Source of the DNA: Ulva prolifera
Lineage: Eukaryota > Chlorophyta > Ulvophyceae > Ulvales > Ulvaceae
Reading direction: 5' to 3'
Assembly: GCA_023078555.1 (NCBI GenBank)
Contig: CM041198.1
Span: 832,856 to 896,855, forward strand
Length of the DNA stretch: 64,000 bases
In this document: positions 1-64,000 of the stretch, piece after piece
Layout of the letters: each line of letters starts with the position of its first letter
How positions within the stretch are numbered: the first letter of the stretch is position 1
Program-made: the position numbers and the translations under genes
The notes under the pieces: model-generated
Told to the model about the DNA's origin: nothing
The model's input: only the letters and a program-made list of their open reading frames with translations
Databases searched by the model: none

Positions 1-1245
1 GACAGTCGGCAGTGTGCGGGATGCGGAGGCTGCTTGCCATTGCATGTGATTTAAAGTGTGATGTATCAGATTGCAAAGGCAAATGCGCAGTCTTTAGGCA
101 CAGTTTCTGCTGTACGTAGATTCGTGTTACACAATCGTTGCAGGCCTGGCACGCTCAGGCGGTTGTGCATGAGCTCCTTGTGGTGCTTCTTTCTCTTGGT
201 CGAGCTTGCCGGCATCCACTGGCCTCCACAAGGTGCTGGCGGCCATGTCCGGCAAAGTCGTAGAAGCGAAAGTGCTTCAGTGCGCGGTATCTTGCAATGT
301 TCTCATTTGTCCAACTAGCTTTGGGTGAATTAGAAGAATGTCAGAAAAACATGTGCATATCACAACGCAAGTTGCTTAATTGTGGTCGGCTTGGTGGGTC
401 CTCCTCTCACGTGCAGGTTCACTGTGGGAGGAAAATTGGTATTGCTGGATGGGTAACACAGCAGAGTTGCCCAAGGACTACGTGCGCCATCAACGGATTA
501 GGAGGACTGGTCACTGTATGGAACCATAGATCTCAAAACAGTTGTGACAAACAGCAGCACTGCAACACACCAGCTGGGATCCTGCATAGCTAGCTCAGGT
601 CGAGTCCATAACCAGAGGCATGATGTCGCACATGGCATGGGGTTTCGGCCCCGCATGTGCTGGCATATGTCCACAGAGCAGGAATGTTGCAGTTTTTGAC
701 AGTTGATTGCCATATCAAAAGAAAAACAGCACTTCATGCTCATCCTGGGCCTCTTCGTGTGTTGTTCCAAAGGTATTCATTTCCATATGTGCATCCTGAT
801 TGTACAGGCTGCACCATGGTGCAACACCCAACACTGTATCGCCGAATGATGCCAATCACACACATACGGAGCAGATGCTGAGTCCAGTTCTGGCTGGTGG
901 GTCGTGTTCGAGGGCCGAGTCTCATGCATCTTCACACGCACACACGCACACACACATCTGAGCATTTTGGCAACCGATGATGTGGGCAGCCCCTAGCCGA
1001 TCTATCGGCGCGTGCCACTGCCATCCCTGATAACCCGATCGCTTCGGGACACATACACGTCTGTGACACAGCTCCTTGTCATCGGCTGATACCTGCTGAC
1101 CGTTGTGTTCGAACTAGAATTCAAGCGTGCAGCAGGGAAGACTATCATCGGATCCCAACAGTTCGAAATCGTCCACGTTCATCGTCTTGAGCCGCTGGTG
1201 CAAGCAACTTTGTAAGAGACAGCTTTATAGCGTGTAGTCAACGCC
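1..1245. other. Sparse region, no supported gene
   Basis: I see no reading frame here that joins into a recognisable protein. A stretch near 230-290 (+) reads like a short coding exon followed by a possible GT donor, but neither an upstream nor a downstream partner exon could be found. A short (CA)n-like tract lies at about 936-955. Confidence 0.4.
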
Positions 1246-1723
1246 ATGATCTGCACTTCTGTTTTTTCGCGATCGCCAGCTCCTTGTCGTTACGGCGTGG
1301 GCCCTGGTACACAGAAACGCCCTGTGGGGCATCAGTGCAGGATGATCCTTGCCCGATCTCAAGAAGACGACAAGATATTTAATAAACCAGAATTCAAGTT
1401 TGACACGACGGCAGACGTGCCTGGTGAAGACGTGCGATACCGACCAATTCACTGAATGACAATCGATACAGGGACAGTGCGGCCAGGAAAAGGCATCAAG
1501 CATCAAAGGTAAACATGCCAAACGGGTACAGGATATGTGGGCTGGGGAGCAATGGGAACTTGTGGGCAAGGGGGTGGCTTTGCTTATTCCGGTCCTCTTG
1601 GTGGGTGGAGCTGTCGTGGGAAGCTTCGCCGCAAATACGTATAATCAAGGAGCAGAGTACGTCCAGACTACTACATTAAGTGTCCATCTGCTCATTGGAT
1701 CGCTATTTGTGACTGGTGTATGA
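1246..1723 (+). CDS. Possible small single-pass membrane protein, perhaps plastid-targeted
   Basis: I do not recognise the family. A first exon starts at ATG 1246 and encodes a basic, Ser/Arg-rich N-terminus that could be a transit peptide, then an acidic stretch ending ...DVPGED. A donor after GED and an acceptor just before GAT ATG near 1533 join in phase 0. They lead into WAGEQWELVGKG, a hydrophobic helix of about 20 residues (ALLIPVLLVGGAVVGSF) and AANTYNQGAEY. This layout, with a cleavable basic leader, short soluble segment, one membrane helix and conserved-looking aromatic/Gly tail, resembles small thylakoid membrane proteins. That is inference from composition only. The 3' end is uncertain: the frame runs to a stop at 1723, but a further exon is possible. 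It could be a chance ORF pair. Confidence 0.3.
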
Positions 1724-2401
1724 TTGTGACTGTTGCTCTCCACCTCACAATTGCGTTGCGTGCAGCTCTTACCTCGTCAGTCCTTCACAAGATCGACCCG
1801 CGCAAATTATTAAAGGGGCAGATTATGGTATTTGAGACAGCACTGCTACGCCACGCTGCGCACAGTCACGAAGTAGTGCAAGCCGAGTACCATGGTGGCC
1901 TCTTGCATTGGTACCAGAGTGCATATTCAATCTGCCCCATTCAAGGGAGGGGCCACTTATTTAGGGAAACAGATTGATTGTCAGAAGCTGTAGGGGTATA
2001 TATCGCAGTGCCTTTGTTGATAATTGCTTAAATTCAGCAACCTATGACGCTCATGCTTACAGCATTGGTGACCGATGACGTGACATGGGAACGACCACAT
2101 TAACAATCAGAACAGTGAAATCTATCACCTTTATTGTATCTCCTATGTGGCCAACTGCAGCTGACTGTTGTGGGTTTTCTTGGGGATTGTCCATCCATCA
2201 CGATTGATCACCCCATGATCAACGATGATCCCCCATGGGGGATGGGCTAGGATGGCGCATGTGAGCATTATGTGTTCACGTGCAATTCACGTGTGTTGCA
2301 GAAGTCGTACAAGGCCTGCTTTAAGCTCGGATTCCCGGGGATACACTCACTAAAATGAACGTCTCATCGTATCAAATTCAAAGCTCGCAAACTAGCAGGC
2401 C
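1724..2401. other. Intergenic, 3' side of the Sip1-like gene
   Basis: No supported gene. It contains a TTACA (TGTAA on the minus strand) near 2057-2061, which could serve as poly(A) signal for the minus-strand gene ending at 2402. Around 2195-2245 there are short nested repeats of GATCA/CCCATG type of unknown meaning. Confidence 0.4.
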
Positions 2402-5400
2402 CTAGAATTCGATCCGTACTGCATGGTCCACCCCACTGCTCAGCGTACTCGCTGCCACATCTACACGCACAGTGTCCCGGTCAAATCTCCACCCATGCTC
2501 ATCCCCGTCAGATAGCAGAACCCCATCCACCTCGACGCGGTTCGGCTTTTGCGTACAGTACATCAGCAACGACCCCTCACCCCGCAGCTCGACAGTCAGC
2601 ACTGCCCCAACGTATCGAACATCCTCGATTGCACCCCCACAATTCAGCATATTCGCCAGACCCAGCACAGCATGCTCTACGCCAGCCGCGCTGCGGACGA
2701 TCGGTGCGAGTGTCAGCACGTCCGCATCGGCGGGGTTCACGCGCACACATGCCGTGTGATCTGCTTCGTCGACCACCAGAACCTCGTCCGTGAGATGCCG
2801 GTATATGGCTGTGCGCTGTGTGCTATTGCAGCCGCCCGCCTGCAGCCGCTCGGCCACAGCAGGTAGCGTCGGTACGTCTGTGTCACGGACCCGGGCCCAC
2901 AGCGGTTCAAGCGGCGCGCGGCCAAGGTTGAACCGGCGTGTCTCGCGGTCCCAGAAGGCCCCCTGTAAGTGGAAGACACCCACGACGCCTGTGTACTCAT
3001 TCTCTGACCATACCTGCACGCACAGTCCGGTTGTTCCAGGCTGATCATGCAAAAATATTCCAATTCTCTGAGGCTGTGCATGAACTGCAGTCACTTTGAA
3101 CCAACAATGACAACAACATCAAGCACAAACTGCATCAGGATGACTGTGCAGTCCTGCCCGCAGCAGGCCCAGGCCACGTCCAGCAGTTTTGAGTGGCGCA
3201 GCTACAGCTGCAGGCAAAGCAATGTACTCGAGCTGCTGTAGATGCACACACGTCAGTGAGTCCGACATGCAATGCAGAGTGCCCTCTTGCACAAGCGGTC
3301 AGCATAAATTACAGGAATTCTCAAGCGCAGCACACCTTCAGCAGAGTCTCGCCGTCACGCATCGGGTCCCGGAAAATGCAGTCCGCGGTCGGCAGGCCCG
3401 GCCGCTGCGCCCGCAGCACGCTGCCGTCGCGCAGCACGAGGCGGCGCAGCACGGCAAAGTCATGGCGACCGACCTTGTCACTGACATACACTGGCCCGCC
3501 GCTCACGGCCCGTGCGCACGCATGCAGGTGCGCCGCTGGGTGCATGCTCTGAAACATGTCCCAGTCTGGCTGGCAGATGACGCTGAGGAACAGCGAGTTG
3601 AATGCACACGCGGCGACGTGTGGCGTAGTGCTCGCAGGCTCGCGCGGGTAGAAGTCATCAGACACACGCATGAGCGCGGAGTCTCGCATCTGGTATATGT
3701 TCTCTGTCGAGTGGCACATGCAGTTGATTGCATGGTTGCCAGGGAAGTGGGTGGAGATTGAATCCTCCAATGCGCCGTGAAAGTTGCGCGCTAGCGCTGG
3801 CCCGCCACCAGTGACGCTCCCAACCAGGCCGAGCCCCGCCTGGCAGTCCACCTGCACAGCAGCGAGCTCTGCAGCAGCTCCACTCGATCGCCTCTCTTGT
3901 CGCACTGTGTCAGACACCCCGACATGGCATCGTGCATGCACACCGTGGCCAGTCTTGGTGTTGCTTGACCGATCAGTGCTTCCCATTCAGTCAGGCAGGA
4001 AGCACAGACGCAGGGGCCAGCCGGGGTAGCTCGGCATACCACACCACCTCAATCAAGCAGTCACACCTTGACGCCGTCCACTCCAGACGCAGCCAGGTAG
4101 CTATGCATGCGGGTGTACAGCTCGCTCGCGTCGTCCACGACGCCGATGCCCGCAAGCACTGCGGGGTTCCACAGCATCGCGGGCTCGATCTCGCGGAGGC
4201 CCTCTGTCGGCTCGGGGTACACGATGCGGCCGCCGAGGCTCTCAAACTCCTTCACCGACGGCATCACGCCACCCCAGTAAGCCGGCAGGCCGTGCCAGCA
4301 GTAGACAAATTTCACGCCGTACGTCGAGCGGAAGTCCGACACGACAGAGTTGAAGTCCTGGCTCTCTGCAAGCCACGCTCGCTGCTCTGGGCCGGAGTTT
4401 GGCGTGGAGAACTTGCCATTGGCCTTTACGGAGATGAGCCGCTTGGTGAAGTCGCCAGAGGCGCGGAAGAATGACAGCATGCCGCCTTTGAAGGGGCCTC
4501 GCGCGAGCTTCTTGAATAGATTTACTGGCCAGGTGTATGGCCCTGCGGGATCAACGACCGACTGATAAAAGAACAGGAAGAGGACCTGCATCACGGGCAC
4601 AGCAGTGACCTTGGTGGACGGACGCTGGCCATACTGGGCTTTCTGGATGCCGGTGCATCAGCTGGCGCATGCGTGAGCAGTCTGCCACAGTGATGGTGCT
4701 CCAGTGATCAAATTGCTGCCAAGATGCGATCGTAGGCCAACAGCTCTGCACGGACGAGTGAAGGCCTCGAGACAGTACATACAGCAGCTTTGCTTGATCA
4801 ACATGATTGCCTGGAGGACGTTCGCTGACAAGGGCACCAGGGTGGGGGTTGCTGGGCTAGAGAGAGGGCAGGGCTTGCATCCAGGTGCTGGCAATGCGAG
4901 GCAGGAGCGAACCTGGGCAACGCCAAGGCCCCAGCCTGCTACCCTCTGCAGTAGCCGTGCCCACAGACCAGCTTCCTGGGGCTGCTCGGCAAGCTTGATG
5001 ATCGTGCGCTCGATATCGGGAATTTGCATCTTGCTCTTCTTACGGAACTCATCAATCTGGTTCAGCATCTCAGTTTTGCTCTCGTCTGTCACTTGGTCAC
5101 GACTGCGCAGCTCCTGGCGCAGGTTGTCACCGTACTCTGCAAATGTGAATGATGGCTGACATAAATCCTGCGTGAAACGATTGATTTGGCTTGCATGCGA
5201 GGAACGAAACACACCAGCGTCAGCCAGAGCAGGCATGGTCATCATCAGTTCTGAGCCACCCGAGAGGGCATCAGCATACGACGACAGCACGGTTTGCTCG
5301 GCTTGATCAAACTCGTCCTCAAGGACTGCCATGGACACAGAAGACACATTCATCTTTCGGAGCGCCTTGGTGGTAATTGCCTCTGCACAACAAGTGCACG

Positions 5401-8400
5401 GTCACGCAGGACACTTCAAGAAAAGCTGGTCGCCAAATGAACCTGGCAAGAGGACGCTTCCGGCATAACAGCAATATGTATATTGTAGAAATGACAGCCT
5501 GGTCTTTTCACATGATGACAGCTGTCAACCTTGACGTCTTCCATGCTAGATGCTGCATCAAGAGCAAATCTTGAGCCCCCAGTAGTGCGCATGCGAACAT
5601 CAACCAGACGCTTGCATGAAGTACCAGCCCGCAGGGAGTTGAACCTAAACCGCCACGGCAGTGGCAAGTTTCAACATAAGTGTGGCCAAACACTGACACC
5701 ATCTGGCCGACCTTGGCACAGTGGGACATTGTGGCCACACTGCATAAAAATCATTCGGCAGAGACGATTCACCCAGTGCTACCACAGGAAACCTTGTGAC
5801 CATGAAAATGCAGTCACATATGCTGTGCATGTTAATGAGCATTATCTTACCTTCATAGTCCTCATCCACCTGTGTCATTTGCCAGCCATCATCTATGATT
5901 AGTGTTTGTGGGCGGATGCCACCCTTGTGAAGGCTAGCCAGGCCCTCACTCACACCCTGCATCAGGCGATCAGAGTTCAGCGTGATCGCCGCTGGCTGTC
6001 GCGGTCATTACTTGTACATGCATCAGCACCGTAGGCATACCTCTGCACTAACTCCACTGTAGAATGCATCCCATGTACACCATCCAAAGCCATTCATGCA
6101 ATCTGGCAGTTTCTTTTCTGTCCGCGGCCGAGCCTTGCCGGAGAGCTTAGCCGCCTTCGTCACAGCTTTTTCAATCAGTTCATAGATGTCCCGTCCAGAT
6201 GACACCAGTGCCACACTTGGCCAGTCGCAAGATTTGACAGCTGGATCTCCACTTTCGATTCGTAGAATAGCATCTGATGACACAGGTTGCAAAAGCCTGC
6301 AGAGTTTGGCTGGACCTTACAAAAGGACCTAGTGCCTGAACTTTTGCGCAAGTGAGCTTGCGTTCGATGCACTCGGCAACGCCTCATAAACACAGGGTTG
6401 TGGCGATGTTCCCGGCAGCGTGCGATGTGCAAAAGAAAGCAGTACTCTCCACAACGCATGGGCAGGTTTGACTGTGCCGTGTGGTACACATGTCAACGCA
6501 ATGGACTGCCCATCATTTGACCTCATACACCGTGATACTACATAGGAATGGAAGAATAACAAGCCGAATAGGTGTTGTTGCTTCTTAACCAGGATTTGCT
6601 TCGCCTCGGAGGAGCACATGCTGCTGTACAAATTGTGCACCCTGTACACGTGGCGTCGGCACGGTTCCATGCATTAGCATTGGTCGCACATAGCATTCAG
6701 CGGTGGACGCCAATTCAAGCCATCTGACGTCAATCAGCACGAATTCCTCCGCCCAGCGTACACTACTGTGTGCCACATTGATGTTCTTCGAGTGCGTGCA
6801 GATTTCCGCTCTGAAATCGACCACCAGAGAAAGTGCAGGGGAGAACACATTTACACAACATGGAGCTGACGCTTCCATCAAAGCGTTCTAGAAATTTCGA
6901 CGATGCGGTTACCGACACTGCGACACTGCGCAGGTTGAATCGCTCCGCTTGGAATCGGTACGTGCCGTAGACATCGCGACCTCCGGCCTATTGTGAGAAT
7001 TTCTGTAAAACAGCTGACGTGCAGGACTGACGTTGGCATCACTGGTTTAGAGCGTATAATAGATGTTCAAGCGCTGAAGGTAGGTTCCAATGGTACGGGA
7101 AATAATCTCAGTCGGGGCGCGCGGTGGTTGTTTTTGACATGAACCTGCGATACAGATCAACGATTTGGAGAAGGGTTTGAATGATCTTAAGGAGAAAAGC
7201 CAACGTAACGAATGGGCCAGCAGAGAGCTTGGCCGCATCATGGAATCGAATGCGAAGTGGAAAGAACACTGTGATGAGTTGCAGACACGGTTGCGATCAG
7301 AAGGTAAAACCAGGTTACGGCGAGAACACGAGTTGCAACTCAAGATCGCAGAGAGCGAGCAGCAAGTGACAGCACTGCTACATGCACAGGTCTGCCAGCT
7401 GCAATTACACTTTCTCCAGCAATGGAACATGGCCATATATTCACATTCCAAAATGATTAATGCAGAGCGACCAGCAGATGGAGTTGACAGCGGTAAAGAC
7501 AAGACTCGTGACAGCACAAGCGCAATTGGAAGGTGCAACCCTGCAACAGTGGAACTCGGATCGGATGCAGGGAACACAGCCAGTCGACACCTCAAGAGAG
7601 TTACTGTCAGCCAGAGCAAGCCTGTCGACGCTGCGGAAAGAGCTGCACAAAACGCGTGCACGGATGGTATGTGCATGAGCTGCCGTTGACTTGGGGCACA
7701 TACGAGTTGCAAATGGTGGGCTAGAGTGAGCGAGTCGGCTTGCAGGCTGGAATTGAAACCGAGCTGGTCCAAGCAACGGAGAAATTGTCTAAACATGACA
7801 TTGAAATAGATACACAACAGCGTCATCAGGAACTGCTTCAGTCCAAGCTTCGTGCACTGGAATGTGATGCTGCGGAAGCTTCTGCCGCAAAAACAGAGCT
7901 CATGGAAGCGCGCAAGCAGATTCAGAAGCTGCTTGAGCAAACGTCACAGGCAGATGATCAGGAGCAACTGAAGGAGCGATTACGCATCACGCAAGCTGCA
8001 AGCCAGGCCCAGCAAGTACGCATGCAGCACCGATGCAATAGCCTTGGGACACTATGCTTATATCATCATGCGAGCCTATGAGTGACCACCGTAGTCCGCA
8101 CTGTAGGTGAAGCTCGAAGCTATGGCTGAAGAACAGTATCGGAATATTAATTGGGATTCAGAAAGAAATGAGTTGCAGGCTGAGATCTCAAATCTGCAGC
8201 ATGCGCTCAATGACTTGCAGAGTGCAACAGGTGTACAAGATGTTCGCCATGTCTTGCAAGGTTATCAAACCCGTGAGGTCCAACTGGAACAGAAAGTGCA
8301 GCAGTTGATGACAGAGTTGCAGCACCTCAAGCACAAATCTCAGTCCATGTCCACTGAAGTTGCCAGTGTTCAAGATGAGAGAAACGTGTGCTCCGGAGTG

Positions 8401-10314
8401 CTTCTCAACATGGTGCTGAATATGGAATTCAGCTCATCCCTCTGTCATGTGCAGGAACTGGCTCGTACAGCTCAAGCTGCCACATCCCAGGTTGAATCAC
8501 TCGTAGCTGGACACGCATTGTTGCAAAAAGAGGTAGACTTCTTGAATGATCGACTGAAGTTGCATATGACTGCATTCACCTCTCTGACTGAACAAGAGAT
8601 ACCAGCCATGTCAAAGCCAGAGCAATTCAGCGAGCTGTGTTTGGCTCTCAAAGAGACAAAGGCAGCTCAAGCCAGATTGCTTCAACAGAACAAGGTGTGG
8701 TCACCTTGTCTGACCAGGTATACTGTTCCTAATCTGGTTTGTTTATGAGCTGTGTGTACAAGAACTTGACAGCTCTTCACCACTCAGGCAAAGCTTATGA
8801 ATGCAGAAAATGGAAGGGGATTGCCAAGCAGCGCATCAAGCCAAGGTAGTTGTGAGGCAAGAGCTTAGAGCTACACAGAAAATATTGCAGGAAATCAAGG
8901 CACAAGCCAAAGATGATAGCCTAAAACATAAGAAAGCTTTGGCACAACAGAGTAGCCAGGATGCACAACCTGAGGACACCCACTCGTCTGTCCGCAGGTA
9001 CGGCCATTCTATTGTGCCCGTTGCACAACAGGCAGCAGGAGGTGGTTGTGGTTTAGCAATGCCTTGTTTAATTAAATGAACATGTATTTGTTTGCTGCAG
9101 AGAGTATCTGGAGCATCAGCTAGAAGTCGTGCTTTCAGAGAACGAACAGCTACGGACAGAATGCCGAGAGCTGCACACTCAACTGTGCGGTTCATCACCA
9201 AATAATGCCACAGATGACAAGGCCAGCTTGCTGCAGCAGGCTGAACTCACAGTCGCAAAACAGACTGTGGAGGACTATCGCACTCGCCTGGACAAGCTTG
9301 GCCAGTTCTTTGTCCAGAACTCAGAGCAATTCAGGATGGCAGTACAAGCGCTGCTAGGCTGGAAGTGTGCTTCAGCTTATAAACTTGCTTATACTGTATG
9401 ATGCTACAAAAACCAAATAGGAACTGATTGTACGGAGTTCCTGCAGTGTTGTCTTGAGGAAGCAAGTGGGCGACAGCTGCTCGGGCGTGGTTGAGTTGAG
9501 CCTGAGATCGGGAAAAGGCAAGGTGCATCATTTGAAGGTTTCCATGGATGATGTGAACAAATACTCATTGACTGAGATCCCAGCGTGGGTACATCACATC
9601 GATGAGCATGATGGTGTTGTTAAAGAGTACAACAGCCATCGCAGTCTTCCACGCCTGCTTGCGAGTGTCCTGCTGGCTGAGGCCACACCACAAGAGCCGT
9701 CAAAGTAGTTGGTCACATCTTTTGCCTCACCTGACTGAGGCGTGTCGTACCTAATTGATGAAAGTGAATCTCATTGCAGCTGGCTTTGTAATGAAAGCTG
9801 CCTTATCCCTTCTGAAAAGGTTCACACAAGCTGATAACACACCTGTCACGATCAGCTTTCAGCGTTGCGCGAAAGTCTCCACAAATGAGTGGCAGGACGA
9901 TGGAGTAGACCCCGTGATCTTCATGCTCGAGCAGTAAAAACTGCGTCTCGGTTGGTAGCTGATCCATGCTTGTGCCCCATTCTGGTGTCATCCACCAAAG
10001 CTTATTCCGCGCACAGGCCATCCACCTCGTGCAGCACACCTGAATGCATGACAAATGTGGTATTCTTCTGATATTGCAGGCGACACACAGACACAGGTCA
10101 GCAATGGGACACTGGTAGGAAGGCGCACCTGGCCCAGATTGATGTCAACAGATGCAACCGGTGAATCGGTGCTGTATCCCAAAATTATGTCATTATCTGC
10201 GTCCACGGTGTGCTTGATGCCTTTTGACAGACGTTTGATGACGGGTAAACTGACATCATTGAGGAGGACTGAATCGTGCTGCATCGATAGCGCAAGATCT
10301 GCTAGACCTTCCAT
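2402..10314 (-). CDS. Seed-imbibition/raffinose-synthase family protein (GH36-type alpha-galactosidase or galactosyltransferase)
   Basis: The eight exons are 10314-10129, 10039-9826, 6273-6041, 5956-5851, 5325-4913, 4585-4067, 3851-3336 and 3013-2402. They join in phase to 932 aa. Family hallmarks appear in order: KLWWMTP and METQFLL-like PTETQFLLLE (N-terminal domain), ESGDPAVK, FGWCTWDAFY (~198), IIDDGWQ (~235), WHGLPAYWGG (~490), GVK|VDCQ with the presumed nucleophile Asp ~559 split from its Lys by an intron, RVSDDFYP with the acid/base Asp ~622, and a C-terminal VWSENEYTGVVGVFHLQGAFW sandwich domain. The family acts on raffinose-series galactosides by hydrolysis or galactosyl transfer; which of these occurs here cannot be told from sequence. 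Two oddities stand out. About 230 extra residues with a hydrophobic patch lie between DDGWQ and WHGLPAYWGG. Intron 2 (9825-6274) contains a whole gene on the other strand. The start ATG 10314 is the first in-frame one that gives a compact N-terminus. Confidence 0.88.
6860..9708 (+). CDS. MAD1: MAD1-like spindle assembly checkpoint coiled-coil protein, nested in an intron
   Basis: Nine exons (6860-6961, 7156-7389, 7466-7666, 7746-8015, 8107-8385, 8455-8694, 8807-8997, 9101-9364, 9447-9708) join in phase to exactly 680 aa, close to the usual MAD1 length of about 700. The short N-terminus is basic (LPSKRSRN). Residues ~30-560 are nearly continuous coiled coil rich in Glu, Gln and Leu. The C-terminus has the MAD1-type globular fold pattern: NSEQFRMAVQALLGW matches the family's F-R-EA-LFG-(W/Y) helix, and a final KEYNSHRSLPRLLASVLL matches the family's (N/D)SIPAFLSALTL segment. 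MAD1 recruits MAD2 to unattached kinetochores and sits at nuclear pores. The assignment rests on these C-terminal motifs and the architecture, since coiled coil alone is not diagnostic. The whole gene lies on the opposite strand inside intron 2 of the Sip1-like gene. Confidence 0.72.
9787..9791 (+). promoter_or_regulatory. Poly(A) signal TGTAA of the MAD1-like gene
   Basis: TGTAA lies 79 bases past the stop codon. This is the standard chlorophyte polyadenylation signal. It falls just inside the host gene's intron, 35 bases before that gene's exon 2 (which ends at 9826 on the minus strand). Confidence 0.55.
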
Positions 10315-12235
10315 GCTGTAAGTTTCTTGCTGGATTCTCTGCTCTTGTAGAGTAGCTACAGAGAGCAATCACATCAAGTCTGGAAGACCTTGTATCTGAT
10401 GGAGCAACTGAACACAGTTGTAGAACATGTTGATGCAGGGCAGACAACCATCCGCGCACATGGGATTCGCACCACACACTTGCAGCTCACGATTTCCAAC
10501 AGACTTGCCTGCTTGTCTTGGACCAAGACCAGAAAACGCGAGTCCTATGAGACGATGCGAGCTGGCGTGCGCAAGGCTGCACGCAACAACTGTGTTGGAG
10601 CAACGCAATGACCTTTGTGATGGATAAATTGATCAAGGAGAGGATCGTTCAGCAATGCTCACGTGCGAAGCTTACGAAACGCCTTGACAAATTTGCGTTG
10701 GTTTTATGGTCTTGGCACGCGCATGCGTCAGCAGCAGTGCCGAACCATGATCAAGGCCATTGTGAGACATGACCACGGTACAGAGCAGACGATAGCATTG
10801 AATCGGCAGCTCTAGTCAGCAAAGGTCGCCAACAGGCCACTAAGCGTGTTTTTGAGCCCAGTGCTAAAGCAATCCGGCGTGAGTGCAACGTGGCGACAGG
10901 ACGCTTGAACATGAGTCTACTTCGTTTTGCTGGAAAGAGCTGATGTCCTCCACTGCAGATCTCTACCTGGAACCTGGTGTACTACGGCACCTAATATTAC
11001 ATGGCCGTACCGGTCCGTTGTGGTGGCTTTATGCCTCGCGCAGTTCGGCTTGACGACTCCGGGCATCGCGCTTAGATCAGGCTGATGACGCTATCTTTAC
11101 GCACCAGATGATTGTTTCAGGTTCTAGCAGCGCAAGTCAGGAGGAAAGGCGGCAGCGACCAGCGAACGTGACACAGCGAATGTGCACTACCGGCTCCAGT
11201 GAAAGCAACCACCGGGGCGCCCGTCTTGTTCACGTCGCTGGATGTCGCAGCCACTGTGCATGGTATAGTGTTCTTCCCATTATGCTGTACTTGACCGACT
11301 GTGGCCGTGTTCCATACGTATCAAATGGGAAACGTGCATGCATGGGGCTCGCCGACACGTGTCTCGATGAGCAGTCTCATTTGCAGCTGGGCAGCCGACC
11401 GCGCACACGTGAACGGCAGACATGCACCGCACATGCACAACCAAAACATTTGTCAGTTTGGAGGCAATTGATCTGCCTTGCGCTGTGATCCAGCCCCCTC
11501 CCCCCCTTGCCATTTTACGTGCAGCACGTTGACGTCTACTACCTGAATACTACCTGCATAATCTCCCCACTTCTGTCGATTGGGATCCACTCACAAGGTC
11601 TTTGGCACTCGAAGGACGTTGAATGTTTGGGGACTTGTGGCCAATGCGTCCGCTGCAGTAAACACGTCGACGCTTTACCGCCACACGCAAATGGCCACGT
11701 CTCACCACTGACTCACAAGCCTTCAATTTTCAGCGCATCGTAAGGTCCAGAGCCACCCGAAGCATCCCTGTGGACTTCTTTATAGCGGAACGAACTTGCC
11801 TACGCGAGCAGGAAGGCAGGCTGCACATGCTGCCTGCTGCGTCAGCGAAGCTGCGTGACGTTTGCACCTGGCATCGCCCAACGCAGACACGCATACGAGC
11901 CTTGCGGCGTGCGGCCAAGCGGGTTCTTCCCCAGCGCAGATGTCCTGCAAGTACCGGAGCCGGGAGACAGGCACGTATACATTCTTTATGCAGCTAGACC
12001 AGGGGGGGTGGTGGCTGACATTTTGGGCTGGCGTCCCCGCAGTGGCTGCAGCGAGTGGTGCCTTTGGGCCAGTGAGTGGCCACTCTCGCGTGGCCGTGGA
12101 GAACACACCAATCAGATCTGCAAGCACCTCGGGGGGTGGTGGGCTGGCTGCCTATGGGCGGCGGAGCGGCTGCAGCCATGGTGTGCAGAGGCAGGTGCAC
12201 AGCAGTCAGTGCAACAAGGACAATGCCAGAGGGGC

Positions 12236-12560
12236 AGGTAGCACCACAGGGCACAAACGCACCCTCGCAACCACCAGCACGCAACACAGACCAGCATACC
12301 CATACTCCCGCACAGGCTAGCACCCACCCCTGCCAAAAGCCATGCGCACACAGGCGCCAACACCCACAACAACCCATGCACATCTACCCACACCCCCCGG
12401 CTCGGCATCATCGCACCCGAGGCACAAGCAGCCCAAGTTGCAGAACCAAGCACACACAGCCACCCATAACAACCCTGGGGAGGTCCCAGCCTCCCCCAGC
12501 GAAACCCACCCCGACCCTCACCAGGCCCCCATACCCATACCTCCCCCCGTACCCAGGCCC
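12236..12560 (+). repeat. Dispersed repeat, GTAGCACC family, C/A-rich copy
   Basis: Starts with GGCAGGTAGCACCACAGGGC and continues as a C/A-rich tract that includes AACACAGACCAGCA. The same opening is seen at 42788, and related openings are at 13389, 22120 and 41424. The right-hand boundary is not sharp. Confidence 0.5.
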
Positions 12561-13339
12561 CTGTGATGGGCTTGTCCAATGTAGACTTTGCCGTATACGC
12601 CCGGCTACGGCTGCGTACTGCCACACCTCAGCGAAGACAGTGGCTGCCCCGGAGGTAGCAGCGATGCCAAGTGATCAGTGGGGGGCCGTCGCCGCGCACC
12701 ACATCCTGCTCATGGAGATGTGGTGCTGCGTCATCGTGCGCTGTGGCACCACTTTGGCAGTGGATTCACACCGGAGCAAGCTCCCCTGGGGCCTCAGCTG
12801 CATGCGCCCGCTTCCTGTCACGACGCCTAGGCTTGTGCCACCGGCACCCTCACAGCTGCTCCTGCACGCCTGGACGCCGCTGGTTCCGCAACGTCTGACA
12901 CACTGGCTCCTCCCGCCTCCCCCAGCGCGTTCCCTACTGCAGGCTCCGTTCCACACAGCAGCCTAGCCTGACTCCCTGGCCGCTCACTCCTTAGCTGCCC
13001 TTGCCTCGGCCGCGCTCGCTCTCTGTTATTGACGGCGCCCGGGCACCCTCCCCTCTCAAACATGCTGCCGATCGCACATCCTCTGTAGGTGCTTTGCAGA
13101 AATCTGGAGGCGCCCCCCCTTGTTGCGCATGCCAAACCTCCACCACGCAAGGTGCAGGGGGCCCCATCACTCACCTTCAGCTTCGGCAGGTACGCGGGGC
13201 GGAGCAGCAGCCGCATCAGTTGGCGCCCCGTCAGAGGCGCTTGGTAACTCTAAGGTCTGGTGGTGAGGAGGCAGGCACCACGTTTCAGTCGAGAGTGGCG
13301 GACGGGCGAAGAGAGAGTGGGTTTGTGCACCGCCTTGCA

Positions 13340-13540
13340 ATGCGCGAGGGGCTTGGTGTGTGTGTCAAGGACAAAGTTGGAGCGCCCGGTAGCACCGCCA
13401 GGGCAACGAAAAAGCACATCAACGGCCCAACGCATGCACGTCAGGCGACTGTCACCCACGTTCAACCCGCCCGAACACAGCGCCCAATCACAGCTTGCAG
13501 CCCCAACCACAGCATGACAGAAACCCACGGAACACGCACA
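13340..13540 (+). repeat. Dispersed repeat, GTAGCACC family, long copy
   Basis: Closely matches 22085-22275 base by base. Shared blocks are GGTAGCACCGCCAGGGCAAC, CAACGGCCCAACGCAT, CACGTCAG, CCGCCCGAACACAGCGCC, and GACAGAAACCCAC followed by GAACACGCAC. Homology also runs into the left flank (GGACAAAGTTGGAG). It ends in a CA-rich tail. No open frame is conserved between copies, which suggests a non-autonomous element. Confidence 0.7.
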
Positions 13541-14264
13541 CACATATCCACACACCAGATCTACGCACGCACCCTCGCTCCAGCCCCAAATACACGCAGC
13601 CACGCGCCTGCACGCAAAAGGGGCTTGGTGTGTTCGCGGAACCGGCGACCCTACAAGTGTATGCAGGCCGAACATAGGCCGTGGCGATGCATCGTCACAA
13701 GTAGGTCGCGCGCATAACATCTGTGCCATAACTACGTGTTCTGCCATGCGACAGGTGACACCGCAGTGTCCTGCAGGCACCAGCTGATGCTGCGTCCCAG
13801 CGGGTCGGCGGCTCAGCCTTCCGCAGCACAGCTGCCTCCATGCCGCTGTACATTTCTCGGTACAGCAATCCGCCGCACAATATGCACAAAGCCGTGCGAA
13901 AAAAGGGGGAGCAATGAGGCACAATCCAAACGAGCGGTATGAGATTTTGTGGTCTTTGGCACGGTCGAGACAGTTTGTGCGATGGCGTACGCCCAGCTAG
14001 CACATTGCATGCAGCCGGTCAAGCTCCGGACTCACGCCGATGCTGCGCAACATACCCCTCGCTTCTTAAATGCAGCGTGCCATATTCGCGCATGTGCTTG
14101 ATCGCCAACGAGCTCGATGACTGTCTACAGCAAATGGGGCGTGATCGACGTTGGCATGCTTGCTTCGCTGTGTTGACTGGCCCTGCGCAGATGTCGCCTT
14201 GCATTTTGATTTAGTTCATATCGACGATGTGAAGACCGTGCGGCTTGTCATCATAACAGTATAT

Positions 14265-16723
14265 ATGCCTGTTTCCCGCGCTTGCGATGCTCGCTCGCTG
14301 CGCTTTGGCGTGAGGCTCTCGCCCGGCGTGCCCTCCCGTCAGTGTGTGGCAGGGCGACCTTCTGTGCTAAATAAGCAACACGCCAGCACAAGCTCCAGAT
14401 CATCTGACGTGGTACATCTTGGAAATCTCTGCTTGGATGTTGTGCTAGAGGTACGACACTCTCAGTGCACACTGAACAGAGTTCTATTTCAGCTATGTGC
14501 TTTCGGTCTGCCGTGACCTCATTAACCCCAATCTGGTCTGTGCGAAGGTTGATCGACTACCGTCATCTAACATAGAGGAACGGACCAGGTTGCTGGCCTC
14601 TTTGTCAGAGCACCCGCCTCCCAGGATACAATGGAAAGTGGGTGGTGGTACCAACTTCATGATCACAGCGTCCAGACTGGGATTGGACGTCGCCTCTTGT
14701 GGTCATGTGGCGCAAGACGACTTTGGTCATCACTTGATGCATGTGTTGGTGGTACGGTGCATTCTCGTCATCACGCTGGTCGCTGCCATGGGCACTCTGC
14801 AGTCCAGTTGGCATTTTCTGTTGTCCACATCGCCCGCCGTCTTGCAGGAGGAAGGTGTACATCAGCATGTGAACTTGACAGATTCTTTTCCAGAGGATGA
14901 TCCTGTCTTAGCCAAGACCCTGGTTTGTTTTGTCCTGGTTGATCGCACATCGAGAGAGCACACATTTTGCAGCCGCTATGACTTCGGTCCCTGGCCGCTG
15001 CTCAGTACTTTTACTCCATCCAATATAAGCACTGGAGTCTTTCGTCATTTTGCCGACACGGCTGCAGTCATGATGAACGGCTTTGTCTTTGATGAGTTGT
15101 CACCAGAAGTTGTGAGTGCGGTGGCACAACATGCACATGATTCAGGGGCAGCGATATTTTTCGACCCAGGTGCGTGTACTGTATCCTCGGCAAGCTTCAC
15201 GTGGCGTATGCTGAGTGAATTGTTCGTCCTGGTCTGACACTGTTCTGTCTGTCTCGTTTTAAAAAGGGGCAGAGTTGGGGTTGCAGGCCCTCGATGCTCG
15301 ACACTGGTTACTGGATCTCGGCGTGCGGCCATGGAGGCTGTCTTGTCAGTTGTGTCGGTGATCCTTGTAACAGCTGAGGAGCTGCAGACGTTGACAGGGG
15401 TTGCGGGCATCACTGAGGGATGTTATACGTTGTTTCAGACCCATGCATCTGTCCTGCAGTGGGTGGTGGTGAAGGTTGGATCTCAAGGTCTGCTCCGACT
15501 CTGCTTCTGAGCTGACCGTCATACCCGCATGAATCGAGCAGGCAATTGCTGCAGCCATGCGATCAAGGCGCACAATTGTTCGAGCGAACCTTGTCTTTCG
15601 TTCGTCATTCAATCATTCTTCAACGTCCTTCCTGGTGGCATTCACTGATCAATGCTTGCTTGTAAGAGCGATTTGCTTCGCAACAGGCTCTGAGAACAGA
15701 TTACTGGCTGGAGCTGGGCAAGAGCTCCTTCATGTCTAATGGAATGTCTTCACGAAAGCTAAGCACATGCGACTTGATATTGTCAAACTGCTGTAACGTG
15801 TGTTGTTGTCTGTGCTGCAATGGACGTGTTGGTTGCTGTTCAATGCGGTTTTGTTGCAAAGTACATACATAGCTAGAGCAGCTCCTTCCATACCTGCATG
15901 GAGTGGAGTTCTTCTTATGCCTCTCACCCATTCATCTACTCAAACTTATTTGATGGCCTCGTCCTAACAGGTTTCGCCATGCTGCAATTGTGCGTCATCT
16001 CCAGTGGGCTATACACGAGTCAACGTTCCGTGAAGACTTTTGCGCTTTGTGCGATCTTGTCTGCCGCTAATTCAATGGCACCTTGCAGGCTGTATTCTTG
16101 CACAGCAAGGCGATTCCGGGGTTGAGTTTCAAAAGTTTGATGGCCACAAGGTGAAGATTGTGGACTCAGTGGGCTGTGGCGATTCTTTTGCAGCAGCGGT
16201 ACGGCTTCCTACCGTTTCATCACTAATGCAAGATGGTGTAGCTTTCGCACACATGTGACCACATGATGATCGCTCCAAGCAGAGTTCAGGCAGCTGGTGA
16301 GCGTTGTGTAGATTGTGATGGGATATACACAAGGTTGGAAACCTTCTGTGACCTTGGCGCTGGCAAATGCCGTCGGAGCATGTACTGCAACAAAGGAAGG
16401 TATGCTTTTGGCGCATCTCAGATCATTGTTTCGTAAGCATGAACTTGACAACTGCAAAACTGCATTGCTGAAATCTCTATGTTTTGCAACACGGGACACA
16501 GTGCATTCCAGTGGCACAGCTTGCTGCTCTTGACATGGGCGGCCAGCATCATGCTTGTGGTTCAGGTGCTGGTCAGAACGTGGCAAGTCGACAACATGTG
16601 GAAGAGCTGCTAAAGGACTGTTGTCTGAGTCCTGTTGACACGTATTCACAGGCATGTGCCGAGGCGCTCGCAAAGTTGCAGTCACAACATGTCAGACATG
16701 GGGAGATGCACAGCAGCAAATGA
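14265..16723 (+). CDS. pfkB-family carbohydrate kinase, plant type, likely organelle-targeted
   Basis: Seven exons (14265-14450, 14548-14748, 14848-15169, 15287-15487, 16089-16198, 16312-16399, 16566-16723) join in phase to 421 aa. The first ~45 residues are rich in Arg, Ser and Ala and look like a transit peptide. Then come VVHLGNLCLDVVLE, the glycine-rich WKVGGGTNFMITASRLGLD (sugar-binding region), MMNGFVFDEL, ILVTAEELQTLTG, WVVVKVGSQG, and the family signature VDSVGCGDSF with the catalytic Asp at ~335 (a GCGD variant of GAGD). ANAVGACTATKEGAG follows. Members phosphorylate sugars or nucleosides with ATP. The pattern LGNLCxDVVL plus the ~20-residue lid insert before WKVGGG resembles an uncharacterised plant pfkB subgroup, so the substrate is unknown. 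The start ATG was chosen as the one giving a basic leader upstream of the kinase fold. Confidence 0.85.
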
Positions 16724-17466
16724 TGTGAGGACTTGGCTCCTGTGTGGAGCAGCAAATGCGTATAGTTCATACATGGCCGCAATCCAAGCTGCATTTTCCA
16801 CTGAATTAGATGATACACTGAGGCACGAGGCCACCATCTATGAAACGTTATGTTCGATTGCTGTTCTCACAAGCTTTAGGCCACATAGGTTAAATGTAGT
16901 TTCTGCTGTTGGAACGGCTCATGTCTATAACAAAGTTCATGCCTGATATCTTGTGTGGTATGCCAGCTTGCCAGAGGTACCCAGAAATGACGCAGTGTCA
17001 AAAGGGCTTTGGGCGCATGTTTGGTTGCATCGCTGTTGTCCACCTTTGCAGATCTTGGGATCGAGTATTGACCTTGCTTCTTGTTTCCCTGGTGATGGTC
17101 ATCACATAGACATTCTTGATGTTCGCCGCAGTCGATGCACCCATGCCGGGCGGCCTTGAACACAGCAATTAAGCGGTATTAAAGAATACAGGCAGAATCG
17201 CTGATTGCATTTTTGTAGCTTTCCAGCAATGCATCTGTGATTGCAAGACGGTTCAATAGCGCCTGTCGTGGTGATATCCACCAAGCATCTGATGATAAAA
17301 CTGTGGAACACTGTTTATGCTGTCAATCGCACAGCTGTAACTTTGGCGGAAGGTGGCGGAACAAGCAGCGCTGCTTACACATCAGATTTGCCTACTTTGG
17401 CATGTGCTACATCATGCCTCTGCAGAAAGCAATCACATGAATGCCGATAAGTGCTCGGGTACAGCC
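16724..17466. other. Intergenic space between convergent genes
   Basis: 743 bases separate the 3' ends of the pfkB gene (+) and the nucleoplasmin-fold gene (-). I see no coding exon. It presumably holds the two 3' untranslated regions. Confidence 0.5.
17375..17379 (-). promoter_or_regulatory. Poly(A) signal TGTAA of the nucleoplasmin-fold gene
   Basis: TTACA on the plus strand reads TGTAA on the minus strand, 88 bases past the stop codon of the minus-strand gene. Confidence 0.5.
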
Positions 17467-19553
17467 TTATGCCCCATCAGCCAGCTTCACGGTGTCCTTG
17501 AAACCTACAGTTAGCGCAGTTGTGTCACGTGACCTAAAGACAAATTCTGATGATCCAGACGGCAGTGTATCAACAGGATATTCACCTTTATCTGCTTTCA
17601 CTCTTTCCCGCTTGAACCATGTTGGATATTTTTGTAGCAGTTTCCCTATCTTTTCAGCATTTTTGGGCCGAAACTTGATCAGTGTGTCTATGGAAGCACC
17701 TTCTGGGTGGCTCTGTAGGTGTGAGAAAATCTTCTCTGCAAACTCGCGGGCGTCTGCGTTGCTATTTGCAGGATGTCCTGGCATGTTTGTGTCAGGTCCC
17801 TGGAACACACAACGCTGTCTGGTTGCCACCATGGACGGTGACAAGAGAACATCAATATCTGGAGCACATCACTATGCTGTGCTGGCAACAGCAACTGGGG
17901 CAAATTCTCGTGATGTTCAGTTAGAAGTTGTTTGTAAAAGATTGAACCGAATGGTTAGGGTCTTGCCTGTTTTGTCCGCTTGGCTGGGGCTTCCTCCGGG
18001 CTATCTGATGTCTTAACAGAAGACTGTTGAAGCACACGTTTCTGAAGCTTCTTCTCCCTTTGAATTTGAAGCTTCTTCTGGTTTGCCTGTTGTATCGCTT
18101 CTGCTTTGGCAGATGGATCAGCGCTATTGCTTCCATTCGTCTCATCATCTTCTTTGTTTCCATCATCCATTGAGACGTCACCCTCACCATCTCGATCTTG
18201 TTCTAGTACATCAATCATCTGCAACACATACCAGAAAGTCCCGCAACGTCCTCCGCTGATGATTTACAGTTCTCTTGAGAAACTTGAAATGTAAGCGACA
18301 TAATGCACGAAGTATCCCTAGTCTCCTGATACACATCAAGGTTTCCCGATGATCCTGCCTACTTGTCATCTGTCACAACATCAGCTCACTGCAAAATCGT
18401 AGACTAGTTGACCGCTGCATGTGTTGAAGCTTGTTCGAAAATGCCGTGATGGAGTGCACCCAAGTCCAGGTAGCGTCGTCACATCAACACACAATGTCAC
18501 GTTGGTATGAGCGATTGCACTTGAGTGAACATCAGTGAACCAGCGGGAGTTCTGTAATCAAGGTTCAGGTTCACACCTTTTGTTCCATGTCTGAGTCGTC
18601 CAATCTATCCGTGTCATCGTCCCCGGAGTCCTCCGGATCGCTGGCCCCACTGCCGCCCTGCTCAACACCACACGGGTCCATGACGCCATTGTCTCGGACC
18701 TGGCCATGGCTGACCAGGATTTCCTTCAAAGAAATTCGAGACAAGCCAGGACCCGATGATGAAAATTGAACATGGCGACCTTGTGCCAAAGCCAACACAC
18801 ATCGCCACGCTCTAGCAGGCCAAGCTGATCAATTAGGTGCACACCTTACCCACCGCTCCTTTGGCTAAGGCTTGCAGGCTTCGTCGGTACTGCTCCTCGT
18901 CAAGTTCGGGCTCAGCCTCATCATTCTCATCTGAGTCCCCCTCTTGTTCAGAACCTCCGTCTTCGCTATCCTCCTCCTCACCTTCATCATTGTCAATGAA
19001 GTCCGCATCCTCAACGTCTTCCTCGTCTTCATCATCATCCTCCATCAACAGTGTTGCAGCGTCAATGCTCCTGTAAGCTTGCATGTTGAGAGCTCGATGT
19101 CTAGCATCTAGGCACGACAGCCAACCACTCATTGCACAGGTGTTGCACACCTGTAGCCAGTAAGGTGCACTTCATCTTCTGGAGCGCCAGTATGGCAAAA
19201 CTCCGTATCAGGTGTGATCAATAAGTCAGTTGTGAATGACAAGATCTTGCCGGGGATCAAGGCACCAAGTACGAATTGCCCATCCACCTCTGGAGCCTTG
19301 ATCTTGACATAGACTGGACGTGTGGAGGTCGAAGTAGGGCACAATGCACAATTTGTCAAATGGCATATCTCCATGAGCCCCGGTTCATTCTCAATTCGGT
19401 ACCTGTCGCAACAGCGTCGATCAGTTGTAATGTTTCACCATGAACTTGTTGGCGTCGCAACAACAGAATCTAAGCAGCGCACGTAGCCGTGGTACCACCC
19501 TTCACGATCAGCCCAAAGAAACTGATGTCAGGCAATTCTGCTGCTTCCTCCAT
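17467..19553 (-). CDS. Nucleoplasmin-fold nuclear protein (HD2/FKBP39-type N-domain) with acidic tract
   Basis: Exon 1 (19553-19483) encodes MEEAAELPDISFFGLIVKGG, matching the family opening (E/D)FWGxxVKxGKxV. Exon 2 starts at 19402 in phase and continues the beta-sandwich: MEICHLTNCAL (compare I/LHVSQASL), VYVKI, FVLGALIPGK (compare LVLGTL), FCHTGAPEDEVHLTGY (compare LSHTxGxGSVYFxGY). Further exons give a long Asp/Glu/Ser tract (~19060-18840), a second acidic Ser/Asp segment (~18790-18575), a Lys/Gln-rich helix and basic KRTK (~18230-17950). The last exon (~17810-17467) carries a compact segment with KIFSHLQSHPEGASIDTLI and KLLQKYPTWFKRE, perhaps a small helical or winged-helix domain. The family comprises plant HD2 tuins and nucleolar FKBPs, which chaperone histones. 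There is neither an FKBP domain nor the HD2 zinc finger, so the exact type is open. Confidence 0.68.
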
Positions 19554-21102
19554 GGCTGCTGCTTGCGCTGCGAGGGTGAAACTGCAGGACGGGCAGCAGC
19601 TGCGCCGTATTCAAACACAGATCGAGCTACCGCTGTTCAGCCACCGATCATCTAATCATTGGCAAGAGCAGATTGACACGTTTCCATTAGGATCTTTTTC
19701 GTGTCGGAGCTGCTGTCAGCTGACACCCGCCACTGGCGTTCGAAATCCAACAAAGCGTGGTGAAGGGGCGTCATCAAGACCATCGCGGCCGTCCACGGGG
19801 GACGACGCGTCGCGACGGTCCAGGCGTGGGCAACCAGAATCCACCAGACGCTTTCAGTACGCGTCTAGTCACCCATGCTTGCGCGAGATGAATCGATGCG
19901 GCACGGTCGTTGGTGACATGTTCAGCGCCAGACACCGTGGACGGCGCTGCCTCTGCATGCACAGCGTTGCACACACAGCGACACAAGCAGGCATAACGGA
20001 ACCTTGGAAACTGGGACTCCGCAGTCGGCACGTTTTGACTGGCGTCCAGGATGCTTTCTTTGCCACAGCCAATGGCCGCTTCACACGCACTGATCTATCA
20101 GAGAGACGGCGTGTGCAAATGACGCCTTGCCTGTTGGTTTGATTCCCATCGGCTCTCCGAAGGCCGACGTCAAGGGAGTGTATCTAGATGTTTTGTAAGT
20201 TATGAGGCCACCTAGCCTCTAAAATCCGCAGCCAAAACGGTTGAGTTGCACCTGTGAAAGACTGGTGCCATGGTGTTGAGGCATGTTGTGGCTGTTTGTG
20301 CCACGAGTGAGGTCCAAAAATGCATGTGCAGCCTCAGAATGAAACTGCATGACATCCAGGGTTACCACCACCGCACCCACTGTACTCATATGATAATTAA
20401 ACAGCGTTGTGGACCTGCAGCAATGTCGATGCTGCCATGTGCAGCCTCTGCCACATCCACCAGCATATGTGTTTCACAGCCTATCAATCAGGATTTATAT
20501 CGCCTCGCATCTCCAAAACCCTCAGTCAAGTTCAGCTTTCATCTCGCTCTGCATGCTGCGTGATCGCCCATTTGTTGTGCGCCAAGTCCCTTTTGCGCCT
20601 CCGGATTTCAACTTAGACAATTGTCGTTTCCGTGAAAGCGGCTGCACCTGATCTCGCGTCTTTCTGAGTAACATTGCGCTGAGGGGCTTTCGATTCAGTT
20701 TCGGCGTGCGGCATGATGCATGGTGCTGACGCGAGGAGAGCGATCGTGGATCAAACTCGCTCGTTGCGCTGGCGTCGCAGGCCTCTCAAAGACGCCGGCG
20801 CCTCGATGGTGTTGTCCTGGGACCTCGCCCAGGGCAGAATTCATCGTCGAGAAGCCACAGCGTCGATAGAGTCCATCCCCGAACCTCCGCAAAGGACCTC
20901 TTTGCACATGGCGCTGGATATTGAACATGCTGATGATCATGGATGTCATCAAGGCAGCTGCTGAACTGCAACACCTGCAGTCATGGGCTCTGGACTTGTC
21001 AAGGATGGCGCAGTCACGACACGGCAAGCGCGCGTTCATCTCTTAGATGCAGGAATCTCCAGATACCGGCAGGATTCCTGAGTTTCTGGCCCGGTACTCC
21101 TC
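19554..21102. other. Intergenic, no supported gene
   Basis: Open frames on both strands overlap each other and none looks like a known protein. 20700-21000 may belong to the degenerate retroelement that is recognisable from 21103 on, but I could not show this. Confidence 0.4.
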
Positions 21103-21527
21103 GTGCCTCGCCAGTCAACCTTCACCGTGGCCCAGCATGCGTGCATACACACTGACTCTAGGTCGCGAACGGGCGCCCAGCGAGGCGACATACTTGCGTT
21201 CTTGCCGGGGGCGCCGGTGATCGGCGATGTGTGTGTCACACACCCACTCACGGGTTCGAATGTCGGTGTGACGGGCGCCTGCGGAGGCCGCTGACCGGCG
21301 GAAGCGCAACAAGTACAGGCCGCGCTGGTGTCGGGGCACTCAGCCTGGCCCCGCTGTCGCATGAAACATATGGGCGCGTCGCCCCGGCTGCGTTTGCGTT
21401 CCTCATCAGGCTTGCTGATGTGGCTGCAGGGGCGGGAGCTGTCTCTCGAAGGCGGTTCCTAGAGAACACGATGCGCGACCTCTCTACACTCTGCCGCGCC
21501 GTCAGGTTCACGCTGCTGCCCCACTGA
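21103..21527 (+). pseudogene. Relic of a retroelement-like ORF, frameshifted
   Basis: Two frames read as one broken protein. Frame one (about 21150-21294) has RGDILAFLPGAPVIGDVCVTHPLTGS. Frame two (about 21330-21527) has PLSHETYGRVAPAAFAFLIR, LADVAAGAGAVSRRRFLE and NTMRDLSTLCRA. I recognise this order as the region downstream of the reverse transcriptase in retroelement-derived ORFs common in green algae; this is recall of a pattern, not a search. The shift of frame and absence of an intact catalytic domain make it a fragment. Confidence 0.45.
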
Positions 21528-21904
21528 TGGCACGCCACGCGGGCAAGTCAGTTTTTACGGGACTGGCGGTCCCATGTAAGGACCTCTCGCAGCTCACTGG
21601 CCATCCAGCCTGAGCGGCGAGCCGCCCGCCGCATCCCGCCTTCCCCTCGCTCGCCGGCTGTCGGATGCAGGCGCAGGTGCTTTGCCGACCGCCGTGCGCC
21701 GGTTCGCGTGCGGCCGTCTCCTCCGCGTGCTCCGGCGCCCAGACACAGCCCATGTGTGCCGCAGGTTGGGTGTGCTTTGGCCTGGGCGGGCTGGCGGATG
21801 ACAGCGCTACTGTGTTGCTCTGCCGCTCGGGGCTGCTCTGCTCGGCCATGGGTGTGGAGGTGGGGACGGCTGCGGAAAGGGGGGTGGGTTGGGGTCTGGG
21901 CACT

Positions 21905-21937
<33 letters not shown>
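21905..21937 (+). repeat. Homopolymer run of 33 G
   Basis: An uninterrupted run of 33 guanines within a G-rich strand (about 21750-22080). It could form stable G-quadruplexes and is very prone to length errors in sequencing. Confidence 0.95.
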
Positions 21938-22084
21938 CGACCTGCGCGTTAGGACGGCGACGGCCGAGCTGCCGACTTGGGGCGCCGGGGCCACGCGGGC
22001 AGCAGTGTCGTTTTGCGTGCAGGCCCGGGGCTGCGGGTGTGTGGGGCTGGTGAGCGGGCGGGCGCGCGGGTGCGGTGTGTGTGG

Positions 22085-22275
22085 GTGTTTGGCACAATTA
22101 CAACTTCGGAGTGGCCGGTAGCACCGCCAGGGCAACGAATAAGCACACCAACGGCCCAACGCATACACGTCAGAAGATTGTCACCCACCCTACGTCAAAC
22201 CCGCCCGAACACAGCGCCTAACCACAGCATGCACCCGTACACAGCACGACAGAAACCCACCGAACACGCACCCCC
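22085..22275 (+). repeat. Dispersed repeat, GTAGCACC family, forward arm
   Basis: Copy of the 13340-13540 element, with long shared blocks beginning GGAGTGGCCGGTAGCACCGC. It faces an inverted copy at 22346-22520, with the (GT)n tract between the two. Confidence 0.75.
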
Positions 22276-22282
22276 AAGTGGG

Positions 22283-22284
<2 letters not shown>

Positions 22285-22342
<58 letters not shown>
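22285..22342 (+). repeat. (GT)29 microsatellite
   Basis: 58 bases of perfect GT dinucleotide, directly after a short G run and followed by ACGCGCGCGTG. It lies at the centre of the two inverted repeat arms. The (GT)/(GC) mix could adopt Z-DNA. Confidence 0.95.
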
Positions 22343-22345
<3 letters not shown>

Positions 22346-22520
22346 CGCGCGTGTTCGTTGGATGTCTGTCATGCTGTGCTTGGGCACCATGTTAGGGTTC
22401 GACGTGGGCGAGCATCTCCTACCGTGCATGCGTTGGGCCGTTGGCATGCATGTTTGTTGCTCTGGCAGTGCTACCGACCACTCCGACTTTGTCCCTGCAA
22501 CACTGACTCCAGCTGTGGGG
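22346..22520 (-). repeat. Dispersed repeat, GTAGCACC family, inverted arm
   Basis: Read on the minus strand it gives GGACAAAGTCGGAGTGGTCG, then GTAGCACTGCCAGAGCAAC, CAACGGCCCAACGCATGCAC, and CAGCATGACAGACATCC, the same order as the forward copies at 13340 and 22085. Confidence 0.72.
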
Positions 22521-24157
22521 CTGATCACGTATTACTGGTCCAGCAACCTTTCAAGTTGTAAGTGTGTATAGACAATGAAGTGGACCCTGCCTAAGTACGA
22601 TCATGTGTGTCTGAAGCATATTTCGCTGTTTGCCGCGCATGCCCAGACCATGCTGTGCAGTCGGTGGGGTAGTGGCCCCCGGTCACACTCTGCTTTGAAT
22701 GTGGCAGCGTGACGGCTGTGCACTGACCAGCTGCGGGCAGGTGCGCTGACGCGGAAGCTGTTGGTACGGGGTGATAGCACCCAGTGCCGGTGCGCGGCGT
22801 GCAGCCAGGCAATGCACAAAACTATACACATGCGTGAGGGTGCCTTTCGTGTGAAGGCCTGTGACCAGGGCATCACCTGCACCCGCAGCACCCTGCAGCA
22901 GTGTCTGTGGGTGTCCGCGTGGCCAATTGCTCTCTGCATGTCGTGCCTCCTGGTGACAGTGTACTTGTGTATGGGACGGTGGGCTGCTCCAGTCAGTGTG
23001 GGTGTGATGCCGTGGTGCCGACCACGAGAGGACTGCACACAAAACATCTGTATGCCTTGACGCGTGACCATGCGTAGTGGGCAGCAGCTGAGCTAGGCTT
23101 GCATGCACCCGAGTGGAGATAAGCGGTAGCTACGAGGCGGTCGATGCACCGCCACACTGTTCTCGTACGCATGCATTCCGAGGTGTTCTCCACCAGGCAG
23201 GAGCAGCTGTCTACTCTGGCTCATGCGCCGCCAGCTGCCCGCGTGTTGCTGTGTGTTCTTTCCTGTACAAAGCAATACCGTGGAGATCTTAGCGGCTTTT
23301 ATCGGTGTGGCGTGACGTAGGGCATGTGCGTGGTCTTCAGAAGACTGTCCATGTGGCGATGCCTGCATATTGTCCAGTTGCAATGTACGCTGCCGGCGCA
23401 TTCTTGTTTCATTACAGAACTTCATGATCGCCTCACAGTCTCACCAATGGCATTGTGTTGTGCATTTATGCATGCTCAAATGAAAGGTATGGGAGATCTT
23501 GCCTGGCCGGATTTGGCAGCGGCCATGCAGCCGTATGAGGACTGTTGCGTACGGGGGTAACCCGAGTGAATACTCCCCTTTGAAGGATTGCACATGCTTC
23601 CAGGGCGCCACGGATGTATTCCAATCAATGCTTTCCGGCGGATTGCTCATGTGTGGCAGGGTAATTCTGGGACACCTGCACGAGCAGGGCTTCCACTTCA
23701 GGCCTTCCCCTGGGGGGACAATCAACATTCACCACATCCTCCGCCATCCAGACAGTCTGCGTTTCCTAGCAAGCGGATACTCTGCTTCCTTTCAAGTTGG
23801 GACTCATTTCTCTACTATCATCCTCTGGGGATGCTCAGGCCGGTGCCCTGGTGGGTATGGCGATGTTTCCAACCTTGGGCTGGTCTACACAACTTCAGGG
23901 CATGCATGTGCCTTTTTGAATTTAAATTGGTTTTGACAAAACAAGGACGATGCACCCACAATTGCAAAACTTCCTGAACGCGATAACAGTTCATCAAGCT
24001 CTGAAGCGTTGCATTGCACACAATTGATTCTCATGAAGCGAGTCGCAGTGAACGATCTAGTATTGGTACAAGCGCCGCGCTGCAGGTCTCCATCAAGCCA
24101 AATTGACATTAACATTCCATCAGCATTCAAAATCTCTGATTTACTGCAGCTTTTGGC
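22521..24157. other. Intergenic, no supported gene
   Basis: About 1.6 kb. An open frame at 22761-23060 (+) is Cys-rich but has no recognisable motif. The last few hundred bases should contain the promoter of the CFAP298 gene. Confidence 0.4.
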
Positions 24158-25512
24158 ATGGTGCTGTTGCACGTCAAGGTCCGACTCTTGAAACTGATCG
24201 CGGAGCGGGACGGATGCAAATGCAGTTGGGCTTCAGTTCGATAAATATGTGAATACCCTGCAGCGATCAGAACAGCAGCAATTTCTCTTCCAGTGCGGCG
24301 CAACCCAACTGGTTCGACAGATTGTGGCCGATGTAGCTGCAATACACAACCTGCGCCAGACAGTGACCAAGGTCAAACTCGAGGGCACCGAGCTGGCAAA
24401 GCATGGCCCCGCCAAGAAACCCGATCAACAGGGAATCGACACTTATGATGAAAATCCTATCGACAAGGGCGAATTCTATCATATGGATCCAACCGGACGG
24501 CGAACCGGCAATGGTAAGGAGTGTTGGCTTCAACGCTGGCTAAATTCGCTGGCTGTACCGCCAGTAGTTGATCCGTACAGCCACAGAACACTAAACTTCA
24601 TTTTCCTGCAGCGTGTGATCCCAACCATGCTAAAGTCCTGCTTCGAGTTCTGGACGAGGCAGAAGACATTGCCAGTCACGTATGTCTCCCTGCTCCTCCT
24701 CCTCTTCCCTGGATGTCAGTGCACCAATATTTTAGCCACTTGCCTGGGCAGCTGTCTTCCTTGTAATGCGGTCGATCTCAAGAGTGGGACAAGCATATCA
24801 TGCATTTACTGAGTGGGTTCTCGCCACTACATCACGACAGGTGCTGACTGTTCAGAAACAAGTTGATCGGAAAGTATCTCTCACTCAGAAGATGATTGAA
24901 CAAAAGCTCGAAGAGGTGAAGGGGGCTGTAATGATTTGCTACCCCATGGGGCTACCTGCATGGGATCCAATGCGTCTGATATTTGATGGTGAGGACCATG
25001 GTCCGGCATCGGTACGCTGCTGGGCTCCCCACATCACGCTGCTTGCACGAAGGACATGGTCACTGGTTTGTCTTCCGAGTTCACGTCCCTCAGCCAAGCT
25101 GTGTTTTTGCAGTACGGAACGGACGACATAGAAGCGGACTCTGCATCTCTGTGGTTTGCTGGCAAGATGATGATCCCTGAAAACAAGCTATCTGTTCACA
25201 CAGGTCGTCACGAAAACACAAAAGCGATTGTCAAGCTCCAGAAGAAAGGCCAAGGCGCTCCATCTCGTGAGCCCGTAAGTTCTTCTGAAATGCCTAGTGT
25301 CCACCTCATGTGTGCAGTTGCTGATGTCTTTCAGTTTACAGGTGGTGGACCAGGCGACACAACAGGCAATGTTGGCATGGTATAGGAAAAAAGAAGACGA
25401 GCAAGCGAAGTTGAAAGAAAATCAGGATGACTCCTACCTCAACTCAGGGTGGGCCAGCAGCAGATCCCTCAAGTCTCACTTTGCTGGAGTGTCGGACGTG
25501 CGATTTAGGTAG
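24158..25512 (+). CDS. CFAP298: CFAP298 (C21orf59/Kurly), axonemal dynein assembly factor
   Basis: Six exons (24158-24178, 24264-24513, 24612-24679, 24841-25011, 25113-25274, 25342-25512) join in phase to 280 aa; animal homologues are about 290 aa. The 7-codon first exon MVLLHVK plus RSEQQQFLFQ matches the conserved N-terminus. Also matching are ELAKHG, FYHMDPTGRRTGNG, GAVMICYPMGLPAWDPMRL, NTKAIVKLQKKGQGAPSREP, and the C-terminus DDSYLNSGWASSRSLKSHF followed by VSDVRFR. The protein is a cytoplasmic factor needed to assemble outer and inner dynein arms and for cilium motility, and it is lost in lineages without motile cilia. The almost complete set of conserved blocks makes this one of the surest calls in the window. 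Confidence 0.95.
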
Positions 25513-25762
25513 CGGCAGCATGAAAGTACTTGCGAATTCTATTAAGTGTGCCATGAGGAACCTGATTGAAGTGTATATGCACGCCGTGGCAAGGCCGCAG
25601 TGCAACACACGCCCTTCTCCGCTCATATGATTGTCCTTAGCATGCAAGGCTATGATGGCACAGAAGCGTGTCCATTGCATTATGCAAAGACATCAGGTAC
25701 ATACCAGATGTGGCTTTTAAGTCAGAATGCTGTCATGTTTGTGCTACTGCCTGCACAGATGC

Positions 25763-25767
25763 TGTAA
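25763..25767 (+). promoter_or_regulatory. Candidate poly(A) signal TGTAA of CFAP298
   Basis: The nearest clear TGTAA past the CFAP298 stop, about 250 bases downstream. Confidence 0.35.
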
Positions 25768-26577
25768 GTTAAATTACAAGTCTGTGTATGTGATGCCATC
25801 GCCAGATGTGTCGTGAAGTCTCCAAAGGCTCCCACCTCGGGTGCCTGATATTCAGTGCACCCTCAATCTGCAAGTGCATGCTGGTATACCACGTCTTGAC
25901 GGAGGCAACTCGATATTGTGCCATTGCCTGGTCTTAGTGATGCAGAGTGCATGTTTAATGGTTGACTTCGCTTTGGTGCATTCGTTGGAGGTTGGTGTTG
26001 AAGGCGAGGTGGTAATACGGGAAGCGCAATGCGAAAGCGCCTAACGTGCTCATGCATGGTACACAACTATGATGACGAAGTGTGTGTCGCGGCAACTGAG
26101 CTGTCCTACTTGCTTTGTTGCACACTGCTGCCAATCCGCTGGCACGCATCCCATGAAGCCACACATTGAAATCCCAGCAGTCCAGGGTTCTGAGTCGACA
26201 GGCAGAACATCATGCGGAAAGTAACATGCTCACCTGTCACTGGCGGATTTGGCAGCTGCAGGCCCCCCCCTCGAAAACACCAAAATGTACAGAGCTGTGG
26301 TGTCAGCGCTGTCTGCCCAGGCCACGGACTGGGGAGCAGCAGACACGGCGGTCTGAGTACATATGCACAATCTGTGGATTTTTGGGTGCCAGGAAGATAG
26401 GCACTCCCATGTCAGATGACCTGCAAGTGGCGATTGTATGCTACGCCATCGCTGCGAACAGCAATGATAATTTCTGAGATGACTATTGTGAAACCACAGT
26501 GTGAATGTGTGCACACTGCTGCTGTCTACACAGAAACAGCCACACAAGACTGCTGGGGTTGGGGCATCAAGAAAGTG

Positions 26578-26582
26578 TTACA
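26578..26582 (-). promoter_or_regulatory. Poly(A) signal TGTAA of the SCCPDH-like gene
   Basis: TTACA on the plus strand, 53 bases past the minus-strand stop codon at 26635-26637. Confidence 0.5.
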
Positions 26583-26634
26583 AGCAAACCCCTCTTGGAG
26601 GATAGGCGGCTTTTCAGATTACACAGCCAACACA

Positions 26635-29304
26635 TTATGCAGCCTTTTGCTCTGCAGCATCGGTAGTGCTGGGCAGAGGAGCATCGTTGACCTCCAGCTC
26701 ATATCCAGCATTCCTGAGGCGCTCATGCAGCACCAGGCCATATGCTGCACTTGGTGTGAGGATGCCGCCTGGGTTCTGGCTTGCGTATGGGTCTGCTTGG
26801 ACATCGTCTTCCTGAAGGGCCATGCACAGGGCACACTCCAAAATCATGCGGCTTGTGGACAGGTACCCCCCATCACGATGCCCATCCTGCAGCAGATGAT
26901 TTGAATCAGCAGCCTTAATCTGCCACAGCCCCAGCATTGAGGGCATGAACACTACGGCAAATGTGAGCCAACGGCAGTAGTGGAAGTTGACAGGTTTCGC
27001 AGCTCATGGGATTCCGGATGCTTTCCAAAACTCAAGCCACAGGACTGTGCAGAGCATGGTCATCCCCCAGACCCATTTGCATACCCTGGCTGGGGCTGGA
27101 AGCGCCACCAGCGAGCATCTGGGCTCACGGTCGAGTCACTTCGTGCCAGATTTAGCGCGGCAGACACGTGCACACCTTGATGAATGATTTCACTCGTATA
27201 GGTTCACCGTCCGCATTGTCTGAAAGAGCATAGCAGCTCATAGAAAAATAACCACCCTCCATTGTCTCACGTGAAGGGCCGCTTCCTGGAGTAGGGAGAC
27301 GCTTGCGAATGAACGGGACCTTGGCAGCAATCACAAGCACCATAGCCGCCAGGGTGGTAAATATGGAAACTGCAGTCGCCTTGAGGAGGCCTTTGCCGGC
27401 TCTTTCAGAGTACACCATCCTTTCCCCTGTACACATAGGCAAATCAGGGACGACCCTGATCAGAAGTTCCAGATCTGGCGAGTACCTCCTGCAGTTTTAT
27501 GGTGAGCTCTTTAGCATGCAAAATTGCACGCTGCCTGTCACGAGCACTGCATGAGCTTCTAGCATACATGCAACAAATGACCTGCAATACTACAGCGACC
27601 GCCAGGTACCCTCAAGTTCAGCCGTACACGGTCGCGACATGGCGGCCATCTGTCGTCGCAGGTCAGCGAACACAGTGCGGGGCAGACAGTCACACCGTAC
27701 TGATAGCCCAGGAGGGCATTTGACCGCCGCACAATCTTTGAGTTGTGTGCATCCATGATAAATGGCCCAGCCCACGCCTGCAACGCCTTCGACCAGGATG
27801 GACTAAATGGGCCTCCATGGTCTGGCAGTTCCTTTATGGGCACATCACTACGGATGGCATCCAAGAAGTATGGATGAAACATGTTCTTGGTCAGGGGTCC
27901 AGTTTCTTGCATCATGTAAACGGCTGATTCGATGGTCCCTCCGCTCACACCGCCCTTTGCTGCAAGTTGTACAAGACCAGTCTCAGCCGCTGTCGCCACA
28001 GATTCCAAATTCGCATGATGAAATAGACAGTCTGAGGTGAAGTACATTCAATGCCACAGGCCGGGTCTTTTGTCGCACCACATACTGCTCAAAAAGCCAC
28101 TGAGCTTAGATTTGCAGGCTGCAGGACGCACCATCACCGACAATGACAGTTGTCTCTCCGAGAGTCTTGTTGTGATGCTGCTTCATGTGGTGCGCTGCCA
28201 TCAGGGTCAGGACATCGCCAGGGACTGAGTCAAAGCCGCACGAGTGCACAATTTTGACATTTTTGGCCCTGGCTTCATCATGAAACTCTTCCATCATCCT
28301 CCGAATGAAGAGAGCTTCTCCGGTCAAATCGCAGTAGTGGGTACCGTTTTCAACGCAAGCCTGTACATGAGCAAGGATATCGTACAAATTGAATTTGTTG
28401 TCAGAGTGCGACAGATTGGCAATGTTCGGACTGGCGCGCAGGTCAGAACACTGGTGGACAGGGATTCTGAGGCTGAGGACACTCACCTGTACAACTGGCC
28501 TTCCCATTTTTGCGTATGGACCAACTGTTGTAATGACGACCTGCATAACATGGCATTCGGTATGAATGTCAGATTCTCCTGGTGATATCACCCGGTGCCA
28601 AAGACGGGGTGGCAAGTTGCGACCCCTTAATCGCAAGAGGCTTCGTCATGGAGCAACATATTTCACAGTAGCAGCACCTTGCCACAAGGAAAAACACAGA
28701 CGTTGGATACATCTGCACATATGCATATGGCATACATTGGCGGATACGATGCACTTGTACAACGACAGGTTCGACCACAGGTTGCTAGGTGCTGGACCAT
28801 GTGTCCACAAGGACGAAGTCAGACAGGCTTATACTTGAACATGCGCACCTTGGATGAAGCTGCAAGGGAGTTCAGGGATGCTTGATCCAAGAGGTCTACG
28901 GTAACGAGCTCCACATTCGCTGCAGCCTGATTGTAAGTTGCTACCTCCCTGCGAACTTCCTGTAACTTTGCCTGGCTTCTCCCAGCCATTGCCCATCGCA
29001 CACCCTTGCCCTGCATTCAAGGGTGCCATCAGATCTGAATGAGACAAACATTCGAGATAATTCCAAAAACTCATTGGTATTAGCAGAACAAAACTTGCGT
29101 GAAGATGCAGTCAAAGTGTAAGCAAGGAAGTTTGATGGATGCGACTGGAATACGTCAAATCGCGTAACAGCCGGGCGTGGACAAAGGCGCTTTTTTTCAA
29201 GTCTTAGCAAGGAGACGCACCTGATACACTTTCGCCAAGTGCTCACATACTAGCTTTCCTGTGAAGCCGGTGGCGCCAAGAACCACCACATCATACGACC
29301 GCAT
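26635..29304 (-). CDS. Saccharopine dehydrogenase-like oxidoreductase (SCCPDH type)
   Basis: The start MRSYDVVVLGATGFTGKLVCEHLAK at 29304 is a Rossmann dinucleotide-binding motif (GATGFTG) typical of the family. Further exons follow in order: WAMAGRSQAKLQEV (28.98 kb), VVITTVGPYAKMGRPVV (28.5 kb), NGTHYCDLTGEALFIRRM and HSCGFDSVPGD (28.35-28.2 kb), GGVSGGTIESAVYMM (27.95 kb), a hydrophobic helix KATAVSIFTTLAAMVLVIAA (27.4 kb), and a C-terminus GGYLSTSRMILECALCM and GGILTPSAAYG (26.85-26.64 kb), ending with a stop at 26635. These blocks match the SCCPDH-like oxidoreductases of plants and animals, whose substrate is unknown; they are not the lysine-pathway enzyme. The predicted membrane segment agrees with the family's membrane or lipid-droplet location. 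Exon ends at 28.5-27.4 kb are approximate. Confidence 0.85.
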
Positions 29305-30300
29305 CGTGATGTATAGTGGTGCCAATGCACTTGAACGTCGATTATCGTATCGGGGTCTGGAGATCGGTCACTGTGCACCGGAGATCCGTGCGACAAAAAT
29401 ATGCAGTAGATTGTAGTTGCTCTGCTATCATCTGGCTATGAGTTTGCGATCTGGCTATTAGTTTGCGAACAGGCCGAGCTGAGGAATGGCCCACAGCTGC
29501 ATCTCTCACATGGTTGTGTGGCCCAGCGGTGCTCAAATGTTGTCCATACACATGGGCTGACTTCAGGCTCGGATCAAGGCACACCTCAAATCATGAGGTA
29601 ATCTAAGCATATGTATCTTCAGGTGTACAGCGCATTATTTTGGTGCCCATGTATTGTAAGTCTAAGATCGTCTTGCGATCTACGCTCCACATAGGCGTCC
29701 CGGAGACAAATGCGTCGGCAGCGTTTTGCGAAGCAGTATGATGTCTCAAGCGCGCGCCGAAGGAATTGCAGTAATTATGCCTTGGACAAGAAAACCCCGC
29801 GTGCATGAAAGTTATGTGCCGGGGCCGGATCTCGGTGCAACACCACGTGGATATTTTGTGCGGGATGTTTGCAGCAACTAAATGCACGGTTCTCGGGAGT
29901 ACGAACCTATGTTGTCGATGCTTTTGATTGCATGACAGATGTTGCATCCACATCTCCTGGAACTGGGAAACCAGGTAGCATGCGGTACTATCTGCATCTG
30001 TTTAGCTCTCCCACTCTGTCTCTCCATTGCCTCTGCAAGTACAGACCGATCTAGCCCGAAGCAAACACACGAGGGGATCATGGAGCCTTTTCACGGTGAT
30101 TCTGCACATGTGCTCATGCTGACATCAACTGCAACATGATGAGTCCTTCAGGCTGAGCCAGGTCCCACACTGCCCAGCACATATGGCTGCTGATGAGAAT
30201 CCACAAATTCTAGGACACCAACACCGCCACTTCTTAACCAAGATCATCTCGAGCTTTCAGACAATACAGACTCTTGCAGGCCTCCGTAATGACATCTAAG
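29305..30300. other. Intergenic, no supported gene
   Basis: About 1 kb between the start of the SCCPDH-like gene and the end of the GIY-YIG gene, both on the minus strand. No coding exon recognised. It should hold the SCCPDH-like promoter. Confidence 0.4.
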
Positions 30301-33300
30301 TCACAAGTATTGCCCTTTTGGCAGAGCGCTCAGTGACTGCCCGTCTGGCAAGATGAGCTGTCGGTAGCCTTTATTTGTCCTCTCGTTTCCCGGATAGTCA
30401 ATATGCAACAGCAGTTGCTCCTCTACGTCTTCCGGTTCTTCTGGCTCAAGGCATACCCTATACCGATAGAACATTCGGAACCCTCGCTGCTGCAACACCT
30501 GGAATAATTGGGTCTTCACACTCTCACGTCCAGGTCTCCAAGGGCCCACAAGGACATTGCCGTGAGCAAGCTTTGTATAGCTGCACATCATGCTCAAGTG
30601 ACTACCCATGCACACTCCAATCGCAACATAAGTATACAACAATGACATTAACGGCCATGGAAGTAAGCAAGTTCCAACACATGCAACAGCTATACCAAAT
30701 ATCGCAGCTTTGCTGCCCTCCGAGACACCCCTTTTCATACTGAATTAGGGCACGGACAAGCACAACCGTGATCAGCAGAATTTGAGCACCTCAATGACAC
30801 TCTTGCAGCCCTACCAGATCAACATATTTGAGAGTAAAATCAAGTCTGTTATGTACGGAGCCAGTTTACTGTATGGGACCTGTGTACGTTGCAAAAGCAT
30901 ACATGTTTCTGAACAGCATTGTGTCACACACCACAGTGTCACACCACAGCAACATCAATCACGCCAGGCTTGCCAACGCCGGTTGTGAGGGCTTACCTGG
31001 TGAATCGTGTAGCCAGATTCTGACTCCCTCTCCCGACATGAGTGCCAGCTTTACCCAGGTAAAATGCCAGAATATCGCTATGCGTGTGAGTACTTGGCGG
31101 CATTGCACCCCACTCATATATTCCAGGAACTTGGGGTACCTTTCCCGTGACATCCTGCGAAACGAGCCCAACACATGTACTTCATGCATGCTGTCACCGA
31201 TGCATATACACAAGCAGCACCAAAATCGTCACAGATCATACCTTCAGAGTGAAAAATGACACTTCAAGCCATGGCGAAAATCCGACAAACATCAGGCTGC
31301 AATGTGGAAGGCTCTCACGGGACTGCTTGCGGCGCTTTGCACCATAGTCGGGCAGATGTGCCAGTGACTTGCCCGGCTGTGCTACAGGTGCCACTGGCTG
31401 GCTGGCTGAGAACGTGAAACCTCCACTGCACGAATTGTTAAGGCCTGTATCTACGATAAGGCCCTCGCAGGGGGCACATTCGGCCATGGAGCCCAAGTAT
31501 CTGTTTGTGCTGGAATTGGAGATTTGACCATCCTCCAATGCCACTTGCACCTTGCAAAAGTCTGGGCCAGCCTCTGAGTCGCAGCCTGCGCTCGAACAGA
31601 CTGTGCGGGTCTGTGACGCTGCGTTGACATCACGTACTTCTAATGGGCGTGTTGAGCGCTGGGATCTCCCCCCGACACTTTGTGAGAACAGTGAGTGCTC
31701 TAGACTGGCCTCATAGTTCGCATGGGCAAGCTGAAATGACGTCTTCAAGGGAGAAGAGGCAGTTGCGGCGACAAAGCCAGGTGTGTAGACATCATTGCAG
31801 CATTGTGTAGATTCCATGCTGTACCCCAAGCGTGCGGCAAGCGCCAGGCTGGCTGCAGGCTGTTCAAATTGTGCAGATTGCAGCAGCGCTGCCGGGTGGT
31901 CATCCACAGCACGCCGTGGTTTCGATGTGCGCTTCACACCCTTGCTCGCCTTGGCCTTTCCACATTGATGCGCTCTGCTTTTGGCGCCACCCTGCACACG
32001 CAAACCCAACATATGCAAGGAGCTAGATCAGTCGGGAGTGAGCACTGTGTTGACTCGTGCGTGATGCAGTGCGTTGCTGCATGGCACTTCCTAACTACTT
32101 GCATAAGCTTGATCTATATGTGCAGCTGCCAACAAGGCAAGTCAGTCTCAGAAACGAGCAAGTTATTGTGAGAATTCCGGGGGCATCACAAAATCTCATT
32201 TCTTGTGTAGCCATGACACCAAATGTACCAGTCACAAACGATGGGCATCTACTTGTAATGTGCCATCAAAACGCCCCTGCATCTGCACTGATACACTGGC
32301 CTCATACCTTGGCAGATCTGCCAGATGATGTGGCGTATTGGCAGCCTGAGCTAGCATTAGCACCCTTTGGCGCAATCGCTTTCGGAGGCCCTATCGTGCG
32401 TTCAAAGTACTCATATGCGTCGTACATCGGTCGCTTAGGCGCAGCCGCTGCTGTGGCTGCCTTTGCTGCATATGAGGGCACAGGCGCAGCTCTGGGAGGT
32501 GCCTTCCCAGCTGCATATGTCGATCCACAGGCAGGGCGCCACGCGGGCGCTGCATGTGCCTGTGTCTGCGGCGTTGACCTTGTTGAATAGCGCTTCGTTC
32601 GTGTCGTCTGGCCTGAATCAGCACCAAAACTTAAATCATCCACATGTCAGCCACAATGCCATTTGCACACTTGGCCCCACACGAGTAGGGGCTCAATGCC
32701 CCATGCCTGCAAATGCACATGCAAAGGACAGACCTGTTTGTGCTCCTGCCTTTGCACCTGAGCTGGCGCGCGAGCTGCGCATGCGCAGCGCAGACGGCTG
32801 GGCGGCAGCCTGGCGCGAGAGCAATGCACCAGCTTTGTGTCTCCCTTGTATCTTCATCGCACCACTGCAGGCCTGAGCTACCGGTTCAGTAGGGCAAAGC
32901 CATGCTGCCACATCCGCTGTGCCACCAGTCGTCCTCTGGCCGTGGCAAACGTCATTGCTGAGAGCTGAGCGGACAGAAAATGTCGATACTCGCGTCATCG
33001 CTGGCGACACCGGCTGATCCTGGTCCAGCAGCAGGCCTCTGCTGGCAGCCTGAGCCGCTTCACTGATGCGTGGACCAGCCCCAGGTACCTCGCACGGCAC
33101 ATCGACCCTGCTACTCGTGCTACACGCTAGGTCAGCCTGTGGCTGTGTGTGTCCCAATCCGGCTGCCAGTTGCAGCTGCACAGCCTCATCATACACAGCA
33201 TCAAATGTCATGGGGTCGACAAAATGAAGGCGACTGTCACAGCTTGCATTGTCTACATCGGCCCTGTCGACCTCCAAGGACACGTTCCTCTGCAGTGGGC

Positions 33301-35138
33301 TACCAGCAACCACATCGACGGTCTCTTCAAGTCCGTCTTGAGGATGAAGCTTCAAGGGGGACATCTCTGTGACAAACTCAGGCGAAGGCCACTTCTCCGC
33401 CTTGACAACTGATGCTTGGGCATCTAGTGCACGCTCTTGCTCGACCAGGTCGGCAAGGAGATCCCTGAGAACACTTTTGGCACTGCGGCCACAGGCGTCC
33501 CGGAGCAATGGTGACAGTGCATTCCCCATGGCTTGGAGACGTGGTGTACCAGTCTCTTCCCGAAGACATGCTGCAGTGCCTGGCTGTTCAATGACTCCAG
33601 GCGAACTAGCAGAGCCTTGATCATGCACAGTCTCAAGTGGCGTCAATTCAGTTCCCTCTGCAATTCGCAGTCCCCTTTCACAAGTGCTGTCAACTTTATT
33701 GGACACCCGGCCCAGACCAACAGGTGTGAATGCCCAGGGCGAGGCTGCTGCGCCATGGGCAGGGCTACCACATAGCTCTACTGCTGCCTGCTCACTGGCG
33801 GCCTTGCTTGACTCAGCGGCACTTACACCCTCGCTCGCCTGTGTGCACAGTGGTGTGCCCGGAGACGTTGCAGCGGCAACCAATGTCATCTGCTCTACAC
33901 TGGAACGGCATGGCTGGGGACTAGCAAGCCCGCCGCAATGCTGCATTGCTTGCTCAGCTGACTGCTGGAGAGGAAAAGGTCTGCAGAGATCAGAGAAGCG
34001 GCGTGCACTTGTCTTGCTGCCCCTCTGAAGCCCACTTGGGTAAGCATGCGGAGCCGCGCCAGGCACTACGCCAGAAATGGGTGTGCCACTAATCTGAGTT
34101 GGTGGGGTGGGCAGCTCTGACACAAACAGCTGCTGTTTTGCAAGTGCCATAAAGTCTGTCTCCGCTGCAGCCTTCGTTGTCGATGGCGGCTCGTTCAGGG
34201 TCAGTTGCAGAAAGTTGCAGATCATCATGGGAGTGGCCTGGATTTCCTCTCTATCACTGACCGGGTGCGCCATCAGCTGCAATGGGACTTCGTCCGGTGA
34301 CAGCGAGCTCTCTTCATCTTTGCATGTTGGGGATGGTGGGGGTGGCAGCGATGCAGCTGGGCTGCTGTAACGCAGCGGTCGCAAAGGCGACCTGGCCGCG
34401 CTCTCTGGAGCTGTACCGTGGTCGGGCACTTCGGGAGTGCATGACTGGCTTCCGTTTTCTGCAGACTGACACATAAATGTTTCCTTGTGCCACCGTGCAC
34501 ATGCTGGAGCTATCAGGAAGTGTATTGGCACTTGCGACGTCATTGTGATTAGCCGGATGTAATCGAGTCACCTGGATGTTCTAATGTACTGGTACACCTG
34601 TGACTCTGCAGATTACGGCATGATGTACATCTACACGCTGCACGTGAAGTTTCGCACCACTGGCTGACACATGCGACCCCTGCAACATGCTCAACAGGGA
34701 TCGCGTTGCAGGGCTCAGCGCCCTTCCGTCCTGCACTGAATACATCTGCAGATCGCATGTGCCGTGCTGTGGCAGATCCACAACGTCGGTGAAGCCCCCA
34801 TGTGACGATCCTACAAACGACGAACAGCATCAGCAACAGATTGAATCACTCTTGATTGTGCACTCAGGGTAATGATACAGGAGGGTGCCTGGTGATCTGT
34901 TCAAGGTGACCTTGAATTAATACACAAGCACTCCAGGACATGGTGCCGTCCACTAGATCATACCAGTATTTGGCATATGAGAGCTCCGGGGAGCGAGTTC
35001 CGCGAAGTCTGGAGTGCCTGAGATTGGGGACAGAATATCATTTTCTTCTGGTCCTGACGACCTTGCGTTGGTGCTCAAAGGCAAAGGCGTGGCAACTGAT
35101 GCACGTTGGAAGTTAGCATCCTCCAACTGATCCGCCAT
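30301..35138 (-). CDS. Large, mostly disordered protein with C-terminal GIY-YIG-like domain
   Basis: The start MADQLEDANFQR at 35138 has a good context (ATCATGGCGG). A 1.6-kb exon (about 34.5-32.7 kb) follows, rich in Ser, Pro, Ala and Thr with repeated TP/SP sites. An Ala/Pro/Lys exon (32.62-32.31 kb) and a Ser-rich exon with KASKGVKRTSKPRR (32.0-31.25 kb) come next. The C-terminal part reads CSLMFVGFSPWLE, then in phase DVTGKVPQVPGIYEWGAMPP and ILAFYLGKAGTHVGR, the PGIYEWG...FYLGKA pattern of GIY-YIG-type domains. The final exon has LQQRGFRMFYRYRV and VEEQLLLHIDYPGNERTNKG, matching the family's helix with a Glu and the Asn. GIY-YIG folds are nucleases or, in plant EFFECTOR OF TRANSCRIPTION proteins, DNA-binding regulators. 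Linking the N-terminal exons to this domain is inference from frame and spacing; two genes are possible. Exon joins around 30.6-31.0 kb are uncertain. Confidence 0.55.
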
Positions 35139-36355
35139 GACGATGCAGTACCTATGAGTCTTCCTCTGTTTGCGAGATATCAGCAAGAATGCGTGTGCAG
35201 CAAGAACCTGGGACGTTGTGCCAAGCACCGCAATTCGTTGTTTCGCAGCAGTTGCAGGCAAGGCCAAATCATACGCCATCTTCATGCACGCCGACTACAG
35301 CTTCTCCTGATCAACGTGAACATTGTATCAGGCGCACACCGACTTCCCACTTCCGGGTTTTCTGTAGCCTCACCAGCGGAAGCGCGCTTGAAATGCTCAC
35401 CGGTGCTGAATAATCGCTCTTGTAGCGTCGACGTGAAATTATCCATGATCATCGCATGGAGTAAAATGTAGTCCCGGATGAACTCCAACGTTGAACATGA
35501 AGGCAGTACATAGACACGCTTGTTCAATTGCTCATGGTCCAGTTAACAAAGCGGATCTGCTGTGGCCGCTCGCTCACACGTCAAGCGCTGCCACCGCAAG
35601 ATCGCTAAGCGGGGGAATACACTTTTGCAATGGGCCGGTCCGCGTCCAACCTTATGCAGCGCGCAGAGGGCACTTGCTGGAGCGTCTTGTTGTGGTCAGG
35701 TGCATGCATGCATGACCACGGTATGCACAGTTCCGCCGAATCGCTTGATCCGAGACGACCAGTATAGCGAAGCGAACGTGGACAGACCGTGAGTGATGCA
35801 TGATCCTCACAATCCGCCGTGTGCGTCTTGTTTCTCCGGCCCACTCTCACGGAACTCCGGTGCCCAGCCACATGCGACAGCAGCACGAGCTGCTCGACAT
35901 AGATGGCCATCGGGCCCAGTGCACGTCTGCTTGTGATTCAACAACGTTCAAGATCCCATACTGTATAAACTGCAGTTTGAAATGACTGTACCTCAGTACA
36001 TCTTTCAGATGTGTTTGACGTCCACTCACCCATTGACCTGTGCCTGCAGTCAACTTCGAAACTCACATGCTCATGCGACACAAGAAATTGATAGTCGCAA
36101 TCGAAGGCAGTCATTTACAAATCAAGATCGACTGCCTGCGATCACGATGGTTCATCAAGGATCAAGCTGGCCAAAGGTAAACGCAGAAACAGCATTCCAA
36201 AACATCCGCCATTGCCAATTGGCAGGGCGTTGGCACAGGGCTCAAGCCAAAGCAGCCAGATCAAGCTCCCCACATGCATTCGCATGTACCCATCACATAC
36301 CCACTGTGCATTTCCCTGTTGACGAGGTTCTACAAAAAAACATGAGCTTTAGCAT
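35139..36355. other. Intergenic, perhaps 5' exon of the GIY-YIG gene
   Basis: About 1.2 kb. The minus-strand open frame at 35282-35527 (STLEFIRDYILLHAMIM) might be an upstream exon, but no supporting similarity was seen. TTACA near 36115 may be the poly(A) signal of the coiled-coil gene that ends at 36356. Confidence 0.35.
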
Positions 36356-39300
36356 TCAGCGCGTAACATGAGCGGTTCCAGGTGGCACATCGGCCTCACC
36401 CCCCAGCAAACGCCCGAGTCTATAGCTCAGATCGCGCTCACTGGCCTTCAGCCTATCTTGGAGCCTCTGCATCCGCATCAAAGATGTGCTTCGATATCTT
36501 CCACTAAAGACATCTTTTGCGAAAGCAGCATGATCTTCAGTAGCATGCTCTCGCACGGACCTGGTAGGTGCCATGCTATGGCTGTGATAGTATCCACATG
36601 CAGGCACACGTGGAGGATGATGATGCACACAGGCACCAGGCTGAACAGCTGGCATGTTTGCTGTGTCCACCAACGGCATGCGAGCAACGCGACCACGCAC
36701 GCACTCTGAATTCCCGCATGCACACATCCTCGATGTTGCAACAGGCTGCACGAAGGCCTGCAATGATGCATGCTGCGGCAGTTCTGGTCCGTGGTGCACA
36801 TGGTGCCCTGCCGCAGCGACTTGCGTGTATCCCCTGCCGCCGTCTCCCGTCATGCTGCTGTGGTGGTGGCACATATGGACACCTTGACCGCTGTGTGTTG
36901 GTGGAACATTCAATGTGGTGGAGCAAGCCACCGTTCCTTGCATAGGGCTGGCAGGGGCACTTGCAGGCGCCTGTTGAGGGCCCGCAGGGTGTGCAGGTGG
37001 CTGTTGCTGCATGGCCATTGTGGCAATCTGATTGGCCCGCTCATGCAATTGCTCTTCTAGCATCTGGACATACTCTTGTGCATCTCGAATCTGAACGCCA
37101 TGCAGCGGAAACTGAAGTACCACATCATGCAGTGGCAAAGTTGAACATATTGTGCATGGCCGATATTACTGCATGCCTACAAACTCTACCAGGATTAGGA
37201 TACATGCTGTGTCACAGAAATATATTTCATCGGGCCAGAAATATGGAAATTGACCATATTTGTGGGGCTTGGCACAAGACAGAGCGCTCTCACAAGAGCA
37301 CCGAAGCACTCAGCTTTGAAATGCCATATGACAATGCGGGCATGGATGAGAGGCGTTGTCACGTAGCGCTCACTACCACCCATGACAGGCAGATCAAAAT
37401 TCTGGGCTCATCAGCCTTGTGTAGTGTGATATCGACGCATACCCTTGAGATAGCCACGTTGCAATCGTCCCTGACTCCAGCTGCTTCTGTACTGTGCCTT
37501 GCCGTCTGTTCGGCGTGTTCACGCTCTGCCTGTGCCAACCTCCCATGCCACTGTTGCTCCAGTTGTGCCATTTGATGTCGATGTGCTTTCGCCTGGTTCT
37601 CAAACTACATTGCAGAACACCATAAGTAGAACGGCATCAGGACAAGATACACCAGCTCCTAGCAAAGACAAGGTCTGCGGAGCACCTTCTTTTCCCATGT
37701 GGCCGCTTGTTTCTCCACTGCAGATGCGATTGTGCGCTTGTCCTTCGACAGGTCTTTCACACGCTGTTCTGCAGTTTCGGCCCGCCCTTCAACAGCCTCA
37801 ATCCTCGTGGTGTGTACCTGCATCCTGCAGCTCATCACTGGGCCTCCAATGTCGACACACATTACAACTTCCATGCACAGCTGGGTGGCCACCACCCATC
37901 GTTACATCAGCCTTGAGGAGTCATGCACACCAGACATGGATTCTGGGCATACATATGAGGTGGTTCTGGGTTTGTTACAACTCTGTCAAAACGCCACTCG
38001 GGTGGCCGTGCAATTGGGCAAGCTGCAAAGTGCGATCGTGCCCCAGTGGACAGACAGGGTGGACATGGTGTGTATGAATCTTGAGAAAATTTTCGCATGA
38101 GCATCTTTGCAACGCTAGGAACATCCATCCTGAACTGCGCTAAGCAGCTTACTGAACCGCAAGAGCATTCTGGTGACGGCTGTTGTAGTGGGACCACTGT
38201 TGTGCCATGCATCAGCGAAGAACAAGCACGCCTGTTCGACATGGGGTTGCACACAGACCGTAGCCGGCATCTTAATCATGGATTTAATTCATACAGTACC
38301 CACTTAGATGCAAAGTTTGGTCAAGTTTTAGCGCAGGAGCCAGCCTTGAGCCCACCCTCACCATGTTGTACAACCCCGACTTGATGTCAAGCTCAGTGCA
38401 AGTATAACAATCCACCAGTCACCCGGAACCCTGCACTGACACATTTGCAGAAGGAGAAAGTATGCATTGCAAGCACACCAGGGCCATCTTCTCTATCTCA
38501 TTGGTGAGTTGCTGGATCTGCTGGCAAGCAGCATTTCGGGCACTTTCGGTGCATCGCAGCTCCTCTCTTGATGTGGCTACCTCTTGACGCATCTGCTGCA
38601 ATTCAGCATCCCGATGCTGTAGCTCCATATGGGACTGCGCCAGAAGCTCTCCCGTGTGTCCAGCATTGTTGCTGTTCTCGTGTTCTATTGCAGCAAAGGA
38701 CTTGTGGATCATGCCAAGCTACACACGCAATGTCCCGTAAAACACTCATGAATGTTTAGCTCGGTTCAGTACAAGCTATTTGGTGTCTCAGCAAGGAGAC
38801 TCACACCTCCCGGTGAGATGCATCAAGCTCACCCTGACACTGAGACAGCTTCTTCTGATTCTCAACAGATTCTCTATGATGCTCTGCTTTGCAGCTCAGA
38901 AGCTCAGCCTGAGCAGCATCGCGTTGCCTTTGTGCTTCTGCTGTCTTCTCCATTTGGCTGCTGACAGCTGCCTCAAGGTCTTTCACACGAGAGCTGTGTT
39001 TCTCAGAGTCAAGCATGGCTTGGCTACTACTCACTTGCTTCTCAACATTCAGTTGCGCTTTGAGCTCCTGCGGTCAGTGGTATGTGTTGTTGGTCTGAGC
39101 TGCAATCCGGTCACGACCAGCAGTGGTGTTCCAGCACCCGACATTATGCTTGCTATGATGAACTACCAAGTGACATGAAGTAAACATTGCTGCAGCATTC
39201 GATGCAATCCACGAGTGAGGTCCATCGTTGCGCAACTGTATCTAGCCCAACTGGTCTGGTAGCCATCAGCAAGGAACCATACCGCAATTGCAGCATCTTT

Positions 39301-40485
39301 CTGGTTGCACACCGCAGTGGCCTGCTCCACAAACTTCCTATGTTCTCCTTCTAGGCTGCCAAGCGCTTCCTCTGTGACTTTGAGATCACGCTTTGCCTGA
39401 TGACATTGGGACGTGGATTCTTGGTGCTGCAGTTGCAGTTGATCTGTCATTGCGTTCGCACTATGCAGTTGTGCCTGCAAACTCGCAAGCTCCCCTTGAA
39501 CCTGCTCCATTCTATTTTTATGACCGGCTGCAGTTCCTTGACGTTCCTGCAAGCAGGTAACAAGCATGATGGGATAATCTTGTGAAGCGATTGCTGTGAG
39601 CGCCGGATCATCATCTGATGTCAGCATCCGTTTGCTGAGCAAGACAGACCAGAAATTGAGCTTGCCTGCCGAAGATGGGATTCTGCAGCATCGAGTTGCA
39701 ACATAACGTCTGCCATGGCTGCGTCATGCTCCCTTTGCAGTACCGCTACCTTGTTCGCACACCGCTCCTCCAAAGCGGAAATTTGAGCATGTGCCTGCTC
39801 TGCTCGAATCTCACTGCTAGCTGCCAACGCTTTGGCCTCATCAATTCTCTGAACGGCATTAGCAAGCTCTTGGGAACGCTGGTCAGCCATTTCTTTATGT
39901 GCTTTGATCTGATTCTCCATCAGATCCAGTTCCGTGTCTCGATCTTTCAGCAGCTCCAAATTGAACTGGAAGTCCTTCGTGAGCTGCTTCAGCTGCGAAC
40001 GCAGCTTGCTGATCTCTTCCTTCCCTTTCCTTTCCTGCTCTTGTGCTCGTTCTAGCTGCTCTGCCAATGCTTGATTTCGCTGTGCGGCAATGCTGGCAAG
40101 TTCGGTTTCTTTTTCCTGTATCAGGTTGTTGCGATCGTAATCTCCGTGCCAAGGTAGCCTCACTAGGCTGCACTCTGTGCAACAAGAAAGGCAAGTGTCG
40201 CTTGCAAATGACCCAATGGTTTATGCAACCTACCCTGATAATGTCCTTGAGTGCGCCTTGAGGATTCCTCCGAGGCATCCCGTCCAGCTGTGGCGTCTTG
40301 GCGCCACGATAGCTGGCCATGTTCTCGATGACCTGCTCGACGCGGCTCGAGGCATAATCCAGCGAGGGATCTAGCAGAGGAGAAAAGCTGGGCGACCTGA
40401 GAACGGATGGATGCATGTCACTCAAAGATGTGGCATCTTGAGAGGACATGACCTCTCGCAAACGAGGTGGGTCGCGGTCGACCAT
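36356..40485 (-). CDS. CCDC57-like long coiled-coil protein
   Basis: The start at 40485 (MVDRDPPRLREVMSSQD) is followed by a Ser/Pro-rich N-terminus and GALKDII. Then come exons of almost unbroken coiled coil: 40.14-39.66 kb (NLIQEKETELASIAAQRNQA and KDFQFNLELLKDRDTELDLM), 39.54-39.28 kb, 39.07-38.8 kb, 38.71-38.48 kb, 37.86-37.68 kb, 37.57-37.43 kb and 37.1-36.36 kb. The block DFQFNLELLKDRDTELDLME corresponds to the DFxYNLxLLxERDxELExYD motif of CCDC57, a centriole/centriolar-satellite protein needed for duplication and ciliogenesis in animals. The C-terminal exon is different: rich in His, Ala, Pro and Gln, including a CHHHSSM patch and clusters of Cys, ending in a short helix RLQDRLKASERDLSYRLGRLL. 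Coiled coil gives weak homology evidence, so the name depends on that one motif. Exon ends are approximate. Confidence 0.5.
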
Positions 40486-41423
40486 CTGGCCGACTACACG
40501 TCACCGCTGCAGTATGTACCTACTGCACCATCAGCCGTGCCTGGCACCACAGATACCGATGACACGGCTGGGCACATTCATGTCAGCCAAATTGAGTTCC
40601 AGAACATGTCTTGTTCCAGGCGACAGCACGCCCCCGACTTCAGCAAAGATGTTGCATGCCTAGGCTTGAACAAGGGCATCACTACATGACAGCGGGCGGA
40701 ATTGGTGATGGACCCAAAGAATTTGATTTCTGCACACGTCTGCCGAGCTCTTGGCGCAGCATGACGCTCGAGCTTGTTGCCCCGCCCATTGATCAATCTG
40801 CTACTGAAGGCACTGGTGGCCACTGCTTGGTCTCGGCATGAAGAATCGTGATTGCACAATAGAAGGACGTGAACATTCGGCCGAAGATATACAAGGATGT
40901 CACAATCTACGCAGGCAAGTCCGCTCTGATCCATTGGGAGTTCCGCGATGTCGCGGCTACAAGCAGACGGCGACGCAGAGGAGCGTAAGCCCGAGTCTAC
41001 AAGTGCGCAGCTGGCGCCCACATCACGCTAGGAACGTGCGCAAGCCCAGGTGATAAACCTGTTGTTGGGAGGTGTTGGTGCGCCCGTGTAGTATGTTGTT
41101 CTCATGATGTTCGAATTATCCCCGAAAGACCTGCGACTCGACGGGCCTTTCACCACGGTGCATACTCGTTGACCACTACGCTGAGGACCAGGGCTTTTGT
41201 AGCTTGACAGCGCAAGGATAGACTCGCCCGGATCTTGGGTTCCCTGGAGTCGACAGTAGTGTCTGTGCTTTTTCCACCGCTCCCCGGGTGAGCTCAATGC
41301 ACCAGCTGCAGCTATGTGCTGTATCGAGACAGCCCTGGTGCGTGTCGGTGGCTCGCTATACATGCTTTTGAAGTGAGTTGTCCGATTGACGTCTGGGATG
41401 CAAGGACAAAGGTAAGGAGGTAG

Positions 41424-41560
41424 GTAGCACCGCCGAGCGCAACATCAGAACAAGAACCACAAAACTGCACACCCAATCCACAGCAAGCATCCCATGCAGA
41501 AAAAGCAGCCACTCAGCATCGCCGTGCATTGCACAGGCGAAATCGCACGCACCCCTCCCC
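41424..41560 (+). repeat. Dispersed repeat, GTAGCACC family, divergent copy
   Basis: Begins AGGTAGGTAGCACCGCC and continues A/C-rich, with only the opening block clearly shared with the other copies. The end is uncertain. Confidence 0.4.
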
Positions 41561-42787
41561 TCCCCCAGGCACACACACTCTCAAACGCCCCGCTGAAGAT
41601 ACCTACATCAGCTGCGCGCGAGGCGGCCTGACATGTGCCGCCCGGCCAGGCCACCCGGTTTCAGGGCAATGGAGCCCCCTCGTTCGTTGTGCGCAACTGT
41701 CTGTCCCGTCATGGGGGCGTTGGCGGTGCAACTTCCATCTCTGTCGCTCTGCCTCGCTGCCTTCGACTTAATAATGCTGATACAGCCCGCACGGCCAGCC
41801 GCACCTCCGCTGAAGCATGTCACGATCCCAGATCAGCAATCTCCCAGAACGAAAGACAGCCTCAGGTGGAGCACACCTTGCACAGCTGCACCTGACAAGG
41901 CGCAGTGCCGGATTTGTTTGGAGAGGGCTTCGCGGACTGGTATCTAGGAGGCTGCACGCCATGTGGCGGCTGGGCAATATAGTATTCAGCCCTGAGCGCT
42001 GTATTAGAGGTTTCTGTGGCGCTGCCTAACAGGCTCCTAGGTGGGCATGTGTGGCTTTGTGGGGCACCGGGTTGAATGTGAGGGGATGCTTGTGTGCATG
42101 GCCCTGAGTGCACCAATGTTGCGCATGCCGGGTGCAGACTTGAATGCACGGGGGGTTAATTATTGTTCTGTGTGGGGTGTTCGCTGTGGCTGGGGTGAGC
42201 TATATCCCTGCCCTCGTGTTTCAGACACTTTCTGCGGTGCTGGCGGCCTCGTCGGCTCCATCATTGTGACACAGCCACACCTATCAGAACTCGTGATGCG
42301 AATTCCACGCAGGAGCTCTGCTCCATGCAGTAGCCAAGACAAAGCGCCGTCCATGCATGTGGCCACTTTCTTGACCACCTCACTGTACTTCTCACGCCCG
42401 CCTGCACACACTTACAAACATCCTCCATTTGAATGGGCATGGCACAGCAAATCAAGTATGGACATGCCTGGAAGCTCCTTTTTGGGGTGCGCCTGTTTGG
42501 GGCAGACTTTGAGAATTTTTCCTCCGGGACCCATGCACACCGTGACGCCCGCAATGCCAAGCAGACGCTGCGATCAGACTGACACACAGAGTAAACACTG
42601 CCTCCCAGACATAGTCCGTAGTTGTACGGATGACAGCCGTCGCCCATCGAATACACAGCGGGCAGCAAATCCACACTCAGCGCTGACCCACGCACAGCAC
42701 AATAAGTGCAGGACGGCTGCAGACGTATCAGAACCAACAGCCATCTATGTGTCATAACTCATGACTCATAAGGATAAAGCCAAAGAG

Positions 42788-42819
42788 GCAGGTAGCACCA
42801 CAGAAGACGAACAGGGGCA

Positions 42820-42870
<51 letters not shown>

Positions 42871-42935
42871 CAACTAACCGCCGGCGCTCAACACAGACCA
42901 ACACATCTGTACCGCTGCACACCAACACTGCCCAT
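42788..42935 (+). repeat. Dispersed repeat, GTAGCACC family, with CA tract
   Basis: Begins GGCAGGTAGCACCACAG like the copy at 12236, carries a long CA microsatellite inside, and ends near CTCAACACAGACCAACAC, which also resembles the 12236 copy. Confidence 0.55.
42821..42866 (+). repeat. (CA)23 microsatellite
   Basis: 46 bases of perfect CA dinucleotide inside the repeat copy that begins at 42788. Confidence 0.95.
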
Positions 42936-44177
42936 GCACGCCAGCGGGCATTAGTGTGAGTTAGTGTCGATGCATGCGTGCACCCAGCTGTGATGAGTTC
43001 TGCAATCAGGGTAGCGACATGTGCCAGCACGTGCAGAACCTGCGACTTTCGAAAACTGCGGCCGCCCTCGCGAGCGCTGTATGATGAAATCTTGGAGTAA
43101 TTGAGTAAACTCTCTGGAGTTACAGCTGGAACACAAGCAGAAACGGCTGGATCTCTTACACAGTTGAGCCAGAAGCCGGCATGATGTGTTTCACTAGTCG
43201 ATACATTCACTGCATGCAAAAGACTCCTGTAGGCATTTTGCAGTTACCAGGCGACTAGTGACTGCTTGGCGTCTTCAAGACACGACGCAACCTGTGGACT
43301 TCGATGCAGGCGTACGTGAGGTGTGTGTAGGCAGACATGCAAGCAAAGGCTGCATGCGACAGTATCAGACTAGAACAGGTGCATGTTTGGTCGTCAGGCT
43401 CCCACTATTAGTTGTGAACTTTTGTGGCTGTAGTCCATGTCTTGGAATTGGACAACAGAAGTGCTCTTCCATGTGTGTTCCTGTTAAGCTTTAGTGTGCA
43501 CAAGTTTGCTGTCCGCTGTCTGCTCACCCCACCACTGCGACCGTCGCAAAAACATAACAAAGCACTCGAAGGTATAGCACAACTGCACCAAACAAAGGGA
43601 CATGTGGACGTCACGGCTGCAGTTTAGCTCAGATGTCCATGGAAGCTCCCAGTTGCCGGCATCATCGCACACAGGCTCTGGTTTCGCGTGACATAGGCAC
43701 CCAGTTTGAGAGGTTACAGTTGATCGTACCAGATGTGTCCATAACAATCAAGTGAACACAGCAGTCCTACACAGACATCGACCCCATGTTGCCCTCCCAG
43801 AAAGGGGGCAGTCTATGCACGAGATGCAGCCGCGACTTTATTAACGAATCTGTTCAGGTGTACTGAACCACTTCAGGTAGGCCCTTTGGGGCCAACTCAA
43901 CGCAGCTAATTCCTGACATCAGCCATCTGCGTGGTGCAGGGATAAGTCGAAGAGGCAGCGAGCATTGCAGCCATCTGTGTGGAGCTGTGCCGGGACAGCA
44001 GGTCAGCTGGCGTCAGCTGGACTGAACGCTGAAGAATTAAAGGCAGCGAGGTGCACGTACCAAAACTGTATAGCCACCACTCTGATGCACTTGTTTGCGC
44101 GGCATACTGCCGATCGAATACGCAGTTGGTCTCTCTGTGTCTGGTTTGTTGTGCCTCTGTTCTGTACATCGGGGCTT

Positions 44178-44241
44178 CCAGCAGACACAGTGTCTGCTTC
44201 ATTACCCATTTGTGTAACACAGCAGACACTGTATCTGCTGG
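44178..44241. repeat. Hairpin with 21-base arms that are themselves palindromic
   Basis: Left arm 44178-44198 and right arm 44221-44241 are reverse complements with one mismatch, separated by a 22-base spacer. Each arm centres on the near-palindrome GCAGACACAGTGTCTGC. The transcript of either strand could fold into a stable hairpin. Confidence 0.8.
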
Positions 44242-44856
44242 ACGCACAACACAGAATGCTGCACAACTTGGATTTTGCTGCATGCATGAGCAGCCACAGA
44301 ACATGTTGGACCACCAAAGTGCACACTGCGGGACAGTTTCCTATGCATGGCCTGCACACTTGTTCTGCATGCTCCTCAGCCCAGCAGCCAAGAGGATTTG
44401 CAACACACTGGTGCTGCTGGTGGGTGTGCTGTGCAGTCCGTCCTTGGCGCTGTGTGCAGCCCTTCACTAGATCAGATCACGGGTGGATGATCTCTGGTGG
44501 ACAGTGACTGTGTGAAACGCTGGACTCCCTATGGTGCAACGGCAAGCGCTATTCCACCAACATGACGCAAGCGTTGTGCACAGGATCGCTTGCCATGTAA
44601 TTCCCCTCCTCGTGCATCTGGGTTTGGAATTGAGCTGTCGCAGATACCTAGGCGAGATCTGGGCGCACGTGCATGTCATTGATTTTGCTCTCTGGGCATG
44701 CAAATCTGTCCTGAGGTGAAAGGGGCGCCTGCACACACCGTTGCACCACAGCCATGATGAGGGAGAAGACCTTGAGATAGAAGGGATAAGGAGTCCTGTG
44801 AATTTTCATGGTGCTCAAGGTGCGGCTTGTGGCTTCTCGTTTTGCGGCTATACTTG

Positions 44857-45210
44857 TCACCAGTCTAGATTCGGGGTGGACCGGAGAATCAAATGCAAAG
44901 ACGCACTTCCTGTGGCTAGCTCTGCGCGGGTCACGCAGCCAATAGCATTTGTGTATCTTAGCACAGCCATTCCAATCAGGAATCCGACCACACACCGAGG
45001 CATTCTGCCGCCAGTGCTGCCCAAACGAGCCTCGGCCTTCTGCATGCAAATCAGAACATAATCATGCAGAGTGGACTCAATGTTTTACAAGTGGGAGTTG
45101 AGGTTGTCTGGGTCCGTTCGTCCCGCTCACCCCAGGCCGAAGCAGCTCTGCCTTTGTGGTATCGCAACACTCACAGCACGGCCACCACTCTTGCTGACAG
45201 CGTTACCCAT
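44857..45210 (-). CDS. Doubtful small gene, product unknown
   Basis: Minus-strand ATG at 45210 gives MGNAVSKSGGRA followed by a textbook donor (GTGAGT). A pyrimidine-rich acceptor ending TTTGCATGCAG near 45040 continues in phase with KAEARLGSTGGRMPRC and a hydrophobic stretch (VVGFLIGMAVL), stopping at 44857. Another donor after MPR would instead lead to an exon at about 44910-44785. The MGN start could allow N-myristoylation. I do not recognise the family. Only the good splice signals argue for a gene. Confidence 0.22.
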
Positions 45211-48200
45211 AGCACCACACCGCCGAAACGAATACAACGACATCTAGCACAACCTTTTGGCAGCGGCAGGGACTGGACAGTAACGCTCCTGGCGCCATGA
45301 TTTGGTGTTCATTGTGAAGTGACTTGTGGCACATGCAAACAGGGTATTATGTGTGAGCAATCAGCATATGTGGCAATTCCATGACACAAAATTGCCACAA
45401 GCACGCCCGGCGGGCGGTGCACAGTGGCCAGGTGGGAAAGGTGATACAGAGCAGCGGATGCTTGAGCATGGTTGGTGCCCATCATGGCTGGGGATGAGAC
45501 AAGTTGGAGCTGGATCGATGACATCGTTCATAGACGCTGCTACATGTTTCATGCTGAGGCGTGTGAGCACAGCAGCTGGCTTGAGGGCAGCGTATTGTCA
45601 TGAACTCAGTGCATGGGAGCAGGACTGGCACTGAATGGGGCAAGAGCCCAATGGGAAACCGCTGTGTTCGTCTGGAGAAGCAGCTGCTGCATTCTTTGCC
45701 TACGTGCTATGGTAGCCCTGTGAATGCTGATGAGGGAAGCCTGTGTGTGCAAGACTGGGAGACAACTGCAACTGAGGGGCCAAGCCCTGCCTTCAGAGGC
45801 CACTCAAACCACTAGCAAAATGGGTGCAGAAACAGCGGACCACGTAGAGTGTGAAAGCAAACAGTGGTCCGTTTGAGTAACAGCGACCAGCTGCTATCAC
45901 CCACCTCACCGGAAACGCTGTTGCTGTGGATGTCTTCGAGGAAGTCTGGCGTCATCTCTTTGAAAGGGGCATTCGATCAGCGATTGGCATCGCGTAGCGG
46001 TGATCAGCAAGGAAGTACATCTGCGTCCCTGGTAATGATCAAATGGATTGTGATGTCACGATCGCTGACGTTTGCGAGTCGACTGCACTGAGTTTGTTTC
46101 CAGCCTTGTGGCTCCGCGTGGACCTCAGTTGCCCTGACATTGAACGCCTCCTTGACCATCACGCAGATGATCATCACTTCCGGCAGATCGCCACGCAGCT
46201 TTCCACTTCATCAAACGCGTATGCACCAGGGATGCACGTCCGCAGCGATCCGTATAACACTCCCTCCGAAGAGCGGATCCAGATGATACAATAACAAGCC
46301 ATGGCATATGTGAGACAGTTCATACCCAGGCGACGAAAGGGTCGCCGCGTGGAAAGTCGATCGCTGCAAACCAGGCGTGGGGACAATGCTCCACGACCAC
46401 GCTGTTGGAAGATGATGGCATTTGTGGTTGTGGCTGTCTGGGGACGAGATGATGCTCATGAACAGCTTGGTGGCTTTGTGCGTGCAGGTCACTGACGGCT
46501 CCGGTCAACCACAGCATGAACCACAGGCTGAAAATCATTCCACGCCCAAGAGTGGAGCTACCGTGAACTTGTGGTCAAGCGTCCGCCGACGCCGTGACGT
46601 CGAAATTGCCCGAAGTCCGGCGTCATGCATGCAGGCTGGGGCTGCTTGCGGTGCATGCATGCATGCATGACCCAGCGAGTGGTCCACGAATTGTGCACGC
46701 CCGCAACACTTTGCAGGCATTGTACTCACCGTTTGGCCATAATTGATAGTTGCCCTAAAAAGGGTGGTGATGGAACATTGTCACATCTTGTGGTACTCTC
46801 CCAGCGCGCATTGCCAACGTTGCGAGCAGTACTAAGTCTCGATTTGCAAAATTTTTTACTCGTTCAGACAGCACTGCGTATCCTTCAAAGCAAGTCTTCT
46901 GCTGCCGCTACCACCACTGCAGCTTGACTCAATCGAAGCTTCACTACCGTCTTTCCATCCAGTTACGGCTGCAAGACAAGCACCATGCAACAGCTATCAA
47001 CTCGTGGCGCAGGAAACGCAAGGTGCGGCCAGCTGCATGTACCGGTGACCAGTTGCTATACCTTTCGCTGGAAGGTCAAACACGTCTGAAAAGAACAGTC
47101 ACACTCTTCGGAGAGAAAGGGTTCGTTGCTCGGATGCTCTCGACGTTTGTCATGATCAGTCTGCTGGCGCTTAGCGTCAAGCGCGCTCACGTGCATGCTT
47201 CGGACACGCCCAGCCACACCACACTGATCGCTCCTCATGACAGCTGTTCTCTGAACATTGCACAGGCCACCGAGCAAGCGTGTTTCTCCACGCAGGATGT
47301 GCACAGCGAATCGAAAGCCACTGCAGATCGGTCATTGTATCGAAGATGCACGTACGTACGTTGGACACGTCCATCGAGAATGTTGACCACGCGGGCGAAT
47401 TTTCTGCAATAACCGCGCTGCATGCCACCGAAGCAGTTAATGCAAAGTTGTCATTCGAGGCTGTCTGGCATGTTCTGGGCGATGCTGGCACGTGTGAAGT
47501 ATGCACCACCAGCACCGCATGCGTTTCGAATATTCTCCAGTCATACCACATCGCGCCCTTGACCGTGTACCAGTCCTTCGGAATGCATTCGCACTGTGTG
47601 TCGCATTGCATCCACTGTCCGCCCGACTGATTCGCACAGTTCCGGTCACGCTTGCCTTTGCTTTGGTCGATGAAGCTCCTTCCCTGGAGGTGACGGGTCA
47701 GGCGCGTCCAGGCGTGTGCATTCGTTTCGGCGTGTGCGTTCGTTTCGAAAACGCGGACAGAATGGTACGGACGCTGGCTCAAGCCTGTGTCTCGAGCGGT
47801 ACGTGCGGTTCACACTTCCGACTGACTGAACTTGTTTTGAGAACACTCAGATTGTGTTTACGGGACATTGGCACGCTGAAACGGGGGGCGTCGGTCACCG
47901 TGACTGCCTAGATGTCGGGACCACTCGACCGCCCATCTATGCCGAGCTGTAGGGACAGTGCGATGACCATGCATCGCGCGCTTGTGCACCGGCCGTGTGG
48001 GGTTCCGGCTACAGTGGGTGTGTGCAAAATCACTTTCGGACTCCGGAAACAATGCCGACAATCGAAAATGTGCGCAGGGCCAACTGTCTCGAATAGACAC
48101 ATGTCCACAGCCACTAGTTCGGGAGTAGATCACAACGGCTCGGAAGACATCTGGCCATGACTCTGCCACCGCACACATTGCTGCCTATGTTAGTCCTGGC

Positions 48201-49271
48201 CCTTTTCGCAAAACATGCATCAGTCGTTTCATTGCGATGTTCCTTACAAAAAGCAGACAAAAGCCGCCTCAACACGCCTGCATTTAGCAGCATCGTGTAT
48301 CGGTTATTGCTGCGCTATTTCGAATCGCTGGCTACGAAGCTATACTCGATCTGCATCGGACGCAATCTTCCATCCAAGCACCAAGGTCTCACAGATATGT
48401 TTGTCCACACGCTCACGCATGCGATCGGCGGTCTGTCTTCTCCACGATGGTTGCTTTCGACAATGAACACGCCAGCCGACGTCGCGCCAAAGGTTGTGGA
48501 ACTTCGGCGCGACCTTTGAATTGTTTGTTTGGAGTAGATCTACTTTGGAGGTATTGTGATGTATCGTTGATTTGTGTCGGGAGTGAGGTTTTCTTACTGG
48601 CTTTGACCAGATCAATGCTCACCGGTCGCGTGCAGTCATAATTCCGGCAGTCTCAAGGCACACTGTGTAAACACATTGCGCACAAATCACGATCGCGTTT
48701 GGCAGCTTCCACGACTAGTTTCCTCTCGGATTGGAAGCCATCTGTGGCGGACGGCCTCCGTCCTTTGCACCCATTAACACGGGTTGTTCTTTGTGCGTGC
48801 GGTGCTACCTGCCACTCTGAACGCCCGACTGTGTAACAATCGCAGTGCAGCTGAACGCTATCAAATACGCCGCGGAGCATTGAAGCCGGCGACAACCTAT
48901 CTGTCATCGTTTACACTGAATGTAGCTGCGAATCGTAATTGTGCATGCATGTGCCGACCATGCCCCGCATGCATTCATTTCTATTCACGGGTTCAAGATG
49001 ACCCCCGGTCATGTACGCTATTTGATCATCTACATCTCTGACGGAGGTTAAAGATGCAACACTTCCTGGGTATGAACATACATGCATCAAACGTGCACCA
49101 GTCATGCCCAACATCGTGTTGTTAGGCCTGGTTCCATACACAAGTCGTGCAATGTTGGTTCTAGCTTCACTGACCCACCACACTGACCCACCACTACATC
49201 CATCCGTTAACACTGCTTACAACAAAGCCAGTTACTGCGCACACGGTTACTCATACATGTATATGCTGCAG

Positions 49272-51596
49272 GGGCAGCTCCTCAAAGTCCCGTCAGGTTG
49301 CAGCACGTGTAGCAGAGCCTTTGGAGCGGTTCGTGCCACAGGTGTCACCATCTGTGCCCCTCCGACGAGATGTGCCCCGCATCAAATCAATAGAAGATCC
49401 AGATGTGAATGCGCCAGGCCTCAATGGGCTCACAGTCGGTGGCACTGCTGCATTGGAGACTGGGACTTTCACTGTTTCAGCAGTCCAGCCAATTCAGTAC
49501 ACAGTGAAGGAGGTGCCTGGGCTTCTCGACCCAGCCAATGAGGTGTGCCTGGTGCTGCAGTTTATATGCCTGTGCGCTTGCTGACATTGTTGCTCCAAGG
49601 TGATCACATCCAGCCCTGCTTCTGCGTGGACATTGCGTGAGTACATTGTAAATGTGACAGCTGTTGTTGCCCTTCAGTCGGTGTTCTTATGCACACAGCT
49701 GGTCCCCTTCTTTATGCCTTTTAGTCAGTTACTCACCCAAATCTGAACGGTACAGACTCTGTTGTCTGGCGTGATTCCAGAATCTCATCCTCTACAAATC
49801 CTCCCTGGCCGAAGCCCACACGAAGTGCGACCAAAGAGGCTGGTGGTGGTTGACGCCAACGTGGACATCCACTTTGGTGATCAGATCCGCAAGTACTTTG
49901 AGGCTCACAATGCGGACCTTCACCTACTTGTGCTTCCAATGTGTGAGGAGAACAAGAATTTTGACCTCGTTTTCACTGTTGCGGAAGAGATTGAGAAGGT
50001 CAAGCTCAACCGGCGGAGAGAGCCCCTGATCGCCATCGGCGGCGGCGTTTGCCTGGACATCTGTGGATTGGCAGCCAACTTGTATCGTCGCAACACACCT
50101 ATAATTAAGGTATCCCACTCAAAACTCCAAAGAACATGCGAGAACGTGTTGGTAGTAACCTGCATGTCTGACCAATCGATGTTGGCTGTCTGTTGACAAC
50201 CAGTCATCAGGCTCCTCGTACTTAGTACAGCAGTGCACTCAGTCTCTTGTGGCCAACTTTGCCGAGTTTATAGGTGCCGACGACACTGATGGGAGTTGTG
50301 GATGCATCAATTGGCATCAAAACGGCTGTTAACTTCATCGGTAAGAAGAACAAGTTAGGCACATACTGTCCACCACTGGCTGTATTCGCGGACCTGTCCT
50401 TCCTCCGCACCCTTGACGACAGAAACTTAGCCAATGGCTCTGCTGAAATCGTGAAGATGGCTTGCATCAAAGATGAAAAGCTCTTCCACCTGCTGGAGCA
50501 GCATGCTTCAACACTGATGGCCACACATTACCAGGTATGGTTGCCCCTGGGGCACCTCGGATACTGACAAATCACCATCAGCAGACAATCATATTGCATG
50601 TTCTTGAACATCCATCACACAGGTACATGAAGATCATACCACTTGGTTTTGACCGGTGTTGGCTGAATGGTTCTGTCTTGCCTTGCGACTCTGGCTGCTG
50701 CGCTCACACCAGGAGACCTCTGTCCGTTCTCTGTCTCTGCAGCCACTATAGCATTGTCACGCTCTCTCTGAGGGTGTGCTTTGTGTGGTGCAGTGCGAAG
50801 ACTCCTCTGTGGTCATCAGGCGAGCAATTCAGGGCATGTTGGAGGAGCTGGAGTACAACCTGTATGAGCACATCCTCCTTCGCCTGGTGGACTACGGACA
50901 CACCTTTTCCATGGATATCGAGATGGCGGGTCTGGATTTTGGCATGCTACATGGTGAGGCTGTCAGCATCGACATGGCTCTGACGACAGTTATGGCGAGG
51001 GGCAGGGGCTTGATCTCTAGCGCAGAGGCTGACAGGGTGTTCAAGGTCATGGCTGCATTCAGGTGTGCACTAAGACCAATGCCCACCTTGCCACAGTGGT
51101 GTTGGTTGTGATGAATGGACGCGACTGTATATGATGTGACGTGCGTCTTGAAAGTCAGCATGCATTGATAGTGCATGTGCAAGATCTCTTTCTGGGTATG
51201 TCCAATACATCGGTCCTGAGATGGAGTGCACTTATACTACCTGGAGGGATACTGTCTATTAAGGGTTGTGTGCTATGCAGGCTACCAATCTGGCATGATG
51301 TCTGTGATGACGCTGTGCTCTGGAAAAAGGCTCTAGCAGACATTGTCAAGACGCGGGATGGTTCTCAGAGAACACCACTGATGAGTGGCATTGGTGGTGC
51401 CAGCTTCGTGAATGATATTACTGAAGAGGAACTTCTTCAAGCTGTAGCAGATCTGAAAGTACAGGCTGAGACCCATCCAGTTTCTTTCATGCACATGGCT
51501 GTGGATAAGGCTCCGGGCACCATCGTCATTGAGCCTGCACAGGTAGAAGTAGCTTCAATGCCAGAGTCGGTGAAGGGCACAGCGCTGATGGTGTAA
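49272..51596 (+). CDS. 2-epi-5-epi-valiolone synthase-like sugar-phosphate cyclase (5' end not found)
   Basis: Five exons are seen (49272-49542, 49756-50109, 50274-50534, 50794-51062, 51281-51596), about 490 codons in phase. A short upstream exon with the start codon is missing from my model. It is a dehydroquinate-synthase-fold enzyme: the EEVS-type opening VKEVPGLLDPANETLLSG, KRLVVVDANVD, the NAD site GGGVCLDICGLAANLYRR, VPTTLMGVVDASIGIKTAVN, the Lys/Glu block NGSAEIVKMACIKD, and the metal-binding His motifs VDYGHTFS and LHGEAVSIDMAL. EEVS cyclises sedoheptulose 7-phosphate; the sister enzyme DDGS makes desmethyl-4-deoxygadusol from the same substrate. KTAVNF..KNKLGTY and the neighbouring methyltransferase-oxidoreductase favour EEVS. 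Five introns' worth of clean GT-AG joins show it is a native nuclear gene, not bacterial contamination. Confidence 0.85.
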
Positions 51597-51968
51597 CCGG
51601 AAGCATCGTGCCAGTCAGATCTAGTAACTCGGAAGTCGCTATGCTGCTCTCGAGACATGTTCACTGGATCAATGATAGCTGAGTAGTTGGGCTGACATGA
51701 TGCCCGCTAATTTGATAAATCAGGACATTCTTCAACTTACCCGACCCAAGTCACGTACATACGAGATGCAAAGATGCAAACATGAATCGGGTGTGAACAG
51801 TGTAGTAAGGCTGGGTGAAGCGGTGGATGTGGTTGCCTTGAAAATCATAGGCAAGGATAAATATGTGTGCATGGTTGGTTGTAGGTGCTGGAGGTTGTTG
51901 TAGCCTGCTCTTACAGGTGAAGATGCTGCCCTATGGCCGTCCAGCCCTGAATAGTAGTGCAGTGTTGG

Positions 51969-51973
51969 TGTAA
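51969..51973 (+). promoter_or_regulatory. Candidate poly(A) signal TGTAA of the cyclase gene
   Basis: First clear TGTAA downstream of the stop (about 370 bases). Another GTGTAA followed by a run of A lies near 52018. Confidence 0.4.
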
Positions 51974-53659
51974 ATACATTTGGTGCATTTGCAAATAAAG
52001 TATTTGATGCAAAAATGGTGTAAAAAAAACTGCCTTGCCGCATGGCATGCCATCACCCTGATTTAGTGGGCATTGTGTGGCCCAAGCACAGCCTGATTTA
52101 CTTTGTTTTGAAGCACAGCGCAGGAGACCTGACCATGCCTCAACAAATCCTGCTTTGCCGAACAATTTATGTTTCCAAATTGTGGATTATTACCGAGAAG
52201 CTGTGAAAAGGTTGTACATGTGCACTGAGCAAACCTCTTGTGATTGCATTGGTTTGGGATTGACCCCACTGCAGCCGCACTTTGTTACCATTGTGCACAT
52301 GGCATCACCAAACAGCATATGCGGTCCCGTTGATTCAGAGTTGACAATATCCTTTCAGAATTTGGCTCAGTAAATTTAAGTTTACTTTACTTTATCAGTA
52401 CCCGGGGCCCTGTTGATCATGTACTGTAACAAAGGAACAATTGTGTGTGCATCATGTTGAAGCAGTAATGTGACCAACGCTGGCCCTGCATATCTTCCGA
52501 AAGTGCAGTTGGGGCTGCCCTTCGTGTGAAGAGAACGTCCTCATCTTTTGCGGGATTCTGATATTGGCTAGCAGCAAACACGTCTCAACGTGGATTTTCT
52601 TGATCTGCTTCTGAGTGATACTGCAGTATACTGGGACCCCATGCACTCCCGCCATGTGGGGGCAGTGGCGCGCCATGGCTGCGCGTGCATGACCGTCACG
52701 GCACACGAAATGTCTGCCGGGCCATTGCGTGCCGCCGCGACGCCTGAAAAATTCTATGCGACGAAACGAAAGCGTCATCCAATATCATCAAAAGTATGAT
52801 ACTGCGCAAGCGCCCGAGAGGAGCTGTGCGTAGCTGTGCTATGTCACAAGCTTCAGTACTGTGAAATGCATCGGCGACGTGGCCGTCTGTGACAGCTCGC
52901 TTGATCATGCTGCAGTACCATGGCTGCAGGTGCCGAGACACGCTCGGCTGGCGCGCCTTCTTGGTGCGCATCCGGCGCAACTAACGCTTGGTCACATCAT
53001 GATCTTGCTTCCGGAACAGCGCCGACAACGTTGCGTCGACCGATCGGCCGTCACGCCGGATATCAGATAATCGATGCCAAGGACCTTGCGAAACTGGTCA
53101 GGCGCTGCAGCCCTTGCAGATGGTCACAGAAGAGTGAACGGGCCTCAGGAAGCACAACTGATTCTCACCACCAAGTGCCGCAGCCCTGCTCCGTCTGCGC
53201 TTCTCTGATTACGAGACGAAATGGTTGCCCGTGGGCTCAATCGTCTTTTGAAAAGACTCCTTTCAGCCGCACGATCGCGTTTGCGAGGCGTCACAGCGCT
53301 CGTTGGCATCAAGAAATGTACACAGCTTTGAGCACAGATATATGCCACGCTGCGCTTGTCGCAGCCACAAGAAGGTACCTCACGTGACTGGTCGGCAAAG
53401 GTCCACAACAGCCGCGGCTGGCCGTCCGTGTGCGGCGTCCCTTCCAAAGTTGCGGTCGACCTGGAGGTAAAGAACTATGTCCGCTCATGGATCAGCGATG
53501 GTAAATCTGTTTTAAGCATGATGTCTCTACATACAACAATTCCTGAGTAATACTCATGCCCTCCACAGCCGGGATACATGCTGTCCAGTATCGACTGGTC
53601 ACCATTCGTCAACACATCGTTGCAGCCCTCGTGGCTCGCGTGGTCTACAGCGATCTGAT

Positions 53660-53735
53660 TTGAATACATGCACGCGCATGTGTGTGCATGTGCGCACATG
53701 TGCATCCGCATGTGCGCACATGTGCGTGCGCATCT
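53660..53735. repeat. Cluster of CATGTGCGCACATG palindromes
   Basis: The 14-base perfect palindrome CATGTGCGCACATG occurs twice (53687-53700 and 53709-53722), exactly 22 bases apart, within alternating purine-pyrimidine sequence with many GCATG/CATGC units. Confidence 0.85.
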
Positions 53736-54449
53736 GGGCGGGACCAAGTGCGCACGATTTCACAGTCAGCCTTGGAACTCTCGACGCGGGCGGTGGTTCG
53801 CCCATGTACAGCAGACATGACCACAAGCTCTATTGTTTGTATCGTGAACCTGTGACTGCCGCAATTTCGCGCCTACATCCGTGATCACAGCGCCGTGCGG
53901 GGGCACCGTGACCGCGGAATGAACATGTAGCTCTCCACAACGCACATGCCCGCCCACGTGCACCGAATACCCGGTGTCTGCTTGGCGCCAAAACTGTGAA
54001 TATTGTGCCGCCCGCTGCGCGCAGCAGCAGGGTTGTTGTCGCTCTGTATCCACGCACGTTGTCTTGATAGGCCCCGTTTGAAAGGCGGTTTCACCTGACT
54101 GTTCCGTGTACGCTGCACCAACTGCTACACACACGTCTGTACAGACAGTGCTCACTGTGCTCACATTCAACCAGAAGGTGCGCTTGGCACCGTGATCGCC
54201 AATATTGCCGATGACGTGCTCCGATCCATTGTGATCGATTGTTTCAATCCTCAGCTTCATGGTTCCATGGCATGCTGAGGCGCTACAGTGTCAAGCTTCG
54301 CTCGGCCGCTACTTGCCGCTGCCGACGAACGCCCACGCCGCTTCCCACAGTCCTCATACAAGCATACCACAACGTACATTGCATTTAGCTCATTTTAAGA
54401 GTTGATGCGCCGTTTCTTGACATAGTTAGGCCGCTGTGCAGAGATAGCC

Positions 54450-57348
54450 ATGGGGGCACCAGAAGGTATCAACGCCACAGGCCAGCCTGATACGCCAATG
54501 GAGGTGATCAATGACCTCCTCGCCAAGGCGCTACAGGCGACCACACTAGAAGGTATGAAGAAAGATGTTGAAAAGGCCTACCGCATCTCCAGTGGCCTGG
54601 ACCAATACCTTGACCGCATGATCCCCGAGGTGCCCCAAGCGTGCCAGGATCTGATAGCAGCCAGCTCAGAGCACGATTGGGAAGGCGTGTACAACGCAGT
54701 GCGCTACGGACTCACATCCATGCGCATGGGAATGCAGCCGGTGCCACCATGTCGCGTGCACTGCCTGCCCAGGCCCTTTCCTCTCATGCATTGTCCCGTT
54801 CACGTCGTTGGCTGTATCAGACCTGAGCTTGGGCTGCAGCCACGTGTCAAAACTGGCATTCAACTGTATATTCTAGACATTGCACCGTCTGTCTGTGACA
54901 CTGCGCCCTCACCGAAATGGTTGTTCGTGTGCTTGTTATGAATCTGGCCTTCATTGAACACCATGGAAGCATGCCATAGTCCGCGCATTGTTCAGGGCAA
55001 GACACAATTCAAGCTGAAGCGTGAGATGAGTGCTGGTGCCCTTGAGGGCCGCGTGATGAAGATGCTGTGCGCCATCTCTGGTGCCAAGACCGTGCTAGAG
55101 GTCGGCATGTTCACAGGCACCTCTGCCCTCGCCATGGCAGAGATCATTCCAGACGATGGCAAGGTACTTCTCTGCTTTGCGCATGCCTGATTGGCCCGCT
55201 TCACTGTGTCCTTGCAGAACTTGTGGGCAGCTTGCACTGCCAATGTGCACCAGGGTGATCAAGACTGCGTGATCTCCACCGCTGGCAGATTTCGCATGCT
55301 TACAGGTGGCATATGCAGTTTGACAGTGTCAACACAATACAATTTGCTGGTCTCTGCAATCTACATGTGAAGTTCCTGTGCATGACACACTGTTCCTCTA
55401 TCGACACCATTCTCTTGCTTCTAGTCCAAGTCCAGGCAGTGATACTGAGGCAGCACAGAGCGCAGGCGCTATCCTGCTCCTGTTCGCAACTTATCATGCC
55501 TGTGCGTTCATGCAGATTGTGTGCCTTGAGATCGAGCCATACCTCAAGGATTTCGTGACTCCATTCTTCGAAAAGGGCAACCAGGCTCACAAGCTTGACA
55601 TCCGTGTCGGAGACGCTGCAGAGTCTATCGCGCAGCTCAGCAAAGAGGGGCAGACCTACGACATTGCATTCCTTGATGCCAACAAGACTGGCTACCTGAG
55701 CGTTTACAACCTGATCATGGACAACAACATGCTGACGCCTTCAGGCTTCATCGTTGTGGACAACGCCCTCATGAAGGTGTGCGATCACACCACGCCAGTC
55801 CACACCGGCATGTGTGATGGTGGACGATCACTGCATGGCCAGAAGCGGCGCTTGTGTGCAGGGCCGTGTGTATGCTCCCCCCGATGAAGAAGATGAAGAT
55901 TCTGATGCTATCCGCCACTTCAATGAGACCGTCCTCAAGGATCCTCGTGTAGAGGTTGTGACAATGCCCGTTCGTGATGGCATGTCCATTGTGCGCCGGC
56001 GCAATCTGGCAGATGCCGACGCTGTTGCAACTGGTGTTGGAGGAGCTAACATTTTGCAGCGCCTGCGACTCAACTCCAAAGTGGCCTTGATTACCGGTGC
56101 GCCTATAACACAGACTGCGTCGGTGGCTCACTGATTTTGTGTCACCATGATATCCCTGGCATCATTTTTATGCCTATGTATTGCATAACCAAGTTGCCGC
56201 GCCTCTGCTGTAGCCAAGCAACGCTCCGTGACACAGTCATGCTGCTTGTACCACCGAAGGCAGCCAGTCCCTGACCTGTGGGATGTCGAATCCTGCATGC
56301 ATTGTCATCGCTGCTTCACCACGGCCCCGCATGATTTTGTTTGAGATTAGCAAAGTTTGTTTGTGAATTTTGCGTCCTGGAGTGCAGGTGCTGGCCAGGG
56401 TATTGGGCGATGCTTTGCTCACACGCTTGGAGAGGCAGGCGCTCAGGTTGCTATTGTTGATGTGAACAAGTCTGCAGCAGAGAGCACTGTCGCGGAGCTG
56501 GAAAAGAAAGGCATCCGTGCAATTGCAATTGAGGTGCGACCATTCGATCTGTTCTCTGATTGCTATAGATGGGCCGTGGACCAACCGCTGCTGAGCATTT
56601 ATGTGCAACCATCGAGGTCTCTGGATTCATGATGCTGTGTCACACAAGTTGACACGTAGCAAGAATTCGATCCTTTTGTGATGCATAACTGAGCGTCTTG
56701 TCAGGCTTGGTGCAAATCTTCTGGCACTTACAGTCCCTATAAAGTCTGTGCTAAAAGCCGCTGTCTTTACAGGCGGATGTCAGCAAGCAAGCCGACTGTG
56801 AAAGGATGGTTAAAGATACTGTCGAACGCCTGGGAGGCCTACACATTGCCATCAACAACGCCGGCATCAACAAAAACAATGCTGCTGAAGACACACCGGT
56901 CGAGGAGTGGGAGCAGACGTTCGATATCAACACCAAGGGTGTGTTCATGTGCTGCCAAGCCCAAGGAAAGCACATGCTGAAGCAGAAGTGTGGTACCATC
57001 ATCAACACAGCTTCAATGGCAACATTGCTTGTGCCCCACCCACAGAAGCAAATTGCATACAATGCGTCCAAGGCTGCTGTTGTCAAGATCACTGAGACGC
57101 TGGGCGCAGAGTGGGCCGACAGGGGTGTGCGTGTGAACTGCATGTCACCGGGAATTGTCAACACCGCGTTGATCCAGGAGAGCAAAGACTTGGCACCTCT
57201 GGTGGAGCAATGGCTTGATCAAATCCCGATGCACCGCTTGGCGGAGGTGACTGACTTGCAGACAGGCATCCTCTTCCTGGCAAGTGATGCAACAGCATAC
57301 ATGACGGGACACAATCTCGTGATGGAGGGTGGTCAAAGCCTTTGGTGA
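54450..57348 (+). CDS. O-methyltransferase-short-chain dehydrogenase fusion (MT-Ox, gadusol type)
   Basis: Six exons (54450-54698, 54996-55163, 55516-55776, 55862-56096, 56388-56533, 56773-57348) join in phase to 544 aa. Residues ~1-270 are a class I, metal-dependent (CCoAOMT-like) methyltransferase: the helical start AYRISSGLDQYLDRM, GKTQFKLKREMSAGALEG, the SAM motif VLEVGMFTG (~116), FLDANKTGY (~193) and VVDNAL (~221). A linker is followed at ~293 by an SDR: KVALITG|AGQGIGR (an intron splits the glycine motif), NNAG, catalytic Ser ~434 (INTAS), Tyr ~449 and Lys ~453 (YNASK), PGIVNT. In fish, a fused methyltransferase-oxidoreductase turns 2-epi-5-epi-valiolone into gadusol with SAM and NAD. 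The same domain order next to an EEVS-like gene supports that role here. It could also act on a mycosporine precursor. Exon 4 carries both the methyltransferase end and the SDR start, so the fusion is not an annotation artefact. Confidence 0.9.
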
Positions 57349-58279
57349 TACGTGCAACAGTGCGTAACTGACACCTCAACACGGAGTGGCGGACCCCGTG
57401 AAGTAGCAAATGAGAGAAAGGCAATTTCATCACCTGGAAACATGTCCAGCGGTTTTCCGGTGGATGTATGTCTTGATTGTAGAATGGTCACGAGTCAGGA
57501 ACGGATGTGTGGCCTGCGCATTGTCCATGTATGTGATGCGGGTATGTGTGTCCCCGATGTCGTCACCTTTGACCTCGCAGCATATGTAAATTGCAAACCT
57601 GACGATAACAGCATGCTGCCAATACGCCCATTAGAGGTGTCATGGTGACGTGGATGATACATGGACCATCTGCAGCATGCTACGTCTGCTATTGTTTGTC
57701 TATGAACAATCACAATATGAAGGGCAATGTACCTTGCCAGTTACTCACCCATCGCGATTAGAGTGGTTTGATCAGATGTCGAACACACAGTGTGCAGTAA
57801 GCAAGCTCTGGGCATGCTTAATGTACTTGGAGTGCGACACTGTCAGTATTTTCTGCGGAGTCCTGACTTGTCATATCAGACAATTCGCTGAGATAAAGCA
57901 TGTGATGTGAAGGCTGTTAGGTGTCTGTGGCAGCAGCTCCCTTCACCGCCGCCAGAATGCATGCCCTGTCTCGTCTTCATTCTGATACTGTGACAATATA
58001 GTGTTTGTGTGTGCTACTGACGGACAGCACATGCCTGCCTGAGCCTTGGCCCCCCTCTGTGGAACAATTGCTAATGGCAAGCCCAGGCATGTCCAACGTC
58101 AGGTGGCGCACACGCCTGTCATGATGAAGCCACTCCAATGACGGTTTGTGCTTCAAACCACTAGACGATAACAAGTTCCGTGACCCAGAAGGCTCTGGGA
58201 CCTTCCCCGAGAGGCTGAGCTGACATCCCTTCATCCCTTCTGCAGCGAAATGGTCCCAGGATCTTACAAATAGACCCAA
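57349..58279. other. Space between tail-to-tail methyltransferase genes
   Basis: About 930 bases. I looked for a dehydrogenase domain that would continue the minus-strand methyltransferase and saw none. No other gene is supported. Confidence 0.5.
58264..58268 (-). promoter_or_regulatory. Poly(A) signal TGTAA of the second methyltransferase gene
   Basis: TTACA on the plus strand, only 11 bases past the minus-strand stop. It supports a transcript that ends before any oxidoreductase domain. Confidence 0.45.
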
Positions 58280-60621
58280 TCAAATCAAAGGCTTCACTGC
58301 TCTGGAATGCATGCGGTGCGCTATCAGCCTGTACCCCAATCGGCCGCTACCCTTCCCTGCGTTCAAGCGCCCTCGTGCTACCCTCCGGCTACCCCAGGCA
58401 ACCACCGAGGCGGCAGCTGCACTCTGACTGCCCCGTGCAGTGTTGCAGCCTGAGGCACCACACCACGTCTCTCGGGCAGACGCTGTCCGGGGCTGGCTCA
58501 TACCACCTGGCGGCATTCCGGCAGCTGCGCCATCAGGCTTAGGGCCCTCAGAGTTGCGGCCAGCGTGGTCCCGTGGCCGCACAAGAGTGATCCCATCACG
58601 GACCGGCAGGGTGACTGCTTCCACCCGGGCATCCTCAATCACGAACTGATTGAACTCGCGGATGGCATCCGAGTCCGGGTCAGCCTCCGCTGCTGGTGCA
58701 TACACGCGCCCCTGTACGCCACGCTTCCATGCGCTATGGTGCTAGGTATCGCTACAGCTCGCGTGCACACCTCATTTGATGGAAAGCGTTACCACTCTCT
58801 GCATACTTGATGGGCGAAGCAACGCCGGGACCGCGCATGGGTGCATGCATAATCTTACTCCATGCAGGTACACAGAGTGTAGAAATCACGCAGGGACAGG
58901 CATTGAGAGCGCAGCGAGTATGTCTGGTGAGTCGCTTGCTCTGTCAACATCTGTGGAGGATGCTGTTGCCACTACGCTGTTGCCACTACGGACATGAGCA
59001 CGCAAGGGCAGAGTTGACACAAAAGTGCCCATGATGTAAAGCGGATCTTTCACCAGTGGCGCTTGCCACAAGTGAGCGGCACATTTGCTCGTACAGTGCT
59101 GCATGTGTGCCGCAATCACCTGGGCAGGCAAACGCCTCATGCCCACGTTTTCAATGAAGGCTCACCATAACGGAGGAAAACTTCTAGCCCAGCACAATGC
59201 GTTATGAAGCAGAGTGTGTATGGTGTAAGGAGCCATTCATTTACCAGAGTTTACACCAGATGAAGGGCTCTCATTCCCGGGGAACATGTAGCTGCAACGG
59301 TCAAGCAGGGAGCAAACCTTCATCAATGCGTTATCAACAACGATGAATCCGAAGGGTGACAGCATATTCCGATCCATGACCAGATTGTAGTACGATAAGT
59401 ATCCTGTCTTGTTGGCATCCAGAAAGACCACGTCAAACGTGCGGCCCTCCGCGGCCAGCTCCTCCATGGACCCAAGAGCATCTCCAATGCGGATGTCCAG
59501 CTTGTGGTCTTGGCTGGCCTTCTCAAAAAACGGCTTCACAAACTCATCAAGGTATGGCTCAAGCTCAAGGCACACAATCTGCAACAACATGAGCCGAGCG
59601 AGCATCAGCTCAATTAGACCGCTCTTTCACGGCATCACCATCCATTCAGTTGGCCAAAGTGATGGTCAAAGGACTACCTCTTACAGTAGTCAGAACCAAG
59701 ACAGCACAAAGTGTGTACGCAGATACATGGGGTGATTCTGCGCAAGCTTCTTCCGTGTCACACATTTGTGTCGTAGCAGCCCCTTTGGCATTTGCAGGGG
59801 GTATAAAATTGCACGTGGTGGGTTTGCTGCCGTGTGGGAGAAAAACCTTGCCATCGTCTGGGATGATCTCTGCCATAGCGAGGGCAGAGGTGCCTGTGAA
59901 CATGCCGACCTCCAGCACGGTCTTGGCTCCAGAGATGGCGCACAACATCTTCATCACGCGGCCCTCAAGGGCACCAGCACTCATCTCACGCTTCAGCTTG
60001 AACTGTGTCTTACCCTGCATCGGCCATCTGGATGAAATACGGAGCCAGGCAAGCCCAAGGACAGTCTCCTGTGCATCACAGGTATGAGCAGGAATTCCTC
60101 TTGACATCACATGCTCGGCAGATGCTCTCGAGCCACTGCATGATGTGAAAATGTTTCCAGTATGTCCTCGATCTACCACAGGTAGCACCAGTCGGCTGTA
60201 GCAGCACAAGCCGTGCCGAACCGGCCTCATACAGGCAGCCTGAAGGCTGTGTATTCAATGCCCTAGCGCATATGCACATGTACACCAACTTTGCCGCCAC
60301 TACCCACCGCATCAACATTGGCTTCACAACCAGAATGTCGGATCGGTGAGCAACACAGGACCCGGGCCGCACAGCATTGTACACGGCCTCCCAGTCATGC
60401 TCGTCGCTGGCAGATATAAGATCTTGGCAGGCATCAGGCACAGGGGATAGCATTCTGTCGAGATAGGGATCCAGGCCATTGGATATGCGATAGGCATCTT
60501 TCACGAGCTGTTTCATATCCTCTGGGGATGTGGTCTCCAGAGATTCGCCCAACAGCTTGTTGATCACCTCCATGGGTGTGTCTGGTTGCCCCGTGGCATT
60601 GATGTTTACTGGCGTGTCCAT
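58280..60621 (-). CDS. Standalone O-methyltransferase, paralogue of the fusion protein's N-domain
   Basis: The start MDTPVNINATGQPDTPMEVIN is at 60621. The four exons have the same boundaries as the methyltransferase part of the fusion gene: exon 1 to about 60373, exon 2 around 60015-59848, exon 3 around 59580-59320, and exon 4 around 58707-58280. All motifs are present: AYRISNGLDPYLDRM, VLEVGMFTG, FLDANKTGY, VVDNAL, GRVYAP and VRDGITLVRPR. Exon 2 is identical in protein to the fusion gene's exon 2, while exon 3 shares only about 63 of 87 residues. After LVRPR the sequence departs into ~95 residues of low-complexity Gly/Ala/Arg/Ser tail with no dehydrogenase. It may methylate the same or a related cyclitol, or have taken on another substrate. 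It is inverted relative to its paralogue. Confidence 0.85.
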
Positions 60622-63600
60622 TTTAAAGGCTCAGCAACCTGCATCAAAGCTCATCATACAGTCTCAAGACTCATGGGCTCCTGTGTCTGTGTTTGACTGG
60701 CCAAACAGGCACGTTGGAACTTCAAGCCTGTGGCAGACTGTCGCCCATAACATGCGAGTTGCACCGGCACATTGTTGTGGGAAAACACAAGCTATCCATA
60801 TAACAAGCCGCAATGCAACGATTACTTGTCGATCAGTGGATTCCATCGGGTCAATGAGGTACCGGCGACAAGCACCGTTCGCAGTGAACGCGGCGATCTC
60901 TGAGGCGAACCTGGCACGTCGTGGGACCAAGCAGATTCGTCCGGGATCAAATCATGCGCGTCCCCGCAGAGATCAACAAGTATACCTTGTTCTGACGTAC
61001 TGGGTGGGTACGATTTATCACGAGTGGTGAAGCATGCGATGTGAGAGATTCGATTGAGCTGGGGCGCCATCTGCCACAGGTTGGTGGCGCGCCATGGCGC
61101 AGCAATTCTGGCCGAGCGCACGCACTTGCGTCAGCCTTACGCCCGGATTCGCTCAAACTGACCCCAACCTAAGCCCGTCCGAGTGGCACTGATAACAGTG
61201 GCTGCCTCTCCAATTGCTCCACAAGAGGCTCCCCTCCGCTCCCCCCTTCCCCCACCCGGCGTAGTCACATCGATGCAACATCAAACATGCGCGTCACAAA
61301 GACAATGACAGAGATGCAGGTATCACCACATGCACGAACGACGTCCACACTAGATAGTTCTCAGTTCACCAGCAGCAAAAGACCACCTCATAGCAAGACA
61401 TTGCGTAGCGTGCCCACAAGAATTCCATAAGAAGTCAACTCCCACTCAACACAGCAATACCCGCACCGCCACAACTCCATTTCCCCACGCACTTCCACAG
61501 CAGCTTCATCCACGAGCAGCCCCATGTATATATGCTGGCATATGCCCCGCGAGATGCAGCTTTTAGAACCCCTCAGAAAATTCCTGAAGTCAATGCAGCG
61601 TTCTAGCCATTGGGGTTCTCACCGAGAACTCTCGGCTTCGCACCTGCAAAGTTTCTGAGTCTGTCGGTGTGGGACTGGCCACGAGGGTCACATAGTGCGC
61701 GGGGCACATACGTGCCCGGAAAGGCGGTGTGGGTGCTGCATGCTTGGATGATGCGGTGGCTGAGAGCCGATCTGGACGGCCTCAGCACGCAGCACACGGC
61801 ATGAAACGCCTGAGGCAGAGAGCTCGTGCTTTCGCATGGCTGCATGCGTTGTACGGCCGCGGAGCAGGGCGGCAGAGCGCGAGAGGAGGAAATTCTGCCG
61901 TTCTGCCGGTATTGTCGCCACGTGGTGGCGGAGGCCTTGGGCGGTTGTGATGGAGAGTGAATGCGGTCGCAATTTTTGTTGTCAGCAGATGCCACAATCG
62001 AGCACGGGCAGCTTCATGCGTGTCGTTTCCGTTGGTGTGACCGGAGGTGTAGTGACGGGGAGCAGCGTGGTGACCGCCGTGGTCTGCTGTTTGGGGTGCT
62101 CTAGGGCAGGCATGCGTTGGGGCGCAGGCTCAGGGGATATTCCATACACGTGTGGCCGCTTCAGCCTGCATTTCTCAGGTGCTGTGTATCTACAGGCAGG
62201 TAGTACTGCCTGTTTGGAGGACTGCCTGACTGCACGTGCTGTCTCGCCGGTTGGTCCGTCGCAGGTGGCTTACCGCTTGAGGGGGGGGGTTCGCGGTGCC
62301 ATCAGTCGCTCAGCCATCACAATTACTGTTACGCAGTACAGCAATGCAGTGACACCACTTTCCCTGTACTCAGGCTACGGCGGGTACATTGATGCTGGAG
62401 GGCGCCCAGCAATCATGAAAGTCGCCACAAACATGCCCGGACAATTCGCGATCAGCGGTGCAAGACACCAAACCAGTCAATGCATGACCCAAAGGCAAGC
62501 ATGCACATCGGATGTTTTTCCTTCAAAAGAGATTATGGAGGTCGTGCTCGCAGCGAAACGCGTGTGTTTGGATCCATGTGCAAGGGTGGTCCTCCTGGAT
62601 GACGCTGCCTTTGCTGCCCTACACGAACTCCTGCTCAGGATATCATGCCGCCCGCCAGTTTGCTATTCGACAGTACATTTCCCTGTGACCCGTGCTCCAC
62701 TTTTGTTTCCTGCTGTCGCTGTATTGTTGCCCGGATGATGCTTCCCGATCGCCCTTCCATACGACGCGATTCGGGAGGTAACGCTCTACCCGCAACTCTT
62801 GCGGCACACAAAGCATCCATAAATCATTCATGAACTTGTCATGTGGCTGCAATGCATTATGCTTTCCAAGACATCAGGCGAAGAAACTGGCAGTGGTGGC
62901 CAAGGTGGCCCAGATGGCATACCACTGTGCACCAGTTATATTACAGGCGTGCAGCAAGTCGATCATAAATTGATCCGTGGAGAGCACATTCTGCGGATTT
63001 TTCTCACATGTGATCGCGCGTTGTCATCGAAGCCGCTATGTGTGCCATTGCTAATGTTTGACGTGAGACAATTCGGTCTTTGAGTCTGGACCTTCTGATG
63101 CAGCTGAAGCGTGCATCTTCAATGTATCCTTGCAGGTGGCTTTTGTACAGATTTTGGATATTGTCCTCTTTTTCGCTTCAGCGGATCTAATTTATCCAGG
63201 TGCGCCTGGATTCAGCCACGCTGCAAAAAACATCGAACAGCTCTTGTGTGCTGTAAATATGAACACATGCACTTACAAGGTTCTTTGCTACATCATACAC
63301 CATCTGAATATGCGCTTTCACGCCCAACATTGTGGTACATCACCTTGCAATGCAGCAACGCTCGGCTGAGTGGAAATGGCTCCGACGCCCGCAACAATCG
63401 CCCTGGCGTACATTAAACAATGCAAGCCAGTGCTCAGGTGTGTTCTGAAGCTTGTTGAAGGATCGCAGCGATTGCAATTCGTGTCTCTGAGTGATCTCGA
63501 GATCTGTGTCCAGAGGAGAGGTGAGCAAGGTCGCATACCTGATGCACGCCTACGCGACGCTGAGCGACTGCACCTTGATCGGTTTGGATGAGAGACCAAG

Positions 63601-63856
63601 TGTGCAACCCTGGACAGCCCATGTATGAGCCGAGTGATGTCTTTGGCAGTGAACCAATTATGGAGCCTCCACAGTCCCGCCACTGCCAAGAAAGGGCAAA
63701 TGCCTGGCCTGCATTAGCACATTCTAAGAACGCATTCTGGGTCTGTAATTTCTCATATATTCCATCAGTTGGACTGTATTTTAACATCATCAGAACGCCT
63801 CGTGGCCTCAAGAGACATAGAATAGTGCAGGGGATGTGAGTGCGCAGGAGGTCGAA
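60622..63856. other. Gene-poor region at the 3' end of the window
   Basis: About 3.2 kb. 61150-61560 is C/A/T-rich with no open structure. A 300-codon open frame at 61836-62738 (+) has odd composition and is not recognised. Possible exons of the gene that starts at the window edge may lie at 63.1-63.6 kb but could not be joined. Confidence 0.4.
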
Positions 63857-64000
63857 ATGCCAGCAGAATTAGAAAAGCAGGACTTTACATCGCTGCACTA
63901 CCGCACACCACACGGTGCATTGATCGAACTTGCTGTGATGCGAGCTGACAATGAGCTCCTGCTTCATTGGGCCGGTCGTGACGTGGACAACACACATGAA
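63857..64000 (+). CDS. 5' part of a gene running off the window, perhaps a starch-related CBM45 protein
   Basis: After an acceptor-like GTGCGCAG, an open frame with ATG 63857 reads MPAELEKQDFTSLHYRTPHG, then ALIELAVMRADNELLLHWAG and RDVDNTHE, open to the end. The pattern (L/I)E(L/V)xV...LLLHWxG resembles the start of CBM45 starch-binding modules of glucan, water dikinases. This is a weak hint from one motif. The exon could also extend upstream in frame to 63848. Confidence 0.35.
   Translation, partial: MPAELEKQDFTSLHYRTPHGALIELAVMRADNELLLHWAGRDVDNTHE

Follow-up and report, generated by a model that had tools for sequence, protein, structure and literature searches.

The window analysed here, a 64,000-nucleotide stretch of Ulva prolifera DNA, contains a gene for a predicted EEVS-type sugar-phosphate cyclase and, on the same (+) strand and 2.85 kb away (51596 to 54450), a gene for a fusion of a methyltransferase with an SDR oxidoreductase, MT-Ox. 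A third gene, MT2, is a methyltransferase-only paralogue, inverted and convergent with MT-Ox (Table 1). MT2 was absent from the original prediction, whose quoted motifs, coordinates and 2.85-kb gap are all confirmed on the sequence. The contig is part of a genome of 88.9 Mb whose light-harvesting genes are of green type (38 LHC matches, one of which, on inspection, encodes an LHCII-type, chlorophyll a-b binding protein). These matches, together with introns and a plant-like DHQS, bear out the earlier assignment to an algal nuclear genome. Pfam scans of window ORFs, in two sets of 6 and 9, cover part of the window.

Table 1. Features of the cyclase, MT-Ox and MT2 region of Ulva prolifera, in window positions.
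Feature	Position	Strand	Remarks
EEVS-type sugar-phosphate cyclase gene (predicted)	49272..51596	+	5 exons found, 489 aa to stop
Cyclase exons	49272-49542, 49756-50109, 50274-50534, 50794-51062, 51281-51596	+	
Stretch of cyclase exon 4	50848..50910	+	both EEVS/DDGS-discriminating sites and first metal-binding His; from residue alignment, DNA
Intergenic, cyclase to MT-Ox	51597..54449		2.85 kb; codon-usage threshold reached only by short fragments
MT-Ox fusion gene	54450..57348	+	6 exons, 544 aa
MT-Ox exons	54450-54698, 54996-55163, 55516-55776, 55862-56096, 56388-56533, 56773-57348	+	
MT-Ox domains	residues ~1-275; ~295-544		MysB-like O-methyltransferase (predicted); SDR oxidoreductase
MT2, methyltransferase-only paralogue	58280..60621	-	4 modelled exons, 369 aa, no SDR
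MT2 exons	60373-60621, 59847-60014, 59318-59578, 58280-58711	-	
Near-identical tract, exon 2 of MT-Ox and MT2	54993..55172; 60017-59838	+; -	95% identical over 180 bp

All four introns of the cyclase gene are GT-AG. The first exon found has no in-frame ATG, so an upstream exon is missing; a scan of the 2.2 kb upstream gave no convincing candidate for a start exon. The product matches Pfam DHQ_synthase (1.4e-30) and DHQS_C (9e-25), and the metal ligands Glu, His and His are intact in the alignment columns. Its best solved relative is ValA (4p53; E 2.5e-97, 47% identity), followed by 5tpr (7.4e-67, 40% identity), which we take to be a DDGS, and DHQS 3zok (3.8e-39). The 5tpr sequence shares 75.5% identity with the cyclase encoded in the mys cluster of a Nostoc sp. 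HK-01 plasmid, where the names mysA-D are assigned from gene order and families. Actinobacterial EEVS-like proteins are up to 53% identical to the Ulva cyclase. Viral copies were sought by an alignment search of viral_contigs, which gave no relative of the cyclase.

Pfam and NCBIfam label the cyclase DHQ_synthase/aroB, and it matches no EEVS-named NCBIfam model. Taken at face value, the labels would give the cyclase the role of dehydroquinate synthase in the alga, with an unrelated fusion gene as its neighbour. We reject this identity as highly improbable on three grounds: the aroB score, a separate DHQS, and the tree. The cyclase scores 202.4 bits with aroB, below the cut-off of 305. Searched genome-wide, 287 aa of the cyclase encoded by the first three exons found match nothing but these exons themselves and a single DHQS locus, and the genome has a plant-like DHQS of its own on another contig (C7); the two best exons of this DHQS are 75-79% identical to DHQS 3zok, and it is 31% identical to the cyclase. 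The tree is sparse: DDGS is represented by just two rows, on a long branch, and the window row is itself among the flagged long branches. Its AU tests reject a clade of the cyclase with DHQS (p 0.0247), the grouping that the original prediction had set against itself, and leave a clade with DDGS standing (p 0.583, with a likelihood 2.47 higher than that of the free tree). With ValA as best solved relative and the active-site residues, the rejection sustains the earlier call of an EEVS rather than a DHQS.

Between EEVS and DDGS the evidence is the residues at two discriminating sites, which in the cyclase are Leu (the last of MLEEL) and Asp (of LVDYGHTFS). In this comparison, which covers two of the 14 published fingerprint sites, each of which distinguishes the aligned groups, the Leu/Asp pair recurs in 31 of the 39 other rows, ValA among them; both DDGS rows have Glu/Ala and all four DHQS rows Val/Asn. 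Leu/Asp cyclases may yield other valiolone epimers. The choice of the two sites reportedly goes back to Kean et al. 2014. A DDGS-like enzyme, or another valiolone-type synthase, leading to 4-deoxygadusol or another cyclitol instead of gadusol is an unlikely identity for the cyclase. The DDGS clade that the AU test leaves standing and the likeness of the methyltransferase half to MysB, the DDGS partner, speak for such an enzyme, but the residues are not the Glu/Ala of DDGS (MysA), the PDB search ranks ValA above 5tpr, and the fused SDR is intact, whereas the 4-deoxygadusol route is described as cyclase plus methyltransferase (PMC4426668). The preference for EEVS over DDGS thus stands on the residues and not on the sparse tree. 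Judged by its sequence, the cyclase is of the EEVS type; it neither groups with DHQS (AroB) nor reaches the aroB cut-off.

In MT-Ox an N-terminal SAM methyltransferase and a C-terminal SDR are both complete and in a single frame, and the SDR half has TGAGQGIG, NNAG and Ser-Tyr-Lys. A Pfam scan of a 558-aa model found Methyltransf_3 (1e-45) and adh_short_C2 (2.8e-61) in the one protein; that model, which used a later donor, was replaced by the 544-aa model in the light of MT2 and MysB. The predicted length and completeness of both domains hold; the label CCoAOMT-like fits the methyltransferase half less well than MysB-like. This half is 37% identical to MysB over 266 aa and collinear with it over the full length, including an N-terminal part that is absent from CCoAOMT relatives and is collinear in MT2 as well; its PDB matches, among the best 60 of 72, begin at residue 98 or later. 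Searched against viral_contigs, the last SDR exon finds two distant SDRs (31-33%).

The MT-Ox gene directly adjoins the cyclase gene, and the intergenic stretch contains no MT or SDR match. Of 16 genome-wide MT-Ox matches, the nine best and one more are in the locus and the remaining six score at most 73.5 bits. Neither a second cyclase of EEVS type nor a second MT-Ox fusion was found in the 88.9-Mb genome, and in a genome of this size two genes that are each otherwise unique do not lie side by side by chance.

MT2 and MysB were aligned with earlier gene models; the last ~90 residues of the 369-aa MT2 model are uncertain. No SDR remnant is present beside MT2 at E <= 1 (57349-60621). The 180-bp tract common to MT-Ox and MT2 carries the SAM motif EVGMFTG and is likely a gene-conversion tract between the two genes. 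MT2 may add an extra or later O-methylation in the gadusol pathway.

The original prediction saw no ATP-grasp or ligase in the window, and this agrees with exon-by-exon searches, in which a split gene could be missed. No MysC or MysD match is present in the window plus 20 kb (84 kb; tblastn with Nostoc MysC and MysD), though MysA- and MysB-type queries from the same Nostoc cluster find their counterparts in the locus at 9e-21 and 7e-17. Genome-wide, Nostoc MysC had no match, in a search without a positive control. PF13535 and PF02655 gave no MysC; the loci read were carbamoyl phosphate synthase, carnosine-synthase-like and tubulin-tyrosine-ligase-like. With NF005315, for which Nostoc MysC scores 560 bits, the best genome-wide match reaches 16.6 bits and lies in carbamoyl phosphate synthase. 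The MysD-type model PF07478 finds five loci, two of them known from the searches above, namely carbamoyl phosphate synthase and the carnosine-synthase-like locus; the others, read by eye, are one biotin-carboxylase-type and two Ddl-like.

We consider, with a probability of roughly 0.85, that a green alga here carries its gadusol pathway in the nuclear genome. The cyclase would convert sedoheptulose 7-phosphate to 2-epi-5-epi-valiolone, the SDR half of MT-Ox would oxidise this compound with NAD+, and the MysB-like, SAM-dependent half would methylate the resulting enol to gadusol. In zebrafish, this architecture of a methyltransferase and an SDR in one protein has been shown to yield gadusol (PMC4426668). 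By analogy with the zebrafish enzymes, from which the proposed substrate, product and UV role are drawn, we infer on good grounds that the product is gadusol or a close cyclitol.

The gadusol core might also be built into a gadusol-core mycosporine-like amino acid (prasiolin, klebsormidin) by a ligase that is encoded at another locus or has no relation to MysC. This is a real possibility, though short of probable. Such compounds are known in Prasiola and Klebsormidium (PMC7826186, PMC13312787), an ATP-grasp and an O-methyltransferase are described beside EEVS and MT-Ox in three algae (PMC7826186), and the carnosine-synthase-like ATP-grasp of the Ulva genome counts in the same direction; the ligase searches of the 84 kb and the genome count against it. 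As no MysC-type ligase was detected, gadusol itself is weakly favoured as the end product. A more tentative and rather doubtful proposal is a ligase-free green-algal variant that ends at gadusol, or at O-methylated gadusol via MT2, where gene conversion of the SAM-motif exon would keep MT-Ox and MT2 similar.

EEVS and MT-Ox pairs were described in Coccomyxa and Aureococcus in 2015 (PMC4426668) and, within a four-gene neighbourhood, in Klebsormidium, Chromochloris and Coccomyxa in 2020 (PMC7826186). The Ulva prolifera pair is a further example of this known algal arrangement and not a new type. What goes beyond the earlier finding is the convergent, SDR-less, MysB-like paralogue with its homogenised-looking exon, and that no MysC-type ligase was detected. 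Animals have been proposed to have acquired their gadusol genes from algae by horizontal transfer (PMC4426668), and the algal enzymes were still untested according to the 2020 paper (PMC7826186). A clean green-algal pair with a duplicated methyltransferase and no detected ligase is a good candidate for testing them, and is suited to asking whether some green algae end at gadusol itself.

Bacterial EEVS such as ValA have the same discriminating residues as the Ulva cyclase but are known for their role in pseudosugar antibiotics. Their loci were rejected as the source of the fusion: a CCoAOMT-type match is found in the flanks of two of 80 bacterial EEVS-like loci, where it is partial, has ~32% identity and in neither case adjoins the SDR match, which is over 5 kb away. 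The Nostoc sp. HK-01 cluster resembles the Ulva locus in that its cyclase belongs to the same superfamily and its O-methyltransferase aligns collinearly with the Ulva methyltransferase half; it differs in the DDGS residues of its cyclase, in a MysB-type gene that stands alone without an SDR, and in two ATP-grasp-type genes. In the putative MAA neighbourhood of Klebsormidium nitens, Chromochloris zofingiensis and Coccomyxa subellipsoidea, EEVS adjoins MT-Ox as it does in Ulva (PMC7826186), whereas the MysC-related ATP-grasp described beside that pair was found neither in the 84 kb of Ulva, with Nostoc proteins as queries, nor in its genome by the exon-by-exon searches above. The extra methyltransferase also differs. 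That of the published algae is described beside MysB, and so apart from it (PMC7826186); MT2 is a MysB-like duplicate of the MT-Ox methyltransferase half, and so probably not the distinct O-methyltransferase that belongs to an uncharacterised cyanobacterial clade. The Ulva locus differs from the vertebrate pair (zebrafish LOC100003999 and zgc:113054; PMC4426668) in being algal nuclear and in having a convergent methyltransferase-only paralogue; compared by description, the two have in common both enzyme types, the domain fusion and the adjacency of the genes.

The window corresponds to C3:832856-896855 in a genome of 88.9 Mb and 44 contigs. It contains what the original prediction described as a gadusol-type sunscreen locus, and this reading is well supported; the locus is judged to be real and correctly read. 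Spliced exon coordinates confirm that the sugar-phosphate cyclase gene is followed by the MT-Ox fusion gene on a common strand, 2.85 kb downstream. All four introns between the modelled cyclase exons are GT-AG. The first modelled exon has no in-frame ATG, so a 5' exon is missing from the model; scanning the 2.2 kb upstream turned up no convincing candidate for it. For MT-Ox, a 558-residue model with a later exon 1 donor, on which the Pfam domains Methyltransf_3 and SDR were identified, was set aside. The 544-residue model, the length originally proposed, is favored because its exon 1 donor is common to the paralogue and because of the alignment with MysB. About 0.7 kb upstream of MT-Ox is a largely alternating purine-pyrimidine tract of CATGTGCGCAC-type units, a kind of sequence that could form Z-DNA. 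Copies of a dispersed repeat in the window and in the downstream locus L006 match over 83-277 bp, are 74-86% identical, occur in both orientations, and are possibly a small mobile element.

Features of the gadusol-type locus, its flanks and other loci discussed in the text
Feature	Location	Strand	Remarks
Cyclase exons	window 49272-49542, 49756-50109, 50274-50534, 50794-51062, 51281-51596	+	489 residues, terminal stop
MT-Ox	window 54450-57348	+	six exons, 544 residues
Paralogue modelled exons	window 60373-60621, 59847-60014, 59318-59578, 58280-58711	-	convergent to MT-Ox
Purine-pyrimidine tract	window 53665-53735
Dispersed repeat	window 13352-13617, 21988-22271, 22395-22503; L006 2118-2413
Raffinose synthase or Sip1-type gene exons	window 2405-5986	-	Pfam PF05691 in two exons
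Succinate dehydrogenase flavoprotein gene	L005 5386-7459	+	downstream neighbor; PDB match
U2AF-like splicing factor	L006 6947-8731	+	downstream neighbor; named by eye
ATP-grasp gene (L105)	C8:175756-175962		has ATPgrasp_N
D-Ala-D-Ala-ligase-like exons (L131, L132)	C1:165756-165911; C5:3559608-3559763		nearly identical to each other

The cyclase had been proposed to be EEVS-like and not a DHQS. In a PDB search its best solved relative is 4p53 (E 2.5e-97), followed by 5tpr (7.4e-67), which we take to be a DDGS, and then by DHQSs (3.8e-39 and weaker). Its score against the NCBIfam aroB model (202.4 bits) is under the cut-off of 305 bits, and it matched no NCBIfam model named for EEVS. A tree of 40 rows places it among EEVS-like proteins, at an open fork shared with the DDGS pair. 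A clade of the cyclase with the four DHQSs was rejected (p 0.0247), in agreement with the proposal. A clade with the two DDGSs was not rejected (p 0.583) and scored slightly above the free tree, so the tree alone gives no choice between EEVS and DDGS. Two alignment columns, presumably the EEVS/DDGS-separating sites of Kean et al. 2014, contain Leu and Asp in the cyclase, ValA and 30 other rows, Glu and Ala in both DDGSs, and Val and Asn in all four DHQSs; the exceptions are an Ebo-type row with Ile/Asp and a Streptomyces row with Leu/Asn. It is these residues, at 2 of 14 fingerprint sites, and not the tree, that identify the putative enzyme as an EEVS rather than a DDGS. The existence of two such sites, and the identity of 4p53 as ValA, are given in passages of PMC4426668 (eLife).

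The original description of MT-Ox as a complete CCoAOMT-like methyltransferase and a complete SDR stands as to the fusion, and the first label can be made more precise. The methyltransferase half aligns over its entire length with the MysB-type protein encoded in the Nostoc sp. HK-01 mys cluster (37% over 266 residues), whereas its N-terminal ~100 residues are uncovered by CCoAOMT relatives among the 60 of 72 PDB rows listed. MysB-like is thus the more exact term. The SDR half of the 544-residue protein retains TGAGQGIG, NNAG and the Ser-Tyr-Lys set, which are typical SDR motifs. A zebrafish protein of this kind converts 2-epi-5-epi-valiolone to gadusol with SAM and NAD+, according to passages of PMC4426668.

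Genome-wide, counting best-scoring candidates only and hence as lower bounds, the 287-residue cyclase part matched one DHQS locus besides the three exons from which it derives, and the 558-residue MT-Ox model had at least 16 matches. Ten of these are in the locus (MT-Ox and the paralogue); the other six lie elsewhere and match SDRs or methyltransferases more weakly (≤73.5 bits). The separate dehydroquinate synthase, on C7, is 75% and 79% identical over its two best exons, and 49-71% over other pieces, to the DHQS 3zok, presumably from kiwifruit. The LHC family has 38 matches, the best resembling chlorophyll a-b binding LHCII proteins in the PDB, where the top two rows are long multi-repeat chains; we take the host to be a green alga. 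No RuBisCO large subunit turned up in the assembly, which therefore probably lacks the plastid genome.

The paralogue encodes a methyltransferase only, lacks the SDR, and has intron places resembling those of MT-Ox. Across exons 1 and 3 and the opening 50 codons of exon 4, the two genes share 65-71% DNA identity; there dN is ~0.2 and synonymous change is at or near saturation, indicating an old paralogue under purifying selection. Exon 2, which encodes the SAM motif, is 96% identical (dN 0, dS 0.20), within a near-identical tract of 180 bp ending ≤10 bp from the exon borders. The simplest reading is gene conversion of this exon.

The original remark that the window shows no ATP-grasp enzyme or ligase was upheld for MysC- and MysD-type proteins. 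Nostoc MysC and MysD had no match in the window plus 20 kb, where the MysA- and MysB-type proteins of that Nostoc cluster matched their counterparts (9e-21 and 7e-17). Nostoc MysC matched nothing in the whole genome, and NF005315, against which it scores 560 bits, detected carbamoyl phosphate synthase alone (16.6 bits). PF13535 (two loci) and PF02655 (three loci) hit genes that we read as carbamoyl phosphate synthase, carnosine-synthase-like and tubulin-tyrosine-ligase-like. These genome-wide searches read an intron-rich genome exon by exon without a positive control, so absence of a MysC-type ligase is likely rather than proven. The ATP-grasp gene at L105 is read as carnosine-synthase-like and is a possible amino-acid ligase. 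The L131 and L132 exons may reflect duplication of a Ddl-type gene, perhaps one belonging to a plastid peptidoglycan pathway.

The pairing of EEVS with MT-Ox is already known from algae. Passages of PMC4426668 (2015) report adjoining genes in Coccomyxa subellipsoidea and Aureococcus. Those of PMC7826186 (2020) describe a neighborhood of EEVS, MT-Ox, ATP-grasp and O-methyltransferase genes in Klebsormidium nitens, Chromochloris zofingiensis and Coccomyxa, put at no fewer than four genomes in the discussion, and propose an MAA with a gadusol core while stating that the algal enzymes were untested. A literature search returned no report recognizable from titles, abstract openings and passages as testing them. 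Gadusol was annotated in Klebsormidium by metabolomics in 2026, with in-source fragmentation not excluded in the part of PMC13312787 consulted. For a specialist, the novelty would lie in the paralogue without an SDR half and in the seeming absence of a ligase. The extra O-methyltransferase of the 2020 neighborhood is named, in the passages of PMC7826186, beside MysB and not as MysB, and the paralogue is therefore probably a different gene.
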